Positions 1 to 64,000 of a stretch of 64,000 bases of DNA are shown in pieces. The notes below the pieces were generated by a model. That model had not been told where the DNA came from, did no database searches, and saw only the letters and a program-made list of their open reading frames with translations. Each line of letters starts with the position of its first letter. The first letter of the stretch is position 1. The stretch is from Acuticoccus sp. MNP-M23. Lineage in GTDB: Bacteria > Pseudomonadota > Alphaproteobacteria > Rhizobiales > Amorphaceae. The DNA lies in NCBI RefSeq assembly GCF_031195445.1, contig NZ_CP133480.1, positions 3,836,501 through 3,900,500 on the forward strand, in the 5' to 3' direction. A program made the position numbers and the translations under genes.

Positions 1-164
1 AGAAGATGGGGCTGACCATCCTGATGGTCGAGCAGAATGCCAACATGGCGCTGACGATCGCGGATCGCGCGTACGTTCTCAAATCCGGGCAGGTGTCGGT
101 GTCGGGAGCGGCTGCGGAGCTTCTCAGCAATGATGATGTGCAGCGTGCGTATCTCGGCGGATAA
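1..164 (+). CDS. Branched-chain amino acid-type ABC transporter ATPase, C-terminal end (LivF-like), partial
   Basis: This is the last 54 codons of a frame entering from the left edge and ending with TAA at 162-164. The residues visible are LTILMVEQNANMAL, then a segment reading ADRAYVLKSGQV and an end reading YLGG. This is the H-loop region and C-terminus typical of LivF-type ATPases of the high-affinity branched-chain amino acid (HAAT) family, where the VEQN motif and terminal YLG are characteristic. It would energise uptake of an amino acid or amide at the inner membrane. The remaining Liv genes would lie to the left. The next gene starts one base after the stop, so it is probably in the same operon. 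The substrate cannot be told from this fragment. Confidence 0.8.
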   Translation, partial: KMGLTILMVEQNANMALTIADRAYVLKSGQVSVSGAAAELLSNDDVQRAYLGG

Positions 165-165
165 C

Positions 166-1605
166 ATGGCAGCGACACCTCTCGACGCTCTCAACAACCG
201 CGTTGCGGACGACCTCGCCTTTCTCCAGTTGCCGGCCGCGAAGTGGGTGCCGGAAACGACCATCGATGGCGAGCCGGTCCTCGACGTCGCCGTGATCGGC
301 GGCGGGATGGCGGGGCTCGCGGCGGCTGCATCCCTGCGTTTCCAGGGGGTCGAGGCCGTCATCTTCGATGGCCGGCCGCGGGGCAGGGAAGGCCCGTGGG
401 CAACGACGGCGAGGATGGAGACCCTGCGTTCGCCGAAGGGGCTCACCGGGCCTGCGCTGGGCATTCCCTCGCTCACGTTCCGCGCCTGGTTCGAGGCTCA
501 GTTCGGCCGCGCCGCATGGGATGCGCTGGGCAAGATCCCCCGCCTGCAATGGATGGACTACCTTGGCTGGTACCGCTCGGTTCTCGGGCTTGAGGTTCGC
601 AGCGAGTGCCGCGTCAACGGCATCGTGCCGCATCCCGACCATGTGGTCCTGACCCTCGATACCCCCGATGGTGCGCAGGTGCAGCGGGCACGCCATGTCG
701 TTCTGGCCACCGGCCGCGACGGGCTCGGCGGCCCGTTGCTGCCGGACTTCGCGCACGATCTGCCGCCGGATCGCTGGGCGCATTCCTCTGACGAGTATGA
801 TTATGACAGGCTCGCCGAACGGCGTGTCGCGGTGATCGGCGTCGGTTCGTCCGCCATGGACAGCGCTGCGACCGCGCTGGAGAGCGGCGCGGCGGCCGTG
901 CACATCCTGGTGCGGCGGTCCGACATACCGCGCACCAATCGCGGCATGGCGATGGGAAATCCGGGCTTCGTCGAAGGACTGTCGCAGCTGCCGGACGCGT
1001 GGCGGTGGCGCATTCACAGCTACATCGCAGAAGAGCAGGTGCCCCCGCCAAAGGCCAGCGTGCTGCGGGTCTCCCGGCACGACAACGCGCACTTCCACCT
1101 CGGATGCGCAGTGTCCGGAGCCGCCATGAAGGATGGCGAGGTCGTCCTCCAGACCTCGCTCGGCCCGGCCGCATTCGACTTCGTCCTCTTCGGCACCGGC
1201 TTCAAGGTCGACTGGGCGGCGAAGGATTTCCTGAAAAATATCGGCGAACGGGCGAGAACGTGGCGGCACCGCTTCGTGCCCGGCAAACCCGGAACCGACG
1301 CTCTCCTCGACATGCCGGACCTCGGCCCCGCATTCGAGTTCCTCCCCAAGACCGGCGAGGAGGATGGCGGACTGTCGCGCGTCCATTGCTACTGCTACCC
1401 CGCGCTCATGTCCCACGGCGCGGTATCCGGCGACATTCCTGCGATCAGCGTCGGCGCGGCGCGTCTGTCTGAAGGCATCGTGGCAGCGCTCTACCGCGAA
1501 GACGTCGACTGGCATTTCCAGCGAGGCCGCGACTACGACGTGCCTGAGCTCACCGGTGATGAGTGGACGCCGGCGAGTGCGGACCTGTTGATGCCTAGGC
1601 GATAA
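166..1605 (+). CDS. FAD/NAD(P)-binding flavoprotein monooxygenase-like protein
   Basis: The 479-residue product has an N-terminal FAD Rossmann motif (VIGGGMAG, about residues 44-50), an ATGRDGLGG segment, and a second dinucleotide fold (VIGVGSSAMDSA, about 221-232). A late FGTGF motif also matches flavin-dependent monooxygenases and related NAD(P)H oxidoreductases. It is soluble, with no signal peptide. The ATG at 166 is chosen because it follows the upstream stop by one base and begins a normal N-terminus. An in-frame ATG at 130 would overlap the LivF gene. Co-transcription with a Liv transporter suggests it oxidises the imported compound, but the substrate is unknown. The family call is firm and the reaction is inference. 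Confidence 0.75.
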   Translation: MAATPLDALNNRVADDLAFLQLPAAKWVPETTIDGEPVLDVAVIGGGMAGLAAAASLRFQGVEAVIFDGRPRGREGPWATTARMETLRSPKGLTGPALGIPSLTFRAWFEAQFGRAAWDALGKIPRLQWMDYLGWYRSVLGLEVRSECRVNGIVPHPDHVVLTLDTPDGAQVQRARHVVLATGRDGLGGPLLPDFAHDLPPDRWAHSSDEYDYDRLAERRVAVIGVGSSAMDSAATALESGAAAVHILVRRSDIPRTNRGMAMGNPGFVEGLSQLPDAWRWRIHSYIAEEQVPPPKASVLRVSRHDNAHFHLGCAVSGAAMKDGEVVLQTSLGPAAFDFVLFGTGFKVDWAAKDFLKNIGERARTWRHRFVPGKPGTDALLDMPDLGPAFEFLPKTGEEDGGLSRVHCYCYPALMSHGAVSGDIPAISVGAARLSEGIVAALYREDVDWHFQRGRDYDVPELTGDEWTPASADLLMPRR

Positions 1606-1748
1606 ACGTTGGTGTCGCGGCGACGTGCGCGGTCTTCGAAACATCATTTGCGCGGAACAGGGTTCGAGAAGTGCATGTCAGCGCTCACCCGGCGCGCCCG
1701 CAAGCTGCCTCCGGCCCCCTCCGACGCATTGCCATGGCCGCTGATGCG

Positions 1749-4700
1749 CTACCGTGCACCGTCTCGGACCGGGCGGGTTTTGCGGCGTGCGCGGAGCGTG
1801 AGGGACGCGAGCGCGGGGACGAGCGCCATCTGGAGGATCGAGGCGAACAGGATGCCGAAGCCGAGCGCTACGGCCGTCGGGATCAGGAATTTCGCCTGAA
1901 CGCTTTGCTCCAGAATCAGCGGCGTGACGCCGAAGAAGGTGGTGAGCGTAGTGAGCACAATCGGGCGGAACCGGCTCAAGGCCGCAGCCCGGATCGCCTC
2001 GCGCGGCGCCATGCCGTTTGCCTGGTTCTCGCCGATGAAATCTACGATGAGGAGCGCACCGTTCACGATCACGCCGGAAAGGCCGATGATTCCGAAGAGT
2101 GACAATAGCGTCAGGTTCAAGCCGAGCAGCGCATGTCCCAGAAGCGCGCCAACGATGCCGAAGGGAATGACGAGGAGCACGATGATCGGCCGCAGGTAAG
2201 AACCGAACGCGAGCGAGATGACGACGAAGATCGCGAAAACGGCGATCGCGAAATTCGACTGGAGCGCCGCGGCGAAACGCTGTGACTCCTCCTGTTCTCC
2301 GCCGGCGCTGACGACCACGCTCGGATAGTCCTGCGCAAGCTCCGGCACGATCTCGGAGGTCACATAGGACGTCTCCGCGCCACCGGTCGTCACGGTGTTG
2401 TCGACGTCGGCCGTCAGCGTCGCGATGGTGCGTCCGTCGACGCGGGTGATGACCGTCGCTGCCGGCTGGAAGGAGAGTTCGGCGACCGTGCCAATGGGGA
2501 TGAGGCCTTCGTCGCTCGGGATGCGAAGGCGCAGGAGGTCTGCAATGGAATCGCGCTGCCCCTCGGCAAGCCGCAGCCTGACGTCCACCTCCTCACGGTC
2601 ACGCGCGAACTGGTTGATGGTGATGCCGAAAAACGCGCCGCGCACCTCGTTTGCGAGGCTGGTGGCATCGACCCCGTAGGCCTGCGCGGCCGGGGTCAGC
2701 GTGAGCGCGATCTCCTGCGCGGACGAGAAGCGGTCATCCCTGATATCGAACACGCCCGAGCGCGCGCTAAGTGCTTCGCGCAGGCGTTCGATCGCGGCGT
2801 CGCGGGTCGTCTCGTCGTCGGCGGAGACCTCCAGCACGATGGGATCACCGATCCCCACGACGCTCGCCGAGAAGCTGAGCCGTTTGGCGCCGGCGACCTC
2901 GCCTGCGGCCTTGCGCCATGCGTTGAGGAACGCCTGTGCGCCGACCTCGCGCTGGTTGGCGTCCTGCAGCTTGGCCTCGACCGTGGCAAGGTTTCCCACC
3001 AGCGGGCCAGCGCCGCCGCCGGATCCGCCGCCTGACGCAAAGCCCAGCGTCACCGCCGTCCCGACAAGGAGGTCCGGCCCGCTCACCTCCTCAGCCGCCC
3101 GCGCTGCGGCCTCGACCAGGATGGCGGCCCGTTCACGGGTCTCCTGATCGCTGGTGCCTTCTGGCAATTCCAGCTCGGCGACGACGAAGTTGCCCTCGAT
3201 ATTGGGGAAGAAGACGAACTTGACGACGCCGCCCGCGACGAGCCCGGCGGACCCGACGAGGATGGCGATGCAAACGGCGATCGCAAAGATCGGGTGCGCG
3301 ATGGCCCCATTCACCAGGCGGCTGAGCGGGCCGTCGGTCACCTTGCGAAAGACGCGATCCACGGCGCGGCGCAGCGGCTCGGTCAGCCGCCGCGGTGAGA
3401 ACCGCCGCGGCTCTCGGATCGAAAGGTGACTGAGGTGCTTGGGCAGCACGAAGAAGCTCTCGATCACCGACATGATGAGCACGAAGATCACCACCGAAGC
3501 GATCGGCGCGATGAACGAGCCGGATGAGCCCGGCAGAAACAGGAGCGGCGTGAAGGCGAGGATGGTGGTTGTCACCGAGGACAGGATCGGCTGCCACACC
3601 CGCGTTGCGCCGGCGCTGGCGGCCGCCTTGGCATCATCGGTCTCCTCCAGCTCGGTGAAGACGTTCTCGCCCACGACGATGGCGTCGTCGACCACGATGC
3701 CGAGCGCCAGAATGAAGCCGAACAGCGAGAGCTGGTTGATGGTGACCCCGAAGAGGAGCATCGGGATGAACGCCCCCACAAAAGCGACGACCACGCCGAC
3801 GGCGACCCAAGCCGCGATCCGCAGGTCGAGGAACAGCATCAGGACGAAGAGGATGAGGCAGACGCCGATGGCGCCATTCTTGGCGAGGAGATCGATGCGG
3901 TTCTGAAGCTGCTCGCCCTCGTTGCGCCAGACGATCACCTCGATGCTGTCCGGAAGGCGCTGCGCCAGCTCCTCACCCAGATAGCGCTGGACCTCGTCGA
4001 CGATGCCGAGCACCTGCTCGGTGCCGCTGCGGTAGACCGAGATGAAAACCGCCGGCCGGCCCGAGACATCGGCGGCGATCGCGCTTTCCTCGAACGTGTC
4101 CTCGATGACGGCGATGTCCTCGAGGCGCACGGTGGCGCCGGTGCCTGACCGGAACAGGAGCACGTCCCGCAGGCCCAGCGCCGTCTCCGCGTCCTCGACA
4201 GTGCGCAGCTGCACCTCGCTGGCGCCGGTGTCGATGGTGCCGCCGGACAGATCGATGTCCTGCGCGTCGATCAACTGGGCAAGCCCGGTGAGCCCGATGC
4301 CGTAGGCCTCCAGCATCTCGCGTGTCACCTCGATATCGATCTGGTCGACCGGCAGGCCCTGAAGTTCGGCGCGGCTGACGGAAGCGAGATCGGTGATCTC
4401 GCCGCGAATTTCCTCGGCGAGCCCCTTCAGGACGGCGAGCGGCCGGTCGCCCACCACCGCGAGCTGGATCGCCAGCTCGTCGGGCTCGACCTCGCTGATG
4501 CGCGGCGTCTCGGCGGCATCGGGGAAGGTGGTGATGCGGGCGACTTCGGTCTCGATATCGTCCTTCACCGCCCGAAGATCCGCGCCGCGGGTGAGCTCGG
4601 CGGAGACCACGCCAAGGCTGCGCTGCGCGGTGGAGGACAGCTCACGCACGCCCTCAAGTCCCTGAAGCTGCTCCTCGATGGGCGTCAGGATCGCGTCGGC

Positions 4701-4880
4701 CACCTCGCTGGGTGTCGCGCCGGGGTAGGCGACCTCGACGGTCACGGTACTCGTCGCGATTTCGGGGAAGGTGCGAACCGTGATGTTGCTCGCCGCGAAC
4801 AGCCCGGCGCCGATGATCGCGATCATCAGGAGGTTTGCCGCGACGGGTGAGGCGATGAAGAAGCGGATGATCGCGCCCAT
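1749..4880 (-). CDS. RND efflux pump, inner-membrane permease (AcrB/MexF superfamily)
   Basis: The 1043-residue protein is full length for a hydrophobe/amphiphile-efflux RND permease. It has TM1 at about residues 10-30, a large periplasmic loop, a TM block with the conserved intramembrane acidic pair (GIVVDDAIVVGENVF), a second periplasmic loop and a second TM block. It would be a trimeric proton-driven exporter of drugs, lipids or other hydrophobic compounds. Its ATG shares one base with the TGA of the adaptor gene upstream (TGATG), so translation is coupled. No outer-membrane TolC-like gene follows in the window. The sequence resembles the diverged alphaproteobacterial 'efflux RND transporter permease subunit' group, so substrate cannot be inferred. 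Confidence 0.93.
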   Translation of the reverse strand: MGAIIRFFIASPVAANLLMIAIIGAGLFAASNITVRTFPEIATSTVTVEVAYPGATPSEVADAILTPIEEQLQGLEGVRELSSTAQRSLGVVSAELTRGADLRAVKDDIETEVARITTFPDAAETPRISEVEPDELAIQLAVVGDRPLAVLKGLAEEIRGEITDLASVSRAELQGLPVDQIDIEVTREMLEAYGIGLTGLAQLIDAQDIDLSGGTIDTGASEVQLRTVEDAETALGLRDVLLFRSGTGATVRLEDIAVIEDTFEESAIAADVSGRPAVFISVYRSGTEQVLGIVDEVQRYLGEELAQRLPDSIEVIVWRNEGEQLQNRIDLLAKNGAIGVCLILFVLMLFLDLRIAAWVAVGVVVAFVGAFIPMLLFGVTINQLSLFGFILALGIVVDDAIVVGENVFTELEETDDAKAAASAGATRVWQPILSSVTTTILAFTPLLFLPGSSGSFIAPIASVVIFVLIMSVIESFFVLPKHLSHLSIREPRRFSPRRLTEPLRRAVDRVFRKVTDGPLSRLVNGAIAHPIFAIAVCIAILVGSAGLVAGGVVKFVFFPNIEGNFVVAELELPEGTSDQETRERAAILVEAAARAAEEVSGPDLLVGTAVTLGFASGGGSGGGAGPLVGNLATVEAKLQDANQREVGAQAFLNAWRKAAGEVAGAKRLSFSASVVGIGDPIVLEVSADDETTRDAAIERLREALSARSGVFDIRDDRFSSAQEIALTLTPAAQAYGVDATSLANEVRGAFFGITINQFARDREEVDVRLRLAEGQRDSIADLLRLRIPSDEGLIPIGTVAELSFQPAATVITRVDGRTIATLTADVDNTVTTGGAETSYVTSEIVPELAQDYPSVVVSAGGEQEESQRFAAALQSNFAIAVFAIFVVISLAFGSYLRPIIVLLVIPFGIVGALLGHALLGLNLTLLSLFGIIGLSGVIVNGALLIVDFIGENQANGMAPREAIRAAALSRFRPIVLTTLTTFFGVTPLILEQSVQAKFLIPTAVALGFGILFASILQMALVPALASLTLRARRKTRPVRDGAR

Positions 4881-6094
4881 CAGCCGCCCCTCTCCGAGGC
4901 GTCGCGAGAGGCCGGCTCAGCGTTCTCATCCTCGACGCGCACCTCCTTGCCGTCGAACGGGGCCACCAGATCGCTCACCATGACGGAAGCGCCGGGCGAC
5001 AGGGCGTCACCGGCGAGCACGACCCGGTCCTCGAACCGGTCGAGCACGGTGACCATCGTCCGGCGCAGCGCACCGTCCTCGATGCGCCAGACCATCGCGC
5101 GCCCCTTGATCGCTTCGGGCGGGACTTCGACGGCAGCGCGGTTCTCCAGCGACACAGGCAGCTCCAGGATGACGAGCTCATCGATGCGCAGCGTGCGGCC
5201 GGGCCCGGCGAATGGTTCGCTGACTTCCACCACCAGCGAGACCGTGCGCGTGTCCGCCTCGATACGCGGGTTGACCTCGGTCACGATCCCCTCTGCGATC
5301 ACGTTGCCGGGGGCAGTGGAGCGCACGACAATGCGGCCTCCGAGCGCGACGGTGGGGTCGCCTAGAACGGCGAGATCGCCCGGCGTAAGGCCCATGAGGA
5401 TTTCGACGGCGTCGGAGCCGACGAGGCGACCGACCTCGGTGCCCGCCTGGACGAGCGCGCCTTCCGATGCGTCCTCGGCTGTAACAAGCGCATCGAAGGG
5501 TGCGCGCACCACGGTATCGTCGCGCGCGATCTCGGCCTGGGTGAGGTTGGCGCGGGCGGCGGCAAGGTCGCCTTCCGCGGCGGCGACCGCGACGATCGCC
5601 TGCTGAAGCGCCGCCTCCGAGGCAAAGTCGCGCGATTCAAGCTCCGCCTGACGATCGCGATCGACATTTGCCTGCGCAAGCTGCGCCTCGGCCTGCGTGA
5701 CCGCGGCGTCAGCACGGGCAACGTCGGCTTCGAAGCTCTCGCTCTCCAGCCGGATCAGAAGGTCGCCGCGCGCGATGGCTTTGCCGAGTGCGAAGTTTTC
5801 ACCGACCTCGGCGATGCGGCCGGAGACTTCCGTGGTTACCGCAACCTCGCGGCGCGGGCGCACGAAAGCCGTCTGCCGCAGGGTCAGCGTTTCAGCGGTG
5901 CGAACGGTGGCGGCGCGGACCAGGATGGCGGTGCGTTCGGGCGCCTCGCCCTCCTCGCCGCCGCTCGACAATAGGTAAAACACGCCGGCGCCCAGCGCGA
6001 GCACGACGAGCGCGGCGAGCAGCCAGAGGAGGCCGCCGCGGCTTTTGTGTTCGTTGTCATCGTCCTGCACGGACGCGTTGTCGGCGCTACTCAC
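4880..6094 (-). CDS. RND efflux periplasmic adaptor subunit (membrane fusion protein)
   Basis: The 404-residue product has one N-terminal membrane anchor (about 22-44). A lipoyl/barrel-sandwich half (VSGRIAEVGENF...GDLLIRLES) follows, then an Ala/Glu/Gln-rich alpha-hairpin (about 120-190), the second half of the sandwich (VVRAPFDALV) and a beta-barrel/MP domain. This is the classical AcrA/MexE order. It bridges the pump to an outer-membrane channel. The start is a GTG that overlaps the last eight bases of the FAS1-PRC gene, and its stop overlaps the pump ATG. The three genes are therefore translationally coupled. Confidence 0.92.
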   Translation of the reverse strand: MSSADNASVQDDDNEHKSRGGLLWLLAALVVLALGAGVFYLLSSGGEEGEAPERTAILVRAATVRTAETLTLRQTAFVRPRREVAVTTEVSGRIAEVGENFALGKAIARGDLLIRLESESFEADVARADAAVTQAEAQLAQANVDRDRQAELESRDFASEAALQQAIVAVAAAEGDLAAARANLTQAEIARDDTVVRAPFDALVTAEDASEGALVQAGTEVGRLVGSDAVEILMGLTPGDLAVLGDPTVALGGRIVVRSTAPGNVIAEGIVTEVNPRIEADTRTVSLVVEVSEPFAGPGRTLRIDELVILELPVSLENRAAVEVPPEAIKGRAMVWRIEDGALRRTMVTVLDRFEDRVVLAGDALSPGASVMVSDLVAPFDGKEVRVEDENAEPASRDASERGG

Positions 6095-7358
6095 TGTCGA
6101 GGTTCAACGCATTCCGGTCGACGATGACAGTCTTGCCAAGCGGATCAATGGAGATCGCCCGTGTCCGGACCTCGACAGTCTCGCCGAAGAGGTCGAGAAG
6201 GCCGCCGTCGATGGACAGGATGATGGTCTCTGCGCGCCCGGTCTCCAGCGACAGGAGAACATCCTCCACCTCGCCGACCTTCTCGCCGGTGTCATCCTCC
6301 ACGTCCCGGCCCAGAAGGTCGGAGACTGCGATCACCGGGCGCGTGAGCGCCAGCGCGTCCGTCTCCGGCGTCGCGGCGGCGGGTTCGGCCGGCTCGACAT
6401 CCGCGGCCGCCACGACGACTGCGTTCGGTTCGACCGTTGCGACCTCTGACGTGCCGGTTTCAGGGGCGGCCGGGATAATGGTGACATTGGCGGCAGTGTT
6501 GTCGGTGCTGGCCGTTTCGCGGTCCGCCGGTTCGTCGGCCGGCGGCAGCGTGACGACAGGGCCAGTATCCTCGCCCTCGGCGGCTTCGTCGGTCTCGGCC
6601 GGAAGAACCGTGACACGGCCCTCGCTTTCGGCAGAGGCAGGTTCGGCGGGGGCTGGCACGGCGGGGGCGGCGATCGTGTCCACACCGGCGCCGTCCGCAT
6701 CCGATTGCGCGATCTCGGCGACGAACGTGTTCGCCTCGTCCGCTTCCTCTGCCGTCTGGATCGGCTGGGGCGGGGCGCTCGTCGGCGGCTCGTCAGCGGC
6801 GCCAGCGACGGCCCCAGCGTCGAGTTCATCCAGCCCTGGCGGGAGGAGGACAGCGTCGAGCAGATGGATCAACGCGTTATCGGCCACGATGTCGCCGGAG
6901 ACGATGCGCCCCTCGTTGGCCGCGCGGGCGGCGAGGACGGCGTCGGGGTCGCGCGTCGTCTCGTCGGGCGCCGGCCGCAGGGTGAGGGCGCCGCGCGTGT
7001 AGGTCACGACAATGCGGGTGCCGGACGCGCTTGTCAGCTCCACGGGAATGTTGGTGGAGCGGTAGGCGTTGCCCGGCACCACATGGAGGCCGACGACCCT
7101 TTCGAGCGCGCCCGCGTTGCGAGGGGCCAGGAGGGCGTCACGAAAGTTCTGCGGCAACCTCGAAAACGCCTCGTCCGACGGGGCGAACACGGTCATCGGT
7201 GCATCCCGTTCCGCCCGCGACTCGGTCGCCTGCCGGAACGCTTCGGCAAACACCGAGAACCGTGCGTCGGACTCTAGGGTCGCGGCGACGTCGGCTGCAT
7301 GAACGGGTGCGGCCACGAGGCCGCAAAGCACGGCGAGCCATTTGAACTGTCGGATCAT
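6087..7358 (-). CDS. Secreted FAS1 (fasciclin) - PRC-barrel fusion protein
   Basis: The 423-residue protein begins with a signal peptide (about residues 1-21, ending VHAA). A FAS1 domain follows at about 24-155, with the H1-type motif MTVFAPSDEAFSRLP and the terminal DNALIHLLDAVLLPPG. Next is an acidic Ala/Glu/Thr/Pro-rich linker (about 160-335), then a C-terminal PRC-barrel-like domain (about 338-420; DLLGRDVEDDTGEKVGEV). FAS1 domains mediate adhesion or protein-protein contact. PRC barrels occur in RNA-binding, photosynthetic H-subunit and stress proteins. The gene is first in a chain overlapping the RND adaptor by 8 bp and probably belongs to the same transcript as the amidohydrolase 43 bp upstream. 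Its role is unknown; an envelope accessory to the pump is a guess. Confidence 0.75.
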   Translation of the reverse strand: MIRQFKWLAVLCGLVAAPVHAADVAATLESDARFSVFAEAFRQATESRAERDAPMTVFAPSDEAFSRLPQNFRDALLAPRNAGALERVVGLHVVPGNAYRSTNIPVELTSASGTRIVVTYTRGALTLRPAPDETTRDPDAVLAARAANEGRIVSGDIVADNALIHLLDAVLLPPGLDELDAGAVAGAADEPPTSAPPQPIQTAEEADEANTFVAEIAQSDADGAGVDTIAAPAVPAPAEPASAESEGRVTVLPAETDEAAEGEDTGPVVTLPPADEPADRETASTDNTAANVTIIPAAPETGTSEVATVEPNAVVVAAADVEPAEPAAATPETDALALTRPVIAVSDLLGRDVEDDTGEKVGEVEDVLLSLETGRAETIILSIDGGLLDLFGETVEVRTRAISIDPLGKTVIVDRNALNLDSE

Positions 7359-7401
7359 GTGAACTCAATTCTTTCCCGGCGCGACGCGCCGTCAGACGCT
7401 C

Positions 7402-8766
7402 TCACCGTTTGCGGATGGCTTGAAGGGAGCGCGCAGCCTCCCTCGCAAGTTCCGCGGGTGCGAGCGCGGTCAGCCGGCCGTCGCGCTTGACGATGGCGTC
7501 GTCCACCATCACGAGCACGACATTTCGGGGCGCCGCGCTGTAGACGAGGAGCGCGGACGGATCGTCGTTCAGCGGCCCCATGTTGAGCGTGTCGGTGGCA
7601 ATGAGCTGAAGGTCCGCCCGCTTGCCGACCTCGATGGAGCCGATGTGCTCGCCCATGCCGATCGAGCGGGCGCCCTCCGCAGTGGCGAACTCCAGAACGC
7701 GGCGCGGCAGGATCGCAAGCTCCTCGCCGGCCGCCCCGGCCTGAACGTTGTGCAGCATCTTCATCACGTCGAACATGTCCGGCGCACCGCCGAGCGCGCC
7801 GTCGATGCCGAGGCCGATGCTGCCGAACACCGGCCGATAGTCGTTCACCCGCGTGACGCCGAAGCCGACGCGCTGCTCGGTGATCGGCGTCAGCGACACC
7901 GACGCGCCGGCCTCGTCCACCGCGCGAAGCTGGGCCTCACTGGCCCCGGTGGCGTGGACGAGCTGCATGTCGTCAGCCAGAACGCCCATAGCGATCAGCC
8001 GGTCGAGCTGCGCCACGGCGCCTGATCCGCTGACGTGCGTGGAGATCGGCAGGTCGTTCTCGCGGGCGAATTCGAGTTCGCGCATCGCGCGCGCCACGAC
8101 CTCGTCATCGGCGTCTCCCGCAGGGCTGCGCCAGCCGATGCCGAGCGTGACGCGGCCGGCCTCGCCCGCTTCGATGAGGTCGGCCAGATGGGGAAGGTCG
8201 ATTTCGGCCGCCGGGTCGAGGTTGTCGTGACCGGTATAGAGGAAGCGCGCCCGGATTCCGGACTGGCGCAAGCCGTCCAGCGCCGCATCGGCGTCGGCAG
8301 CGCTGCGGATGTTGTCGCAATAGGCGAGGGTGGTCGTGATCCCGGCATCGAGGTTGCCGGCCGCGCCGAACAACGTGCCGATGCGCATGTCGTCCGGCCG
8401 ATAGGCGCGGCCGAGCCGCTCGACGAGCGGAAAATATTTCGTCTCCTGCGAACGCGAAAAGAGCCCCCGCATCTGGGAGAGCCACAGGTGGGTGTGGGTG
8501 TCGACGAAGCCGGGCAGCAGAATATGGCCATCGGCCTCGATGATTTCGGCGCCGTCCGCGGGTAGGGCCTCCCCGATGGCGGCGATCCGTCCGTCCTCGA
8601 TGCGCACGTCGGTCTCGGCCCTGTCGCCCGCGGCCGACATGGTCATCACGTAGGCGCGCCGGATCAGCGTCGCTTGCGCCTGGGCAGCCCCCGGTCCGCC
8701 TGTTGTGGCGAGCGCGGCGCCGGCGGCTGTCCCCGCGATGAAGGTGCGCCGATTGATGGTCGTCAT
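7402..8766 (-). CDS. Tat-exported amidohydrolase (cytosine deaminase/chlorohydrolase type)
   Basis: The 454-residue product starts with a twin-arginine signal (NRRTFIAG, then an Ala/Gly-rich stretch ending AQAQA). A metal-dependent amidohydrolase TIM barrel follows: an HxH metal pair in GFVDTHTHLW, further His in STHVSG and QLVHATG, and an Asp in GIDGALGG. The C-terminal composite beta-sandwich is seen in VGKRADLQLI. This pattern fits the TrzN/AtzA/SsnA group that hydrolyses C-N or C-Cl bonds on heterocycles. Export to the periplasm is unusual for a catabolic amidohydrolase. Its ATG overlaps the stop of the histidine-phosphatase-like gene by 4 bp (ATGA), with GGAGG just upstream. The substrate is not predictable. 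Confidence 0.85.
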   Translation of the reverse strand: MTTINRRTFIAGTAAGAALATTGGPGAAQAQATLIRRAYVMTMSAAGDRAETDVRIEDGRIAAIGEALPADGAEIIEADGHILLPGFVDTHTHLWLSQMRGLFSRSQETKYFPLVERLGRAYRPDDMRIGTLFGAAGNLDAGITTTLAYCDNIRSAADADAALDGLRQSGIRARFLYTGHDNLDPAAEIDLPHLADLIEAGEAGRVTLGIGWRSPAGDADDEVVARAMRELEFARENDLPISTHVSGSGAVAQLDRLIAMGVLADDMQLVHATGASEAQLRAVDEAGASVSLTPITEQRVGFGVTRVNDYRPVFGSIGLGIDGALGGAPDMFDVMKMLHNVQAGAAGEELAILPRRVLEFATAEGARSIGMGEHIGSIEVGKRADLQLIATDTLNMGPLNDDPSALLVYSAAPRNVVLVMVDDAIVKRDGRLTALAPAELAREAARSLQAIRKR

Positions 8767-9377
8767 GGAGCCTCCGCGATGTCGATGAGGTCGTCAGCAA
8801 TCAGTGTTCCGAGAAGGCGCGTGGCCTCCGCGGAAGGCGCGAAGATTGCCATCGCGCCTTCCGGCAATATGTCGTCGCCAAAGGAACGGCGGGTCACCAT
8901 TTCGAGCGGCGTGCGATGGCCGACGAGGAGGATATTCGCGCCTTTCGGCTCGGGCTGGGTCGTCAGAAGGCGCTCCGTCGCTGCCAGCATCCGGCCAAGG
9001 TGCGGCCCGGCATAGTCGTCGGCGACAAGGTCCATCGTGACCTCGACCCTGCCCACGCCAAACGCGAATTCGCCGGTGTCGCGGCTGCGAAAGACCGGAC
9101 TGACCAGGATGCGGGCGAAGGCAATATCGAGCGCCTCGAACGCGGCGCCAAGCGCCTTCGCCTGGCGAGTGCCGGCTTCTGACAGGTTGCGCTGCCCCGC
9201 ACGGTTTTCGAGACGTCCCGTATCGATCTGGCTTTCGACCGTCGCGGCGCGGCGCAGGAAGACGACCGTGCCGCCCTTCTGCATCGCCTCAACAAGCCGC
9301 TCCGGATCGGACTGGGCGAGGGCAGGCCCGGCGAGGATGAGCGAGAGAATGGCCGCGAGGAGGTGCCGGGCTATCAA
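8763..9377 (-). CDS. Exported histidine-phosphatase-family protein with altered RHG motif
   Basis: The 204-residue product has a signal peptide (about 1-22, ending ALAQS), then a histidine phosphatase fold. It shows the IDTGRLENRAGQRNLSEAG segment typical of secreted members, SPVFRSRDT, and the second-His motif LLVGHRTP. The catalytic N-terminal motif, normally R-H-G/A, reads L-R-R-A here (residues 41-44), so the phospho-accepting His is Arg. In DNA terms this is CGC in place of CAC. It could be an inactive or repurposed paralogue. The start is taken as TTG because it is the only codon that preserves the signal peptide. No strong ribosome site is visible. Confidence 0.75.
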   Translation of the reverse strand: MIARHLLAAILSLILAGPALAQSDPERLVEAMQKGGTVVFLRRAATVESQIDTGRLENRAGQRNLSEAGTRQAKALGAAFEALDIAFARILVSPVFRSRDTGEFAFGVGRVEVTMDLVADDYAGPHLGRMLAATERLLTTQPEPKGANILLVGHRTPLEMVTRRSFGDDILPEGAMAIFAPSAEATRLLGTLIADDLIDIAEAP

Positions 9378-9797
9378 GTGGCGAGCCCGGGGAAACGAGG
9401 CCGGGCGGCGGCCACCTTAGGGCGGTGGCTCGCCGTAAGGCGGCGCACGGCAGGCGTCATATCGATCATCTTCGGTACCATGCTCGTAGTCGCGACAAGA
9501 GTGTCCGTGCGGCCATGACGACAAGAGTCACCGTGCGGCCATGAAATGTCTCATGGGGGTAAACCGTACCGAAGCGACGGCGTTCGCGGCGAAATGCAGA
9601 AAGATTGACGCACCCCGACCGTCCTCTTCCGCGACCGGAACGCCACACTGCGCATGTTCGGCGGCCTCCGCAGCTTCTGCCGCGCCGCCGCCCGTTAAGA
9701 TCAACCCGGGACCAATTTTCGTGCTGCCGTCTGGCTCGCCAGTACTGTCAGCTACCAGACATTAGTCCCGCGCCTGAGACCAAATTATTCGCGGCCA
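9378..9797. other. 420-bp intergenic region without a supported gene
   Basis: This lies between the histidine-phosphatase-like gene and the solute-binding protein gene, both on the minus strand. It should hold the promoter of the phosphatase-amidohydrolase-efflux operon. It contains a 26-bp imperfect tandem repeat (9493-9544) and an A-rich stretch near 9800. Short open frames on either strand (for example 9541-9765, plus) show no recognisable domain or ribosome site and are not called. Confidence 0.6.
9493..9544. repeat. Two tandem copies of a 26-bp direct repeat
   Basis: Copies at 9493-9518 and 9519-9544 are identical except for two adjacent bases (GT in the first, CA in the second). Each begins CGACAAGAGT and ends CCGTGCGGCCATGA. 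They lie just upstream of the operon that starts at 9377 on the minus strand. They could be a regulator binding array or a simple duplication. Confidence 0.7.
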
Positions 9798-10853
9798 TTA
9801 CTCGGAAAAAAATGAATTCTGCCAAAGTTCGGTGAATATCAGACGCTTGTGCTGGTCGAGTGCGACGAGAAGTTTTGGCGAAAGCGCGATCGGGCGCAGC
9901 TGGGACGAACTGGTCCCGTCCGGAACAGCGCCCTTCTCGCGCAGGACATCGAGATCGATAAGAAGGTTCGCGCGGCGCAGACCGTCCTGACCGGCGGACG
10001 AAAGCAAATAGTCCACCAGTCTCCTGGCAAGTTCGTTGTTTTCGGAGCCGCGCGGCAGGACGGCGCCTCTTGCGAGGATGAGGGTGTAGTCCGAAGGAGC
10101 GACGATCCCGAGGCGCGGATCGGCCTTTGCCAGCTCGAACGCATACGAGCCGAGGAGGTTGTATCCGATGAGGTAGTCGCCGCTCAACACGCCGTTCATG
10201 ATCTCGGCAGAGCAGCATGTCGCCACGGCCCCGGTCCGGCCAAATGCCTCGAGCAACCCGCCGAACGTCGTCGCTTCGAGCGAATCTGCATAGGCGAAGA
10301 GAAAGCCGAGACCCGAGGCGTCAATGTCGTAGGTGGCAACGCGACCGGCGTACCGTTCCGGGGCGTTGCGCAAGGTGTCCAGAAGGTCGAAGCGCGAACG
10401 CGGGACTTCGTCAGGTGGCACGAGGTCGCGGTTGTAGACGATGACGGCCGGCTCGCGCGTGATGCCCCAAAGCTCGTCGCGCCACGAGAGCTGGGGCGGC
10501 AATGCCGCCGTGGCCTTGGAGACGTGAGCTGCGGCACAGGCGCGGTTGACGAAGTCGACAAGCTGGTGAACGGCCGAGCTGATGATCAGGTCCGCCGCTG
10601 GCGATCCCGTCTCGCATTCCGCGATACTCTGCCGATAAAGATTGTTTGACAGCCATTGTTCATAGACGATCGCGGTGCCCTGCTGGGTCGAGAGAAAGCC
10701 TTCGAGCACCGGCCGCAGCACGGCAAGGTCGGTCGTGCTGCGCACGCGGAGCTCTTGCACCGCAGCCTCAGGCCCGATGACAGCGGTCAGCTCCTGCGCG
10801 TCGGCAACGCTGCCGGCAATCAGGAAAACGACCGCAATCACTCGCCGCATCAT
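9798..10853 (-). CDS. Periplasmic solute-binding protein coupled to a TctDE-like two-component system
   Basis: The 351-residue product has a signal peptide (MMRRVIAVVFLIAGSVADA) followed by an extracellular solute-binding fold of the Fe3+/phosphoglycerate-type family (type 2 periplasmic protein). Typical segments are WGITREPAVIVYNRDLV and SGDYLIGYNLLGSYAFEL. Starting at the Met at 10853 gives a 4-bp ATGA overlap with the histidine kinase stop. An upstream in-frame start would extend into the kinase gene and spoil the signal peptide. No permease or ATPase accompanies it. It may therefore act as a periplasmic sensor accessory of the kinase, as PgtC does in the PgtABC phosphoglycerate sensing system. 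That analogy is inference. Confidence 0.8.
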   Translation of the reverse strand: MMRRVIAVVFLIAGSVADAQELTAVIGPEAAVQELRVRSTTDLAVLRPVLEGFLSTQQGTAIVYEQWLSNNLYRQSIAECETGSPAADLIISSAVHQLVDFVNRACAAAHVSKATAALPPQLSWRDELWGITREPAVIVYNRDLVPPDEVPRSRFDLLDTLRNAPERYAGRVATYDIDASGLGFLFAYADSLEATTFGGLLEAFGRTGAVATCCSAEIMNGVLSGDYLIGYNLLGSYAFELAKADPRLGIVAPSDYTLILARGAVLPRGSENNELARRLVDYLLSSAGQDGLRRANLLIDLDVLREKGAVPDGTSSSQLRPIALSPKLLVALDQHKRLIFTELWQNSFFSE

Positions 10854-12229
10854 GGGGCCGCCACGCGAGGTAGGCTGATTGAAATTTCGAAGCCGTTCCC
10901 GTCGCATGAGTGCGAGAGGCAGCCCTGGTGACTGACGGCAACCGCGTGCGCGATTGCAAGGCCGAGCCCGCCCGCGCCCGCCGAACGACCGTTGGCGAAC
11001 CGGCGCCCCATGCCGGCGAGAACCGAAGGGGCGGGCCCGCTGCCTGCGTCCCGGACCCAGAGTAGGGCAGCGCCGTTGGCGCGGGATACGCCCAGCACGA
11101 TCGGCGGTACCCCGTGCCGGATCGCATTTCCGAGGAGGTTCTTGCCGGCTTCCGTGAGCGAAAGCATGTCCGCGTCGACCCAGACCTCGGCCTCTGGAAT
11201 GTCCAGAGACATCGCGTGGTCGATCACCAAGGCCTCGATTTCACTCTCTTCATAGACTTCAAGCGCGACGTCGCGCAGATCGAGACGCTCCTTCGGCGCC
11301 GAATCGCTCCGGTGGATCACAAGGCCCTGGCTCAAGAGCTGGTCCAGCAACCGGCTGAGGCTGATCGCGCGGCTCTTTGCGCGGTCCATCAGGATGCGCC
11401 GCTCGGCCGGGTCCGCCTCGTCGTATGCGGCATCGAGCTGAAGGCGGATCGCCGCCAGCGGTGTGCGCAGCTGATGCGCCGTGTCGGCGATGAGATCCCT
11501 GTTGGCATCGAGCTGGCGCCGGAGCCGGGCAATGAAGCTGTTCAGTGCATCACGAAGCGCGGCGACCTCGCGCGGTGCCGGTTCGGCCAGTGGCGACAGA
11601 TCGGTCGGTTTGCGGCGCGCGAGCGCTGCGCCGATCCGGCCGAGCGGGCGCAGCGTCGACAGGACTGCGAGCCAGGCGAGCACTGCAATCACGACCCCCG
11701 CCACAGCGAGAGCGAACACCGCATTTTGCGCAATGTCGAACGCGAGGTCACGGCGGGCGTGCAAGGTGTGTCCGACGATGATTTCGACGGGACCGCTGTA
11801 CCCACGCTCAGCGAAGAGGCGCGTCACGGCAACGTACCGTGCCGGCTCTCCGCTGAAATCGGCGCCGTAGAAGCTCGGCGTTTCGGTGGTTGTTTCGGGG
11901 CGCGGCGCTGCCGGGTTGCCGGTGAGCGTGTCGCCATCCCTGCCGACCACGCGATAATTGATCCGGTCGCGCGGGGCGAGGGCAAGCAGTTCGAATGCCG
12001 AAACCGGCATGTCGACGATCGGAAAGCCATCCCGAATGGATATAGACTCCGCAATGTCGCTTGCCGCACCAACGAGAAGTCGGTCGAATGCCTCCCGTGC
12101 GGCGTGACGGCCATATGCCAATGCCGCCAGCATCACGACAATACCGGCGACCGCCAGCACAGAGCCGATCGCCAGCACGATGCGTGCCTGCAAAGACAAC
12201 GTCGTGCGCGGGGCAGCCACGTCGGTCAC
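10850..12229 (-). CDS. Sensor histidine kinase, TctE-like
   Basis: The 459-residue membrane kinase has TM1 at about 17-39, a periplasmic sensor region of about 125 residues and TM2 at about 168-190. A HAMP-like linker follows, then the phosphorylation box DTAHQLRTPLAAIRLQ with His252. The ATPase domain shows an N-box (LGNAIRHG), G1 (VRDAGSGP) and G2 (GGLGLAIAHA). The architecture matches TctE/QseC-type kinases that sense citrate or tricarboxylates. It overlaps its response regulator by 4 bp upstream and the solute-binding protein by 4 bp downstream. The cluster is divergent from tctCBA, which it most likely controls. Confidence 0.9.
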   Translation of the reverse strand: MTDVAAPRTTLSLQARIVLAIGSVLAVAGIVVMLAALAYGRHAAREAFDRLLVGAASDIAESISIRDGFPIVDMPVSAFELLALAPRDRINYRVVGRDGDTLTGNPAAPRPETTTETPSFYGADFSGEPARYVAVTRLFAERGYSGPVEIIVGHTLHARRDLAFDIAQNAVFALAVAGVVIAVLAWLAVLSTLRPLGRIGAALARRKPTDLSPLAEPAPREVAALRDALNSFIARLRRQLDANRDLIADTAHQLRTPLAAIRLQLDAAYDEADPAERRILMDRAKSRAISLSRLLDQLLSQGLVIHRSDSAPKERLDLRDVALEVYEESEIEALVIDHAMSLDIPEAEVWVDADMLSLTEAGKNLLGNAIRHGVPPIVLGVSRANGAALLWVRDAGSGPAPSVLAGMGRRFANGRSAGAGGLGLAIAHAVAVSHQGCLSHSCDGNGFEISISLPRVAAP

Positions 12230-12900
12230 GACCGGCTGGCCTCGATCGAATATCCGAGGTTTCGGTGCGTGAGGATCTTCACGTCCGATCCGCCAAGCTT
12301 TTTACGGATGCGCGCGACGTAAAGCTCCACCGCGTTGAGGCCCACATCTGACTCGTTGAACGTGAACAGACAGTCGAACAGTCTTTCCTTCGTCAGGATG
12401 CGGCCGGGATTTCGCAAAAGGACGTTGAGGAGAGTCAATTCGCGGCGTGTCATGGCAACCAGTTCGCCGCGAAGTCGGACCGTCTGTGCAGAGGGATTGA
12501 GGGCGAGGTCGCCCAGAACAAGCTCAGATCCCTTCTGATCTCGACCACGCCGGCTGAGCGCCCAGATCCGCGCGGTGAGTTCGCGCAGATCGAAGGGTTT
12601 TACGAGATAGTCGTCGGCGCCATCGTAGAGCGATCCGATCCTTGTCTCGACCGAGTAGTTTGCCGAAAGCATGAGGACCGGCGTCGCGTCCTCGCGCTGG
12701 CGCATGTTGCGCAGGACGTCGCGCCCGTCGCCATCGGCCAGCTGTATGTCGAGGATCACAAGATCGAAGCTTTGCACGCTCAGGCAGGTTTCGGCCTCCC
12801 TGGCCCTTTCGGCCACATCGCAGGCAAATCCTTCCCGCGTGAGATGGGCCGCGATCGTTGCTGCCACATCACTCGCGTCTTCCACCAAGAGCACGCGCAT
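12226..12900 (-). CDS. OmpR-family response regulator, TctD-like
   Basis: The 224-residue product has a receiver domain (acidic pocket in VLLVEDASD, phospho-acceptor Asp51 in LVILDIQLADGDG, conserved Lys in YLVKPFD) and a C-terminal winged helix (LTLLNVLLRNPGRIL, YVARIRKKLG, NLGYSI). The ATG at 12900 is preferred because GGAGAAG lies 8 bases upstream and it starts directly at the receiver strand. An in-frame start at 12963 would add 21 unrelated residues. It forms an operon with the kinase and solute-binding protein, and probably activates tctCBA across the 161-bp divergent intergenic region. Confidence 0.92.
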   Translation of the reverse strand: MRVLLVEDASDVAATIAAHLTREGFACDVAERAREAETCLSVQSFDLVILDIQLADGDGRDVLRNMRQREDATPVLMLSANYSVETRIGSLYDGADDYLVKPFDLRELTARIWALSRRGRDQKGSELVLGDLALNPSAQTVRLRGELVAMTRRELTLLNVLLRNPGRILTKERLFDCLFTFNESDVGLNAVELYVARIRKKLGGSDVKILTHRNLGYSIEASRS

Positions 12901-12962
12901 TACGATTCTTCTCCATCTCGAAGCATAGGAGCCCCGGCAGCCGATGAAAAGATGAGCAATCA

Positions 12963-12998
12963 TGACAGCGTAGTAACCAGATGACAGCTAAATGACAG
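12963..12998. promoter_or_regulatory. Repeated TGACAG elements in the tctD-tctC divergent region
   Basis: Three TGACAG copies lie at 12963, 12982 and 12993 in the 161-bp gap between the response regulator and tctC. The last two are extended (ATGACAG-N4-ATGACAG) and spaced 11 bp, about one helical turn. That is the geometry expected for tandem OmpR-family binding. The most likely reading is a binding site for the adjacent TctD-like regulator. This rests on position and spacing only. Confidence 0.4.
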
Positions 12999-13061
12999 AA
13001 TCCACGACTAACCTTCGCTGACGACCGGGGAAAACCCCGGCTTGCACTGGAGGAAACTGAC

Positions 13062-14054
13062 ATGATCAAGACGACCTTTGCGGGCGCCGCCATTGCGGCC
13101 GCCCTTGCTGCAGCCGTGCCGACTGCGGCGTCTGCGCAGGCGTTCACGCCCGAGCGGCCCGAATGCATCGCCCCCGCATCGGCCGGCGGCGGCTGGGACT
13201 TCACATGTCGTCAGGTTGCGCGGGTGATGCGCGAAACCGGCCTCATCGAAGGGTCCATGCGGGTTCAGAACCTCTCCGGCGGTGGTGGCGGCGTCGCCTT
13301 TGCAGAAGTGGTCAACAAGCGCGACGACGAGAACGACCTGATTGTGGCCGCGTCCACCGCGACCGCGACCCGGCTCGCGCAAGGCGCGTATCCCGGCAAC
13401 ACGATGGACCAGGTTCGCTGGCTTGGCACGATTGGCGCCGATTATGGCGTGATCGGCGTGCGCCCGGAGTCCGACATCAAAGACCTTTCCCAGCTGATGA
13501 CCGCGCTCAAGGACACGCCGCGCGACATCTCCATCGGCGGCGGCTCGGCCTCGGGCGGCTGGGATCACCTCAAGGTGCTCATCGCTGCGCAGAAGGCCGG
13601 CGTCGAGGATCTGCGCGCGATCAAGTACGTCGCCTTTGCGGGCGGCGGTGAGGCGATCAGTCAGCTGCTGGCAGGCTCGCTCCAGGCCTACTCGGGCGAC
13701 CTTTCCGAGGCGATGGGCTTCGTCGCGTCCGGCGATCTGCGTGTTCTGGCGGTTCTCGCGCCCGAGCGGCTGGAGGGGGATTTCTCAGCTTTCCCGACCG
13801 CCAAGGAGCAGGGGGTGGACGTGGTCGGTGCCAATTGGCGCGGCTTTTATGGGCCGGGCAAGATGAGCGACGAAGCCTACGACTGGTGGGTCGGTCAGCT
13901 CGACACGATGTATGACAGCCAGGAGTGGAAGGCCGTGATGGAGCAGAACGGGCTCGCCGAGCTCGACCTGCACGGCAAGGAATTCAACGAATTCGTGGCC
14001 CAGTCCGTCAGCGAGATCGAAACGATCTCTCGCCAGATCGGCCTCATCCAGTAA
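13062..14054 (+). CDS. tctC: Tripartite tricarboxylate transporter substrate-binding protein TctC
   Basis: The 330-residue product has a cleavable signal peptide (about 1-25, ending ASAQA) and a Bug/TctC fold, including the signature ECIAPASAGGGWDFTCRQVAR and a GGGSASGGWDHLKV segment. It captures a carboxylate in the periplasm for the TctAB permease. A strong ribosome site (GGAGGAA) precedes the ATG. A stem-loop follows the stop, which would favour higher yield of the binding protein than of the permease. The likely substrate class is citrate or another tricarboxylate, although the Bug family is broad. Confidence 0.93.
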   Translation: MIKTTFAGAAIAAALAAAVPTAASAQAFTPERPECIAPASAGGGWDFTCRQVARVMRETGLIEGSMRVQNLSGGGGGVAFAEVVNKRDDENDLIVAASTATATRLAQGAYPGNTMDQVRWLGTIGADYGVIGVRPESDIKDLSQLMTALKDTPRDISIGGGSASGGWDHLKVLIAAQKAGVEDLRAIKYVAFAGGGEAISQLLAGSLQAYSGDLSEAMGFVASGDLRVLAVLAPERLEGDFSAFPTAKEQGVDVVGANWRGFYGPGKMSDEAYDWWVGQLDTMYDSQEWKAVMEQNGLAELDLHGKEFNEFVAQSVSEIETISRQIGLIQ

Positions 14055-14069
14055 CGGACCACCGGCTTG

Positions 14070-14099
14070 CAGCCTGCCCGCGGTTTCACGGGCGGGCTG
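14070..14099 (+). terminator. Stem-loop between tctC and tctB (intercistronic attenuator)
   Basis: Arms of 11 bases at 14070-14080 (CAGCCTGCCCG) and 14089-14099 pair with a single G-U, closing an 8-base loop. There is no T-tract, and transcription probably continues into tctB. Such loops after binding-protein genes stabilise the 5' message and lower permease expression. Confidence 0.5.
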
Positions 14100-14151
14100 T
14101 AAGCCTGTTCTGGCCTTCCTCACAGCATACATGCGGGAGACATGTCCCATT

Positions 14152-14583
14152 ATGAGTGATCGCGTTCTTGGCGGCGTCGGCTTGACCCTCGCCGTGTTCT
14201 ACGCATGGGCCGCGACGATCATTCCCGAGCCATTCGCGTCCGACGCGATCGGTCCGGACGGATTTCCGATGATCATCGCTGTCATCCTTGGCCTCTCGTC
14301 CCTCTACTTCGTGCTGAAGCCGGACCCCGAGCCGAAATGGCCTTCGCTCAACCGCCTGGCCGAGATCGGCTTCGCGGTGCTCATCATGTTCGGCTACGCG
14401 GAGGTTCTGCCGGTGTTCGGCTTTGTCTTCGCCACAATCATCATCACCGCCTACCTGACCTGGCGCCTCGGCGCACGGCCTTTGACGGCAATCCTGAACG
14501 GCGTCGGCACGTCGGTCGGCCTCTTCGTCCTGTTCGAGCTCATTTTCGGTCTGTCGCTCGCCGACGGCCCACTCGGTTTTTGA
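14152..14583 (+). CDS. tctB: Tripartite tricarboxylate transporter small membrane subunit TctB
   Basis: The 143-residue product has four predicted membrane segments and the DAIGPDGFPMIIAVILGLSS region typical of TctB. It partners with TctA in the inner membrane. The ATG at 14152 is chosen because GGGAG lies about 12 bases upstream and translation begins just before TM1. An in-frame ATG at 14131 lacks a ribosome site. It sits between tctC and tctA, 9 bp before tctA. Confidence 0.88.
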   Translation: MSDRVLGGVGLTLAVFYAWAATIIPEPFASDAIGPDGFPMIIAVILGLSSLYFVLKPDPEPKWPSLNRLAEIGFAVLIMFGYAEVLPVFGFVFATIIITAYLTWRLGARPLTAILNGVGTSVGLFVLFELIFGLSLADGPLGF

Positions 14584-14592
14584 GGGCATTTC

Positions 14593-16134
14593 ATGGATAC
14601 ATTCGTTTCACTCTACGACGGCTTCTCCATCGCGCTGACGTGGCAGAATCTTCTGCTCGCGTTTCTGGGCTGTTTCCTCGGCACCATGATGGGGGCGCTC
14701 CCCGGCCTCGGCCCCGCCAACGGCGTCGCCATCCTGATTCCGCTGGCCTTCACCTTCGGCCTCGGCGCCGTCCCCGCGCTGATCCTACTGACGTCGGTCT
14801 ACTACGGGGCAATGTATGGCGGGCGGATCTCGTCGATCCTTCTCAACATCCCCGGCGACGAGCCGGCCATGATGACATGCCTCGACGGTTATCCCATGGC
14901 CAAGGCCGGCCGAGCGGGTGAGGCGCTGGCGCTTTCGGGGATTGCCTCCTTCGTGGGGGCGTTCTTCGCGACCTGGGGTCTCGTCTTCCTCGCGCCGCAG
15001 CTGGTGAAGATCGCGCTGCTGTTCGGGCCGGCTGAGTATTTCGTTCTCTTCACGCTGGCCTTTGCAACGCTCGGCGGCATTGCCGCGGCCAACCAGGCCA
15101 AGTCCGCCTTCGCCGCCGCGCTCGGCATCGGGATCGCGATGATCGGGGTGGACACGCAGACCGGCGTGCAGCGCTTCACCTTCGGCGAGGTGCACCTTTA
15201 CGACGGCATCGACTTTTTGATTGCCATCGTTGGCCTCTTCGCCCTGTCCGAAGTCTTCATCTTCCTCGAACATCGCAGCAGCCGCGGAGAGAAAAAAGAA
15301 GAGCCGAAGATGCAGATCGGGCGTCTCACGCCCTCCTGGAAACTCCTGCGCTACTGCACGCCCGCGATGATCCGCTCGACAGTGGTGGGTTTCCTCGCAG
15401 GCGTTCTGCCCGGGGCCGGCGCCTCGCTCGGTTCCTTCCTTGCCTATTCGGTCGAAAAGCAGGTCTCCGACCCGCGGTCCGAAACCTTCGGCAAGGGCGA
15501 TCCGCGCGGTGTCGCGGCACCGGAGGCCGGCAACAACGCGGCCTCCGGCGGAGCGCTGGTGCCGATGCTTGCGCTTGGCGTGCCGGGGTCCGGGACGACG
15601 GCGGTGCTGCTCGCCGTGCTGCTCACGCTCAACATTCAGCCGGGGCCGCTCCTGTTCCAGAACAACCCCGACGTCGTCTGGGGCCTGATCGCGGCGCTGT
15701 TCATTGCGAACTTCATGCTTCTTGCGCTCAACATCCCGATGGTCGGCATCTTCACGCGGGTCCTCTTGGTGCCCTCGCACATCCTGATGCCAATCGTTGC
15801 CATGATCGCGTTCATCGGGATCTACTCGATCACCGGTTCCACGTTCGAGCTGAAGATGATGGTTTTCTTCGGGGTGCTCGGCTGGGTTTTGCGCAAGCTC
15901 GATGTACCGCTCGTGCCGATCATTCTCGGCATCCTTCTCGGCAACGAGATGGAGGTGAACCTTCGGCGCGCGATGACGATCTCGAACGGGGAGTGGTCGG
16001 CGCTCTTCGGCAGCTGGCTCGCGATCATTCTGTGGACCATCGCCATCGTCGGCTTCGTGCTGCCGATTGTCCTTGGCAGGCGCGTCAAGAAGAAGATGAA
16101 ACAGGCAGAGGAAGAAGGCGCGCTCACCGACTGA
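14593..16134 (+). CDS. tctA: Tripartite tricarboxylate transporter large permease TctA
   Basis: The 513-residue integral membrane protein has about 11-12 helices and the two TctA signatures: GALPGLGPANGVAILIPL near residue 38 and GVLPGAGASLGSFLAYSVEKQ near residue 273. It is the sodium- or proton-coupled translocating subunit of the TctABC importer. A GAGGGC ribosome site precedes the ATG. The C-terminus ends in a Lys-rich cytoplasmic tail. Confidence 0.95.
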   Translation: MDTFVSLYDGFSIALTWQNLLLAFLGCFLGTMMGALPGLGPANGVAILIPLAFTFGLGAVPALILLTSVYYGAMYGGRISSILLNIPGDEPAMMTCLDGYPMAKAGRAGEALALSGIASFVGAFFATWGLVFLAPQLVKIALLFGPAEYFVLFTLAFATLGGIAAANQAKSAFAAALGIGIAMIGVDTQTGVQRFTFGEVHLYDGIDFLIAIVGLFALSEVFIFLEHRSSRGEKKEEPKMQIGRLTPSWKLLRYCTPAMIRSTVVGFLAGVLPGAGASLGSFLAYSVEKQVSDPRSETFGKGDPRGVAAPEAGNNAASGGALVPMLALGVPGSGTTAVLLAVLLTLNIQPGPLLFQNNPDVVWGLIAALFIANFMLLALNIPMVGIFTRVLLVPSHILMPIVAMIAFIGIYSITGSTFELKMMVFFGVLGWVLRKLDVPLVPIILGILLGNEMEVNLRRAMTISNGEWSALFGSWLAIILWTIAIVGFVLPIVLGRRVKKKMKQAEEEGALTD

Positions 16135-16233
16135 CGAACGTCAGCCCGCTCGGAGCGGCGGCCGAAATCGACGATGGCCGCCCCAACCGCGGCCGGACCA
16201 TGGACACGCGCTTACCAGCATCGGATTGCCATC

Positions 16234-16629
16234 ATGTCATCTGAGGATCTTCGCCCGAAAGGGCCGCCAACTATCCGGGTCATTGCCATGCCGGCCGACA
16301 CCAATCCCGCCGGAGACATTTTCGGCGGCTGGTTGATGAGCCAGATGGACCTCGCGGCGGGGACCGTGGCGGCCCGCCGGTCTCGCGGCCGCAGTTCGAC
16401 CATCGCTGTCGACGGAATGAAGCTCCATCGCCCGGTCAGGATCGGCGATGAGGTGTCGCTTTATGCCGAGATCGAGAAGGTCGGCCGCAGTTCAATGCGG
16501 ATCCATGTCGAGGCGTGGCGGCGCGAACGCCATGCGGAGGACACCGAGCTCGTCACCGAGGCGACGTTCACCTTCGTTGCGCTCGATGGCGACGGCCGCC
16601 CGCGTCCGGTAGATTCTCCTCCGACCTGA
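16234..16629 (+). CDS. Acyl-CoA thioesterase, YciA-like hotdog protein
   Basis: The 131-residue product carries the YciA/BFIT hotdog signature PADTNPAGDIFGGWLMSQMD, with the catalytic Asp in that motif, followed by the GMKLHRPVRIGDEV strand. It would hydrolyse acyl-CoA thioesters in the cytosol and is expected to be a hexamer. The ATG at 16234 is chosen since family members begin about 15 residues before the motif. It is 99 bp after tctA and possibly monocistronic, followed by a stem-loop. Confidence 0.9.
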   Translation: MSSEDLRPKGPPTIRVIAMPADTNPAGDIFGGWLMSQMDLAAGTVAARRSRGRSSTIAVDGMKLHRPVRIGDEVSLYAEIEKVGRSSMRIHVEAWRRERHAEDTELVTEATFTFVALDGDGRPRPVDSPPT

Positions 16630-16639
16630 GCCTCAACTG

Positions 16640-16662
16640 GCCGGAGGGAAGCGTCCTCCGGC
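16640..16662 (+). terminator. Stem-loop after the thioesterase gene
   Basis: Perfect 8-base arms (GCCGGAGG at 16640-16647 and its complement at 16655-16662) enclose a 7-base loop. The structure begins 11 bases after the thioesterase stop. No U-tract follows, so intrinsic termination is uncertain. Confidence 0.45.
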
Positions 16663-17124
16663 GCGCGGCTTCCATTCATGCGAGCAACCGATCGGCGTCC
16701 AGCGTCAATCGAACGGATCCCGGCTGGCTTGGATGCTGGAGCGAGCCGCCCGGTAATCTTGGCTGCGGCGCTGTTGAACACGATCGCGCGCGGCATCCGG
16801 CGGATATTGACGCGACACGAAAACCGTCATGGCCCGACGTCTATGGGCGTCTCATGTGTTGCCGGCCGCGCCGGCGGGCAGGGGAGTCTCCCGGCATCTT
16901 TTGGATGTGCTTCAGAAAAGTGGAGAGTTCCCCTGAGGTGAAAGGCGCACCCGAGGGCGAAGCAGCGACGATTTACGAAGGAAGGGGCCGCCATCCGAAG
17001 GCACTCGCGGTGCCAGCAGCCGGTCCCGCGCATCGCTGTCCTTCGCTCATCGCGTTCAGAGCTGCGCACAAATGGTAGCACATGTGGCACCGCGCCGCAC
17101 CCAAGGAAATTGAGAAATCGAATG
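16663..17124. other. Non-coding stretch upstream of pufL; no LH1 genes
   Basis: Both strands were read for the small pufB and pufA (LH1 beta/alpha) frames expected before pufL. None is present, and no hydrophobic 45-60-codon frame with a His ligand occurs. Open frames here are arginine-rich shadows. A short palindrome CACATGTG occurs at 17079-17086. The composition becomes AT-rich only near 17100. Confidence 0.6.
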
Positions 17125-17160
17125 TGTAAATCTAAATTTACATTTATGTAAATGTAAGTT
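17125..17160. promoter_or_regulatory. AT-rich palindrome cluster upstream of pufL, PpsR/CrtJ-like TGT-N12-ACA
   Basis: TGTAAAT (17125-17131), spacer CTAA and ATTTACA (17136-17142) form a perfect inverted repeat that also reads TGT-N12-ACA, the spacing of PpsR/CrtJ operators. Sharing its right arm, TTTACAT (17137-17143) and ATGTAAA (17146-17152) form a second perfect inverted repeat. A partial half-site TGTAAG follows at 17154-17159. A TTGACG that could be a -35 begins at 17159, without a convincing -10. The classical PpsR consensus has C and G inside the TGT/ACA pair, which are A and T here. The assignment is therefore tentative. Confidence 0.5.
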
Positions 17161-17214
17161 GACGTCGCTTGCCTTCGTTTGGCATGACTCGAGCAGCAGA
17201 GTCGGAGGCAAACG

Positions 17215-18033
17215 ATGGCGCTTCTTACATTTGAAGCCAAATACCGTGCCCGCGGGGGCAACCTTGTCGGCGGGTCGCTGTTCGATTTCTGGGTCGGGCC
17301 GTTCTACGTCGGCTTCTTCGGCGTCACGGCGCTGATTTTCGCCACCGTCGGCACGTTGCTGATCGTCTACGGCGCGGCGATCGGGCCGACCTGGAACATC
17401 TGGCAGATTACCATCGCCCCGCCACCGCTGAAGTACGGGCTCGGCTTCGCCCCCTTGCGGGACGGCGGGCTCTGGCAGCTCATCACCATCTGCGCCCTCG
17501 GTGCGTTCATTTCGTGGGCGCTGCGTCAGGTGGAGATCGCCCGCAAGCTGGGCATGGGCTACCACGTCCCCATCGCCTTCAGCGCGGCGATCTTCGCCTA
17601 CGCCACGCTCGTCGTCATCCGGCCGGTCATGCTCGGCGCCTGGGGGCACGGCTTTCCGTACGGCATCTTTGCCCACCTCGACTGGGTGTCGAACGTTGGC
17701 TACCAGTATCTCCACTTCCACTACAATCCGGCGCACATGCTCGCGGTGACGTTCTTCTTCACCACCACGCTCATGCTGGCGATGCACGGCGGCGTGATCC
17801 TGTCGGTCGTCAACCCCGGCGACCGCCAGACGGTGAAGTTCGGCGAGCACGAGAACCAGTATTTCCGCGACGTGATCTTCTACTCGATCGGGCCGCTCGG
17901 CATCCATCGGCTTGGCTGGTTTCTGGCAATCAACGCCGGCGTCTGGAGCGCGATCTGCATCATCCTGAGCGGCCCGTTCTGGGTCGACGGATGGCCGTAC
18001 TGGTACGACTGGTTCCTGTCGCTGATCAACTGA
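17215..18033 (+). CDS. pufL: Photosynthetic reaction centre L subunit
   Basis: The 272-residue product has five transmembrane helices and is a clear homologue of purple-bacterial PufL. Bacteriochlorophyll ligands are present (His154 in IFAHLDW, His174 in NPAHM), as are His169 and the iron/quinone ligands His191 and His231. Glu213 is conserved near QB, followed by Asn214. That Asn corresponds to L213, which is Asp in Rhodobacter sphaeroides but Asn in Blastochloris viridis. The Ser in FYSIG is also kept. With PufM it binds the special pair, pheophytins and quinones in the inner membrane. A GGAGG site lies 6 bases before the ATG. It is the first gene of the cluster, with no pufBA before it. Confidence 0.97.
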
Positions 18034-18073
18034 ACCCGCCGCCAGAGCTACTTCTCAAACGGATCTGAAAGCT

Positions 18074-19099
18074 ATGTCCCAATTCCAGAGCGTCTGGACG
18101 CGCATGCAGGTTTTCGGCCCGCCGCAGGTGCCTGTGTCACTGCCCGGTCGAGACGTTTCCCGCTTCGGTGGCGAGCGCCTGGTACGGTTGATCGGCAAGA
18201 TCGGGGACCCGCAGGTCGGTCCGTTCTACCTCGGCTATGTGGGCTGGGCCTCGATCATCTGCGGCACGATCGCCATCTGCATCATCGGCTTCAACTTCTG
18301 GGCCAGCGTGGACTGGAGCATCTACCGGTTCATCACCGGCATGGGGTGGCACCGGCTGGAGCCGCCGGGGCCGGAGTTCGGCCGCAACCCGTTCGCGCCG
18401 CTGCAGGAAGGCGGCTGGTGGATGATGGCCGGGTTCTTCCTCACGGCGGCGATCCTCCTGTGGTGGTGTCGCATCTACTGGCGGGCGCGTGCGCTCGGCA
18501 TGGGCACCCACGTGTCGTGGGCGTTCGCCTCGGCGATCTTCCTTTACCTCTCGCTCGGCTTCTTCCGGCCACTGCTGCTCGGCGACTGGTCCGAAGCGCC
18601 ACCATTCGGCATCATCCCGCACCTCAACTGGACGGCGACGGTCTCCGTTCTTTACGGCAACTGGTATTATAACCCGTTCCACTGTTTCGCGATCATGTTC
18701 CTCTACGGGTCGGTGCTCCTGTTTGCGATGCACGGCGGTACCATCCTCGCGACTGCGCGTTTTGGCGGGGAGCGCGAGGCGGAGGAGATCGTCTACCGCG
18801 GCACCGCCGCCGAGCGCGGCGCGCTGTTCTGGCGCTGGACGATGGGCTTCAACGCAACCTTCGAATCGATCCACCGCTGGGCCTTCTGGTTCGCCACGCT
18901 GACGACGTTTGCAGGCGCCATCGGCGTGCTTCTCACCGGCACCGTGGTCGACAACTGGTATCTGTGGGGCGTGAAGTGGGGTCTCGCGCCAGAGTATGCC
19001 CCGGTCTACGACGCGATACCCGTTCCTGCCGAGCTGATGCCGGAAGCGCTGAAGGGCGTCTCCCTCTCACCTGAAGCGATGCGGGAGTTCGGGCAATGA
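18074..19099 (+). CDS. pufM: Photosynthetic reaction centre M subunit
   Basis: The 341-residue product is a five-helix PufM. All key residues are present: His183 and His203 for bacteriochlorophyll, Tyr211, iron ligands His220, Glu233 and His267, and Trp254 beside QA. It is about 35 residues longer than the R. sphaeroides protein. It carries the C-terminal tail seen in species that use a bound tetraheme cytochrome, which fits the pufC gene directly behind. The start lies 40 bp after pufL and the stop overlaps pufC by 4 bp. Confidence 0.97.
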
Positions 19100-20643
19100 A
19101 ACGCGATAATATCGGCCATGTCCTGCGCGGCGCGGCATACGTCCTGCGCGTCCGGGAAGAAGAGCGGAGGCGCCGCGCGCTGGCGGACGCGAAGCGGCGC
19201 GTGGCCGAGGACCCGCAGGCCGCGCTGCAGGATGACCGCGGGAGCTGGGCCCGGACCGTCCGTCCGGCGCTGCACCTTGAGGAAGAAAAGCGGGAGGTGC
19301 GCCGTCCGGCGGGCGGCGAGTTCGGAACGCCGGATGAACCCTCGGTCGATTCGAACGACCGGCTCGTCCACGCCGAGGTGGCGCAAGAGGGCGAGAGCTG
19401 GGTGCGCGAGCGGCGGCCGCTTCCGCCGGGGCTTGCCGAAGAGGAACGCCGCCTGACCGAGCGCGACCCGTTGCAGGTGCGCGCCGCCGGGGCGGAGGAT
19501 CGGCGCTCCGCTGATGGCGGGCGGCACCGCGGCTGGATCCTCGGTGGCGCGGTGGCGCTGTCGGTCGCCATTGTCGGGGTGATCGTCGGGCTGCCCACCT
19601 ATGACGCGCCGTGGACGGTCCAGTCGACCGAATGGGGCAACCGCGCCCTCGCCATGGACACGTTCACCTCGGCGCGGACCCGCTCGAACCCCGTCAACAA
19701 GCCGAGCCCCGTGCTTCCTGCGGTCGCGGCATCCGGGACGACCGCTGGCGAGGCGTACCAGAACGTCCAGGTACTTGGCGATCTCGACAAGGCGGAGTTC
19801 GACCGCACCATGCAGGCCATCACCGCCTGGGTTTCGCCGGACGAGGGGTGCAGCCACTGCCACGCCGGCGACGACTATGCGGCGGAGGGCCCCTACACCA
19901 AGGACGTCGCCCGCGCCATGCTGAAGATGGTGCGCGGCGTGAACGCCGGCGGCACCCACGTCGCACCGTCTGGCGTCACCTGCTACACCTGCCACCGCGG
20001 CGAGACGGTCCCCGCCAACAGCTGGACCAATCAGCCCGAGCACGACCCCGGTCCGGACTGGCTCGGCCCGCCGCAGCCGTGGCAGGATCAGGCGACGACC
20101 ATCCGCAAGTTCTTTCCCAACGCACCGTTCGAATGGTACATTGGGGGCGACAAGAAGATCGCCGGCCTGCAGGCGCGCACTCCGCTCGCCGGCGACGAGA
20201 AGATGGTCTTCGAGGATGGCGATCACACCTACATCCTGATGATGCAGTGGTCTGACGCTCTCGGCGTCAACTGCACCTACTGCCACAACAGCCGCGCCTT
20301 CTTCGACTGGACGCAAGGAACGCCCAAGCACGCCGAAGGCTACACCGGCCGCGTCCTCACCCACGGACTGATCACCAACGTCTTCGACCCCTTGGCAAAG
20401 CTTCTGCCCAAGGAGCGGCTCGGCCCGCTCGGCGATGCCTTCAAGCCCGACTGCAAGACCTGCCACACGGGCCTGCCGAAGCCGGTCGGCGGACAGAAGC
20501 TGGCGGCGCAGTATCCGGGGCTCGTCGGCGCGCCGACGGAGGCCTTCATCCCGGACGTTCCGACCGTGCGCGTGCCGCTCGCAAAGGGTGGCTGGGCGCC
20601 GACCACGGCGAGCGCGCCGACAGCACGGGAGGTCGCGCGATGA
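19096..20643 (+). CDS. pufC: Reaction centre tetraheme cytochrome c subunit with long N-terminal extension
   Basis: The 515-residue product has four CxxCH heme motifs (residues 252-256, 296-300, 393-397, 453-457) in the normal PufC arrangement. It re-reduces the photo-oxidised special pair from the periplasmic side. The membrane anchor is at about residues 147-166 and has no lipobox Cys. Ahead of it lies a highly charged, Glu/Arg-rich segment of about 145 residues that would be cytoplasmic. Usual PufC proteins are about 320-380 residues with the anchor or signal at the very start. The extension holds two related motifs (SWARTVRP...LEEEKR near 50-67; SWVRERRP...LAEEERR near 101-119). The ATG is fixed by the ATGA overlap with pufM. 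No alternative start with a better site is evident. Confidence 0.94.
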
Positions 20644-20714
20644 GTTTTCGCCCGTCCACCGCGCGGGAGAGCCGCGCGACAGTCTCAACCCCTCACGCGC
20701 GAGGCGCACGATGA
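20640..20714 (+). CDS. Putative 24-residue linking ORF between pufC and puhA
   Basis: A frame of 25 codons ([12 protein letters not shown]...) starts with ATGA overlapping the pufC stop. It ends with a TGA that overlaps the puhA start codon in the same ATGA fashion. It could relay ribosomes from pufC to puhA across what would otherwise be a 67-base gap, or it may be chance. The peptide is Arg/Ser-rich with no membrane segment and no known relatives that I recognise. Confidence 0.35.
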   Translation: MSFRPSTARESRATVSTPHARGAR

Positions 20715-21487
20715 CCGAAGTGCCCACCGTCCTTGGCGATATCGACGTTGCGTTCCTGTGCGTCGTCGCGTTCGTCATCTTCCTCTTCGTGCTGGTCTTC
20801 TACCTGCGGCGCGAGGACAAGCGCGAAGGCTACCCGCTGATCGGCGTGTCCGGCGCGCGCCATCCGCGTCTCACGTTGTCCGAGGGGTTCCCGCCGATGC
20901 CGGCGCCCAAGACGTTTCATCTGCCGCACGGGCGCGACCCGGTGACCGTGCCGCGCGAGGAGGTGCCGGAGCCGCTGCACGACGTCACCGGCCGCCCGGC
21001 CTACGGCCTGCCGCTGGAATCGCCGCGTCCGTTGTCGGCCGGGATCGGTGCCGCCGCGTTCCAGGCGCAGAAGCCGGACCTGCCGGACCTCACCAACGAG
21101 GGCGAGCCCAAGCTGCTCTCGCTGAACAGCCACCCGGATCACTACATCCCGCGCGGCGGGGCCGATCCGCGGGGCTGGGTGCTGGCTGACAAGGAAGGGC
21201 TGCCGGTCGGTCGCATCGTCGACATCTGGTTCAATCAGGCCGAGTACGACGTGCGTTACTTCAGTTACAGCATCGACGGTGTCGTCGGCCTGTGGCTGGC
21301 GCCGACCTATTTCTGCGCGCTGGACAGGGCGCGCGGGACGGCGCGGGTGACGACGCTTCCGCTGGAAGCGCTGCGCCATCCTCCCGTTCGCGCGGGGGAG
21401 GTGGTGACGTTCCGCGACGAGGACCGCGTCAACGGCTTCTTCGCCGGCGGCATCCAGTTTGGAGGCGCCAGTGTCGCTCGCCACTAA
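20711..21487 (+). CDS. puhA: Photosynthetic reaction centre H subunit
   Basis: The 258-residue product has one N-terminal membrane helix (about 12-31) followed by a cytoplasmic PRC-type beta-barrel (GWVLADKEGLPVGRIVDIWF, VRYFSYSI), the PuhA pattern. It caps the LM dimer on the cytoplasmic side and lines proton paths to QB. The ATG at 20711 is chosen because translation then begins just before the helix, as in the family. In most purple bacteria puhA sits far from puf in a bch-containing operon. Here it follows pufC directly. Confidence 0.96.
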   Translation: MTEVPTVLGDIDVAFLCVVAFVIFLFVLVFYLRREDKREGYPLIGVSGARHPRLTLSEGFPPMPAPKTFHLPHGRDPVTVPREEVPEPLHDVTGRPAYGLPLESPRPLSAGIGAAAFQAQKPDLPDLTNEGEPKLLSLNSHPDHYIPRGGADPRGWVLADKEGLPVGRIVDIWFNQAEYDVRYFSYSIDGVVGLWLAPTYFCALDRARGTARVTTLPLEALRHPPVRAGEVVTFRDEDRVNGFFAGGIQFGGASVARH

Positions 21488-22145
21488 CCTCGCCTTCACC
21501 GAGGCTTCACACGACGACAAGCTGGCGCCGATGCCCGCAGCCGACGATCCGCTTGCGGGCCTTCCCGGCGCGCTGCCTGCGGGAGAAACCGTCCTGTGGC
21601 GCGGCCGTCCGGACTTCTGGACGCTCGCGGTGGATTGCTACCGGGTGCGTGCGGTCGCGCTTTACCTGGCCGCCATGGCGGTGCTTGCGGCGAGCGCCAT
21701 CACGGCGAGCGGCGCACCCTTGCAAAATGCCGTACTGGCAACGGCGATCATCTTCGTTCCGCTGTCCATCCTCGGTCTCGGCCTGCTTGCCATCGGTGCG
21801 CTGTTGGCGGCGAAAACCACCAGCTACTTCGTGACGGAGCGCAGGGTCATCCTTCTGATCGGCGTCGCCTTCACGAAGTGCGTCAATATTCCGCTGAGCA
21901 AGATCGACGGCGTTTCGATCCGTGCGCGGCGCAGAAGGGGCGACGACATCGCTCTGTCGGTGCGTCCGGGGCAGGGGCCGGGCGCGCTGGTGTTGTGGCC
22001 GCATGCAAGGGTGACGCGCGGGCTGCGCTGCCAGCCCGTCCTGCGGGGCCTTGCCGATGCAAAGGCGGCGTCCGCCACGCTCTGCGACGCTCTCATCCGC
22101 AGCGAGGGCGGCGCCATGATCGACGCACCCGGCGGCAAGCCATGA
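21471..22145 (+). CDS. puhB: Photosynthetic complex assembly protein PuhB
   Basis: The 224-residue membrane protein has two or three helices around 62-130, followed by a PH-like domain (TSYFVTERRVILLIGVAF, IPLSKIDGVSIRARR). This matches PuhB, the factor needed for reaction-centre assembly. The GTG at 21471 is taken as start because GGAGG lies 5 bases upstream. It overlaps the end of puhA by 17 bp. The stop overlaps puhC by 4 bp. Confidence 0.92.
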   Translation: MSLATNLAFTEASHDDKLAPMPAADDPLAGLPGALPAGETVLWRGRPDFWTLAVDCYRVRAVALYLAAMAVLAASAITASGAPLQNAVLATAIIFVPLSILGLGLLAIGALLAAKTTSYFVTERRVILLIGVAFTKCVNIPLSKIDGVSIRARRRRGDDIALSVRPGQGPGALVLWPHARVTRGLRCQPVLRGLADAKAASATLCDALIRSEGGAMIDAPGGKP

Positions 22146-22588
22146 GCGACGAGCCGATCCGCGTCCCGCGCGGCGCACTGGTCGCCGCCGCCGTCCTCAT
22201 CGCGTTCGTCTTCACCGCAACGATCGTGGCCCGGCAGACGGACCGCGGCATCTTCCGTCCCGCGAACGCCGCGGTCGAGGCGTCACGCGCGATCCGCTTC
22301 GTGCGCGACGATCCGCAGGGGCCGCTCGTCGCCTATTCGCTCGACGGCCAGGCGCTTGCGACCTTCCCGATCGAAGGCGGAAGCTTCGCGATTGCGGCCG
22401 TCGAGGCGCTATCCCGAAAGGCGCACCGGCGCATCGACGGCGACGGCGCGGTGTTCACCTTGCGCCTTGGAACGGACCATCGCTGGTCGCTCAGCGATCC
22501 ATCGACGGAACGGGCGGTTCCGCTCGCGGGGTTCGGCTCCACGAATATCAAGGCGTTCTCGAACCTGATGAGTGAAGCGCCGCAATGA
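22142..22588 (+). CDS. puhC: Photosynthetic complex assembly protein PuhC
   Basis: The 148-residue product has one N-terminal membrane helix (about 13-30) and a periplasmic domain, and matches PuhC by size, topology and position. The segment VARQTDRGIF after the helix is typical. It is implicated in assembly or organisation of the reaction-centre/LH1 complex. It is the last gene of the cluster. The puhE and acsF genes that often follow elsewhere are absent. Confidence 0.88.
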   Translation: MSDEPIRVPRGALVAAAVLIAFVFTATIVARQTDRGIFRPANAAVEASRAIRFVRDDPQGPLVAYSLDGQALATFPIEGGSFAIAAVEALSRKAHRRIDGDGAVFTLRLGTDHRWSLSDPSTERAVPLAGFGSTNIKAFSNLMSEAPQ

Positions 22589-22595
22589 TGCGGCC

Positions 22596-22628
22596 GCCCG
22601 GAATGCTGCGCTGAGAGGCGTTCCGGGC
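22596..22628. terminator. Bidirectional stem-loop terminator between puhC and the EEP gene
   Basis: Eleven-base arms (22596-22606, GCCCGGAATGC; 22618-22628) pair with one G-U across an 11-base loop. It fills the 42-bp gap between two convergent stops (22588 and 22631) and could serve both strands. No long U-tract is present. Confidence 0.6.
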
Positions 22629-22630
22629 TG

Positions 22631-23746
22631 CTATTGCGACCGGCTCTCCGGCTGAAGCGCTTTGGCAGCTTCAATCGCGGCCTCGGCCTCCGCCAGATCG
22701 TTGGCCCGCAACGCCGGTGGCGTCTGTTCCAGCGATGACGGCGGCACCTGGCACAGGCGCGCCAGAACAGGGAAATGGTCCGACCCGAAGTCCGGCAGGA
22801 CCTCGAACCCGACAAGACCGAACCCGTCCTGATAAAGGATCTGGTCCAGCGGCCACGACATCCAGATGCTGTTGGTCTTGAATGTCGAATAGTTGCCGCG
22901 GCCGATCCGTGGATCGAGAAGACCGGCAATGCGGTCGGCGCGGCGGGTGACATCTTCCCACGGCACGGCGTTGAAGTCGCCGGCGAGGATGGTCGGCGCA
23001 GCGTTCGCGCGTGCCTCGAGCGCGGCGCTCAGGATGTGCCCGTCCCGCAAGGTGGTCGACTTGACCCCGACCATCGGCGGATGCGGGTGGAGCGCCACAA
23101 ACTGCACCGTCGTGCCGTTGTGCAGTTGGAGCCCGGTGTAGAGCGTGGGCGAGTAGGCATCGAACAGGAAGCGGAACTCCGGCGAGACGAGCGGGAGCTT
23201 GGACAGAAGATGCATTCCGAAGGCGCCGTGCCCCTCGGGGATGAACTGCTCGCGGTGCGGGTAGCTGTCCGCGAGCGGCGTGAGCTGACGGTCCCACCAC
23301 GGATCGGTCTCCATGATGAGGAGGACGTCCGGCTCGACCTCGCCGACGAGCTTGAGAAAGGCGTCCGACGTCTCGTTGCGCTCCTTGACGTTCGCAACCA
23401 TCACCGAGAGTGCGTTCTCCGGGGCGCACGCCACGACGGAAGCGGCAGCGTGCGGCCGCAGCGGGATGTAGGGGGACAGCCGCGAGGCGTGATAGACCAG
23501 CGCCGCGAACACAAGCGCCGAGAGGACCCAGCCGATCCGCCCCGCACGTCCCCGCAGGACCAGGAAGGCCGGCAGCAGGATGACGAGGGCGACCGCGAAC
23601 TGCAGGCGCGGGAAATCGGCGTACCGCACCCACGAGGTGTCGGTTCTGATAAGGGGCAGGGCCGAAGCCAGCAGCGTGATCCCGAGGAGGATGCCGACCG
23701 CCGCCAAAGCCCACACCCGCCATCGACTTGCGTATCTGTTGGCCAT
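22631..23746 (-). CDS. Membrane-anchored endonuclease/exonuclease/phosphatase family protein
   Basis: The 371-residue product has three N-terminal membrane helices (about 10-32, 47-65 and 70-87). A periplasmic EEP domain follows with METDPWW, ALHPHPP, AGDFNAVPWEDV and GSDHFPV, which carry the Glu, Asn, Asp and His of the metal-dependent active site. A charged C-terminal tail ends it. The same layout occurs in alphaproteobacterial membrane proteins annotated as EEP hydrolases, where the substrate (nucleic acid, phospholipid or phosphoester) is unproven. It is convergent with the photosynthesis cluster and has no evident link to it. Confidence 0.85.
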   Translation of the reverse strand: MANRYASRWRVWALAAVGILLGITLLASALPLIRTDTSWVRYADFPRLQFAVALVILLPAFLVLRGRAGRIGWVLSALVFAALVYHASRLSPYIPLRPHAAASVVACAPENALSVMVANVKERNETSDAFLKLVGEVEPDVLLIMETDPWWDRQLTPLADSYPHREQFIPEGHGAFGMHLLSKLPLVSPEFRFLFDAYSPTLYTGLQLHNGTTVQFVALHPHPPMVGVKSTTLRDGHILSAALEARANAAPTILAGDFNAVPWEDVTRRADRIAGLLDPRIGRGNYSTFKTNSIWMSWPLDQILYQDGFGLVGFEVLPDFGSDHFPVLARLCQVPPSSLEQTPPALRANDLAEAEAAIEAAKALQPESRSQ

Positions 23747-23859
23747 GCGCCGTGTCCAACTCCGGTGATGCTGATGGCACTAGCGGAAATAACGCCGGGA
23801 CGTAAGTGTCGAGCGAGGAGGGCGCCACGGCTCTCCCGCAGCGACGCCCGCGGCCATCG

Positions 23860-24486
23860 TCAATCGGCGGACGGCTGGGAATAGCGCCTCAGGCGCCTGT
23901 CGAACGTGGCGAGCCGATAGAGGTAGATGAGCACGATGGTCACCACGACGACGTTGGCTGCCGGGTTTACCCACCCGGCGACACGATCATACTGGCTTTG
24001 CAGAAGATACCCTGCGAGCGCGAGAACGCCGCCCCACGCCACCGTGCCCAGCGCGGAGTAGGCGAGGAAGCGGGACAGCGGCATCCGCGCCATTCCCGCC
24101 GGGACGGAGATGAGCGTGCGCACCCCCGGCACGAGCCGGCCGATCAGGACAGCCAACCCGCCATGTCGCGCAAACCAGTCAACCGCGCGGTCCACCTCGT
24201 CGGGTGTCATGGTCAGCAAGCGGCCCCAGCGGAAAGTCATCCGCTTGAGCCGCTCGGCTCCGAAGCGCCGTCCGATCTCGTACCAGAGCAGCGTGCTTGC
24301 GAGAGAGCCGAGCGAGCCGGCCGCGATGGCGAGCCAGAGATTGAACCCGCCCTCAGCTGCCACGAAGCCTGCCATCGGCATGATCAGTTCGGACGGGATC
24401 GGCGGGAACACGTTCTCCAAAAACATGAGCGCCGCTATGCCGAAATAGCCGCCCTGGTGGACGAGCGCGGAAATCCAGTCAAACAT
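23860..24486 (-). CDS. DedA family membrane protein (VTT domain)
   Basis: The 208-residue protein has the DedA pattern: ENVFPPIPSELIMPMAGF near residue 26, then GRFGAERL-type loops, a GGLAVLIGRLVPGVRTLISVPAGMARM segment near 110-140 containing the conserved Arg, and terminal helices. DedA proteins act in membrane homeostasis and lipid carrier recycling. It sits 16 bp after the cytochrome b561 gene in the same direction and may share its transcript. Confidence 0.93.
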   Translation of the reverse strand: MFDWISALVHQGGYFGIAALMFLENVFPPIPSELIMPMAGFVAAEGGFNLWLAIAAGSLGSLASTLLWYEIGRRFGAERLKRMTFRWGRLLTMTPDEVDRAVDWFARHGGLAVLIGRLVPGVRTLISVPAGMARMPLSRFLAYSALGTVAWGGVLALAGYLLQSQYDRVAGWVNPAANVVVVTIVLIYLYRLATFDRRLRRYSQPSAD

Positions 24487-24502
24487 TTGGAGGCTTTCAG
24501 GT

Positions 24503-25021
24503 TCAGGTGGATCGCCCGTGGCCGGGGAGGATGCGGGTCAGAACGCCCGTCTTGAACCAGAACTGGTTCACCAGCGCGCCAAGGACGTGGATCCCGGCGA
24601 TGACCATCAGCGCGTCCCATGCCCATTTGTGCAGCTCGGCGAGCAGCTCGCTCCCGAAGAACCATGCGACGAAGCCGGCGACCGGCATGGCGAGCAGGAT
24701 CGCGTAGAGGAGGGCGTGGCTGATCCGGGCGAGCGTTTTGGCCCAGTTCGGCTCACCCTCCGGCGCCGCCGGCCGGCCGTGCGCAAAGCGGTCCCACAGC
24801 CGGACCGCTGCGGCGAGGAAGATGATTGCGCCGACGCCGATGTGGACATAGCCGAGAAGTGCCGTCATCTCGGACACACCCGCGGCGCCCTTGTCGAAAA
24901 GGTCCCCCATGAATTCCCCCTCGGCAAACTGGGCGAGCAGGAGGAGAACGATGAGCCAGTGAAGCCAGATGCTGAGGCTTGTCCAGCGCTCATGGGTCGC
25001 GACCGAAGTCGAGTTTGTCAT
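24503..25021 (-). CDS. Cytochrome b561 family protein
   Basis: The 172-residue product has four membrane helices and His residues suited to two b-type hemes (SIWLHWLIVLLLL, LGYVHIGVGA, ISHALLYAILL, VIAGIHVLGALVNQF). It is a CybB-like quinol-side electron carrier of the bacterial cytochrome b561 group. The ATG at 25021 is chosen over an upstream in-frame Met at 25069 that would overlap the kinase promoter region and add unrelated residues. It lies 52 bp downstream of a two-component system that may control it. Confidence 0.88.
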   Translation of the reverse strand: MTNSTSVATHERWTSLSIWLHWLIVLLLLAQFAEGEFMGDLFDKGAAGVSEMTALLGYVHIGVGAIIFLAAAVRLWDRFAHGRPAAPEGEPNWAKTLARISHALLYAILLAMPVAGFVAWFFGSELLAELHKWAWDALMVIAGIHVLGALVNQFWFKTGVLTRILPGHGRST

Positions 25022-25073
25022 CGGGGTTGCCTTTTCGCTTTTGCGGTGGACCGGATTTCCGTGGGGCATGCGC

Positions 25074-26435
25074 TCAGGGCGGGTCGTCGCGCGGTATGAG
25101 GCACACGCGGGCCCGGCTGCCCGGCTGCCTTTGCTGGCTGCGAAGGGCGAGGTCGTGGAGCTCGGCGATGCGGGCGACGAGCGACAGGCCGAGGCCCAGC
25201 CCGTCCACGCCAGCCGTCGTCCATGACCGGCTGAACCGCTTGCTGAGTTCGTCCATCTCCGCCGGTGCGATGCCCGCGCCGTCGTCGATGACGCAGATCA
25301 TCGCCGCGCCCTCCGGCTGCGTCAGAACAACGTCGACCCGCCCGCCCGGAACGAACTTGATCGCGTTGTCGACAAGGTTGGCGACGGCTTCCATGAGAAG
25401 GTCGCGGTCCCCCACCATGATTGCAGAACCGGACACGTCGGCTGCGAGCGCGACGCCGGACTCCGCCGCCAGCGGCTCGTAGAGGTCCACCACGTCGAGG
25501 ACCAGATCGGCGAGTTCGACGGGCTCGAACAGTCTGCGCCGTCTCTCGTCGCTTGCCTCGCGGATGCGCAGCATGGAGGCCACGATGGCGAGCGTGCGCC
25601 GCGCTTCGGTCAGTGCGCCCTCGACCCTTGTGACGGGGACGTTGTCGGTGCTCTCCTCCACCATTCTCTGGAGCGAGGCGTGCAGGCGCGTCAGCGGTGT
25701 GCGCAGCTGATGGGCGATGTCGTCGCTCACCCCGCGGACCTCTTCGAGCAGCGTCTCGATCCGGTCCAGCATGACGTTGATGTGCAGGGACAGGCGGTCG
25801 AAGCTGTCAGGCGTGCGGCTCGTCGGCAGGCGGCGCGTCAGGTCGCCCTTGGTAATCGACCGCGCCACATCACGCACCCGCTCGACGCGCTCGGTCGCCC
25901 TTGTGCCGAGGAACCAGCCGCCGAGCACGGCAAAGATGGCCGTCGGCACCAGCGAGATGGCAAGCGCCTGCTTGACCATGCCGAGGGTCTCGCTCTCGCT
26001 CCCCCGGTCGAAGCCGACGAACATGCGCGCCCCGTCGTCGATGGTACACATGCGGGCGACGACATCACTCTCGACGGACAGCGACGGCTCGGTTCGCTCC
26101 ACCGCGACTGACTGCGGGGTTCCGGCCGGATCGAGGTCGTCCGGAATGGCGACGATGTTTCCGGACAGAAGCCCGTCGCTGGCGTCATCCACCGCCAGCA
26201 GGTAGCGCCGGTGAACATCCCACTCGCCGACTTCGCTCGCCTCTTCGACAGCGCGCGAGATGGGCATCTGCGCGAACATCGCGCAGAGCTTGTCCAGCGT
26301 GCGCGCGTTGTCGCGGGCCTGGCCGATGGAAACGAAGAGCACGAAGGCGCCGGAGAGGAACGCAGTCTGGACGAGCAGGAGTGCAGCGATCACCGCGCTC
26401 CACCGCGCGATCGTTCGCGACCGGACCTCATTCAT
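25074..26435 (-). CDS. Sensor histidine kinase
   Basis: The 453-residue product has two membrane helices (about 14-37 and 157-178) flanking a periplasmic sensor region with an acidic surface. HAMP follows, then a phosphorylation box (SDDIAHQLRTPLTRL, His242) and an ATPase domain with N-box (NLVDNAIKF), DDGAGI and GLGLGLSLV motifs. The start is fixed by a 4-bp ATGA overlap with the response regulator stop. The signal is unknown. Confidence 0.9.
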   Translation of the reverse strand: MNEVRSRTIARWSAVIAALLLVQTAFLSGAFVLFVSIGQARDNARTLDKLCAMFAQMPISRAVEEASEVGEWDVHRRYLLAVDDASDGLLSGNIVAIPDDLDPAGTPQSVAVERTEPSLSVESDVVARMCTIDDGARMFVGFDRGSESETLGMVKQALAISLVPTAIFAVLGGWFLGTRATERVERVRDVARSITKGDLTRRLPTSRTPDSFDRLSLHINVMLDRIETLLEEVRGVSDDIAHQLRTPLTRLHASLQRMVEESTDNVPVTRVEGALTEARRTLAIVASMLRIREASDERRRRLFEPVELADLVLDVVDLYEPLAAESGVALAADVSGSAIMVGDRDLLMEAVANLVDNAIKFVPGGRVDVVLTQPEGAAMICVIDDGAGIAPAEMDELSKRFSRSWTTAGVDGLGLGLSLVARIAELHDLALRSQQRQPGSRARVCLIPRDDPP

Positions 26436-27106
26436 CCGATGCTCAACCTGAAGCCCTGACCCCGCACGCTCACGATCAGCGGTTCCGTGCCCGGCGGGTC
26501 GAGCTTGCGCCGCAGCTTGCCGATGTGAACGTCGACCACGTTGGAGCGCGGCTCGAAACGGTAACCCCACACGTCGCGCAGAAGCATGAAGCGGGTCACG
26601 ATCTGCCCCTCGCGCCGGGCGAGGTAGACCAGAATGTCGAACTCGCGCGGCAGCAGTTCGAGCGCGCGGCCGTCGCGCCAGGCCTCCTTGCGATCAAGGT
26701 CCGCCACGATCGGACCGACGCTGAAGCGCGATTCGCGGATTGTGGCGGGGCGGCGGGTCAGAGCGTCGATCCGGGCAAGAAGCTCGACGGCCTCGAACGG
26801 CTTGGCGAGGTAGTCGTCGCCGCCCGCCCGCAGACCCCGCACCCGCTCGGAGATTTCCGACAGCGCGCTGAGGACGAGGATCGGGACCGCGTTGCCGGCC
26901 GTCCGCAGCATGTGAACGATGTCGAGCCCGTCCATGTCCGGCAGCCGGCGATCGAGAAGCAGAAGGTCAGGGGTCCAGTCGGCGATCGCCACCATAAGCT
27001 CGCCGCCGGTTGCAAAGCGCCGAACTTCGTAGCGTTCGCGCGCAAGCGTTGCGGTAAGCTCCAGCGCGGTCGCCTCGTCATCCTCCACACAGAAGATTGC
27101 CGTCAT
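26432..27106 (-). CDS. OmpR-family response regulator
   Basis: The 224-residue product has a receiver domain with acidic pocket (FCVEDDEA), phospho-acceptor Asp52 (LLLLDRRLPDMDG) and a Lys in LAKPFE. A winged-helix domain follows with FDILVYLARREGQIVT, VDVHIGKLRRKLD and a terminal VRGQGFRL. It is the first gene of a probable operon with the kinase, cytochrome b561 and DedA. Target genes may include cytochrome b561. Confidence 0.92.
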   Translation of the reverse strand: MTAIFCVEDDEATALELTATLARERYEVRRFATGGELMVAIADWTPDLLLLDRRLPDMDGLDIVHMLRTAGNAVPILVLSALSEISERVRGLRAGGDDYLAKPFEAVELLARIDALTRRPATIRESRFSVGPIVADLDRKEAWRDGRALELLPREFDILVYLARREGQIVTRFMLLRDVWGYRFEPRSNVVDVHIGKLRRKLDPPGTEPLIVSVRGQGFRLSIG

Positions 27107-27515
27107 GGATCGGGCATCCGGGCGCTCTCGGGGGATGGCACACGCAAACCGGCATGCGCCCGTAAATCAGCGCGCGCGGCGGATGATCGCGCGCGATGAT
27201 GCCCGGGGCCGCCCGGTCCGCGCGTCAAACAGGCGCCGCGTTTGGACGCCCGCATCGAACTGGTTGCACACCCGCGCAATCTCTTCCTCCGGTGCATTGA
27301 TGTGTCAGGCCGCTTCGCCCGTACCGAAGAACGCGACGCTCGCACGATGGTTGCAGGAATGCAGCGCGCCCCACGTTAAAGCTGATTTCATGTCTTGCCG
27401 GGGCAGTTGATGGCCATGCTGCGGCTGCGCCTCGGTTTCGAATGAAACTGTCTTTAAATCTCGCTGGCTTCTGTTTGGTGTTTAACCCGGTGCAGCACCA
27501 CCGGAAGGGCTCTGG
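27107..27515. other. 409-bp intergenic region without a supported gene
   Basis: This lies between the divergent response regulator and the aquaporin-like remnant. It should contain the regulator promoter. No convincing hairpin, repeat or conserved coding frame was seen. The last 120 bp are noticeably less GC-rich (TTTAAATC, TTTCGAATG), consistent with a promoter. Confidence 0.5.
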
Positions 27516-27818
27516 GTGACCATGTCCGGGGCGCTTTTGGCCGGATTTGTCGGAAATTTCGCACCCGTCGCCATCAGGATGACGGCGCCTCTGGCGATCA
27601 TGGCTTTCGGCAGTGCCGGCGGCACCCGGCTGAGCCCGGCCCGCACACTGGGACCTGCGGTCGCACTGGACAGCATCGCGCAGGTGCTGCCCTACTTTGG
27701 TGCAAAGTACGCGGTGGCGGCGGCGCTTCTGGAACGCTTCGTCGGGAGCGCGCGGCCGGGCGCAAAGGAGCGCGAGGACACGTCCGAAACAGCCGAAACG
27801 ACCAAGCCAGCTTTCTGA
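27516..27818 (+). pseudogene. Aquaporin (MIP family) C-terminal remnant
   Basis: A 100-codon frame contains [13 protein letters not shown] followed by [12 protein letters not shown] and a hydrophobic end reading [10 protein letters not shown]. This closely recalls the second half of MIP channels, where the second NPA box reads NPAR(T/S)xGPA before the last helix. Full aquaporins have six helices and two NPA boxes in about 220-280 residues, and the first half is missing. The first residue of the box is Ser in place of Asn. A GGAAGGG precedes the GTG/ATG starts, so the remnant might still be translated. The resemblance is by eye. A small unrelated membrane protein is the alternative. Confidence 0.45.
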
Positions 27819-27883
27819 CGCCTTTCACCCGCTCCAGCGTCGCCAGAAGTGGCGCCACGAAATTACCTTGGAGAAAAACACCC

Positions 27884-30199
27884 ATGAACGAACACACCAA
27901 GCCACCGGCTGACATGCCGATCGTGCAGGAGGGCGGCACCTGCCCCTTCGGCGGCTCGCGCGTCGCCGGTGCGATCGGATCGCACCCGACAATCGACGAC
28001 TGGTGGCCGAACCGGCTGAAGGTCGAGATCCTGCACCAGAACCCGCCGATGGCGAACCCCTACGGCGAAGCGTTCGACTACGCCGCGGCGTTCAGGACGC
28101 TCGACATCGCTGCGGTCAAGGCAGACATCAAGGCGCTGCTCACCGATGCGCAGCCCTGGTGGCCGGCGGACTACGACAACTACGGCCCGCAGATGATCCG
28201 CATGGCCTGGCACATGGCCGGAACCTACCGGATCGCCGACGGGCGCGGCGGCGCCGGGCAGGGGATGCAGCGGTTTGCCCCGATCAACTCGTGGTGGGAC
28301 AACGGCAACACCGACAAGTCCCGGCGCCTGCTGCTGCCGATCAAGAACAAGTACGGCAAGGCAATCTCCTGGGCGGACCTCTACATCCTGACGGGCAACT
28401 GCGCGCTCGAGATCATGGGCTTTCCGACCTTCGGCTATGGTGGCGGGCGGATCGACGCGTGGGAGGCGGACCGGCAGACCTACTGGGGTCCTGAGGGCTG
28501 GGAAGCGGACCCGCGGGAAAAGAGTCAGCCGGTCGCGCAGGTCAACATGGACAAGCGCTGGGTCGGCGGCCCGGACCAGGAAGTCTGGGATCTCGAAAAC
28601 CCGCTCGGCGCGACGCACCAGGCGCTGATCTACGTCAACCCCGAGGGGCCGGACGGTGACGGCAACCCGGAACACTCCGCGCGCGAAATCCGCATCTCGT
28701 TCGGCCGCATGGCGATGAACGACGAGGAGACGGTTGCGCTGATCGCCGGCGGCCACGCCTTCGGCAAGTCACACGGCATGGTGGACGCCGGGAAGATCGG
28801 CCCCGCGCCGGAGGGCGCCCCCATCGAGGCGATGGGCCTTGGTTGGCACAACCCGGAAGGCACCGGCTTCGCGCAGTACACGATGACCAACGGCATCGAG
28901 GGCGCGTGGACGCCCGATCCGACAAAGTGGGACAACGAATACCTGACAAACCTCTTCAGGTTCGAGTGGGAGCCGGTGAAGAGCCCGTCCGGCGCACTCC
29001 AGTGGCGGCCCAGGGACGGCCAGGGCGCGCCGACGACGCCCGACGCCCACGTGCCGGGCCAGCAGAACGAGCTCATGATGATGACCTCGGACATTGCGCT
29101 GAAGGTCGACCCGTCATACCGCGCGATCTGCGAAAAATTCCTCTCCGACTTCAAGTATTTCGAGGATGCCTTCTCCCGCGCGTGGTTCAAGCTGACCCAC
29201 CGCGACATGGGGCCGAAGTCGCGCTACCTCGGGCCCGAGGTGCCGGCCGAGGATCTCCCGTGGCAGGATCCGATCCCCGATCTCGACCATCCGGTCGTCG
29301 ATGGGGCGGACATTTCCGCGCTGAAGGACAAGGTGCTTGCGTCCGGGCTCACGGTGCCGGAGCTGGTCTTCACCGCATGGAGCGCCGCGTCCACCCACCG
29401 CGTCACCGACAAGCGGGGCGGGGCGAACGGCGCACGCATCGCGCTGGCGCCGCAGAAGGACTGGGACGTCAACAACCCGGCGCTGAGCGGCAAGGTGGTC
29501 GACGCGCTGCGCGGCATTGCGGACGCGTTCAACGCCTCCGCGACCGGCGGCAAGAAGGTCTCGCTCGCCGACATGATCGTGCTTGGCGGCACGGCAGCGG
29601 TTGAGAAGGCGGCGAAGGACGGCGGTGTCGATATCAGCGTGCCGTTCACGCCGGGCCGGATGGATACGACGCAGGAGCTGACCGACGTCGAGCAGTTCAA
29701 CTGGCTGAAACCGGTGGCTGACGGCTTCCGCAACTACATGCAGAAGGACGTGACCTTCACGGTTGCCCCCGAGGCCCTGTTCCTCGACCGCGCCGCGCTC
29801 CTCTCGCTGACCACCCCGGAGTGGACTGCGCTGGTCGGCGGGCTGCGTGTTCTGGACACCAACTGGGACGGCTCGCGCGATGGCGTCTTCACCGACCGGC
29901 CGGGGACGCTCACGAACGACTTCTTCGTGAACCTCACCTCCATGGACTTCACATGGGAGAAGGCGGACGATGATGCCATGCGCTTCCGCCTCGTAAACCG
30001 CGCCAGCGGCGAGACGAAGTTCACCGGCACGCGGTGCGACCTCATCTTCGGCTCCAACGCGCAGTTGCGCCAGATCGCCGAGGCGTGGGCGGCCGACGAT
30101 GCAAAGCCCGACTTTGTCGCCGCCTTCGTCGCCGCCTGGCACAAGGTGATGATGCTCGACCGCTACGAGACGCCCGAGCGCGTGGCGAACGCCGGCTGA
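27884..30199 (+). CDS. katG: Catalase-peroxidase KatG
   Basis: The 771-residue bifunctional heme enzyme has the distal triad Arg106, Trp109 and His110 ([11 protein letters not shown]). The Tyr of [10 protein letters not shown] and Met of SFGRMAMND form the Trp-Tyr-Met adduct, and the proximal His lies in [10 protein letters not shown]. The degenerate C-terminal copy is complete. It removes hydrogen peroxide in the cytosol. A GGAGAAA site precedes the ATG. It is slightly longer than typical (720-750). No oxyR or furA gene is adjacent. A strong hairpin follows. Confidence 0.97.
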
Positions 30200-30210
30200 C
30201 CCACGGCTGC

Positions 30211-30239
30211 GGCGCCGTCGCTCGGCGAGCGGCGGCGCC
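30211..30239 (+). terminator. Hairpin downstream of katG
   Basis: Thirteen-base arms (30211-30223, GGCGCCGTCGCTC; 30227-30239) pair with one G-U around a 3-base loop, 11 bases past the katG stop. It is GC-rich and very stable, with no U-tract. Confidence 0.65.
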
Positions 30240-30327
30240 AATGGGTCCCGCCTCCAGAAGCAACATGCGATGCGTGCGTCTTGCGAATTCTCTTGCGTAA
30301 AGGCGTGGCCGGAGGAGGGGGGACGGG

Positions 30328-30999
30328 TCAGGTTTGCGAGCCGTCGGCGCTGACCGTGGCGGCGATGATCCCGCCGGACAGGATGTGCGCGCGCATCACT
30401 GCCTCGGCCAGAGCCGCGTCGCGCACGCGCAGGGCGGCGATCAGGCTGTCGTGATCGCCGCAGCTCTTCTCGAGCCGCTCCGAAGAGAACCGGCGATAGT
30501 TCCGCATGATCAGGGCAAGGTCGATCAGCGGCAGCGCGACCGCCTCCAGCTGCGGGTTTCCTGACGCGCGTAGAATCCGGCAGTGAAAGGCCGTGTTGGT
30601 TTCCGAGAAGGCGGTGAGAAACCCATCGTCCCGGTGCCGGGTCAGCGCGATCATGTGGGCGTTCATCGCGGCAAGCGCGTCGATATCCTCGGTCGTGCAG
30701 CGCATTGCTGCGAGTTGCGCAGCGTGCCCCTCCAGCAATGCGCGCAGGTTGAACAGGTCGCGCATGGACTCGGTGCTCCACGCCTTCACGAGCGCACCGG
30801 AGCGCGGCTGCATTTCCACAAAGCCCTCCGCCGCCAGCCTGCGCAACGCCTCGCGGACCGGTGTGCGGCTCGTCTGCGCCGCGCTGGCCAGCTCCTCCTC
30901 GCGCAGGCGCGCACCCTCGGCATAGCGGCCCGCGATGATCCATTCGCGGATCAGCCGATAGGCCTGTTCCGCTGCGCTCTCGGTCTTCGCCAAATTCAA
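30328..30999 (-). CDS. GntR-family transcriptional regulator (FadR/FCD subfamily)
   Basis: The product of about 223 residues has an N-terminal winged helix (AYRLIREWIIAGRY...LREEELASAAQTSRTPVREALRRL) and an all-helical FCD ligand domain with metal-binding pattern (ETNTAFHCRIL, CGDHDSLIAAL). No ATG lies near the domain start in this frame. A TTG at 30999 (protein L-N-L-A-K-T) is preferred, and a nearby TTG at 30993 is possible. An upstream Met at 31146 would run into the divergent gene. It most likely represses the divergent lyase-TRAP genes, with a carboxylate as inducer. Confidence 0.85.
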   Translation of the reverse strand: MNLAKTESAAEQAYRLIREWIIAGRYAEGARLREEELASAAQTSRTPVREALRRLAAEGFVEMQPRSGALVKAWSTESMRDLFNLRALLEGHAAQLAAMRCTTEDIDALAAMNAHMIALTRHRDDGFLTAFSETNTAFHCRILRASGNPQLEAVALPLIDLALIMRNYRRFSSERLEKSCGDHDSLIAALRVRDAALAEAVMRAHILSGGIIAATVSADGSQT

Positions 31000-31012
31000 A
31001 ATTCCATCATTT

Positions 31013-31072
31013 TGTATACAGAACTTGCAATAGTGCCCCTCATTATGCCCTATATGGCATTCATTGTATCCA
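31013..31072. promoter_or_regulatory. GntR/FadR-type operators in the divergent promoter
   Basis: A perfect palindrome TGTATACA lies at 31013-31020 and a one-mismatch copy TGTATCCA at 31065-31072, 52 bp apart. They flank the 88-bp gap between the regulator and the lyase. Between them, ATGCC and GGCAT arms (31045-31060) form another inverted repeat. Short GTAT/ATAC palindromes are typical targets of FadR-subfamily regulators. Binding of the adjacent regulator at both ends with looping is the natural reading. Confidence 0.55.
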
Positions 31073-31087
31073 GAAAGGCGCTCATCG

Positions 31088-31954
31088 ATGTCCGCCAACT
31101 TGCGTGAACTGCTTGCTCGACCGCAATGCCTCATTGCTCCCGGCATTTATGACCTGATCTCTGCGCGTATCGCGGCCGATGCCGGGGCGGAGGTCCTCTA
31201 CATGACCGGCTACGGCACGGTCGCGTCCTATCTCGGCCTGCCGGATGCCGGCATCGCCTCGTTCAGCGACATGGTGAACCGCGTTGCCGCCTTTGCCAGG
31301 GTTGCCGAGGAGAAGGGCATCCCCCTCATCGCCGACGGTGACACCGGCTACGGCGGCCTCCTCAATGTCGACCACACGGTGCGCGAGTACGAGCGCGCCG
31401 GTGCCGCCGCAATTCAGCTGGAAGACCAGGTCTTCCCGAAAAAGTGCGGGCACACTGCCGGACGCGCGGTGATCCCGGTCGAGCAGATGACGCAGAAGAT
31501 CGAGGTCGCTGTCGAGGCGCGTCGAAGTGACGACTTCCTCATCATCGCCCGGACCGATGCGCGCACGACGCACGGGTTCGACGCCGCGCTTGAACGGGTG
31601 GAAGCGTTCGACAAGGCGGGGGCGGATATCCTGTTTCTGGAATCGCCCGAGAGCGAGGAGGAGCTTGCCCGGGTCGCCGGCCACTTTTCCAAGCCCGTTC
31701 TGGCCAACATGGTCGAGGGCGGGCGCACGCCGGTTCTGAACGCCGAGCGTCTCACCCAGCTGGGCTTTTCCATCGCGCTCTTCCCGGCGATCGGCTTCCT
31801 GTCCGCCGGTCGTGCGCTGGACGACGCCTATCGCCGGCTGATCCGGGACGGCGAAAGCGCGCCGACGCAGTCGCTCTACCCCTTTGATGACTTCTCAAGA
31901 TTGATGGGCTTCCAGCGCGTCTGGGATTTCGACGCCAAACACACCTCCCGCTGA
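31088..31954 (+). CDS. Isocitrate lyase/PEP mutase-family lyase
   Basis: The 288-residue TIM-barrel enzyme contains ADGDTGYGG (metal-binding Asp near 83-85), LEDQVFPKKCGH (residues 111-122, catalytic Cys120) and IARTDAR. The KKCGH loop marks the lyase branch (methylisocitrate or dimethylmalate lyase, oxaloacetate decarboxylase) and not a phosphonate mutase. It cleaves or decarboxylates a 2-hydroxy- or 2-keto-dicarboxylate with Mg2+. The ATG at 31088 has GAAAGG upstream and starts at the family N-terminus. It is followed at 48 bp by a TRAP importer, which suggests the importer brings in its substrate or a precursor. Confidence 0.88.
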   Translation: MSANLRELLARPQCLIAPGIYDLISARIAADAGAEVLYMTGYGTVASYLGLPDAGIASFSDMVNRVAAFARVAEEKGIPLIADGDTGYGGLLNVDHTVREYERAGAAAIQLEDQVFPKKCGHTAGRAVIPVEQMTQKIEVAVEARRSDDFLIIARTDARTTHGFDAALERVEAFDKAGADILFLESPESEEELARVAGHFSKPVLANMVEGGRTPVLNAERLTQLGFSIALFPAIGFLSAGRALDDAYRRLIRDGESAPTQSLYPFDDFSRLMGFQRVWDFDAKHTSR

Positions 31955-32002
31955 CAGCGGCCCATCCGCACCACCACAAAACAAAAAACGAGGAAACCCC
32001 GA

Positions 32003-32986
32003 ATGAAACATACCGTCATCGCTTTCGCGGCAGCCATCTGCCTGACAGTTCCGGCCAGTGCGGATGTAATCACGCTCGCCTCCACAGTGCCGAACACCGG
32101 CATCAACAAGGTGATGGTCGACACGCTCACGGAAGAAATGAACGAGCGCATGTCCGACGACAGCCTCGACATCTTTCTCGACGGCACCCTTGGCGGCGAG
32201 CGTGAGCTGATCGACCTCGTGCGCATCGGCGAGTCGCAGATCCACATGGGCGTCCTCCACGCCTCCGAATATTTCCCGAACCTCGATGCGACGCTCGTCC
32301 CCTACCTGTTCCCCGACTATGCGAGCGTGGAGGCCTTCCTTGCTTCTGAAACCGGCGACAAGCTGAAGGCCGTGCTGGAGGAGAAAGGAAACGCGAAGTT
32401 CCTGGGCACATACTACCAGGGTGCGCGTTGGGCGACCGCCAACAAGCCGTTCACCACGGTCGACGAGCTGAAGGGCCTCAAGGTTCGCATGCCGGAGATC
32501 CCGCTGTGGATCGAGATCTGGTCCGGCCTTGGCGCCGTCACCACGCCGATGCCCTCGCCCGAAGTCTTTTCCGCCCTCCAGACCGGTGTCATCGATGCGC
32601 AGGAGAACATGCTCTCCAACATCTACGGCCGGCGGATCTACGAAGTGCAGAAGTACCTCGTCGCCACGCGGCACCAGCAGAGCTATGTGACCGTGATGGC
32701 CAATCTCGACTTCTGGAACGGTCTGTCCGCTGAAGGGCAGTCGGCTTTGCAGGCCTCCGTGGACGCTGCGACCACGGCGGCGACCGAAGCTGCGGAAGCC
32801 GAAAACGAGCGCATCGTGAACCTCATCAAGGACGCGGGCCTCGAAGTGATCGAGCCCGCGCCGGAGTTCCGCCAGAAGGCGATGCCGGTGATCGAGAAGG
32901 CCGCCAAGGGCGCCCTCGACGATGGCATCTATGAAGCAGCGGTCGCGGTGATCGAGGCACAGCCGAGCACCGACACCGCAAAATGA
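32003..32986 (+). CDS. TRAP transporter substrate-binding protein (DctP family)
   Basis: The 327-residue product has a signal peptide (about 1-20, ending PASAD). The DctP fold shows GGERELIDLVRIGESQIHMG, the conserved Arg helix region LKGLKVRMPEIPLW and GVIDAQENML. It binds a carboxylate in the periplasm. A GAGGAAA site precedes the ATG. The stop overlaps the small permease start by 4 bp (ATGA). Confidence 0.94.
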   Translation: MKHTVIAFAAAICLTVPASADVITLASTVPNTGINKVMVDTLTEEMNERMSDDSLDIFLDGTLGGERELIDLVRIGESQIHMGVLHASEYFPNLDATLVPYLFPDYASVEAFLASETGDKLKAVLEEKGNAKFLGTYYQGARWATANKPFTTVDELKGLKVRMPEIPLWIEIWSGLGAVTTPMPSPEVFSALQTGVIDAQENMLSNIYGRRIYEVQKYLVATRHQQSYVTVMANLDFWNGLSAEGQSALQASVDAATTAATEAAEAENERIVNLIKDAGLEVIEPAPEFRQKAMPVIEKAAKGALDDGIYEAAVAVIEAQPSTDTAK

Positions 32987-33477
32987 CCCGCCTCACGGAC
33001 GGGCTCGCCAAGGCCGCGGAGGCCTTGGCGACGATCGCATTCATCGGCTTCTTCGTCTTCATCCTGGCGCAGATCGGCTATCGGTACCTCGGTCTGAGCC
33101 TGGTGTTCTCCGAAGAGCTGGCGCGGCTGTTGAACCTTTATGTCGTATTCCTGGGTCTGGTCGTCGTGACGGTGCGGCACGGCCATATCCGGATCGACAT
33201 CCTCGACAGGATGCTGGGCAACGGCCCGCTGACGGCAGCGCTCTACCGCATCCAGCTCGTTCTCACGTTCATCTTTCTGGCGTCGGTCGCCTGGGGGTCG
33301 TGGTCATTGACCGCCGCCAACTGGCCTTATCCGCTCGCCACGCTCCATTTCGTGCCGAAGGGAGCCATTTACCTCGCCCCCTTCCTCGGCGCTGCGGTCG
33401 GCGCCGTCGTTTCCCTCCTGAGGCTCGCGCAGCCCGTACCGCCGCTCGGCGTACTGGAACTTGAGGAAATCGAATAG
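32983..33477 (+). CDS. TRAP transporter small permease (DctQ family)
   Basis: The 164-residue protein has four membrane helices and the DctQ-like ELARLLNLYVVFLGLVV segment. It supports assembly and function of the large permease. It is tightly packed in the operon, overlapping dctP by 4 bp and sharing one base with the GTG of the large permease. Confidence 0.9.
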   Translation: MTRLTDGLAKAAEALATIAFIGFFVFILAQIGYRYLGLSLVFSEELARLLNLYVVFLGLVVVTVRHGHIRIDILDRMLGNGPLTAALYRIQLVLTFIFLASVAWGSWSLTAANWPYPLATLHFVPKGAIYLAPFLGAAVGAVVSLLRLAQPVPPLGVLELEEIE

Positions 33478-34766
33478 TGGCCTCTGGTCTCACCTCCATG
33501 ATCGTGCTGATCGCGCTCCTGCTTCTGGGCGTGTCGGCGGCGGTCGCGCTCGGTCTCGCCTCGATGGGCTATTTTGCCTACACCCGCGGCATTCTGGAGA
33601 TCCCGCACGCCATCATCGCGCAGCGCCTTGTGGCGGGCGTCGATTCATTCACCCTCCTTGCGATCCCGCTGTTCATCTTCGTCGGCCACATGATGAACGG
33701 TTCGGGCGCCACGACGCGTCTGTTCGCCTTTGCCAACGCGCTGGTCGGTCATGTGCGCGGGGGGCTTGCCCAGGTGAACATCGTGGCATCGATGCTGTTC
33801 GCCGGCATGTCCGGCTCCGGTGTCGCCGACGCGGCCGGCCTCGGCGCCATGGAAGTGCGCGCGATGCGCGAGGCGGGCTACGACGAGAAGACGACGATCG
33901 GCGTCACGGTCGGCTCCTCGCTCATCGGTCCAATCATTCCGCCAAGCATCCCGGCAATCCTCTACGCGGTTCTCGCCGGCGTCAGCGCCTCGGACATGCT
34001 CCTGGCGGGGCTCATCCCGGGCCTCGCGATGGCCGGCGCGCTGATGGCCCTTGCCGCGTTCATGGCACGCAAGCGCAACCTGCCGGCAAGCCCGTTCCCG
34101 GGCGTGCGCGCGCTCGGGGCCACCTTCGCGCGCGCCTTTGCGCCCCTTCTCACTCCTGTAATCCTGCTTTCGGGGATTTTCGCGGGGGTGTTCACCGCAA
34201 CCGAGGCGGCGGCCGTCGCAGGTCTCTGGGCGCTTCTTGTCGCCACCGTCTTCTACCGCAATCTCGGGTTCTGGGGCGTTATCGAGGTGTTCCGGCGCAC
34301 GGCCTACGATACCGCGGTGATCTTCTTCATCCTCGCGGCATCTTCGCTGTTCGCCTGGGTGCTGACACGCGCGCGGGTGCCAGATACGCTTGCCAACTGG
34401 ATCACCGAGTTCACCACGCAGCCCGCGGTGCTGATGGCGCTCCTCGTCGTCTTCCTGCTGTTCATCGGCTGTTTCATGGCCGTGTCGGTGGCGATCAATG
34501 TGCTGACGCCGATCCTCGTGCCCATCGTCATCGCGTTCGGCTTCGATCCGGTTCACTTCGGTATCGTGATGATAATGCTACTGGTTATCGGCGAAGCGAC
34601 GCCGCCGTTCGGCATGGTGCTGTTTGCCATGACCAAGGTGGCAAATACGAGCTATGAGAAGGTGGCGATCGCCTCGCTGCCCTGGCTGGGGGCGATTCTG
34701 GCCGTCATTCTGATCGTCGCGGCGGTGCCGCAACTGGCACTCTGGCTTCCCGGCCTCCTGAGATAA
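33477..34766 (+). CDS. TRAP transporter large permease (DctM family)
   Basis: The 429-residue protein has about 12 helices and DctM motifs (AIPLFIFVGHMMNGSG, MLFAGMSGSGVADAAGLG, GSSLIGPIIPPSIPAI, GEATPPFGMVLF). It couples Na+ entry to solute uptake. It begins with GTG at 33477, the last base of the DctQ stop. A membrane subfamily with the VADAAGLG box is typical of general C4-dicarboxylate/2-keto acid TRAP systems. Confidence 0.94.
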   Translation: MASGLTSMIVLIALLLLGVSAAVALGLASMGYFAYTRGILEIPHAIIAQRLVAGVDSFTLLAIPLFIFVGHMMNGSGATTRLFAFANALVGHVRGGLAQVNIVASMLFAGMSGSGVADAAGLGAMEVRAMREAGYDEKTTIGVTVGSSLIGPIIPPSIPAILYAVLAGVSASDMLLAGLIPGLAMAGALMALAAFMARKRNLPASPFPGVRALGATFARAFAPLLTPVILLSGIFAGVFTATEAAAVAGLWALLVATVFYRNLGFWGVIEVFRRTAYDTAVIFFILAASSLFAWVLTRARVPDTLANWITEFTTQPAVLMALLVVFLLFIGCFMAVSVAINVLTPILVPIVIAFGFDPVHFGIVMIMLLVIGEATPPFGMVLFAMTKVANTSYEKVAIASLPWLGAILAVILIVAAVPQLALWLPGLLR

Positions 34767-34770
34767 AACG

Positions 34771-35985
34771 ATGCCCGCCACTGTGCGTCTTCCTCTGCTT
34801 CTGGCCGAAACCACCGCGGTCCAGGCCGTCGGGTCGGCTGCGGTTCTTGCAATCGCAGCCGTCGCTCCGGCGGTGGCTCTGTCTGTCGGGGTGCCGGCCT
34901 CGCTGATCGGGACGCAGATCGCGATCGTCTATCTTGGCGGGATCGTGTCTTCGATCTTTGCCGGCATGCTCGTTGGCAGTGTCGGGCCCTGCCGGACCAG
35001 TCAGATCTCCATGGTGCTCAATGCGTTCGGCGCCTTGCTGTGCGCGCTGCCCGCGGTTCTGCCGATCGTCGCCGGCTCCCTGGTGATCGGCCTGGCCTAT
35101 GGTCTCATCAACCCCGCCGCCTCAACCCTCCTTGCCCAGCACGCCCCGCCGCGGCGCCGCAACATCGTTTTCTCGATCAAGCAGACGGGCGTCCCGATTG
35201 GCGCGGCAATGGTGGGCCTTGCCGGTCCGTCGATGGCGCTTGCGCTGGGGTGGGGGTCGCTGCTCGTCGCCATCGCGCTCATCTCGCTGGGCCTTGCCGC
35301 CGCTCTCGAACCAGGCCGCAAGACCCTCGACACCGACGCTCCGCGCAGCACGCTCTCCGCCGGGGCAGCGCTTCGCGGCCTCCTCGGTATCCTGCGCAAC
35401 GGCCCGCTCGCCTGCCTCGCGCTCGCCTCCTTCTGCTTCTCGGCGATCCAGCTCTGCACGATCTCCTTCCTCGTCGTCATGCTGGTGCAGGACTACGGCT
35501 TCGGCCTTGTCGCGGCAGGCGGGATTCTCGCAATAGTGCAGGGGGCGGGTATTGCCGGCCGTCTGTTCTGGGGCGGTGTCGCCGATGTCGTGGGCGCGGG
35601 GGCTCGTGTGCTGGCAGGGCTTGCCTTGCTGATGGCATGTGCGGCCGGCACCATCGTTGCCGCAGGCTTGTTCGGCTGGCCCACCGCAGTCGTCATCGCC
35701 GCGCTGATCGTCCTCGGGTTCACCGGGATCGGATGGAACGGCGTCTACCTGTCGGAGGTTGCGCGCTTCGCGCCGATGGGCGACGTCAGCGCGATCACCG
35801 GCGCTGCGATGGTCTTTACCTTCGCCGGGGTGCTGGTCGGCCCGAATGTCTTCGGCGCGTTGCACGCCCTGTTCGGCACCTTCGCCGAAGCGTTCATCAC
35901 GCTTGTCATCGCGGCGGGTGTGGCATTTGCGCTGATGATGACAATTCTCGCGCGCGGCACGCCCAAAGCGGCCACCAGCCGCTGA
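34771..35985 (+). CDS. MFS transporter
   Basis: The 404-residue protein has about 12 helices. A motif typical of the major facilitator superfamily lies between TM4 and TM5 (AQHAPPRRRNIVFSIKQTGVPIGAA), like cyanate/nitrate or monocarboxylate porters. It starts 4 bp after dctM, so it belongs to the same operon and may export or import a related organic acid. Confidence 0.85.
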   Translation: MPATVRLPLLLAETTAVQAVGSAAVLAIAAVAPAVALSVGVPASLIGTQIAIVYLGGIVSSIFAGMLVGSVGPCRTSQISMVLNAFGALLCALPAVLPIVAGSLVIGLAYGLINPAASTLLAQHAPPRRRNIVFSIKQTGVPIGAAMVGLAGPSMALALGWGSLLVAIALISLGLAAALEPGRKTLDTDAPRSTLSAGAALRGLLGILRNGPLACLALASFCFSAIQLCTISFLVVMLVQDYGFGLVAAGGILAIVQGAGIAGRLFWGGVADVVGAGARVLAGLALLMACAAGTIVAAGLFGWPTAVVIAALIVLGFTGIGWNGVYLSEVARFAPMGDVSAITGAAMVFTFAGVLVGPNVFGALHALFGTFAEAFITLVIAAGVAFALMMTILARGTPKAATSR

Positions 35986-36147
35986 AGACGACCACCTCGG
36001 ACCCTGCGATGGTCTGCCCGAGAGACCGGCCCCGGCACAATTGGGGAAGGCGGGGCCTGTTGCGGGCGGCAGACTTGGCGCATCGCTTGCCTTAGAGTAG
36101 TCCCAACGCCGAAGACGCGCAGACGACAGGACGGGAGAGAGAAAATC

Positions 36148-37164
36148 ATGCCGAGACGACCAATCGACTTTATCAGCCGACGGGATCTCCTGATTGGGGG
36201 CGGAGCGCTCATGGCCGCGGGTCTGCTGCCGCGAACTCTCTTCGCCGCCGACCCGGTGTCCACCGCGGGCATCTACACGGTGCCGGTGGAGCAGCAGTGG
36301 GTGAGCCGGATCCACAAGGCGGCGACGGCGGCCGAAAGCGCCGGCAAGGTCGCCTACCAGTTCTCCGAGAATGTCTCCAACACCGACTACCCGCGCGTCA
36401 TGCGCGAATATGCCGAAAATGGCGTGAAGTTCATCGTCGGCGAAGTGTTCGGCGTCGAGGACGAGGCGCGCGAGGTCGCGGCCGAGTACCCCGATGTCTC
36501 GTTCCTGATGGGCTCCTCGTTCAAGGCGGACCCGGCGCTTCCCAACTTCTCCGTCTTCGACAACTACATCCAGGACGCATCGTATCTCACCGGCATCATC
36601 GCCGGCGCGATGACGGAGTCCGGCAATATCGGCATGGTCGGCGGGTTCCCGATCCCCGAGGTCAACCGCCTCATGAACGCGTTCATGGCCGGCGTGCGCG
36701 AAACCCGGCCGGATGCCGAGTTCCAGGTCGCCTTCATCGGCTCGTGGTTCGACCCGCCGAAGGCCAAGGAGACCGCGTTCGCGATGATCGACGCCGGCGC
36801 GGACGTGATGTACGCCGAGCGCTTCGGCGTGTCGGACGCCGCGCAGGAGCGCGGCATCGTCGCAATCGGCAATGTGATCGACACCCAGCCGGAGTACCCG
36901 GAAACGGTCGTCGCTTCCGCGCTCTGGCACTTCGAGCCGACGTTCGATGCGGCGCTAGAAAAGGTCGCCGCCGGCACCTTCTCCGCCGAGGACTACGGCC
37001 CCTACAGCCAGATGGCTGCGGGCGGCGCCTCGATGTCGCCGCTCGGCACCTTCGAGGGGAAGGTTCCGGAAGAGGCCGTCAAGCTTGCCGCAGAGCGCGC
37101 GGCGGCAATCAGGGACGGCAGCTTCACCGTCGAGATCAACGACGAGGAGCCGGCCTCCTCGTGA
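36148..37164 (+). CDS. BMP-family ABC transporter substrate-binding protein, Tat signal
   Basis: The 338-residue product begins with a twin-arginine signal (ISRRDLLIG then a hydrophobic stretch ending LFAAD). The BMP/Med domain that follows shows VGEVFGVEDEAREVAAEYPDVSFLMGSS, YLTGIIAGAMT and GMVGGFPIPEVNRLMNAF. Members bind nucleosides, purines or autoinducer-like ligands. A GGGAGAGAG site precedes the ATG. It is first in a four-gene importer operon. Tat export suggests folding before translocation. Confidence 0.9.
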   Translation: MPRRPIDFISRRDLLIGGGALMAAGLLPRTLFAADPVSTAGIYTVPVEQQWVSRIHKAATAAESAGKVAYQFSENVSNTDYPRVMREYAENGVKFIVGEVFGVEDEAREVAAEYPDVSFLMGSSFKADPALPNFSVFDNYIQDASYLTGIIAGAMTESGNIGMVGGFPIPEVNRLMNAFMAGVRETRPDAEFQVAFIGSWFDPPKAKETAFAMIDAGADVMYAERFGVSDAAQERGIVAIGNVIDTQPEYPETVVASALWHFEPTFDAALEKVAAGTFSAEDYGPYSQMAAGGASMSPLGTFEGKVPEEAVKLAAERAAAIRDGSFTVEINDEEPASS

Positions 37165-37189
37165 TCTTCGCGCGGGCGGGAGTGAGACC

Positions 37190-38725
37190 TTGAGCGGCGG
37201 GGCGGAGACGGTTCTCCGCCTCCGCGGCATCTCGTGCCGTTTCGGGCCCGTGGTGGCGAACGAGGACGTCTCGCTCGACCTTCGTCGCGGCGAGATCCTG
37301 GCGCTGCTCGGCGAGAACGGTGCCGGCAAGACCACGCTCATGAACATCCTTTTCGGTCACTACACGGCCGATTCGGGGACTGTTGAGGTGTTCGGCCGCC
37401 CCTTGCCGCCGGGCGACCCGGCGGCGGCGCTGGATGCAGGCGTCGGCATGGTGCACCAGCACTTCACGCTGGCCGGCAACCTCACGGTCGAAGAAAACAT
37501 CGTTCTGGGCACCGAGCCCTTGTGGCGGCCCGCCCGTGGGCGCCGTGTGGCGCAGGCGCGCATTGCAGAGCTGTCCCGCACGTTCGGTCTTGCCGTCGAC
37601 CCGGCGGTGAAGGTGGGTGATCTCACAGTCGGCGAGCGCCAGCGCGTGGAGATCCTGAAGGCGCTTTACCGGGATGCCCGCATTCTGGTGCTGGACGAGC
37701 CGACGGCCGTTCTGACGCCGCAGGAGGCCACGGCGCTGTTCGAGACGCTGCGCCACATGGCGGCACAGGGCCTCGCTGTCATCGTCATCAGCCACAAGCT
37801 GCACGAGGTTCTCGCCGTCGCCGAGCGCGCCGTGGTGCTCCGGCGCGGCCGTGTCGTTGGCGAGGTGAAAACGGCCGAGACCGACCGTGCCGGGCTCGCC
37901 GCCCTCATGGTGGGCGGCACGGTTGAGCTTCCCTCGGCGTCGTCCGGCACGCCGGGGCCAGTCCGCCTCGCGCTGACAAGCGTTGTGACGCGGCCCCGCC
38001 GCGGCCCCGGTCTTGCGGGCGTTACGCTGGCGCTGCGGGCAGGCGAGATCACCGGCATCGCCGGTGTCGCCGGCAACGGCCAGTCCGCGCTTGCGGCGCT
38101 GATTGCGGGGCTGGAGCGGCCCGCCACCGGCACCCTTGAGGTGGACGGGGTGCGCATTGCCGCTTGGTCGCCCGCACGTGCGCTCGCCGCCGGCATCGGC
38201 CGCATCCCGGAGGACCGCCACCACGAGGGGACGGTCGCAGACTTTTCCATCGCCGAAAACGCGATCCTCGAAGGACACGGCCGCCGCCCGTTCGCGCGCG
38301 CCGGCATTCTCGACCGCGCCCGCGCAACCGCCCATGCCCGCGAAATCATCGCCGGTTACGACGTGCGCTGTCCGGGGCCGGAGCTGCCCGCCCGGCTTCT
38401 TTCCGGCGGCAACATGCAAAAGCTCATTCTGGGCCGCGTGCTTGAGGCGGCCCCCGGTATCATCCTCGCCAACCAGCCCGTCCGCGGGCTCGACGTCGGC
38501 GCCATCGCGTTTGTGGAGAAGAAGCTGATTGCGGCGCGGGACGCGGGGGCGGCGGTCATCCTCATCTCGGAGGATCTGGACGAAATCCTCGCCCTTGCCG
38601 ACGTGGTTCACGTCATCTCCGAAGGGCGCCTGTCTCGCCCGTTCGCGCGCGGCACGGCGAACGCAGCAGACCTCGGCCTCCTGATGGGCGGCCATGGCTT
38701 TGAAACGGAACGCGATGCGGCTTGA
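37190..38725 (+). CDS. BMP-type ABC transporter, double ATPase subunit
   Basis: The 511-residue protein has two fused ATPase domains. The first has a canonical Walker A (GENGAGKTT, residues 41-49), a signature LTVGERQRVEI and a Walker B VLDEP. The second has the degenerate Walker A (AGNGQSAL) and LLSGGNMQKLILGR signature found in sugar/nucleoside importers (RbsA, NupA/YufO). The start is a TTG at 37190 with GGGAG 8 bases upstream. No ATG fits without overlapping the binding-protein gene. Confidence 0.9.
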   Translation: MSGGAETVLRLRGISCRFGPVVANEDVSLDLRRGEILALLGENGAGKTTLMNILFGHYTADSGTVEVFGRPLPPGDPAAALDAGVGMVHQHFTLAGNLTVEENIVLGTEPLWRPARGRRVAQARIAELSRTFGLAVDPAVKVGDLTVGERQRVEILKALYRDARILVLDEPTAVLTPQEATALFETLRHMAAQGLAVIVISHKLHEVLAVAERAVVLRRGRVVGEVKTAETDRAGLAALMVGGTVELPSASSGTPGPVRLALTSVVTRPRRGPGLAGVTLALRAGEITGIAGVAGNGQSALAALIAGLERPATGTLEVDGVRIAAWSPARALAAGIGRIPEDRHHEGTVADFSIAENAILEGHGRRPFARAGILDRARATAHAREIIAGYDVRCPGPELPARLLSGGNMQKLILGRVLEAAPGIILANQPVRGLDVGAIAFVEKKLIAARDAGAAVILISEDLDEILALADVVHVISEGRLSRPFARGTANAADLGLLMGGHGFETERDAA

Positions 38726-39764
38726 AGTTCTGGAGGCGCCGGGCCTTGGCCGCCGCGCCGGCTTTCCCATGGCGGCAATCGCAGCAACGCTCATCCTTGC
38801 CGCACTTCTCGGCGCGCTCGCCGGCGCGGCGCCGCTTTCCGTGTTGCAGCTTCTGGTGGAGGGGGCAGTCGGCAGCCGCCTCGCGGTGCTGGAAACGCTG
38901 AACCGTGCGACGCCCTTGATCTTCACGGGCCTTGCCGTCGCCGTCGCCTTCAGGGCGCGCCTCTGGAACATCGGCGCGGAGGCGCAGCTTTACGCAGGCG
39001 CGGTCGTCACGGTGCTTCTGGGCACCGGCGCGCTGCCGTGGCCGTCGGCGATCCTTCTCCCCGTCGCCGCCGTGGCGGCAATGGCGGCGGGCGGGCTCGT
39101 CCTCCTTGGCCCCGTGGCGCTGAAATCGCGCTTCGGCGTCGACGAAGTGGTGACGACGCTCCTTCTCAATTTCGTCGCGCTCCTCATCGTCTCCTGGCTT
39201 CTCGAAGGCCCGCTGAAGGACCCGCGCGGGATGGGCTGGCCACGCTCCGCCCGCCTCATCGAAGAAGCGCGCCTGCCGCGCATCGTGGAAGGCCTGCGCC
39301 TCCACTGGGGCTTCCTCCTCGCAATCATCGCCGCTGTGCTCGTCTGGCTGATGGAGACGCGCACCGTGCTCGGCTACCGGATCCGGGCCGTCGGCCTTGG
39401 CGTGGAGGCGGCGCGCTTTGCCGGCATCAAGGTAGAGCGCGTCCTTGTGTGGACTGCGCTACTCTCGGGCGGGCTTGCAGCGCTCGCCGGCTTTTCCGAG
39501 GTGGCGGGGCTCAAGGGCAACCTCTCGCGCGACCTGTCGCCGGGGTTCGGCTACACCGGCATCATCGTCGCGATGCTGGCGCTCCTTCATCCGCTTGGTG
39601 TCGTTCTGGCGGCGCTTTTTGTGGCGGGCGTCTTCGTCGGCGCCGATTCCATGAGCCGCGCTGCCGGCGTGCCGAGCTACATTGCCGACGTTCTCCTCGC
39701 CGCGGCGCTCCTCTTCATGGTCGTTGCCGTGGGGTTGTCGCGCTACCGGATCAGGTGGCGCTGA
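38694..39764 (+). CDS. BMP-type ABC transporter permease 1
   Basis: The 356-residue membrane protein has about 9-10 helices, the NRATPLIFTGLAVAVAFRARLWNIGAEAQL segment and an ABC-interaction loop (LGYRIRAVGLGVEAARFAGI). It matches permeases of nucleoside-type systems (YufP/NupB). The ATG at 38694 overlaps the ATPase gene by 32 bp. A second ATG at 38715 is also possible. Confidence 0.88.
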   Translation: MALKRNAMRLEVLEAPGLGRRAGFPMAAIAATLILAALLGALAGAAPLSVLQLLVEGAVGSRLAVLETLNRATPLIFTGLAVAVAFRARLWNIGAEAQLYAGAVVTVLLGTGALPWPSAILLPVAAVAAMAAGGLVLLGPVALKSRFGVDEVVTTLLLNFVALLIVSWLLEGPLKDPRGMGWPRSARLIEEARLPRIVEGLRLHWGFLLAIIAAVLVWLMETRTVLGYRIRAVGLGVEAARFAGIKVERVLVWTALLSGGLAALAGFSEVAGLKGNLSRDLSPGFGYTGIIVAMLALLHPLGVVLAALFVAGVFVGADSMSRAAGVPSYIADVLLAAALLFMVVAVGLSRYRIRWR

Positions 39765-40708
39765 TGGAGGCGCTGGAAATCCTCGTCACGGCGGCATTCT
39801 GGGTGGCGACCATCCGCATTGCGTCGCCGCTCATCTTTGCCACGCTCGGCGAACTCGTCTGCGAGCGGGCGGGCGTCCTCAACCTCGGCATCGAAGGGAT
39901 AATGGTCGCGGGTGCGTTCGCGGGCTGGATTGCGGTGTGGGGCGGGATGCCGCTCTGGGGCGGCGTCGCGGTGGCGGCGGCAACCGGAATGGCGTTCGGG
40001 CTTCTTCACGGCGTTCTCACCGTGCCGCTCGGCCTGTCGCAACACGTCGTCGGGCTTGGCATCACGCTGCTGGCGACAGCATCGTCCTACTACGCCTACC
40101 GCCTCATCCTGCCGGAGGTGACATCGCCGCCGCGCATCGAGCCGTTTGCGCCACTGCCCATCCCGGGGCTCTCCGAGCTGCCGCTCGTCGGCCCCGCGCT
40201 CTTCACGCAGACGCCGCTCACCTATCTGGCGTTCGCGCTGGCGGGCCTCGTCGCGTTCGTGCTCTGGCGCACGCCGCTGGGTCTTGCCCTTCGCGCGGTC
40301 GGCGAGAACCCGGCGGCGGTCGAGGCGCAGGGGCTCCCGGTGACGGCGCTGCGCGTCGGAGCGGTCGTTGCCGGTTCCGGGCTGATGGGCATTGGCGGCG
40401 CGTTTCTCACGCTGTCGTCCTTCTCCTCGTTCTTCTTCGAGATGGTGAACGGCCGCGGCTGGGTGTGCATCGCACTCGTGGTGGTCGGCGCATGGAAGCC
40501 GGGGCGGGCCGTGCTCGCCGCCGTCCTCTTCGCAGCGTTCGACGCCTTCCAGGTGCGCTTGCAGCAGACGCCGCTCGGCGCGGTGCTGCCTTACCAGCTC
40601 TTCCTCGCGCTCCCTTATCTGCTGGCGATTCTCGCCCTCGTCGTCATGTCGCGGCGGACGAGCGTTCCGGCAGCCTTGATGCAACCCTATCGCAAGGGCG
40701 AACGCTGA
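39764..40708 (+). CDS. BMP-type ABC transporter permease 2
   Basis: The 314-residue membrane protein has the TLRIASPLIFATLGE-like start (TIRIASPLIFATLGE), ERAGVLNLGIEGIMVAGA, and the loop LGLALRAVGENPAAVEAQG that contacts the ATPase. It is the second permease of the nucleoside-type importer (YufQ/NupC). The ATG shares one base with the TGA of permease 1. It is the last gene of the operon. The 172-bp convergent gap beyond shows no clear terminator. Confidence 0.9.
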   Translation: MEALEILVTAAFWVATIRIASPLIFATLGELVCERAGVLNLGIEGIMVAGAFAGWIAVWGGMPLWGGVAVAAATGMAFGLLHGVLTVPLGLSQHVVGLGITLLATASSYYAYRLILPEVTSPPRIEPFAPLPIPGLSELPLVGPALFTQTPLTYLAFALAGLVAFVLWRTPLGLALRAVGENPAAVEAQGLPVTALRVGAVVAGSGLMGIGGAFLTLSSFSSFFFEMVNGRGWVCIALVVVGAWKPGRAVLAAVLFAAFDAFQVRLQQTPLGAVLPYQLFLALPYLLAILALVVMSRRTSVPAALMQPYRKGER

Positions 40709-40880
40709 CCGTCGACCGCTTCGCAAGAGGCGGCGCCAGGTTTTCGCGCTGCGCCTCGCACAGCCGAAACGGCTCTGTACTCGCTTGAACGCCCGTAAAA
40801 ATTCGCGGAGCCAGGGCCGCCTTGGCGGATCGTACCGATGGGGCCTCGTTTGGGATGGCAGCGGACGTTGCTGCGATTGA

Positions 40881-43142
40881 TCAAATGGTCAAAACGACCG
40901 TCCAGTCCCGTCCTTCCCATTCGTTAACAATGCGGCGCGTGAACTCGATGGTCCGCTGTCCCGCGAACTCTCCGGCGTCGAGGGTGACCGTAAACAGGCC
41001 GAATGGCCCCGCAACGGCCTCCCTGTCGGATACGTTCGTCCATCCGTCGAACCCGAAATGGAGCGTGAAGGGCCGCACGTCCTGCCAGATGACCGCGCGC
41101 CCGGGCGGAAGGCGGTCGATCGGCACGTCGGCCCGCCACCGCCAGGCATTTGCGGCAGGCGCATCGGCGCCCGCATAGCGCGCTTCGACCGCGGCGAGAA
41201 GCTCGACAGGGCGGCCCGACTGTTCCGTTGCGACAAGCTTCAGAAACTCCGCGTGCGCCCAGACGAGCGGCATCGCGCTCCCCGACGGCCGCCCCGCAAC
41301 AAGGCCGCGCTGCGGGATCGGCGGCGCGTCCCAGACCTGCTCGGGCATCAGCCCGCCTGCGCTTGCCGTCCCCATCATCGCTGCGAGGTAGGGGCCGGCG
41401 TCTTCGCCGTCCGCCAGGGCAAGGTGCCCGCGCTCGCCGGCGAGGAGTGGCCAGGCCCGGCCGACGCCGCTTCCGTCAAACGCGCTGCCGTCGTCGTGTT
41501 CGCCGTAGCCGTCTTCGTTGTAGCGCCGGTAGAGCGGACCGCTCGGGGTGGCGACGCGCAACGCGGCGTCGACCCGCGCGGTCGTTGCCCGCACGAGGGG
41601 GCTGTCCGCCGCCCGCAGTCCCATCCGCACCAGCGCGGCGTATTCAAGGCCGAGGAGATTGGCGGCGGCGATGCTTTCGCCGGAGCGGTTTCGCAGCTGC
41701 ACCCGGCCGGCGATGCCGCCGTCCGCCGCGGGCGGGCCGATCCGGACATAGTGCCGGGCCGCGCCGTCGCCGGCGGCGCACCAGCCTTCCAGCCGCTCGT
41801 TGCGCTCGTCGGCGGCGTCGGCGGCCTCGTCGCGCTCGGCCGGGTCGAGCCACGGGCCGGCTGCCACAAGGCCGGCAATGTCTGCGGCGAGGGTGAACGG
41901 GCTGAAGCCCGGGTTCTCTTCCCAGCGGTCCTGCGGGCTCATCGGTCCCTTCGTGAGAAGGTGGCGCGCGGCGGCGCGCACCATCCGCCGGGTTCCGGGC
42001 AGCTCGTCGCCGCCGCTCTCGGCAATCTTCGCGGCAAGCAGAATGGGAAAAGCGATCTCGTCGAGCTGCTCGCCGGTCCAGTAGGGGGTGCCGTCGGGAT
42101 AAGCGCACTGCGCCCAACCGCCGTCGTCGTCCTGCACGGCGATGAGGTGGGCAAGGATCCGCCGCGCATCGTCGATCAGCCCGACCGCAATCAGCGCAAA
42201 CGCCGACAGCGTCGCATCGCGCGGCCACACGAGGTGGTAGCCGCCGGAGGAGTCCGAAGTGTTGCCCCAGGGGACGCTGAGGCTGGCGACGATCGCGCCC
42301 GGAAAGGTCCTGTCCTCGTGGATCTTGAGGACAGTTGCCGAAAATCGCGCCGCCCGCTCGACGGCGGGGTCCGGGTGCAGCGCGCGAAGGCCCGCACCCC
42401 ATGCCTCCCACCCGGCGACGAAGCTGGAGCGGACCGCGTCGAACCCCTCGCCAAGGCTCGACAGCGCATGGGTCCGTGCCCCCGTGGCGGTGTCGGCGAA
42501 CGCGAGGGCGAGGATGCCGGTCCCCTCTGGCAGGATCGCGGTCAGCGCGACGTTTCCGCCCGGGGCGCGGGTGTAGACGTCCTCGAGATGGCCGTTCCGG
42601 GCAAGATCACGCCAGCCGTCGGATGCGCCGGAAAAGCCGGCACTCATCGTCTCGAACGGGGTGTCGGCGGCGATGCAAAGTGCCTTGCCGGCGCTCTCGG
42701 CGAAAAGCGCGCCATTGGCGACAAATGCGGTGTTGCCGTGCCCGGTCTCGCCGAGCCGCGGGGCTGCGAAAAGGACAAGGCGACCGCCGCGGACGTCGTA
42801 GCGCACCAGAAGCGTGTCGCGGGACGGATCGGGCAGCACCTCGAACGTCACACCGGCCTCGTGGGCGATGGTGAGGAGCGGGACATGGGGCGCCGGGGTC
42901 GATAAAGTGTAGGCGCGCTCACGCTTGAGGTCGACGAAGCGGTCGCCGACGAGCATGCCGAAGGCGATGTCGCGCAGCTGCGGCTGTCCGGTGGTCGGCC
43001 AGTAGACCTCGTTGATGACGCCGTGGCCGATGGTCGCCCACAGGCGCGAGGCGCCGAGCGCGGTGGTCACGAAGTCCTTGTCGCTCGAGGCCCAGGTGGG
43101 CGCGATGCCGGGGGCGCCCGGCGCGATCTTCTCTGCGCTCAT
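40881..43142 (-). CDS. Glycoside hydrolase family 15 glucoamylase/glucodextranase-like enzyme
   Basis: The 753-residue enzyme has an N-terminal beta-sandwich (about 1-270) and an (alpha/alpha)6 catalytic barrel. The substrate loop HLVWPRDA is visible, as are the catalytic Glu pair in QDRWEENPGF (about residue 406) and PEQVWD (about 600). GH15 enzymes release glucose from non-reducing ends of alpha-glucans or dextran. There is no signal peptide, so it is probably cytosolic, acting on imported or stored glucan. It lies 15 bp after the VOC gene and closes the operon. Confidence 0.92.
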   Translation of the reverse strand: MSAEKIAPGAPGIAPTWASSDKDFVTTALGASRLWATIGHGVINEVYWPTTGQPQLRDIAFGMLVGDRFVDLKRERAYTLSTPAPHVPLLTIAHEAGVTFEVLPDPSRDTLLVRYDVRGGRLVLFAAPRLGETGHGNTAFVANGALFAESAGKALCIAADTPFETMSAGFSGASDGWRDLARNGHLEDVYTRAPGGNVALTAILPEGTGILALAFADTATGARTHALSSLGEGFDAVRSSFVAGWEAWGAGLRALHPDPAVERAARFSATVLKIHEDRTFPGAIVASLSVPWGNTSDSSGGYHLVWPRDATLSAFALIAVGLIDDARRILAHLIAVQDDDGGWAQCAYPDGTPYWTGEQLDEIAFPILLAAKIAESGGDELPGTRRMVRAAARHLLTKGPMSPQDRWEENPGFSPFTLAADIAGLVAAGPWLDPAERDEAADAADERNERLEGWCAAGDGAARHYVRIGPPAADGGIAGRVQLRNRSGESIAAANLLGLEYAALVRMGLRAADSPLVRATTARVDAALRVATPSGPLYRRYNEDGYGEHDDGSAFDGSGVGRAWPLLAGERGHLALADGEDAGPYLAAMMGTASAGGLMPEQVWDAPPIPQRGLVAGRPSGSAMPLVWAHAEFLKLVATEQSGRPVELLAAVEARYAGADAPAANAWRWRADVPIDRLPPGRAVIWQDVRPFTLHFGFDGWTNVSDREAVAGPFGLFTVTLDAGEFAGQRTIEFTRRIVNEWEGRDWTVVLTI

Positions 43143-43157
43143 TGCGCCAATCCTCCG

Positions 43158-44027
43158 TTACCGTTGATGGGCCGCCATCCGTGCGGTGACAGTGCCGCCG
43201 TGGCCGCCGGGTTGTCGCTGCCGCAATTGCAGACCCGTGGCGCCTCCGGTCGCGGCACTGATCCATCGGTGCCCGTCGGGATCGCGCCACGGCCCGTTGC
43301 CGGCGCCTGCGAGGATCGTGCGGGTTGCGCGCAGATCGTCGTCGGCGAGCGGCACCGCGGCAGCGGGGCGGTAGCACAGGAGTTCCAGGTGCGGCGGCGC
43401 GGTCTCCGGCACGAGCGGCGTCACCACGACATCGGCGCCCGCCACACCGTCAAGCCGGTCCTGCTCCACGCCCCGGTTGTGCGTTCCGGGTTCCGGGCGA
43501 AAGCCGAGGGCTGCATAGGCGGCGAGGCTTGCCGCAGTGTCGGCGACGACGATGGCGGTGTGGTCGATGCCGAGGAGGCCATCCCCGGCGCGGCCTTGCC
43601 AGGCGGGCGGCACCTGACCCACCGGAAAGGAAAGAAATTCGAGCGGATGCCCCTCCGGGTCGCAGAACTTGAAGGCGGTGACGCCGCCCGAACTGGCCGG
43701 AAGGATCTGCGGGCCGTTCGTGCTGATCGCCGACCAGCCTTCAGCGGCGGCGAGGCGGTTCATCGCGGCGTTGATATCCGGCGCAACCATCGCGAAGTGC
43801 TGGAACGCCGTGTCCGGGCCTGCGCCGGTTGCGGGAGGTGCACCGTCCACCTCGAGGATCTCGATCCGCTCCGCGCCCAGCGTTAGCCCAAGGAGCCGGC
43901 GACGGCCGACGAATGGGTCTTCCACCATTCCTTCGTCGGCGGGCAGGAAACCCAGCGCGTTGCGGTAGAATGCGGCAAGCCGGTCCGCATTGCGCGAGAC
44001 GAGGCGGATCGCGGCGATGGCGGTCAC
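43158..44027 (-). CDS. VOC (glyoxalase-like) protein with two VOC domains
   Basis: The 289-residue product has a first VOC module (AIRLVSRNADRLAAFYRNALGF ... FKFCDPEGHPLEFLSF) and a second (GIDHTAIVVADTAASLAAYAALGF ... GPWRDPDGHRWIS). Each supplies potential metal ligands (His, Glu). It could be an isomerase, dioxygenase or lyase on a small sugar acid. The start is a GTG at 44027, giving a 4-bp GTGA overlap with the lactonase stop. The reaction is unknown. Confidence 0.8.
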   Translation of the reverse strand: MTAIAAIRLVSRNADRLAAFYRNALGFLPADEGMVEDPFVGRRRLLGLTLGAERIEILEVDGAPPATGAGPDTAFQHFAMVAPDINAAMNRLAAAEGWSAISTNGPQILPASSGGVTAFKFCDPEGHPLEFLSFPVGQVPPAWQGRAGDGLLGIDHTAIVVADTAASLAAYAALGFRPEPGTHNRGVEQDRLDGVAGADVVVTPLVPETAPPHLELLCYRPAAAVPLADDDLRATRTILAGAGNGPWRDPDGHRWISAATGGATGLQLRQRQPGGHGGTVTARMAAHQR

Positions 44028-44971
44028 AGCAGGCGCGCCCCGCGCCGGTTGAGGAAGATCGAATAGACCGTGCTGCCGCCGCAGATGAAGAGGCGGTTCA
44101 ACGCAATCCCGCCGAACGCAACGTTCGCCACGCGGGCGGGGACGGTGATCCGGCCGAGCACCGTGCCGCCGGGGTCGATGCAGTGCACCCCGTCCGCCGC
44201 ACTCGACCACACGAAGCCATCCTCGTCGACCGCAATGCCATCGGCGTAACCCGGCGTGATCTTGTGGAACAGACCGCCCCCGGTGAGGCGGGTTTCGGCG
44301 CCTTCGCCGGCCACATCGAACACGCGCAGGAACTGGTCCGGATTGTCGCGCGTCTGGTCGCCGGTCTCGGCCACATAGAGGCGGCGGAAGTCGGGCGAGA
44401 AGGCAAGGCCGTTGGGCCCGCCAAAGTCGTCCGCCATGACGCGGATGGAGCCGTCCGCCGGGTCGAACCGGTAGAGTGCGGGCGGTTGCTCGCTCTCCTG
44501 CCGGCCGCCTTCATAGTCGTTGGAGATGCCGTAGAGCGGGTCGCTGAACCACAGCGACCCATCCGGATGGGTGACGATGTCGTTGGGCGCGTTGAGGCGC
44601 TTGCCGGCGTGGCGATCCACGAGCCGCGTCACCGTGCCGTCACGCTCCGTCCGGTAGAGGCAGCGGCCGTGGTGGGAGCAGGCGACCAGCCGCCCCTCGC
44701 AGTCGCGCGTCTGCCCGTTCGCATAGTCGGACGGTGCGCGGTAGATGCTGACGCCGACGCCCTCGATCCACCGCATCGTCCGGTTGTTGGGGAGGTCCTG
44801 GAAGAGAAGCGCGCCCCAGTCCCCCATCCAGACAGGCCCCTCGGTCCAGCGGTAGCCGGTGCCCAGCGCCTCCAGCCCCGCGTTCGCCAGCATGAAACGG
44901 TGAAAGCGCGGTTCGAATGCCTCGTAGTCGGGAGCAACCTTCCCGGAGGGCAGGTTCACTGGAACGGGCAT
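44024..44971 (-). CDS. SMP-30/gluconolactonase-family lactonase
   Basis: The 315-residue six-bladed propeller shows the family strings TEGPVWMGDWGALLFQDLPNN, LNAPNDIVTHPDGSLWFSDPLYGI, GGPNGLAFSPD and YADGIAVDEDGFVW, which supply the metal-binding Glu, Asn and Asp. It hydrolyses sugar lactones such as gluconolactone to the acid. The ATG at 44971 overlaps the cupin gene by 16 bp. The position after a GMC oxidoreductase fits hydrolysis of the lactone that enzyme would make. Confidence 0.92.
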   Translation of the reverse strand: MPVPVNLPSGKVAPDYEAFEPRFHRFMLANAGLEALGTGYRWTEGPVWMGDWGALLFQDLPNNRTMRWIEGVGVSIYRAPSDYANGQTRDCEGRLVACSHHGRCLYRTERDGTVTRLVDRHAGKRLNAPNDIVTHPDGSLWFSDPLYGISNDYEGGRQESEQPPALYRFDPADGSIRVMADDFGGPNGLAFSPDFRRLYVAETGDQTRDNPDQFLRVFDVAGEGAETRLTGGGLFHKITPGYADGIAVDEDGFVWSSAADGVHCIDPGGTVLGRITVPARVANVAFGGIALNRLFICGGSTVYSIFLNRRGARLL

Positions 44972-45402
44972 GATTTCGTGGCCTCGCGCGGCGTGTCGAA
45001 CTGAACGAGCATCAAAACGGCGGGTTCGTCGCCAACGGTGCCGGAGGTGTGACCCTTGCGGCCGTCCTGTTCGGCAGCGCCCTGGTCTTCGCCGAAAGAG
45101 ATTTCGCCGGGACCCATCTCCACGCGGGTGCCATCCATCGCCTCGACGTACCAGCGGCCCGACAGGGGTATGATCCACTGCGGCTTCGGGTTCTCGTGCC
45201 AGTCGCCCTGCCAGCCGACGGGCAGGACCGTGACCATCACGCTCGCCCCGTCGTGGTGCGTCCGGCCTTGCCATTGCGGGCTGGCGCCGGACCCGATCGA
45301 CTTCATCTGGAACTCGCTCATGGTGCAGCGGTGCTGATGGGTGATGCCGTCGGCATCGGCGTAGAGGTGCCAGTAGGTCACCGTGGGCGAATCGCCGCTC
45401 AT
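44956..45402 (-). CDS. Cupin-domain protein
   Basis: The 148-residue single-domain cupin shows the two motifs around GDWHENPKPQWIIPLSGRWYVEAMDG and GPGEISFGED...GHTSG. It has potential metal ligands (His, Glu, Asp), although the first motif is atypical. It may be an enzyme or a sensor of the pathway. It is coupled by ATGA overlap to doxX upstream and overlaps the lactonase downstream. Confidence 0.82.
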   Translation of the reverse strand: MSGDSPTVTYWHLYADADGITHQHRCTMSEFQMKSIGSGASPQWQGRTHHDGASVMVTVLPVGWQGDWHENPKPQWIIPLSGRWYVEAMDGTRVEMGPGEISFGEDQGAAEQDGRKGHTSGTVGDEPAVLMLVQFDTPREATKSCPFQ

Positions 45403-45881
45403 GGGTTGGCTCCGGGAAGGGGGGCTGCTGCGTAGGGGTGCGAGGAGGCGAAGGGGTTGGCGAGGAAGGCATCCACGTCTGCCGCGGTGGGGCCGAGCGC
45501 GAGGACGAGAAAGCCGCCCGCGACCGCGAAGTTCTTCCAGAAGTCGAAGAACATCTCCCGGCCCTTGCCCGCGCCCGTCAGGCCGAAGCCCGGCACCGCC
45601 CAGAAGCGCTTGTAGAGGATCGCCGTCGCCGCGCAGTAGAGCGCCAGCACAAGCGCCGCAAAGCGGTCCGCAATGCCGGTGAGGATGCCGGCCGACATCA
45701 CCACCTCGACGAGGAAGCCGACCGCGATCATGATGGCGGCGAGCGTGCGGCCGATGCCGATCTCCTGCGCCTGCCCAACCGCGCCGCGAAAGTTGAGCAC
45801 CTTGTCGAGCGCGCTGAAGGGCAGGAACAGCGCGATCAGGGCGATCCGGCTCAGCGCCGTCAGAACGATTTCGAATGTCAT
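45399..45881 (-). CDS. DoxX-family membrane protein
   Basis: The 160-residue protein has four membrane helices and a DoxX/DoxD pattern (SRIALIALFLPFSALDKVLNF, ILTGIADRFAALVLALYCAATAIL). DoxX proteins often accompany GMC or thiosulfate-oxidising enzymes as membrane partners that may pass electrons to quinone. It overlaps the GMC gene and the cupin gene by 4 bp each. Confidence 0.87.
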   Translation of the reverse strand: MTFEIVLTALSRIALIALFLPFSALDKVLNFRGAVGQAQEIGIGRTLAAIMIAVGFLVEVVMSAGILTGIADRFAALVLALYCAATAILYKRFWAVPGFGLTGAGKGREMFFDFWKNFAVAGGFLVLALGPTAADVDAFLANPFASSHPYAAAPLPGANP

Positions 45882-47470
45882 CGGCCTGCGAGCCTTTCTT
45901 CAATTCCGTCCGTCACGCGCAGCGCGTTGGCGATGATGGTCAGCGTGGGGTTCACGGCACCGATCGACGGGAAGAAGCTCGCATCGGTGACATAGAGATT
46001 GTCGAGTTCGTGGGCGCGGCAGTCTCTATCCAGCACCGAGGTGGCGGGGTCGGTGCCGAAGCGCATCGTGCCCGCCTGGTGCGAGGTGCCGCCAATCGGC
46101 ACGTTCTGGCCGAAATATAGCTGCCGGTCGAAGAGGTGCGGATGCACGTCGAGCTTGTTGCAAAGGTCCTGCAGCTTGCCCCGCAGCCGCTGGTGCGCTT
46201 CGAGGTTGGTGTCGGTCAGGTCGAGATGGACGCGGCCTTCCTTGTAGTGAATCCGGTTTTCCGGTTTCGGCAGATCCTCGGACGTGAGCCAGAAATCGAG
46301 CGAATGGTGGGCAAGCCAGTCGAACGGCTGCTCCGGAAAGAGTTGCAGCGCCTTGGGCAGCGCCTCGCCCTCGATCTGCGCCCCGTCGGACTTGCCGACC
46401 ATCTGGATATGGCCGAGCGGATACTCCCAGCCGCCCATCCCGCCCCGTTCGGGTGCGTGGTAGAAGTCGTTGAGGCCGAGCGTCTTCTGGAACTTCGTCG
46501 GGTTCGGCGTGCGCGAGATCGCAAGCACGATGGAATTGTTGTGCCGCATGTAGTTGCGCCCGACCTGGCCGGAGCCGTTGGCGAGCCCGTTTGGATGCGC
46601 CTCGTTTGCCGAGCGCAGCATTAGGAGCGCCGACGACAGCGCCCCGCAGGCCACCACCACGATATCGGCCGTGAGCGTGCGCTGGCGGGCGGCCTCGCCC
46701 GTGCCTTCGACCACCTCCACGCCGGTGACGGTGCGGCCGGTGGCGTCGGTCGTCAGCCGCTCGGCATAGGTCCGCGTCATCAAGGTGAGGTTGGGGTACT
46801 CGCGCAGGGCGGGGTCGACGCAGATGACCTGCGCGTCGGCCTTGCCGTTGGTGAGGCAGGGGTAGCCGTCGAACCGGTCGCACTTGATGCAGGGGCTCGA
46901 TGGCGTTGCCTTGCCGTCAACCTCGTCCAGCAGGATGCCGACCGGCAGGTGGAACGGCTTGTGCCCTTCGCGCGCGAGGTCGTCGGCGAGCTCCTGGATG
47001 CGCGGCTCGTGGGTGACGGCCTGGAAGGGGTAGGGCTTGAGCGAGGGTGGCTCGGTCGGGTCCTCACCGCGCGCGCCGTGGACGTGGAACAGCTCCTCCG
47101 CCGCCTGATAGTAGGGCTCGAACGTCTCGTAGCCCACAGGCCAGGCCGGCGAGACGCCATCCTGGTGGTGGACCGCGCCGAAATCGCTCTCGCGCAGCCG
47201 AAACAGGATCGAGCCGTAGACCTTGGAGTTGCCGCCGACGAAATAATGGAGGCCGGGGTGAAACTCGTTGCCCTTGCTATCGGTCCAGAGCTCGTCGGTC
47301 TGATACCGGCCCTTGTTGAAGACCGCGTTCGCGTCCCAGTTTTCCCGCTCTCGGGGAAGATAATCGCCCCGCTCCAGAATGAGAACCTGCCGGCCGCTCT
47401 CGGCAAGCTTTCGGGCAACGGAGCCGCCCCCTGGTCCCGATCCGATGACGATGACGTCCCAATGAGTCAT
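45878..47470 (-). CDS. GMC-family FAD-dependent oxidoreductase
   Basis: The 530-residue product has an N-terminal FAD motif (VIVIGSGPGGGSVARKLAE), GNSKVYGSILFRLRE in place of the GGSS motif, a four-Cys region (SSPCIKCDRFDGYPCL) and a C-terminal active-site/FAD block (HQAGTMRFGTDPATS, VTDASFFPSIGAVNPTLTIIANALR). It oxidises a sugar or alcohol group. The form resembles bacterial glucose/gluconate-type dehydrogenase large subunits, but no Tat signal or small subunit is present. The ATG at 47470 is preferred, with GGAAG about 14 bases upstream. It is first in the six-gene operon. Confidence 0.92.
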   Translation of the reverse strand: MTHWDVIVIGSGPGGGSVARKLAESGRQVLILERGDYLPRERENWDANAVFNKGRYQTDELWTDSKGNEFHPGLHYFVGGNSKVYGSILFRLRESDFGAVHHQDGVSPAWPVGYETFEPYYQAAEELFHVHGARGEDPTEPPSLKPYPFQAVTHEPRIQELADDLAREGHKPFHLPVGILLDEVDGKATPSSPCIKCDRFDGYPCLTNGKADAQVICVDPALREYPNLTLMTRTYAERLTTDATGRTVTGVEVVEGTGEAARQRTLTADIVVVACGALSSALLMLRSANEAHPNGLANGSGQVGRNYMRHNNSIVLAISRTPNPTKFQKTLGLNDFYHAPERGGMGGWEYPLGHIQMVGKSDGAQIEGEALPKALQLFPEQPFDWLAHHSLDFWLTSEDLPKPENRIHYKEGRVHLDLTDTNLEAHQRLRGKLQDLCNKLDVHPHLFDRQLYFGQNVPIGGTSHQAGTMRFGTDPATSVLDRDCRAHELDNLYVTDASFFPSIGAVNPTLTIIANALRVTDGIEERLAGR

Positions 47471-47726
47471 GAGCAAAGCACTTCCGGGTCAAATCAATTT
47501 GTCTCCGGGTGAACTTACGACATTTCGAGCTGCGGCAAGCGATCGCATTTATAAAAGATGTTAAGGTACAGCGTCGAGGCGATCGCTCCTGACCGGCTTC
47601 ATCCGCGTTGGCATCTCCGTCGCGCTCGGCCTTTCGGCGCCCGACAAAAGCCCCTCGGTAGCATTCTGCCGCACCTCATTGCCGGCGTGGTGTGGAACGA
47701 GTACCGGGTTGCCACGTTCGCGGATC

Positions 47727-48437
47727 ATGACAAACACAGCACCCATCGTCCCGCCCGCCCGTATCGTTGTCTTCGGGGCCACCGGCAATACTGGCCGCGC
47801 GGTCCTGCGCCAGGGCAACGCGCGTGGTTTCGACATGGCCGGCGTCGATCTCGGCAAGGCGGATGACACGTCCGGCGATTGGGACGAGATCGTCGCAAAC
47901 GTCCTGGAAGACGATCTTGCGCCTGCGCTTGAGGGCGCCAGCGCCGTCATCTCGTGCCTTGGCGTGGGCCACTCCATCGGCACGCTCGCCGATCCGCCGC
48001 CGCTTTATTCGAAGGGGACCGCGCGCATCGTCGAAGCGATGGGGACCGCCGGGGTGAAGCGGATCGTCGTCATTTCCGCAACGATGGTCGCCGCAAACGA
48101 CCGCGGTCCGCTGATGTTCCGGCTCGGCATGGCACCGGCGCTGACCCGCGTGCTCGACCAGATGGAAGAGATGGAGCGCGAGCTTGCCGCTTCCGGGCTG
48201 GACTGGACGGCGGCGCGGCCGGGCTGGCTGCTCGACAAGCCCGCAACCGAGGATTTCGTCCTGTCGGAAGGCGAAATTGCCGATGGGCTCATCCGCACCC
48301 GCATCGCGGATCTTGCCGGTGTGATGCTCGACTGCGTCGAACAGGGCACGTTCTCACGCGGCTATCCGGCCCCTGCACGCAAGGAAACGGACGAGGACGA
48401 GAGCAACGAGGCCGTGCTCAAGGCCATGATGGCGTGA
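47727..48437 (+). CDS. NAD(P)H-binding Rossmann protein (NmrA/atypical SDR type)
   Basis: The 236-residue product begins with a GATGNTGRAVL motif (residues 17-23) and has CLGVGHSI and VKRIVVISATMV, typical of NAD(P)H-binding atypical short-chain dehydrogenases such as biliverdin reductase B-like or NmrA-like proteins. The classical YxxxK is absent, so a redox sensor or reductase role is open. It is divergent from the GMC operon across a 256-bp gap and is probably monocistronic. Confidence 0.82.
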   Translation: MTNTAPIVPPARIVVFGATGNTGRAVLRQGNARGFDMAGVDLGKADDTSGDWDEIVANVLEDDLAPALEGASAVISCLGVGHSIGTLADPPPLYSKGTARIVEAMGTAGVKRIVVISATMVAANDRGPLMFRLGMAPALTRVLDQMEEMERELAASGLDWTAARPGWLLDKPATEDFVLSEGEIADGLIRTRIADLAGVMLDCVEQGTFSRGYPAPARKETDEDESNEAVLKAMMA

Positions 48438-48467
48438 CGGCCCCCGGCGAGATTGATCGCCGGCCCC

Positions 48468-48848
48468 TCAGCCTCCGGTTCCGTCGTGGCCCGAGTGCGC
48501 GCCGGAGCCGGTTTGATGCATCCGGCCGGAGAGGTCGGTCATGATGTACCACGTCCCGCCCGCCATGATCGCCAGGAGACTGACCGAGAAGAACACGAGC
48601 AGCAGGTCCTCGCGCGCCTCGCGTCCCGAGAAGCTGAGGTGAAGGAAGCTGCGCATGTGAACGGTGATCTGCATCAACGCCGCGACGACGATGACGATGA
48701 TCTTGAAGGTCGTCGGCAGGTCTGACAGGAGGGCGGCGAAGGCGAGCACAGTGAGAATGAGACTGAGCACGAAGCCGACCGCGTAGGTTCGACGCTCGCG
48801 CCTGGCAAGTTCCTTCGGGTTGATCAGACTTTCGTCGATTTTGGTCAT
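48468..48848 (-). CDS. cyoD: Cytochrome bo(3)-type ubiquinol oxidase subunit IV
   Basis: The 126-residue product has three membrane helices and the CyoD pattern (GFVLSLILTVLAF, ITVHMRSFLHL, WYIM). It stabilises the oxidase. The ATG at 48848 overlaps cyoC by 4 bp. It is the last gene of the cyo operon here, and no cyoE (heme O synthase) follows. The tail is Gly/His-rich. Confidence 0.92.
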   Translation of the reverse strand: MTKIDESLINPKELARRERRTYAVGFVLSLILTVLAFAALLSDLPTTFKIIVIVVAALMQITVHMRSFLHLSFSGREAREDLLLVFFSVSLLAIMAGGTWYIMTDLSGRMHQTGSGAHSGHDGTGG

Positions 48849-49471
48849 GCGAGAGGCACCAGGAAGACGAACGAGAAGATGCCGACCCAGATGAGGTCGA
48901 GGAAATGCCAGAACACGCCCAGCATCATCAGGCGCGCTTTCACCGTGTCGTCGATCCCGCGCCAGAGGACCTGGCCGACCATCGCGAGGATCCAGAGGAC
49001 GCCGGCAAAGACGTGGAGGCCGTGGAGGCCGACGAGCGTGAAGTAGGAACTCAGCCATCCGCTCGCCTGCGGCACGCCGCCCTTGCTGGCCTGTGTCAGG
49101 AAATCGGTAATTTCGAAGTACAGGAATGCGCTGCCGAGTGCGGCGCAGACGAGGAGCCAGGCGATCACCTTGCCGCGCCCGTCCCAGTATTTGACGCTCA
49201 GCGAAACACCCGCATAGGCGGTGCCGCCGAGGAGGAGGAGGCCGGTCTGGATGGCGACACTGCGGATGTCGAACAGCTCCTTCGGCCCCGGCGCGCCGGC
49301 GAGGCCCACCGGGTCGAGGTAGGAGGCGTAAGACGCAAACAGGATGCCGAAGATGATGAGATCGCTCATCAAAAACACCCAGAAGCCGAAGACGATGGCT
49401 TCGGCTTCGTCGTCCGCTTCGCCGTGCGCCGCGCCAAGGTTCAGGCCGGGATAATCACCGTTGTTGCTCAT
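48845..49471 (-). CDS. cyoC: Cytochrome bo(3)-type ubiquinol oxidase subunit III
   Basis: The 208-residue product has five membrane helices and subunit III motifs (FGFWVFLMSDLIIFGILFASY with the conserved acidic residue, VGLHGLHVFAGVLWI). It is the structural subunit of the quinol oxidase, with 4-bp ATGA overlaps to cyoB and cyoD. Confidence 0.95.
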   Translation of the reverse strand: MSNNGDYPGLNLGAAHGEADDEAEAIVFGFWVFLMSDLIIFGILFASYASYLDPVGLAGAPGPKELFDIRSVAIQTGLLLLGGTAYAGVSLSVKYWDGRGKVIAWLLVCAALGSAFLYFEITDFLTQASKGGVPQASGWLSSYFTLVGLHGLHVFAGVLWILAMVGQVLWRGIDDTVKARLMMLGVFWHFLDLIWVGIFSFVFLVPLA

Positions 49472-51573
49472 GCGGCGAACTCCGCAATGTCCGGAACGCC
49501 GCGATTGCGCGCCGTCATTTCATCGGCGCGCGTCGCCGGCTCCAGGCCCGCGACAAACTGGCGGAAGCGGGTGTCGGCTTCCGCCACCTCGGCGGCCGGG
49601 ATGATCCTCGGCCTGATCGTCCGCATGCCGCGCAGGAGCAGCGCTGCGGGAATGAGGAGGGCGCTCACGATCGCCAGCCACCAGATGTGCCAGACCATGG
49701 CGAAGCCGAAGACGACGGACGCGCCCGCGATGACGATGCCGTGCGCGGTATCGGCGGGCAGCTCGATGTCCTGATAGGCGGCCGGCGCCTTCCACGCGTC
49801 GCCAGCGCGCTTGGCCGCGCCCCAGTGGTCCCTCGCGGTGACCTGCGGAATGGTGGCGAACGTCCACTCGGGCACCGGCGCGGGCGTCGACCATTCAAGC
49901 GTGCTCCCGTGCCAGGGGTCGCCGCCGGGCACCGCCAGCTCCACACGCCTCCGGTAGCTCGTCCAGAACGTCCAGAAGAGGCTGGCCAGCGCGCAGAGCA
50001 TGAAGCAGGCGCCAAGCGCGGCAACGTACATCCAGGGCAGGAAGTCCGGGTTCTGGAAGGTCGGCGAGCGGCGCGGAAGCCCCATCAGGCCGAGAACATA
50101 CAGCGGCATGAACGTCACGATGAAACCGACGACGAAGAACAGCGCGGTCCGCCGCCCCCATGTCTCGTCGAGGCGGAAGCCGAAGGCCTTGGGGAACCAG
50201 TAGTGAATGCCCGCCAGCATTCCGAAGAGCACGCCGGGGATGATGACGTTGTGAAAATGCGCGACGAGGAAGGTCGTGTTGTGGACCTGATAGTCGATTG
50301 ACGGATTGGCGAGGATGATGCCGGACAGTCCGCCGATGACGAAGAGCATGAAGAAGCCGATGAGATAGACGATTGGCGCGGTCATGCGGACGCGGCCGCG
50401 CCACAACGTCGCCATCCAGTCGTAGATCTTCACGCCCGTCGGAACGCCGATCACCATGGTGGCGATGCCGAACGCAATGTTGACGCCGGCGCTCTGTCCC
50501 ATCGTGAAGAAGTGATGCAGCCAGACGGTGAAGCTGATCACCGCGATGCTCATGCTGGCGATGACGAGCGAGGTGTACCCGTAGAGCCGCTTGGTCGAAT
50601 AGGTTGCGCTGACTTCGGAAAACACGCCGAACGCGGGCAGAATAAGAACGTAGACCTCCGGGTGGCCAAACATCCAGAAGATGTTGGCGTAGTTCATCAT
50701 GTTGCCGCCGGCGGTATTGGTGAAGAAGTGGAACCCCGCATAGCGGTCCAGCGCCAGCATCCCACTCGACACGGTCAGCGCCGGCATGGCGTAGATCAGC
50801 ATTATTGCGACGCACAGCGAGGTCCAGCAGAATAGCGGCATGCGCATCAAATGCATGCCCGGCGCGCGCTTCTTGAAGATGGTGACAGCGAAGTTCATCC
50901 CCGTCAGCGTCGAGCCCACCCCCGATATCAGGACGGCCCAGAGCCAGTAGTCGACGCCTTCACCGGGACTGAACGTCTTGCCGGTGTAGGGCGGGTACAT
51001 GGTCCATCCGCCAGTGCCGAACTTGCCGACGAGGAGCGAGACCATCACCAGCGCGGCGCCGGCCGCGGTCAGGCCGAGGCTGACCTGATTGAGTACGGGG
51101 AACGCCATGTCGCGCGCACCGAGCTGCTGCGGCAGGACGAAATTGATGAGGCCGACGAGTAGCGGCATGGCGACGAAGAAGATCATGATCGTGCCATGGG
51201 TGCTGAAGAGCTGGGCGAAATGGTCCGGCGCGACGAGGCCGCTTTCCGGCTCGGTGAGCGTGCCGAGTGCGGTCGCCTGATGCGCCCGAATGACGAACCC
51301 CTCGATGACGCCACGCGCCAGCATCACCAGCGCAAGCGCGATGTACATGATGCCGATCTTCTTCGCGTCGGCCGAAATCAACCAGTTGCGATAAAGCGGT
51401 CCCCACCACCGCATGTACGTGAGGAGGGCCACTGCGACGAATGCCCCGAGGACCAGCACGCTCGCCGCACCCGCGCCCACGATCGTGCTGATGTCGACAT
51501 GCCGGCTGAGGTCGGTGTAGGGCGTCACGTCCCAGGTGAGGTTGCCGAAAATGGGACTGGTCTCGCCGCTCAT
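49468..51573 (-). CDS. cyoB: Cytochrome bo(3)-type ubiquinol oxidase subunit I
   Basis: The 701-residue heme-copper oxidase core has more than 12 helices. It contains the low-spin and high-spin heme ligands and CuB site (FSTHGTIMIFF, WMFGHPEVYVLILPAFG with the Tyr-His pair, WLHHFFTMG, VAHFHNVIIPG) and the K-channel Lys (VPTGVKIYDW). It reduces oxygen to water and pumps protons. Its length, with extra terminal helices, matches CyoB. Confidence 0.96.
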   Translation of the reverse strand: MSGETSPIFGNLTWDVTPYTDLSRHVDISTIVGAGAASVLVLGAFVAVALLTYMRWWGPLYRNWLISADAKKIGIMYIALALVMLARGVIEGFVIRAHQATALGTLTEPESGLVAPDHFAQLFSTHGTIMIFFVAMPLLVGLINFVLPQQLGARDMAFPVLNQVSLGLTAAGAALVMVSLLVGKFGTGGWTMYPPYTGKTFSPGEGVDYWLWAVLISGVGSTLTGMNFAVTIFKKRAPGMHLMRMPLFCWTSLCVAIMLIYAMPALTVSSGMLALDRYAGFHFFTNTAGGNMMNYANIFWMFGHPEVYVLILPAFGVFSEVSATYSTKRLYGYTSLVIASMSIAVISFTVWLHHFFTMGQSAGVNIAFGIATMVIGVPTGVKIYDWMATLWRGRVRMTAPIVYLIGFFMLFVIGGLSGIILANPSIDYQVHNTTFLVAHFHNVIIPGVLFGMLAGIHYWFPKAFGFRLDETWGRRTALFFVVGFIVTFMPLYVLGLMGLPRRSPTFQNPDFLPWMYVAALGACFMLCALASLFWTFWTSYRRRVELAVPGGDPWHGSTLEWSTPAPVPEWTFATIPQVTARDHWGAAKRAGDAWKAPAAYQDIELPADTAHGIVIAGASVVFGFAMVWHIWWLAIVSALLIPAALLLRGMRTIRPRIIPAAEVAEADTRFRQFVAGLEPATRADEMTARNRGVPDIAEFAA

Positions 51574-52502
51574 CGGCCTATCTCCGGCAGATCGCTTTCA
51601 GGCAGGCCGGTCCCGCCCCAGGTCCGGGTCGCTGCCCCACCACCCGGCTGGTGATACTTGGCGACGATCCGGCGGAACATGTCCGGTTGAGCGAGTGTCA
51701 TGGTGATCGGCTCCGCGCTCTTTGCGAGGCCAAGGTCGGTCCGGGCATCGGCGAGGACCGAGCGTTTGCGCAGGGTGGTGTAAGTGGCTTCGTCAAGCGT
51801 CAGCTCACCGCCGCCCTTTGAAACCCATGCCGTGTAATCGTCCGGTTCGAGCGCCCGCACGGTGAATTTTTGTCGTCCGAAGCTGTTTCCGTTGAACTGC
51901 GTGTTCTCGCCCTCCGCCTCGCCCGGTCGGCTCGCGGCAAAGTTCAGCTTCGTGGTCATTCCCGGCATCGCATAGATCTGCCCGGTCAGCGGCGCGATGA
52001 GGAGGCTTTGCATAACGGTGTCCGTCGTGAGGGTCAGCTCGACCGGCCGGCCGACGGGGATGACGAGTTCGTCGACCGTCGCGATCCCGTCTTCCGGGTA
52101 GATGAACAGCCATTTCCAGTCGAGACCGATGACCTGAACCCTGAGCGGGTCCGGGCCGAGCGCGTTGTAGGGGTCGAGCTTGCTGGTGGAATACCAGAGC
52201 CAGCCTCCCAGCACGACGACGACCAGCGCGGGCACGCCCCACATGGCGATTTCGAGCTTTGGCGAATACTCCCAGTCCGACGTGTAGCGGCCGCGCGGCT
52301 TGGCATAGCGATAGCGCCACAAGATCAACGGCACGCCGATGAGGACAGGCAGGATCACGACCATCGAGATCGCGATGACCCGCAGAAGGTGGGTGAACTG
52401 CTCGTCAGCGATCGGCCCCATGGGCTGAAGAAAGCTCTGCTCCAGCGTTTGCGATGCAAACGCCGCATCCACGGCGAGGCTCGCCAGCACGCCGCCGGCC
52501 AT
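51570..52502 (-). CDS. cyoA: Cytochrome bo(3)-type ubiquinol oxidase subunit II
   Basis: The 310-residue product has an N-terminal signal or helix, a membrane hairpin (LLRVIAISMVVILPVLIGVPL, WGVPALVVVVLGGWLWY) and a periplasmic cupredoxin-like domain (VQVIGLDWKWLFIYPEDGIATV) without the Cys pair of a CuA site. That marks it as a quinol and not a cytochrome c oxidase. The ATG at 52502 starts directly at the signal region. The lipobox Cys of E. coli CyoA is absent. Confidence 0.93.
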   Translation of the reverse strand: MAGGVLASLAVDAAFASQTLEQSFLQPMGPIADEQFTHLLRVIAISMVVILPVLIGVPLILWRYRYAKPRGRYTSDWEYSPKLEIAMWGVPALVVVVLGGWLWYSTSKLDPYNALGPDPLRVQVIGLDWKWLFIYPEDGIATVDELVIPVGRPVELTLTTDTVMQSLLIAPLTGQIYAMPGMTTKLNFAASRPGEAEGENTQFNGNSFGRQKFTVRALEPDDYTAWVSKGGGELTLDEATYTTLRKRSVLADARTDLGLAKSAEPITMTLAQPDMFRRIVAKYHQPGGGAATRTWGGTGLPESDLPEIGR

Positions 52503-52834
52503 CACCCTCGTCCACCCCAAGATAGGCGTTTCCAACCCGATAACCCCGCACTGCCGAGCTGCAACTCGAAGCCGCGCCCGCACCGTCCAACGCTTTGCGA
52601 TGCCTTGCCACTGTCGAAAGCGTAACAAACATTGCCTGCGCCGCAATACCCGACACGTCAGCCGTTGTCAGGCACCGATTGCCGCCAGGAGCCGCCGGGT
52701 CGCTTCGTCCTTGCCAGTTTTGCCAGTCCGCCGCCGTGGCAGAGCGGGGATTGAGGGGCGGGGGTGGACATTGAACGGGTTTGCCGGTTGAGCGCCCACC
52801 AAGGCCCTCAGCGCGGCCAGGCCGCCAATATCCG
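52503..52834. other. 332-bp region between the sigma factor gene and cyoA
   Basis: This likely carries the cyo promoter and leader on the minus strand. The frame continuing from the sigma region here is arginine/proline-rich and shows no domain. No hairpin with a U-tract was found after the sigma factor stop, so read-through into cyoA is possible. Confidence 0.5.
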
Positions 52835-53395
52835 TCAGGCGCCGGATGGCGTCGATCTTCTCGAAAGGCAGTGCAGGAGCAGGCGCTTGGCGTGGAAAAC
52901 CCGGGTCTTCACGGTGCCGACCGAACAGCCCTCGATGGCGGCGATGTCGAGGTAAGGAAGATCGCAGAAGAAAGCCAGGTGAACCGCGGCGCGCTGAACG
53001 GCGGGGAGTTTTGCGATACAGTCCCGCAAGGCCGTGCCGTCCTCTAGCGCTTCCAGCACGGCGTGTGGGCTGGCCGCCTCGTCCGCAATTGTATCGTCCG
53101 CCTCGGCAACCGTCGGAGTGGACTTGCGCCAGCGGTCGGCCGCCTTGTGGCAGGCGATGGAGTAGATCCATGTGCGTACGCTCGAACGGCCCTCGAACGT
53201 CGCTGCGCGACGCCAGACCTCAAGCATCGTTTCCTGCACGATATCCGCCACTTCGTGCGGATCGCGGCTACGCGTCTGGATGAAGCGATCTAGATCCGGA
53301 CCGACTGACATATAGAGGGCGCGCATTGCCTTTTTATCGCCCAAGGCTATCCGCCGAAGAAGGAACTCTAGATTCTCAAGATTTGAAGTATTCAA
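52835..53395 (-). CDS. ECF-family RNA polymerase sigma factor
   Basis: The 186-residue product has a sigma region 2 (ALYMSVGPDLDRFIQTR, VADIVQETMLEVWRRAATF, WIYSIACHKAADRWR) and region 4 (LPAVQRAAVHLAFFCDLPYLDIAAIEGCSVGTVKTRVFHAKRLL). It directs RNA polymerase to stress or envelope genes. The start is TTG at 53395, since region 2 begins within 15 residues. The first ATG would cut into region 2. It follows the anti-sigma gene by 49 bp. Confidence 0.9.
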   Translation of the reverse strand: MNTSNLENLEFLLRRIALGDKKAMRALYMSVGPDLDRFIQTRSRDPHEVADIVQETMLEVWRRAATFEGRSSVRTWIYSIACHKAADRWRKSTPTVAEADDTIADEAASPHAVLEALEDGTALRDCIAKLPAVQRAAVHLAFFCDLPYLDIAAIEGCSVGTVKTRVFHAKRLLLHCLSRRSTPSGA

Positions 53396-53444
53396 AAATT
53401 TCTCAACGTTTAACGCAGTCGAAGGGCTGGGTCCGTAAGATCGG

Positions 53445-54032
53445 TTACTCTATATCGATGATTCCGACTAAGGGTTTCGATGAAGCCAAAGTTTTGGCGG
53501 CAGTGTCGCGCTGTTCCTCGGTGTCGAAGGCGAGGGTGTATAAGCCGACCGCCGTAGGCCCGTCGACGATGCGCGCGCCCGCGTCGCGCAGCAACCGGCG
53601 GATCGCAAGTTCGGTGCCAGCGGGCGCAAAGGCAATGCGCAGGGTGTTCTGCGCGCTCGTCGTGCCCTGACTGCCCGTTGCAGTGATGTAACCCTGCGGC
53701 GCAGTGTGCCCGGCGAGATGGGGGGCGACCGCAAGCTGCCAGCAGCCGATCGCAATGGCCACGAGGGCGGCAACCTGCCAGGCGGAGACATTGCGCTGCC
53801 AGAACGCGCGCGGTTTCTGGCGATCGATCGCATTTGAGAGCCGTGCCCAGCCAAACTCGCCGGGAAAGGGGTGGACCGCACTGTCAGTCTGGTTAAGCGC
53901 TTCGACCAGGCGAAGATCAGCTTCCATACGAGGATTCCCCTGAATCTCGGCTTCGAGACGGGCGGCCTCGTCACGCGAAAGACGGCCCCTGACGAGGTTT
54001 TGCAGCGGGTCACTGTCGACCGGGTCCACCAT
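53445..54032 (-). CDS. Anti-sigma factor (membrane-anchored)
   Basis: The 195-residue product has a cytoplasmic N-terminus with an anti-sigma-like helical segment (NLVRGRLSRDEAARLEAEI), a single membrane helix (about 84-103) and a periplasmic domain (LRIAFAPAGTELAIRRLLRDAGARIVDGPT...GLYTLAF) common in ECF-linked anti-sigmas. No Cys/His zinc motif is present. GGAG lies 8 bases before the ATG. It precedes its sigma gene, the reverse of the usual order, and both probably share a promoter. Confidence 0.82.
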   Translation of the reverse strand: MVDPVDSDPLQNLVRGRLSRDEAARLEAEIQGNPRMEADLRLVEALNQTDSAVHPFPGEFGWARLSNAIDRQKPRAFWQRNVSAWQVAALVAIAIGCWQLAVAPHLAGHTAPQGYITATGSQGTTSAQNTLRIAFAPAGTELAIRRLLRDAGARIVDGPTAVGLYTLAFDTEEQRDTAAKTLASSKPLVGIIDIE

Positions 54033-54351
54033 CGCTCACACTCCTTCCGCCGCATTTGGGTAGGTCGCATGACCGTGCCGGACGGTTCAATCTTAATTGC
54101 GCTAACGCCTTTGATCCCGGCTTGGCAAGCGTTTGCAATGCGATTTGTTGACTGAATTAGTTTTCGGAAGTTCAGGCGGATTACTACTTTGTCAGCGATC
54201 GCGGCGCCTGTCGTGACCGCGTTACTTGCGGAAGCCCCCCGCACCGTCGGGCCGACCGAACCCGGCCGTCATTCGAATTTCGGGTTCGGCATGCCGGACG
54301 TGGAAAGACACTGCCGCTTGTCCGGCCCGCCGTCGCCGCAGCGAAACTGGA
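54033..54351. other. Intergenic region carrying the anti-sigma/sigma promoter
   Basis: Non-coding between the RTX terminator and the anti-sigma gene. An AT-richer stretch around 54090-54180 is the probable promoter. No exact ECF consensus (GGAAC/CGTT) was identified. Open frames crossing it are shadows of the RTX gene. Confidence 0.5.
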
Positions 54352-54381
54352 AAGGCCCCGCACAGATGCGTGCGGGGCCTT
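54352..54381 (-). terminator. Strong rho-independent-type terminator after the RTX gene
   Basis: Perfect 12-base arms (AAGGCCCCGCAC at 54352-54363, complement at 54370-54381) flank a 6-base loop, 39 bases beyond the RTX stop. On the minus strand the stem is followed by TTTCC. This is the clearest terminator in the window. Confidence 0.85.
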
Positions 54382-54420
54382 GATCCAAGGGGCAGGCGCC
54401 GGGTGAAACGGAGCCCGCGA

Positions 54421-57400
54421 TCAGAAGATGAAATTGCCCTCGTCGAGCGTGAAGTTGATACCCTGCAGCTCGATCGTCCCTTCCGAGAACTCGATCGTCA
54501 CGTCGCTCAGATTACCGGCGGTCGGCACCACGTTGATATCAAGCTCGTCGAAGCTCTCGACACTGAAGACGCCCTGGAGGTCGATCGTCTCGTTGGCCTT
54601 GAAGTCGAGGATGAGGTCATCGCCGAAATCTTCGTCGCTGAAGACGAACGTGTCGCGGCCATCGCCACCGGTGAGGCGGTCGTCGCCATCGCCGCCTTCG
54701 ATGGTGTCATGTCCGGCGCCGCCGTCAATGGAATCGGCACCGTCGCCGGCGTTGATCTGGTCTTTGCCGTTCCCGCCCGAAATATCGTCGAAGCCGTTGC
54801 CGCCGTTGATGCGGTCATTGTTGGCGCCGCCGTCGATCACGTCGTTGCCGTCGCCGCCGTTGATGCGGTCGTTGCCCGAACCACCGTCGATGGTGTCGTT
54901 GCCCTCGTCGCCTTCGATCATGTCGACGCCATTGCCGCCGAAAATCTGGTCTGCGCCTTCGCCGCCGAACAGGCGGTCGTTGCCGTTGCCGCCATCGAGG
55001 ACATCGTTGCCGGCATCGCCGTGGAGGAAGTCGATGTCGTCGCCGCCGAACAGCTCGTCCCAGCCGCCACCGCCGCTGATCTGGTCCCGCCCGCCGCCGC
55101 CGAACAGGTCGTTGCGGAAATCGTCACCTTCGAGGATGTCGTCCTTTGCGGTGCCGACAATGTTCTCGATCCCAGTCACCTCGTCGCCCGCAGCGTCGCC
55201 GCCGGAGAAGAAACCGAATTCGAGGTTGACCGCAATGCCGTCGTCCGAGGCGGAATAGCTGAGCGTGTCGATCCCCGATTCGCCGCGGATGTCGTCAGCT
55301 CCCGCGCCGCCGATGATGAAATCGTCGCCTGAGCCGGCCCTGATCACGTCGTTGCCGTCGCCGCCGTCCAGCGTGTCGTTGCCGGCATCGCCGAACATCG
55401 TGTCGTCGCCGCCAAGGCCACGGAAGAGGTCGTCGTCAACGCCGCTGTTGTTGTCGTCGATCACCTCGTCCTGCTCGGAGCCGGTGACCGTGTCCGCGCC
55501 GGACGTGCCGTGGATGCTGATGGTATCGCCAGCGTCCGTATCGATGCCGCCGAAGGTGACGCCCGACAGGTCGACGTCCCGGGCGTTGCGGATGTCGACC
55601 GTCACCCGGTTGGCGTCGATCGCGTTGAGCTGGGTGAGGCTGGCAAGGTCCGCGCCGTCGGCCCGCAGGGTCACGTTGCCGGTTCCGAGGAACTCGACCA
55701 CCTCGATCCCGGTGACGGTGTCGTCGAGAAGATCGATGTCGTTGTCGGTGACGCGCAGCGTATCGGTGCCGGCGCCGCCGTCGACGGTGTCTCGTGTGAG
55801 CTGGTCGGCCACGATGAGGTCGTCGCCATCGCCAGCCGCGATGTTGTTGGTGGCGTCATTGCCGCCGACGGTGTCGTTGAAGGCCGAGCCGATGATATCA
55901 TCGATGCCGGCGTATGTGTCGCCTTCGGCGAAACCGCCAGAGCCGACAAAGTTGCCCTGGAGCCTCACGTTCACACCGGCGTTGGAGGTGGAGTAGTCGA
56001 CCGTATCGCGGTTACGGCCGCCGTTCAGGATATCCGCGCCCTCGGAGCCGATGAAGGTGTCGTTGCCGTCATGGCCGATCAGCGTGTCGTTTCCGGCGCC
56101 GCCGTCGATGGTGTCGTTGCCGTTGTCGCCGAGGATCGAATCGTCACCGGCGCCGCCGAAGACCCGGTCGTCGCCACCGTTGGCATCCAGCGTATCGTCC
56201 TGGTCGGAGAGGGTGATCCGGTCCGCGCCATTGCTGCCGAAGACTGTGATGGTGTCGCCGGTGCCGGTATCGATCCCCTCCAGCGCAATGCGGCTGAGGT
56301 CAAAGTCCGGGCCCGCGTTGCGGATCTCGATGCGGACATTGCCGCTGGTGAGCGAGCGGATGACGTTGACGTCCGCAAGGTCCGCAGCATCGACCCGCAG
56401 GGTGATGTCGCCGCCGTTGCCGCTGCCGACGAGTTCGATCACCTCGATGTTGGTGATGGTGTCGTCGAGGAGGTCGAGGTCGTTGTCGACGAGGCGCAGG
56501 GTGTCGAAGTTGCCGCTGCCGCCGTCGAACACGTCGCGGCCCATCCGGGTGACGATGAAGGTGTCGTTGCCGCTGCCGCCGTCGACGGTGTCGGCCCCAT
56601 CGGCGTCGTCGAGGATCGTATCGAAGCCGCCGCCGGCGTCGATGAAATTGTTGCCGTTGTTGCCGCTCAGGGTATCGTCGCGGTCGGAGCCGATGATGTC
56701 GTCGACGCCGGCGTAGGTGTCACCTTCGGCCAGACCGCCCGAGCCGGCGTTGTTGCTTCCAAGGTCGATTTTCACGCCCTCGGTAGAAGCGGAATAGTCG
56801 ATCGTGTCCCTTCCACGGCCGCCGTCGATAACGTCCGCGCCCTTTGAGCCGATGAAGGTGTCGTTGCCGTCAGCGCCGCGCAGGGTATCGTTGCCGGCGC
56901 CGCCGTCGATGGTGTCGTTGCCCTTGTCGCCCAAGATCGAATCGTCACCGGCACCGCCGAAGACCCGGTCATCACCGCCGTTGGCGTCCAGCGTATCGTC
57001 CTGATCGGAGAGGACGATGGTGTCCGCGCCATTCGTGCCCGAGACGAAAATCTCGTCACCAGCGCTCGTGTTGATCCCCTCCAGTGCGATGCGACTGAAG
57101 TCGAAATCGGGTCCGGCGTTGAAGACCTGGATGCGGACATTGCCGCTGGTGAGCGAGCGGATGATGTTGACGTCCGCAAGGTCCGCAGCGTCGACCCGCA
57201 GGACCATGTCGCCACCGTTGCCGCTGCCGACGAGTTCGATCACCTCGATGTTGGTGATGGTGTCGTCGAGGAGATCGAGGTCGTTGTCGACGAGGCGCAG
57301 GGTGTCGAAGTTGCCGCTGCCGCCGTCGAACACGTCGCGGCCCATCCGGGTGACGATGAAGGTGTCGTTGCCGCTGCCGCCGTCGACGGTGTCGGACCCC

Positions 57401-58641
57401 TCGGCGTCGTCGAGGATCGTATCGAAGCCGCCGCCGGCGTCGATGAAATTGTTGCCGTTGTGGCCGTTGAGGGTGTCGTCGTGGATGGAGCCGATGATGT
57501 CGTCGACGCCGGAATAGGTGTCGCCTTCGGCCAGACCGCCCGAGCCTGCGACGTTGCTTTCAAGGTTGACGTTCACGCCTTCGCTGGAGGCGGAATAGTC
57601 GACCGTGTCGCGGCCGCCGCCGCCGTCGAGAACATCCGCGCCCTCGGAGCCGATGAAGGTGTCATTGCCGTTAGCGCCGCGCAGGGTATCGTTGCCGGCG
57701 CCGCCGTCGATGGTGTCGTTGCCGTTGTCGCCGAAGATCGAATCGTCACCGGCACCGCCGAAGACCCGGTCATCACCGCTGTTGGCATCCAGCGTATCGT
57801 CCTGGTCGGAGAGGATGATGGTGTCTGCACCATTGGTGCCGAAGACGAAGATCTCGTCCGCCGCGCTGGTGTCGATGCCTTCCAGCGTGATCTGCGACAG
57901 GTCGAAATTGCCGGCGTTGAAGATCTCGATGCGCGTGTTGCCGGGGGCAAGGGAGCGGATGGTCGTGACGCCGGCGAGGTCCGCCGCGTCGATCCGCAGC
58001 CGGACGTCCCCGCCGTCGCCGACGAGTTCGATTACCTCGAAGCCGGTCACGGTATCGTTGAGGAGGTCGAGGGTGGAGGCGCCCTCGAAGCGCAGCGTGT
58101 CGGTGCCGGTGCCGCCCTCGTACGTATCGCCGGAACCATTGTCGGTGACGAGTGTATCGTTGCCGGCGCCCAGATCGATTGTGTCGCTGTTGTTATCGGA
58201 GTCGATGACGGTGTCGTCGCCGTCGCCGGTCTCGATCACGTTGCGGCCGGAGTGGCCCGTCACAGTGTCTGCAAAGTCGGAGCCGATCACGCCGTCGACG
58301 CCCCTGTACGTGTCGCCTTCGGCAAAACCCCCGGTGCCGCTGCCCTCCAGAACGACGTTGACGCCCGCCGTAGAGGTGGAATAGTCGACCGTGTCGAAGT
58401 CGCGGTCGCCGAAGATGAAGTCAGCGCCTTCCGAACCAATGAACAGGTCGTTCCCGTCGCCGCCGATCAGGGTGTCGTTCCCGGCGCCGCCGTCCAGCGT
58501 GTCGTTGCCGCCGTCGCCCAGAATGCCGTCGTTGCCGCCGAGGCCGCTCAGCGAGTCATTCCCGCCGTTGCCGTCGATGAGATCGTTTTCGTCGGTCCCG
58601 TTCAGGACGTTCGCATTGTTGTTGCCATTGATGTCGGCCAT
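54421..58641 (-). CDS. Giant RTX calcium-binding repeat protein, type I secretion substrate
   Basis: The 1406-residue acidic protein is built almost entirely of GGxGxDxxx nonapeptide blocks (GGAGNDTL, GGDGNDTF). These alternate with three or four longer supermodules that contain AEGDTYxGVDDIIGS and LDLLDDT(I/V)TxIEVIELVG strands. The C-terminus (DTFVFSDEDFGDDLILDFK..., ending EGNFIF) is the usual uncleaved type I secretion region with a terminal hydrophobic Phe. No N-terminal signal is seen. It would be exported by an ABC-HlyD-TolC machine and fold with Ca2+ outside the cell. It has no catalytic domain that I recognise, so adhesion, surface layer or biofilm roles are possible. The ATG at 58641 is preferred (GGGAAAA upstream) over a TTG at 58665. 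No secretion genes are nearby. Confidence 0.9.
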   Translation of the reverse strand: MADINGNNNANVLNGTDENDLIDGNGGNDSLSGLGGNDGILGDGGNDTLDGGAGNDTLIGGDGNDLFIGSEGADFIFGDRDFDTVDYSTSTAGVNVVLEGSGTGGFAEGDTYRGVDGVIGSDFADTVTGHSGRNVIETGDGDDTVIDSDNNSDTIDLGAGNDTLVTDNGSGDTYEGGTGTDTLRFEGASTLDLLNDTVTGFEVIELVGDGGDVRLRIDAADLAGVTTIRSLAPGNTRIEIFNAGNFDLSQITLEGIDTSAADEIFVFGTNGADTIILSDQDDTLDANSGDDRVFGGAGDDSIFGDNGNDTIDGGAGNDTLRGANGNDTFIGSEGADVLDGGGGRDTVDYSASSEGVNVNLESNVAGSGGLAEGDTYSGVDDIIGSIHDDTLNGHNGNNFIDAGGGFDTILDDAEGSDTVDGGSGNDTFIVTRMGRDVFDGGSGNFDTLRLVDNDLDLLDDTITNIEVIELVGSGNGGDMVLRVDAADLADVNIIRSLTSGNVRIQVFNAGPDFDFSRIALEGINTSAGDEIFVSGTNGADTIVLSDQDDTLDANGGDDRVFGGAGDDSILGDKGNDTIDGGAGNDTLRGADGNDTFIGSKGADVIDGGRGRDTIDYSASTEGVKIDLGSNNAGSGGLAEGDTYAGVDDIIGSDRDDTLSGNNGNNFIDAGGGFDTILDDADGADTVDGGSGNDTFIVTRMGRDVFDGGSGNFDTLRLVDNDLDLLDDTITNIEVIELVGSGNGGDITLRVDAADLADVNVIRSLTSGNVRIEIRNAGPDFDLSRIALEGIDTGTGDTITVFGSNGADRITLSDQDDTLDANGGDDRVFGGAGDDSILGDNGNDTIDGGAGNDTLIGHDGNDTFIGSEGADILNGGRNRDTVDYSTSNAGVNVRLQGNFVGSGGFAEGDTYAGIDDIIGSAFNDTVGGNDATNNIAAGDGDDLIVADQLTRDTVDGGAGTDTLRVTDNDIDLLDDTVTGIEVVEFLGTGNVTLRADGADLASLTQLNAIDANRVTVDIRNARDVDLSGVTFGGIDTDAGDTISIHGTSGADTVTGSEQDEVIDDNNSGVDDDLFRGLGGDDTMFGDAGNDTLDGGDGNDVIRAGSGDDFIIGGAGADDIRGESGIDTLSYSASDDGIAVNLEFGFFSGGDAAGDEVTGIENIVGTAKDDILEGDDFRNDLFGGGGRDQISGGGGWDELFGGDDIDFLHGDAGNDVLDGGNGNDRLFGGEGADQIFGGNGVDMIEGDEGNDTIDGGSGNDRINGGDGNDVIDGGANNDRINGGNGFDDISGGNGKDQINAGDGADSIDGGAGHDTIEGGDGDDRLTGGDGRDTFVFSDEDFGDDLILDFKANETIDLQGVFSVESFDELDINVVPTAGNLSDVTIEFSEGTIELQGINFTLDEGNFIF
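56134..57735. repeat. Tandem 801-bp units within the RTX gene
   Basis: The marker GATCGAATCGTCACCGG recurs at 56134, 56935 and 57736, exactly 801 bp (267 codons) apart, and long stretches between them are nearly identical. Two full periods are therefore present, with diverged half-units on either side (the outer N-terminal one about 783 bp). The high identity points to recent duplication or gene conversion. Confidence 0.85.
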
Positions 58642-59006
58642 GGTTTTCCCGCGTGCTGTTTTCAAACCACCGGCCCATTGCCGGTCTTACAGCGGCTCCG
58701 TCGCGCTATTGCAGAATGCGGTTCAAAAATTTTCTCTTGTATTTCCATCCGCCCGTCGGCGCTGCCTCGCGGCACATCGTTGCGCGGAGGATTGGCGATG
58801 CTTGGCGGCGAACGCGCCGCATACCTTTCGCAATGGCGCGCTCCCTCGTGAAGCGCGCCGTTTCCTTGTTCAGCCGATCGATCTTTGCGGCCTGATCGCT
58901 GTCGGCCCGGGCGCCTGAAGGACCTGCATTGTCCGAGGTGCAGAGCGAGCGCGGGCTGACTCCCGGCCAACCCAAGCCCTCCATGCCGAGCCTCGGATCC
59001 CGGTGA
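58642..59006. other. 365-bp intergenic region upstream of the RTX gene
   Basis: A perfect hairpin (ACCGGC at 58669-58674, GCCGGT at 58680-58685, 5-base loop) lies in the RTX leader, 28-44 bases from its ATG, and could modulate translation. The rest holds the promoter. A 92-codon minus frame (58706-58984) includes IDRLNKETARFTRERAIAK, faintly like the coiled segment of IS3 OrfA. It is not called as a gene. Confidence 0.45.
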
Positions 59007-61316
59007 TCAGACCGGCGCGTCGAAGGCGCGGATGGGTGGGAGCGGGCCGTCGTGGCGGACGCACTGGGCGACCGTGAGCTGGCCGGTGCACCCCTGTGCC
59101 AGGCGGGACGTGCCGATGTCGCGCGTCAAGACGTTGGGGTTGCCGTGCACGCAGGTGGGGCGATCCGGCTGGTCGGGGGAAGGGTCGGGATCGTACCAGG
59201 CGCCGGTGGGCAGATGGACCACGCCGGGTGCCACGGCGTCGGTCAGATGGGCGGCGGCAAGACACGCGCCGCGATCGTTGAAGAGGCGGACGATGTCACC
59301 CTCGCCGATCTGCCGGTCCGCAGCGTCGGCGGGATTGAGCCGCACCACCTCGCGCCCGCTCATCTTGCTGGCCTGACTGTGCGCGCCGAAATCGAGCTGG
59401 CTGTGCAGCCGTGTGGCAGGCGCATTGGCGACGACGAAAAGCGGGTGATCGGGCGAGGGCGGTTCGGTGGTCGCCAGATAGGCCGGGTGGCCCGGACAAT
59501 CGGGATATTTGAACGCTGCGATGGTCTCGCTGAAAATTTCGATCTTGCCGCTCGCCGTCGCGAGCCGACGGCCGACGGGGTCCTCGCGGAAGGCGCGCAG
59601 AAAGCCGCCGTCGTCCGGACCCACCGGCAAGGGCTGCGTGCCATGTTGCCAGAATTCCTCGAAATTCGGCGCCGCTTCGCCATTTTCCTCCAGCGACTGG
59701 CGGGTGCGCTCGTAGAACTGGCGGAGCCAATCGTCCACCGTCCGCCCCTCGCTGAACGCCTGCAAGACGCCGAGGCGTTCGGCCAGACCGCAGAAAATGG
59801 CATAATCGTCGCGCGCTTCACCGGCCGGCTCGGCCACACGTTTCATGGCGATGAGCAGCGGATCGGTGCGCGTCGCGCCGATGTCGTCGCGCTCCAGCGA
59901 CATTGTCGCAGGCAGGACGATGTCGCTGGCGCGGGCCATCCCCGTCCAGGCGAAATCCTGGGTGACGACGGTGTTGGGGCGCGCGAACGCCCGGCGCAGG
60001 CGGTTGAGGTCCTGGTGGTGGTGGAAGGGGTTGCCGCCGGCCCAGTAGACGAGCCCGATCTCGGGGTAGGTCAGCGTGCGGCCATTATACTCGTACGATC
60101 CGCCCGGATCGAGAAGCATGTCGGCGATGCGGGCGACGGGGATGAAGGATTCGGCCGTGTTGGTGCCCTGGCCGAGCGTCGGGATCTCGACGGAGACGGC
60201 GCGGCGGCCGGTGTGCCCCATGGCGCCGAGCGCATAGTGGAAACCGCCGCCCGGCAGTCCGATCTGGCCCACCATCGCCGCGAGCGCCACCGCCGCCCAG
60301 ACCGGCTGTTCGCCGAATTCGGCCCGCTGCAATGAATGGGCGACGGTGATGAGGGTGCGCCCGGCCACCGTTTTTCGCGCAAGCTCGCGCAACATGTCCG
60401 GCGCGAGGCCGCAGATGGGCGCGGCCCATTCGGCGTCCTTTGCCGTCCCGTCCGCCTCGCCGGTGAGGTACTTGGCAAAAACGTCGAAGCCGACCGTGTG
60501 CGAACGCACGAATGCGGCGTCGTAGAGGTCTTCCACAAGGAGCGTGTGGGCGAGCGCCAGCATCACCGCCGTGTCCGTCGCGACGTTGACCGGGTGCCAC
60601 GTTGCGTCAATGTCGTCCGGCAGATCGTCGCGCAGCGGGCTGAAGAGGTGAAAGCGCGTGCCGCGGGCGGCGGCAGCGCGCATGAAGCCCGGCTCGATAT
60701 GCGCGCTCACGCCGCCATTGCCGATCATCGAATTCTTGATGGCCATCCCGCCGAAGGCGAGCACCATGTCGGTGTGGGCGGCGATCTGCTCCCAGGTCAC
60801 GTTGTGGCGCGAGAGCTGCTCGAACGGGCCGATGACGTGCGGCAGGAGCACCGAGGAGGCCCCGGCGCTGTAGCTGTTGACCGAGCGGGTGTAGCCGCCG
60901 AACGCGACGTTGAGGAAGCGGTGGATCTGGCTTTGCGCATGGTGAAAGCGGCCGGCGCTCGCCCACCCGTAGGAGCCGCCATAGATGGCGGCGGGCCCGC
61001 CGCGATCCGTCTCCGACTTCAGTTCGCGCGCCAGAAGATCGAGTGCCGTGTCCCAGTCCACCTCGACGAACGGGCCGTCCAGCGGGCGCTCGCGCGGACC
61101 GGGGCCGTTGTCGAGCCAGTCCTTGCGGATGGCGGGCCGCATGATCCGGGCCTTGTGGCGCAGGGCGCCGGTGAAGTTGCCGAGGATCGGCGAGGGTGCC
61201 GGGTCATCGGGATGCGGCGTGACCTCCACATCGCCGCCCTTAAAGGCGGCCCGAAAGGTTCCCCAATGGGCGCTGTGCGTGACGCCGCTGCGGGCGGCAT
61301 CATCGGTCTCGTTCAT
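59007..61316 (-). CDS. Molybdopterin oxidoreductase, BisC/TorZ-type (DMSO reductase family)
   Basis: The 769-residue product belongs to the DMSO reductase family without an iron-sulfur cluster. The Mo ligand Ser150 lies in GGYTRSVNSYSAGASS. Other visible regions are SLERDDIGA and the C-terminal dinucleotide-binding block (DFGAHSQASKMSGREVVRLNP, GDIVRLFNDRGACLA). There is no Tat signal, so it is likely cytosolic like biotin sulfoxide reductase BisC. It would reduce an S-oxide or N-oxide such as biotin or methionine sulfoxide. The ATG at 61316 is chosen as it sits 31 bp after the Opp ATPase stop and begins the family N-terminus. It is co-transcribed with the importer. Confidence 0.9.
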   Translation of the reverse strand: MNETDDAARSGVTHSAHWGTFRAAFKGGDVEVTPHPDDPAPSPILGNFTGALRHKARIMRPAIRKDWLDNGPGPRERPLDGPFVEVDWDTALDLLARELKSETDRGGPAAIYGGSYGWASAGRFHHAQSQIHRFLNVAFGGYTRSVNSYSAGASSVLLPHVIGPFEQLSRHNVTWEQIAAHTDMVLAFGGMAIKNSMIGNGGVSAHIEPGFMRAAAARGTRFHLFSPLRDDLPDDIDATWHPVNVATDTAVMLALAHTLLVEDLYDAAFVRSHTVGFDVFAKYLTGEADGTAKDAEWAAPICGLAPDMLRELARKTVAGRTLITVAHSLQRAEFGEQPVWAAVALAAMVGQIGLPGGGFHYALGAMGHTGRRAVSVEIPTLGQGTNTAESFIPVARIADMLLDPGGSYEYNGRTLTYPEIGLVYWAGGNPFHHHQDLNRLRRAFARPNTVVTQDFAWTGMARASDIVLPATMSLERDDIGATRTDPLLIAMKRVAEPAGEARDDYAIFCGLAERLGVLQAFSEGRTVDDWLRQFYERTRQSLEENGEAAPNFEEFWQHGTQPLPVGPDDGGFLRAFREDPVGRRLATASGKIEIFSETIAAFKYPDCPGHPAYLATTEPPSPDHPLFVVANAPATRLHSQLDFGAHSQASKMSGREVVRLNPADAADRQIGEGDIVRLFNDRGACLAAAHLTDAVAPGVVHLPTGAWYDPDPSPDQPDRPTCVHGNPNVLTRDIGTSRLAQGCTGQLTVAQCVRHDGPLPPIRAFDAPV

Positions 61317-61347
61317 CGTCGAAGTCCTTGGGTCGTCGGGCTCGCGC

Positions 61348-62304
61348 CTATTCCACGTTGTGACAGGCGAGGAGACGGCCGGCGCCGGAGGAGCGCAGCG
61401 GCGGCACCTCGCGCCGGCAAATGTCGGTGGCAAGCGGGCAGCGGGGATGGAAGTGACAGCCGGGCGGCGGGTTCATCGGCGAAGGCGGCTCACCTTCGGG
61501 GATGGAGCGGGCGATCTCGACGGAGGGGTCCGGCACCGGCGAGGCACCGCGCAGGAGCACGGTATAGGGATGCTTGGGCGCATCGAAGAGCGCCGACGTC
61601 GGCCCGCTCTCGATGACCCGGCCGAGATACATCACCACCGTGCGCTCGCAGAAATAGCGCACCACGCCGAGGTCGTGGCTGACGAACACATAGGCAAGGC
61701 CCCGGTCCGCCTTGAGCCGGGCAAGGAGTTTCAGGATCTGCGCCTGCACCGACACGTCGAGCGCGGAGACCGGCTCGTCGGCAATGACGAGGCCCGGCTC
61801 CAGCACAAGCGCCCGCGCGATGCCGATGCGCTGGCGCTGGCCACCGGAGAATTCGTGCGGGAAGCGTTCGGCGGCAGTGGCGGGCAGGCCCACTTCGTCG
61901 AGCACCGCGGCGACGCGGCGTTGAAGGTCAGCGCCCTTCGCGAGCTTGTGGACATGGAGCGGTTCGGCGAGCGCATCGCCCACCCGCTGGCGCGGATCGA
62001 GGGCGGAGGCCGGGTCCTGAAACACCATCTGCATCGACTGGCGCAGCGCTCTCAGGCGCTTCGGGCTCGCGGTCAGCACGTCTTCGCCGTCATATTGCAC
62101 GGACCCGCTGTCGGCCTCGATCAGACGCAAGGTCGCGCGGGCGGCGGTGGATTTCCCGCAGCCCGATTCGCCCACGATGCCAAGCGCCTCGCCGTGGTCC
62201 ACCGAGAAGGACACGCCGTCGAGCGCCCGCAAGCTGACCTTGCGCGGCGGAAAGCCTTCCGTCGCGTGAAAGGTTTTCGTGATCGACTTCACCTCGAGGA
62301 GCAT
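61348..62304 (-). CDS. Dipeptide/oligopeptide ABC transporter ATPase (DppF/OppF type)
   Basis: The 318-residue product has Walker A (GESGCGKST, 45-53), signature EFSGGQRQRIGIARAL, Walker B VIADEPVSALD and the C-terminal Cys-rich extension (FHPRCPLATDICRREVPPL) that binds an iron-sulfur cluster in this family. It powers peptide or related import. It starts at the TGA base of the upstream ATPase. Confidence 0.93.
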   Translation of the reverse strand: MLLEVKSITKTFHATEGFPPRKVSLRALDGVSFSVDHGEALGIVGESGCGKSTAARATLRLIEADSGSVQYDGEDVLTASPKRLRALRQSMQMVFQDPASALDPRQRVGDALAEPLHVHKLAKGADLQRRVAAVLDEVGLPATAAERFPHEFSGGQRQRIGIARALVLEPGLVIADEPVSALDVSVQAQILKLLARLKADRGLAYVFVSHDLGVVRYFCERTVVMYLGRVIESGPTSALFDAPKHPYTVLLRGASPVPDPSVEIARSIPEGEPPSPMNPPPGCHFHPRCPLATDICRREVPPLRSSGAGRLLACHNVE

Positions 62305-63350
62305 CAGGCGTCATCCCCCACCGGTGCCGCTTTGACCCAGCAGCGCGCGGTGTGTTGCGGGTCGCTCCCCACCGCAATCAGCGGCGGGCGTTCGGCGCAC
62401 TTGTCGATCCGCAGCGGACAGCGGCCCTGGTAGCGGCAACCCGCCGGCATCGCCTGCAGCGAGGGGACCTGGCCCGGAATGGGGTTGAGGTCGTCGGAAG
62501 CGCGATCCACCCGCGGCATCGCCGACATCAGGGCGACGCTGTAGGGATGTCGCGGCTCGGCGAAGAACGTGGCGACGGGCGCGCTCTCCACCACGTCGCC
62601 GCCATACATCACCATCACGCGCTGGGCGTTGCTCGCCACCACGCCAAGATTGTGCGTGATGAGGAGGATGCCGAGGCCAAGTTCGTTCTGGAGGCCGCGC
62701 AGAAGGTCCAGCACCTGTGCCTGCACGGTGACGTCGAGGGCGGTGGTGGGTTCGTCGGCGATGAGAGCGCCCGGCGAACAGGCGATTGCCAGCGCAATCA
62801 TCACCCGCTGGCGCATGCCGCCCGAAAACTCGTGCGGGTAGGCCGAGAAGCGCTGCCGGGCGGCGGGGATGCGCACCTCTTCCATCAGCGCCAGCGCCCG
62901 CGCGCTGGCCTCCTTGCGGCTCATGTTGCGGTGGTAGATCAGCGACTCGGCGATCTGAAAGCCCACCTTCAGCACGGGATTGAGCGAGGACATCGGCTCC
63001 TGGAAAATCATGCCGATGGCTTCGCCGCGGACCTTCTCCATCGCCTTTTCCGGCAAGCCGCTGATCGTGCGGCCGTCAACGTTCACCGTTCCGGCGGAGA
63101 GGCGGCCGATTTTCGCCGGCAACAGGCCCATGATGGTCATTGCCGTGAGGCTCTTGCCACAGCCAGACTCGCCCACCAGCGCAAGCGTCTCGCCGCGCTG
63201 GACAGAGAAGCTCACGTCGCGCACGGCGTCGTACCAGGTGCCGCCGAGGCGCAGCGACGTGGTGAGGCCGTCGACCGCCAGCGCAGGCGGCGACGCAGCG
63301 CCCGGCGCGTCGGCCGGCGGCGTGCGCGCCTCGATCTTGGCGGCGCTCAT
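62304..63350 (-). CDS. Dipeptide/oligopeptide ABC transporter ATPase (DppD/OppD type)
   Basis: The 348-residue product has Walker A (GESGCGKSL, 60-68), signature [16 protein letters not shown], Walker [12 protein letters not shown] and the C-terminal [14 protein letters not shown] extension. It is the partner ATPase of OppF. The start overlaps the permease stop by 4 bp. The first 20 residues are Ala/Pro-rich and less conserved. Confidence 0.93.
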
Positions 63351-64000
63351 ACCGGTGCCCGCGGGTCGGTGGCGTCGCGCAGCCCGTCGCCGATGAGGTT
63401 GAGGCCGACCATCACGATGAGGATGGCGATGGAGGGGAAGATCGAAAGCCCCGGCGAATCGAGAAGGTTGTCGAACCCGTCACGCACCAGCCCGCCCCAG
63501 GTGGCGATGGGCGGCGGCGCGCCGAGGCCGATGAAGGAGAGCGTTGCCTCTGTGCGGATCGCGGTCGCCAGCCACAGCGAGGCGAGCACGGTGATCTCGT
63601 CGGCGATGTTGGGCAGGATATGCCGGAACATGATGCGCCCGTTGCCGTAGCCGAGCGCCCGGCAGGCATCGACGAAGTCGCGCTCCTTGATGGCGATGGT
63701 GGAGCCGCGCGCAATCCGCACGAAGGCGGGGATCGCCGTGATGGTGATGGCGAGGATGAGGTTGGCGATGGAGGGCCCGAGGAGCGCCACGATGATGATG
63801 CCCATGATGATCTGCGGAAAGCTCATCAGCCCGTCGTTGGCGCCGGAGATGATCCGGTCCACCCGCCCGCCGAAGAAGCCGGACACCACGCCGATTGCGA
63901 CGCCGATTGCGACGGCGAGGATCGTCGACACGAAGCCCACGAAGAGCGAGATGCGCGCGCCGTAGATGATGCGGGAGAGGATGTCGCGGCCGAACTGATC
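63347..64000 (-). CDS. Dipeptide/oligopeptide ABC transporter permease (DppC/OppC type), 5' end cut off
   Basis: The 218 visible codons run from the right edge (DQFGRDILSRIIYGARISLF) to the stop at 63347, so the beginning lies outside. The DppC signature DILSRIIYGARISL, several membrane helices and the ATPase-contact EAA-type loop (DFVDACRALGYGNGRIMFRHILPN) are present. It forms one importer with the two ATPases and, downstream, the molybdoenzyme. Confidence 0.93.
   Translation of the reverse strand, partial: DQFGRDILSRIIYGARISLFVGFVSTILAVAIGVAIGVVSGFFGGRVDRIISGANDGLMSFPQIIMGIIIVALLGPSIANLILAITITAIPAFVRIARGSTIAIKERDFVDACRALGYGNGRIMFRHILPNIADEITVLASLWLATAIRTEATLSFIGLGAPPPIATWGGLVRDGFDNLLDSPGLSIFPSIAILIVMVGLNLIGDGLRDATDPRAPV

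Follow-up and report, generated by a model that had tools for sequence, protein, structure and literature searches.

A second, LH1-free reaction-centre cluster in Acuticoccus sp. MNP-M23 belongs to a published kind of incomplete photosynthesis gene cluster

In the textbook view, the reaction centre of a purple bacterium forms the core of an LH1 ring. The closest described relative of the system analyzed here was published in 2012 for the marine strain Citromicrobium sp. JL354, in which an 'incomplete PGC' with the gene order pufLMC-puhCBA accompanies a complete photosynthesis gene cluster (PGC) (PMC3338782). PufM and PufC of the incomplete PGC are nearest to Fulvimarina pelagi, and the second set is reported to be located within an ICE (PMC3338782; PMC12654162). 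A review from 2025 still describes a single strain carrying a second, antenna-less set as a unique case (PMC12654162). The cluster investigated here is located at positions 17215-22588 of a 64,000-nucleotide stretch of the Acuticoccus sp. MNP-M23 genome, hereafter the window. Both systems consist of the same six genes, lack pufBA and add another reaction centre to a genome with a complete PGC. They are also alike in kinship, the nearest ordinary kin of the window cluster being Aurantimonadaceae. The original prediction of an unprecedented arrangement was too strong, since the gene set is that of the JL354 incomplete PGC (PMC3338782). The two systems differ in that puf and puh are collinear in the window and convergent in JL354, the PufC of the window carries about 130 extra residues, and no ICE gene was seen among the 16 flanking genes scanned. 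The host also appears to belong to a different order, one common to it and Methylobacterium-type genomes. The window cluster therefore belongs to an already published kind, which it represents in another lineage and with collinear gene order.

Family searches confirmed that the genes at 17215-22588 specify all of a type-II reaction centre (PufL, PufM, tetraheme PufC and PuhA) together with the assembly factors PuhB and PuhC. They are consecutive, as had been predicted, and all on the + strand. NCBIfam cut-offs were passed by five of the six proteins: the L subunit PufL (17215..18033; TIGR01157, 392.9 bits, cut-off 266.2), the M subunit PufM (18074..19099; TIGR01115, 451.8 bits, cut-off 364.25), PufC (19096..20643; NF040706, 303.8 bits, cut-off 150), PuhB (21531..22145; NF040894, 147.5 bits on 21459-22145, cut-off 110) and PuhC (22142..22588; TIGR03054, 86.5 bits on 22139-22588, cut-off 55). 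The divergent H subunit PuhA (20711..21487) matches Pfam PRCH (PF03967) with 105.8 bits and falls slightly short of the TIGR01150 cut-off (194.8 against 200). The puhB start at 21531 (alternative TTG at 21459) and the puhC start are our own readings. Four CxxCH motifs were counted by eye in pufC, and its approximately 130 additional residues are located after the first residues and ahead of the membrane anchor. This block was rejected as a family trait, since the PufC proteins of three related clusters (L100, L105 and L178) lack it. The genes had been described as overlapping, which is partly true: pufM/pufC and, given the chosen puhC start, puhB/puhC overlap by 4 bases each, but the other junctions are gapped by 40 and 67 bases and, with the chosen puhB start, 43 bases. 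The His pairs, iron ligands and L Glu213/Asn214, which we take to have their usual reaction-centre roles, are present as predicted and align with ordinary copies; the QA-side Trp, previously given as position 254, is M253 by count along the window PufM.

A genome search for pufBA, bch genes and a second pufLM set returned four Photo_RC genes and two puhA genes, all on one 4.945-Mb contig. The cluster is thus the second reaction centre of its host, as had been suspected, and the four Photo_RC matches refute a sole reaction centre with merely distant LH1 genes. The main operon, bchCXYZ-pufBALMC, is located about 260 kb from the cluster on the same contig, and beyond it lies bchNBHLM-lhaA-puhABC with ppsR, whose product scores 330.6 bits against TIGR02040 (cut-off 275.4). 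With acsF also found, the genes identified for the complete PGC are pufBALMC, lhaA-puhABC, bchNBHLM, acsF, bchCXYZ and ppsR. The expectation that LH1 is encoded elsewhere in the genome was borne out: the whole genome contains two LHC matches, both at C1:4.1213-4.1217 Mb and outside the window. Compared with the ordinary arrangement of bchCXYZ-pufBALMC plus lhaA-puhABC, the cluster has the same subunits, families and ligand motifs, lacks LH1 and bchCXYZ, and carries puh directly after puf. Second and main copies share 69% identity for L, 59% for M and 36% for C, which, together with their placement in other clades, rules out recent duplication of the main copy. The distance from the host's own L and M could also indicate that genes of another organism were joined to the contig during assembly or binning. 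However, the cluster lies within the 4.945-Mb contig, its GC content (0.675) is close to that of the window (0.663), and LH1-free second sets were found again in 12 other genomes, which makes such an artefact very improbable.

Within the window, no match to bchCXYZ or lhaA was accepted, the PF00556 search of the whole genome hit only the LH1 pair of the main operon, and a Pfam scan of 16 flanking genes (7402-31146) found no photosynthesis genes. The products of these flanking genes include transporters, two-component systems, a thioesterase, an endonuclease-type protein and KatG. The same scan detected no integrase or conjugation genes, and the window contains no tRNA. An empty insertion site was not found in genus mates, where flank DNA gave weak scattered matches only. 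Ten flanking proteins compared with stretches of three genus mates were not found together; a stretch matched 1, 2 or 3 of them, and the HK and RR proteins belong to common families.

Thirteen LH1-free clusters could be identified among the sampled genomes: those of the host, four Methylobacterium-type genomes, Tranquillimonas, a Porphyrobacter MAG and six members of one genus (g419). The data are not known to include JL354, so equating g419 with Citromicrobium is a guess. None of the 13 has an LH1 match beside the cluster, and all 13 genomes keep a bch-pufBALM operon. It should be noted that the genome samples were drawn from larger groups and overlap, that the contig scan covers the best 80 matches listed, and that counts over related rows are not independent. 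In a tree built from PufLM of 58 chosen rows, all 13 LH1-free clusters fall into one clade (100/99) with four Aurantimonadaceae, among them G348, and one Croceicoccus MAG. The window falls into a 9-row subclade (100/98) with the six g419 members, Porphyrobacter and Tranquillimonas, apart from the main copy of its own genome. A topology in which the 13 LH1-free clusters form a clade to themselves was neither demonstrated nor rejected (p-AU 0.19). The nearest LH1-bearing PufLM in the trees are those of Aurantimonadaceae pufBALMC (Jiella, Aurantimonas), which, unlike the window cluster, are part of a full operon with pufBA and bchCXYZ and keep His M302. Comparative evidence thus says that such second sets have probably moved between genomes; the suspected mobility is read from this distribution and not from the locus, because no integrase or conjugation gene lies among the 16 flanking genes.

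Several candidates did not extend this set. Two genomes with 3 Photo_RC matches (G785, G842) were rejected as second-set carriers by their coordinates, which correspond to a split ordinary pufL. A Methylibium MAG locus listed twice (L134/L183) was rejected as an LH1-free unit and kept among the ordinary rows because the N-terminal part of its pufL is missing and it has no puhA match; it thus counts twice in the ordinary totals of 153 and 166 used below. A plasmid search returned 11 records, and gene order was ordinary in the one examined, from Methylobacterium aquaticum. Within the host's genus, one genome (G006, contig C12) carries pufLM-puhA-puhBC, which is compact like the window cluster and lies on a 29-kb contig free of LH1 matches. 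Unlike the window cluster, this locus groups with f21 and f14 genomes in a different PufLM clade, lacks pufC, has PuhB and PuhC fused and shows no TGT-N12-ACA at pufL. Since the pufBA contig of the same genome ends before any pufL, the locus may be the only set of that genome, relocated, and not an additional one.

A sigma-70-like promoter match is located at 17110..17138 (+ strand), the only one in 16600-22900, where the chance mean is 0.7. Its -10-like hexamer is overlapped by a palindromic TGT-N12-ACA at 17125..17142 (+ strand), 90 bases 5' of pufL, matching the CrtJ/PpsR-type operator as defined in PMC5362033. By sequence, the cluster thus carries at its predicted promoter the motif of the CrtJ/PpsR regulon. 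The motif alone is common enough to occur by chance (5 in the window against 4.2 expected). It lies at most 150 bases upstream of pufL in 12 of the 13 LH1-free clusters, with L190 as the exception, and near 2 of 153 ordinary pufL genes; it is absent from all 14 ordinary pufL genes of these 13 genomes and of a genus mate with a single set. As a positive control, the motif was found upstream of bchC in 66/77 cases, its usual place in the ordinary PGC. At puhA, it is present in 7/8 clusters with a convergent puh operon and 0/5 collinear ones. The second reaction-centre family looks to be switched by the usual photosynthesis repressor.

The second pufL and pufM genes of two genera appear to be under purifying selection as strong as that on the main copies, with dN/dS of 0.012-0.117 (16 values from 8 pairs of 8 clusters), while ordinary L and M of the same genome pairs gave 0.006-0.165 (16 values). 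For the window copy, selection is read from these relatives because it has no close relative of its own: against L100, L105 and L197, dN/dS is 0.20-0.36 for L and M and 0.45-0.74 for pufC and puhA, at dS of 0.58-1.04. At near-invariant positions, LH1-free copies deviate more often than ordinary ones; of 243 positions at the 95% conservation level, the window departs at 17, where the 166 ordinary rows have a median of 1.5 and some reach 27-32. This excess over the typical ordinary copy, the divergence of PuhA and PufC, and the patchy distribution, in which just one of the 75 matching genomes in the order sample has four Photo_RC matches, would suit a recently acquired, decaying and non-functional remnant of horizontal transfer. 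Such decay is improbable, given that all six reading frames are open, that the window deviates at just 1 of 120 positions invariant among ordinary rows, that relatives are under strong purifying selection and that 12 of 13 clusters retain the operator motif. The comparison thus favors the predicted functional unit, such units apparently being kept by selection.

We consider it likely that the cluster is a functional, horizontally acquired and PpsR-controlled accessory reaction centre using host bacteriochlorophyll. It would have been acquired from a reaction-centre lineage that includes the Aurantimonadaceae photosystems and would be transcribed as a single operon whose promoter is repressed by the host PpsR/CrtJ. 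Assembly would rely on the cluster's own PuhB and PuhC, bacteriochlorophyll and quinone would be supplied by the host's normal pathway, and after photochemistry the centre would be re-reduced by its own tetraheme PufC. Its antenna state may be either naked or one in which LH1 is borrowed from the pufBA about 260 kb away. The latter branch overlaps in probability with an alternative in which, under some condition, L, M and H of the cluster are exchanged into the host LH1 ring, with pufBA provided in trans, and form a variant RC-LH1 instead of an antenna-free RC. This core isoform has somewhat less than an even chance of being correct. LH1 genes are present in 13/13 genomes and the cluster retains PuhC, the role of which touches RC-LH1 assembly, but no LH1 match lies beside any of the 13 clusters, and His M302, kept in 161/166 ordinary rows, is lost in 13/13 LH1-free copies, with W in the window PufM. 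This position, which we take to be His M301 in literature numbering, was chosen post hoc after inspecting every column. At the 95% cut it is the sole departure common to LH1-free copies; L267 is added at 90% and none is left at 97%. As a control, 8 of 455 triples of LH1-bearing rows also have a common departure, and a literature search on His M301 found no paper with that wording. The loss is thus a post-hoc lead. Slightly less probable than the swap is the idea of a distinct antenna-free family of accessory type-II reaction centres that are mobile, regulated with pigment synthesis, selected and working outside LH1. If it were true, possible roles would include high light or redox poise, and loss of the LH1 interface would be visible in His M302 having been lost repeatedly, by up to three lineages without LH1.

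What looks new is that second sets form a small related family, apparently kept by selection, in one PufLM clade with ordinary Aurantimonadaceae photosystems. With 13 sets, 12 carrying a PpsR-type motif at pufL and all eight tested apparently under purifying selection, a curiosity becomes a testable question, namely what a cell would gain from a second reaction centre without an antenna of its own. The findings also call for caution in pufLM surveys, in which one organism may count as two reaction centres.

The cluster at 17215-22588 encodes PufL, PufM, PufC, PuhA, PuhB and PuhC on the forward strand, all identified using curated models and Pfam. PufL (392.9 bits), PufM (451.8 bits), PufC (303.8 bits), PuhB (147.5 bits) and PuhC (86.5 bits) score above their curated-model cut-offs, while PuhA (194.8 bits) falls below its cut-off of 200 but passes Pfam PRCH. 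The reaction-centre residues named in the original prediction, which we take to have the functional roles assigned to them there, are in place when aligned with copies from ordinary photosystems, except that the QA-side Trp should be counted as M253. PufC keeps the usual MKRD start, but a block of about 130 charged residues rich in R and E separates it from the membrane anchor (19096-19530). This block yielded no match in Pfam and NCBIfam searches and is missing in the related clusters of a Porphyrobacter RI_32 MAG (L100), Tranquillimonas alkanivorans (L105) and Methylobacterium sp. 2A (L178). Elsewhere in the window, 54421-58665 encodes a 1414-residue protein with many GGxGND-type calcium-binding repeats at its start, as judged by eye.

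A Photo_RC search of the 5.16 Mb host genome returned four matches: besides the pair in the window, a second pair is located at C1:4.1194-4.1211 Mb, about 260 kb from the cluster and within a bchCXYZ-pufBALMC operon. The genome also contains two puhA copies, the one outside the window being located after bchNBHLM-lhaA and before puhBC and acsF. The cluster is thus a second reaction-centre unit, which the original prediction had considered possible, and its suggestion that LH1 could be encoded elsewhere was borne out, the sole LH1/LH2-type gene pair in the genome being pufBA of the main operon. Between the two sets, PufL is 69% identical, PufM 59% and PufC 36%, which rules out a recent duplication of the main set.

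Photo_RC matches were found in 75 of 397 genomes of the order sample and 26 of 385 of the class sample, the host alone having four in each. Among the 75 other puf loci compared for gene order (74 from the order sample, including the main set of the host, and one from a plasmid), a pufA match always precedes pufL, even in L087, where a contig end cuts the locus and pufB was not seen. The exceptions are the window and a genus mate of the host, G006.

Scanning GTDB contigs with the window PufM revealed three compact, LH1-free clusters among the best 80 loci, namely L100, L105 and L178, whose genomes each have four Photo_RC matches. Among the other 77, a Methylibium MAG (L134:9197-16660) likewise has pufM and pufC without a pufBA match, but its pufL is N-terminally shortened and puhA is unmatched; this cluster, by eye adjoining PpsR-like and phytochrome-like genes, may be decayed or misassembled. 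Two loci, L168 and L169, start at pufL, so upstream pufBA cannot be judged there. In a gammaproteobacterial MAG (L167:9154-12600), pufBA is located downstream of pufLMC instead of upstream. The genus of G220 is assigned to Methylobacterium on the grounds that it clusters with named members and that one of its genomes has the coordinates of 2A; of its 111 genomes, 107 match, four of them with four Photo_RC matches. For family f64, 76 of 397 genomes match (75 above cut-off), and all six with four matches belong to one genus, g419, whose seventh matching genome has two. In each of two Methylobacterium-type genomes, the ordinary pufL match is split in two (G785:C1:1183511-1184241 and G842:C1:364992-365724), reflecting either sequencing error or a broken gene.

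Fetching these loci gave a total of 13 LH1-free clusters in 13 genomes, all of which also encode bch-pufBALM. Eight clusters are convergent, with pufLMC facing puhCBA, and five are collinear, specifically the window and the four Methylobacterium-type clusters, the latter without a puhC match. No main-operon pufC match was found in the fetched stretch of 8 of the 13 genomes, and the second set therefore supplies the tetraheme cytochrome there. Neighboring genes include ku and ligD, end-joining repair components immediately upstream of the second reaction centre in Tranquillimonas (L105:4790-8148). In Methylobacterium sp. 2A, the region upstream of the second set (L178:3634-7953) encodes a Crp-type regulator, a response regulator and a PAS histidine kinase.

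A PufLM tree of 160 rows unites the window with L100 and L105 (SH-aLRT 99); Aurantimonadaceae, a Croceicoccus MAG and L178 are nested with them. A more careful tree of 58 chosen rows recovered a 19-row clade (100/99) and within it the nine-row clade of the window (100/98). The larger clade consists of the 13 second copies, four Aurantimonadaceae, G348 lying among these, and the Croceicoccus MAG; its six members that are not second copies have pufBA. The best tree does not unite the 13 LH1-free rows in one clade, although the data do not reject such a clade (p-AU 0.19). The G006 cluster (L018:11132-15357), a compact pufLM-puhA with a fused PuhB-PuhC protein and no LH1 match on its contig, is placed elsewhere, so the compact LH1-free organization appears to have had at least two origins. 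It could be a second set or a relocated single set, which are indistinguishable because the pufBA contig of G006 stops about 100 bases past pufA. Around the cluster, four of the six g419 genomes have upwards of 15 kb in common, with identities of about 93-96%, whereas for L193 and L197 the part shared with these four and with each other is only the cluster of about 5 kb. This pattern would fit a module moving between sites or, alternatively, relocation within the genus. Three genus mates of the host were searched for the genes that flank the window cluster; these were not found together, and an empty site could therefore not be demonstrated.

In Rhodobacter capsulatus, the CrtJ-bound motif TGT-N12-ACA spans the -35 and -10 regions of bchC (PMC5362033). 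Twelve of the 13 LH1-free clusters have this motif no more than 150 bases ahead of pufL, at distances of 36-90 bases (L190 has none in that range), and the chance per cluster in shuffled sequences is 0.012-0.056. The motif occurs at 2 of 153 ordinary pufL genes (Fisher test 1.9e-15, the rows being related to one another) and at 66 of 77 bchC upstream regions, a known target. At puhA, it is present in 7 of the 8 convergent clusters (absent in L193) and 0 of the 5 collinear ones, which we read as puhA needing a promoter in the former and lying inside the operon in the latter. In the window, 16600-22900 contains a single sigma-70-like match, and its -10-like hexamer is overlapped by the palindrome at 17125. 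The host encodes PpsR (TIGR02040) next to a B12-binding protein like AerR. However, the motif alone is found five times in the window against 4.2 expected, and the G006 cluster lacks it.

Within g419 and the Methylobacterium-type genomes, NG86 dN/dS of second-copy pufL and pufM is 0.012-0.117 (16 values, 8 pairs of 8 clusters). In the same genome pairs, the main copies give 0.006-0.165 (16 values). Constraint is looser on second-copy pufC and puhA (0.069-0.261). Comparing the window with L100, L105 and L197 gave 0.20-0.36 (L/M) and 0.45-0.74 (pufC/puhA) at dS 0.58-1.04, a distance too great for the comparison to serve as independent evidence. Of the 120 L/M positions that never vary in ordinary rows, the window differs at one (M271, W to F; ordinary median 0), and of the 243 conserved at 95% it differs at 17 (ordinary median 1.5). 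It thus diverges further than the typical ordinary copy, though not beyond what the most divergent ordinary copies reach. From its relatives and intact frames, we infer that it is probably functional. PufM residue 271 (window numbering) is Trp in 166/166 ordinary rows and Phe or Tyr in 12 of the 13 LH1-free copies. M302 (same numbering), a lead chosen post hoc, is His in 161/166 ordinary rows, Trp or Asn in all 13 LH1-free copies and Ala in G006. No other position with conservation of at least 95% departs in each of the three LH1-free lineages; lowering the cut to 90% adds L267, raising it to 97% leaves no position, and 8 of 455 control triples of LH1-bearing rows have some departure in common. 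Since the five ordinary exceptions have pufBA, the residue is not strictly tied to LH1. As a guess, M302 may face LH1.

Besides a complete photosynthesis gene cluster, Citromicrobium JL354 carries an incomplete one within an ICE. This consists of pufLMC-puhCBA, and its PufM and PufC are closest to those of Fulvimarina pelagi. The authors state that the coexistence of two photosynthesis gene clusters was found in this strain alone (PMC3338782), and a 2025 review likewise presents it as unique (PMC12654162). Another 2025 study describes a Hyphomonas with a second PufM that clusters with Sphingomonadales (PMC12700997). The literature searched gave no account of the wider second-set family, its operator motif or its selection, which is weak evidence of absence given that many subscription papers fall outside this coverage. 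The window arrangement is known but rare, differing from JL354 in its collinear order and lineage. The cluster belongs to a family that carries a candidate regulatory motif and, in the members tested, is under selection, and whose second reaction centre may operate naked or as an alternative core in the LH1 of the host.
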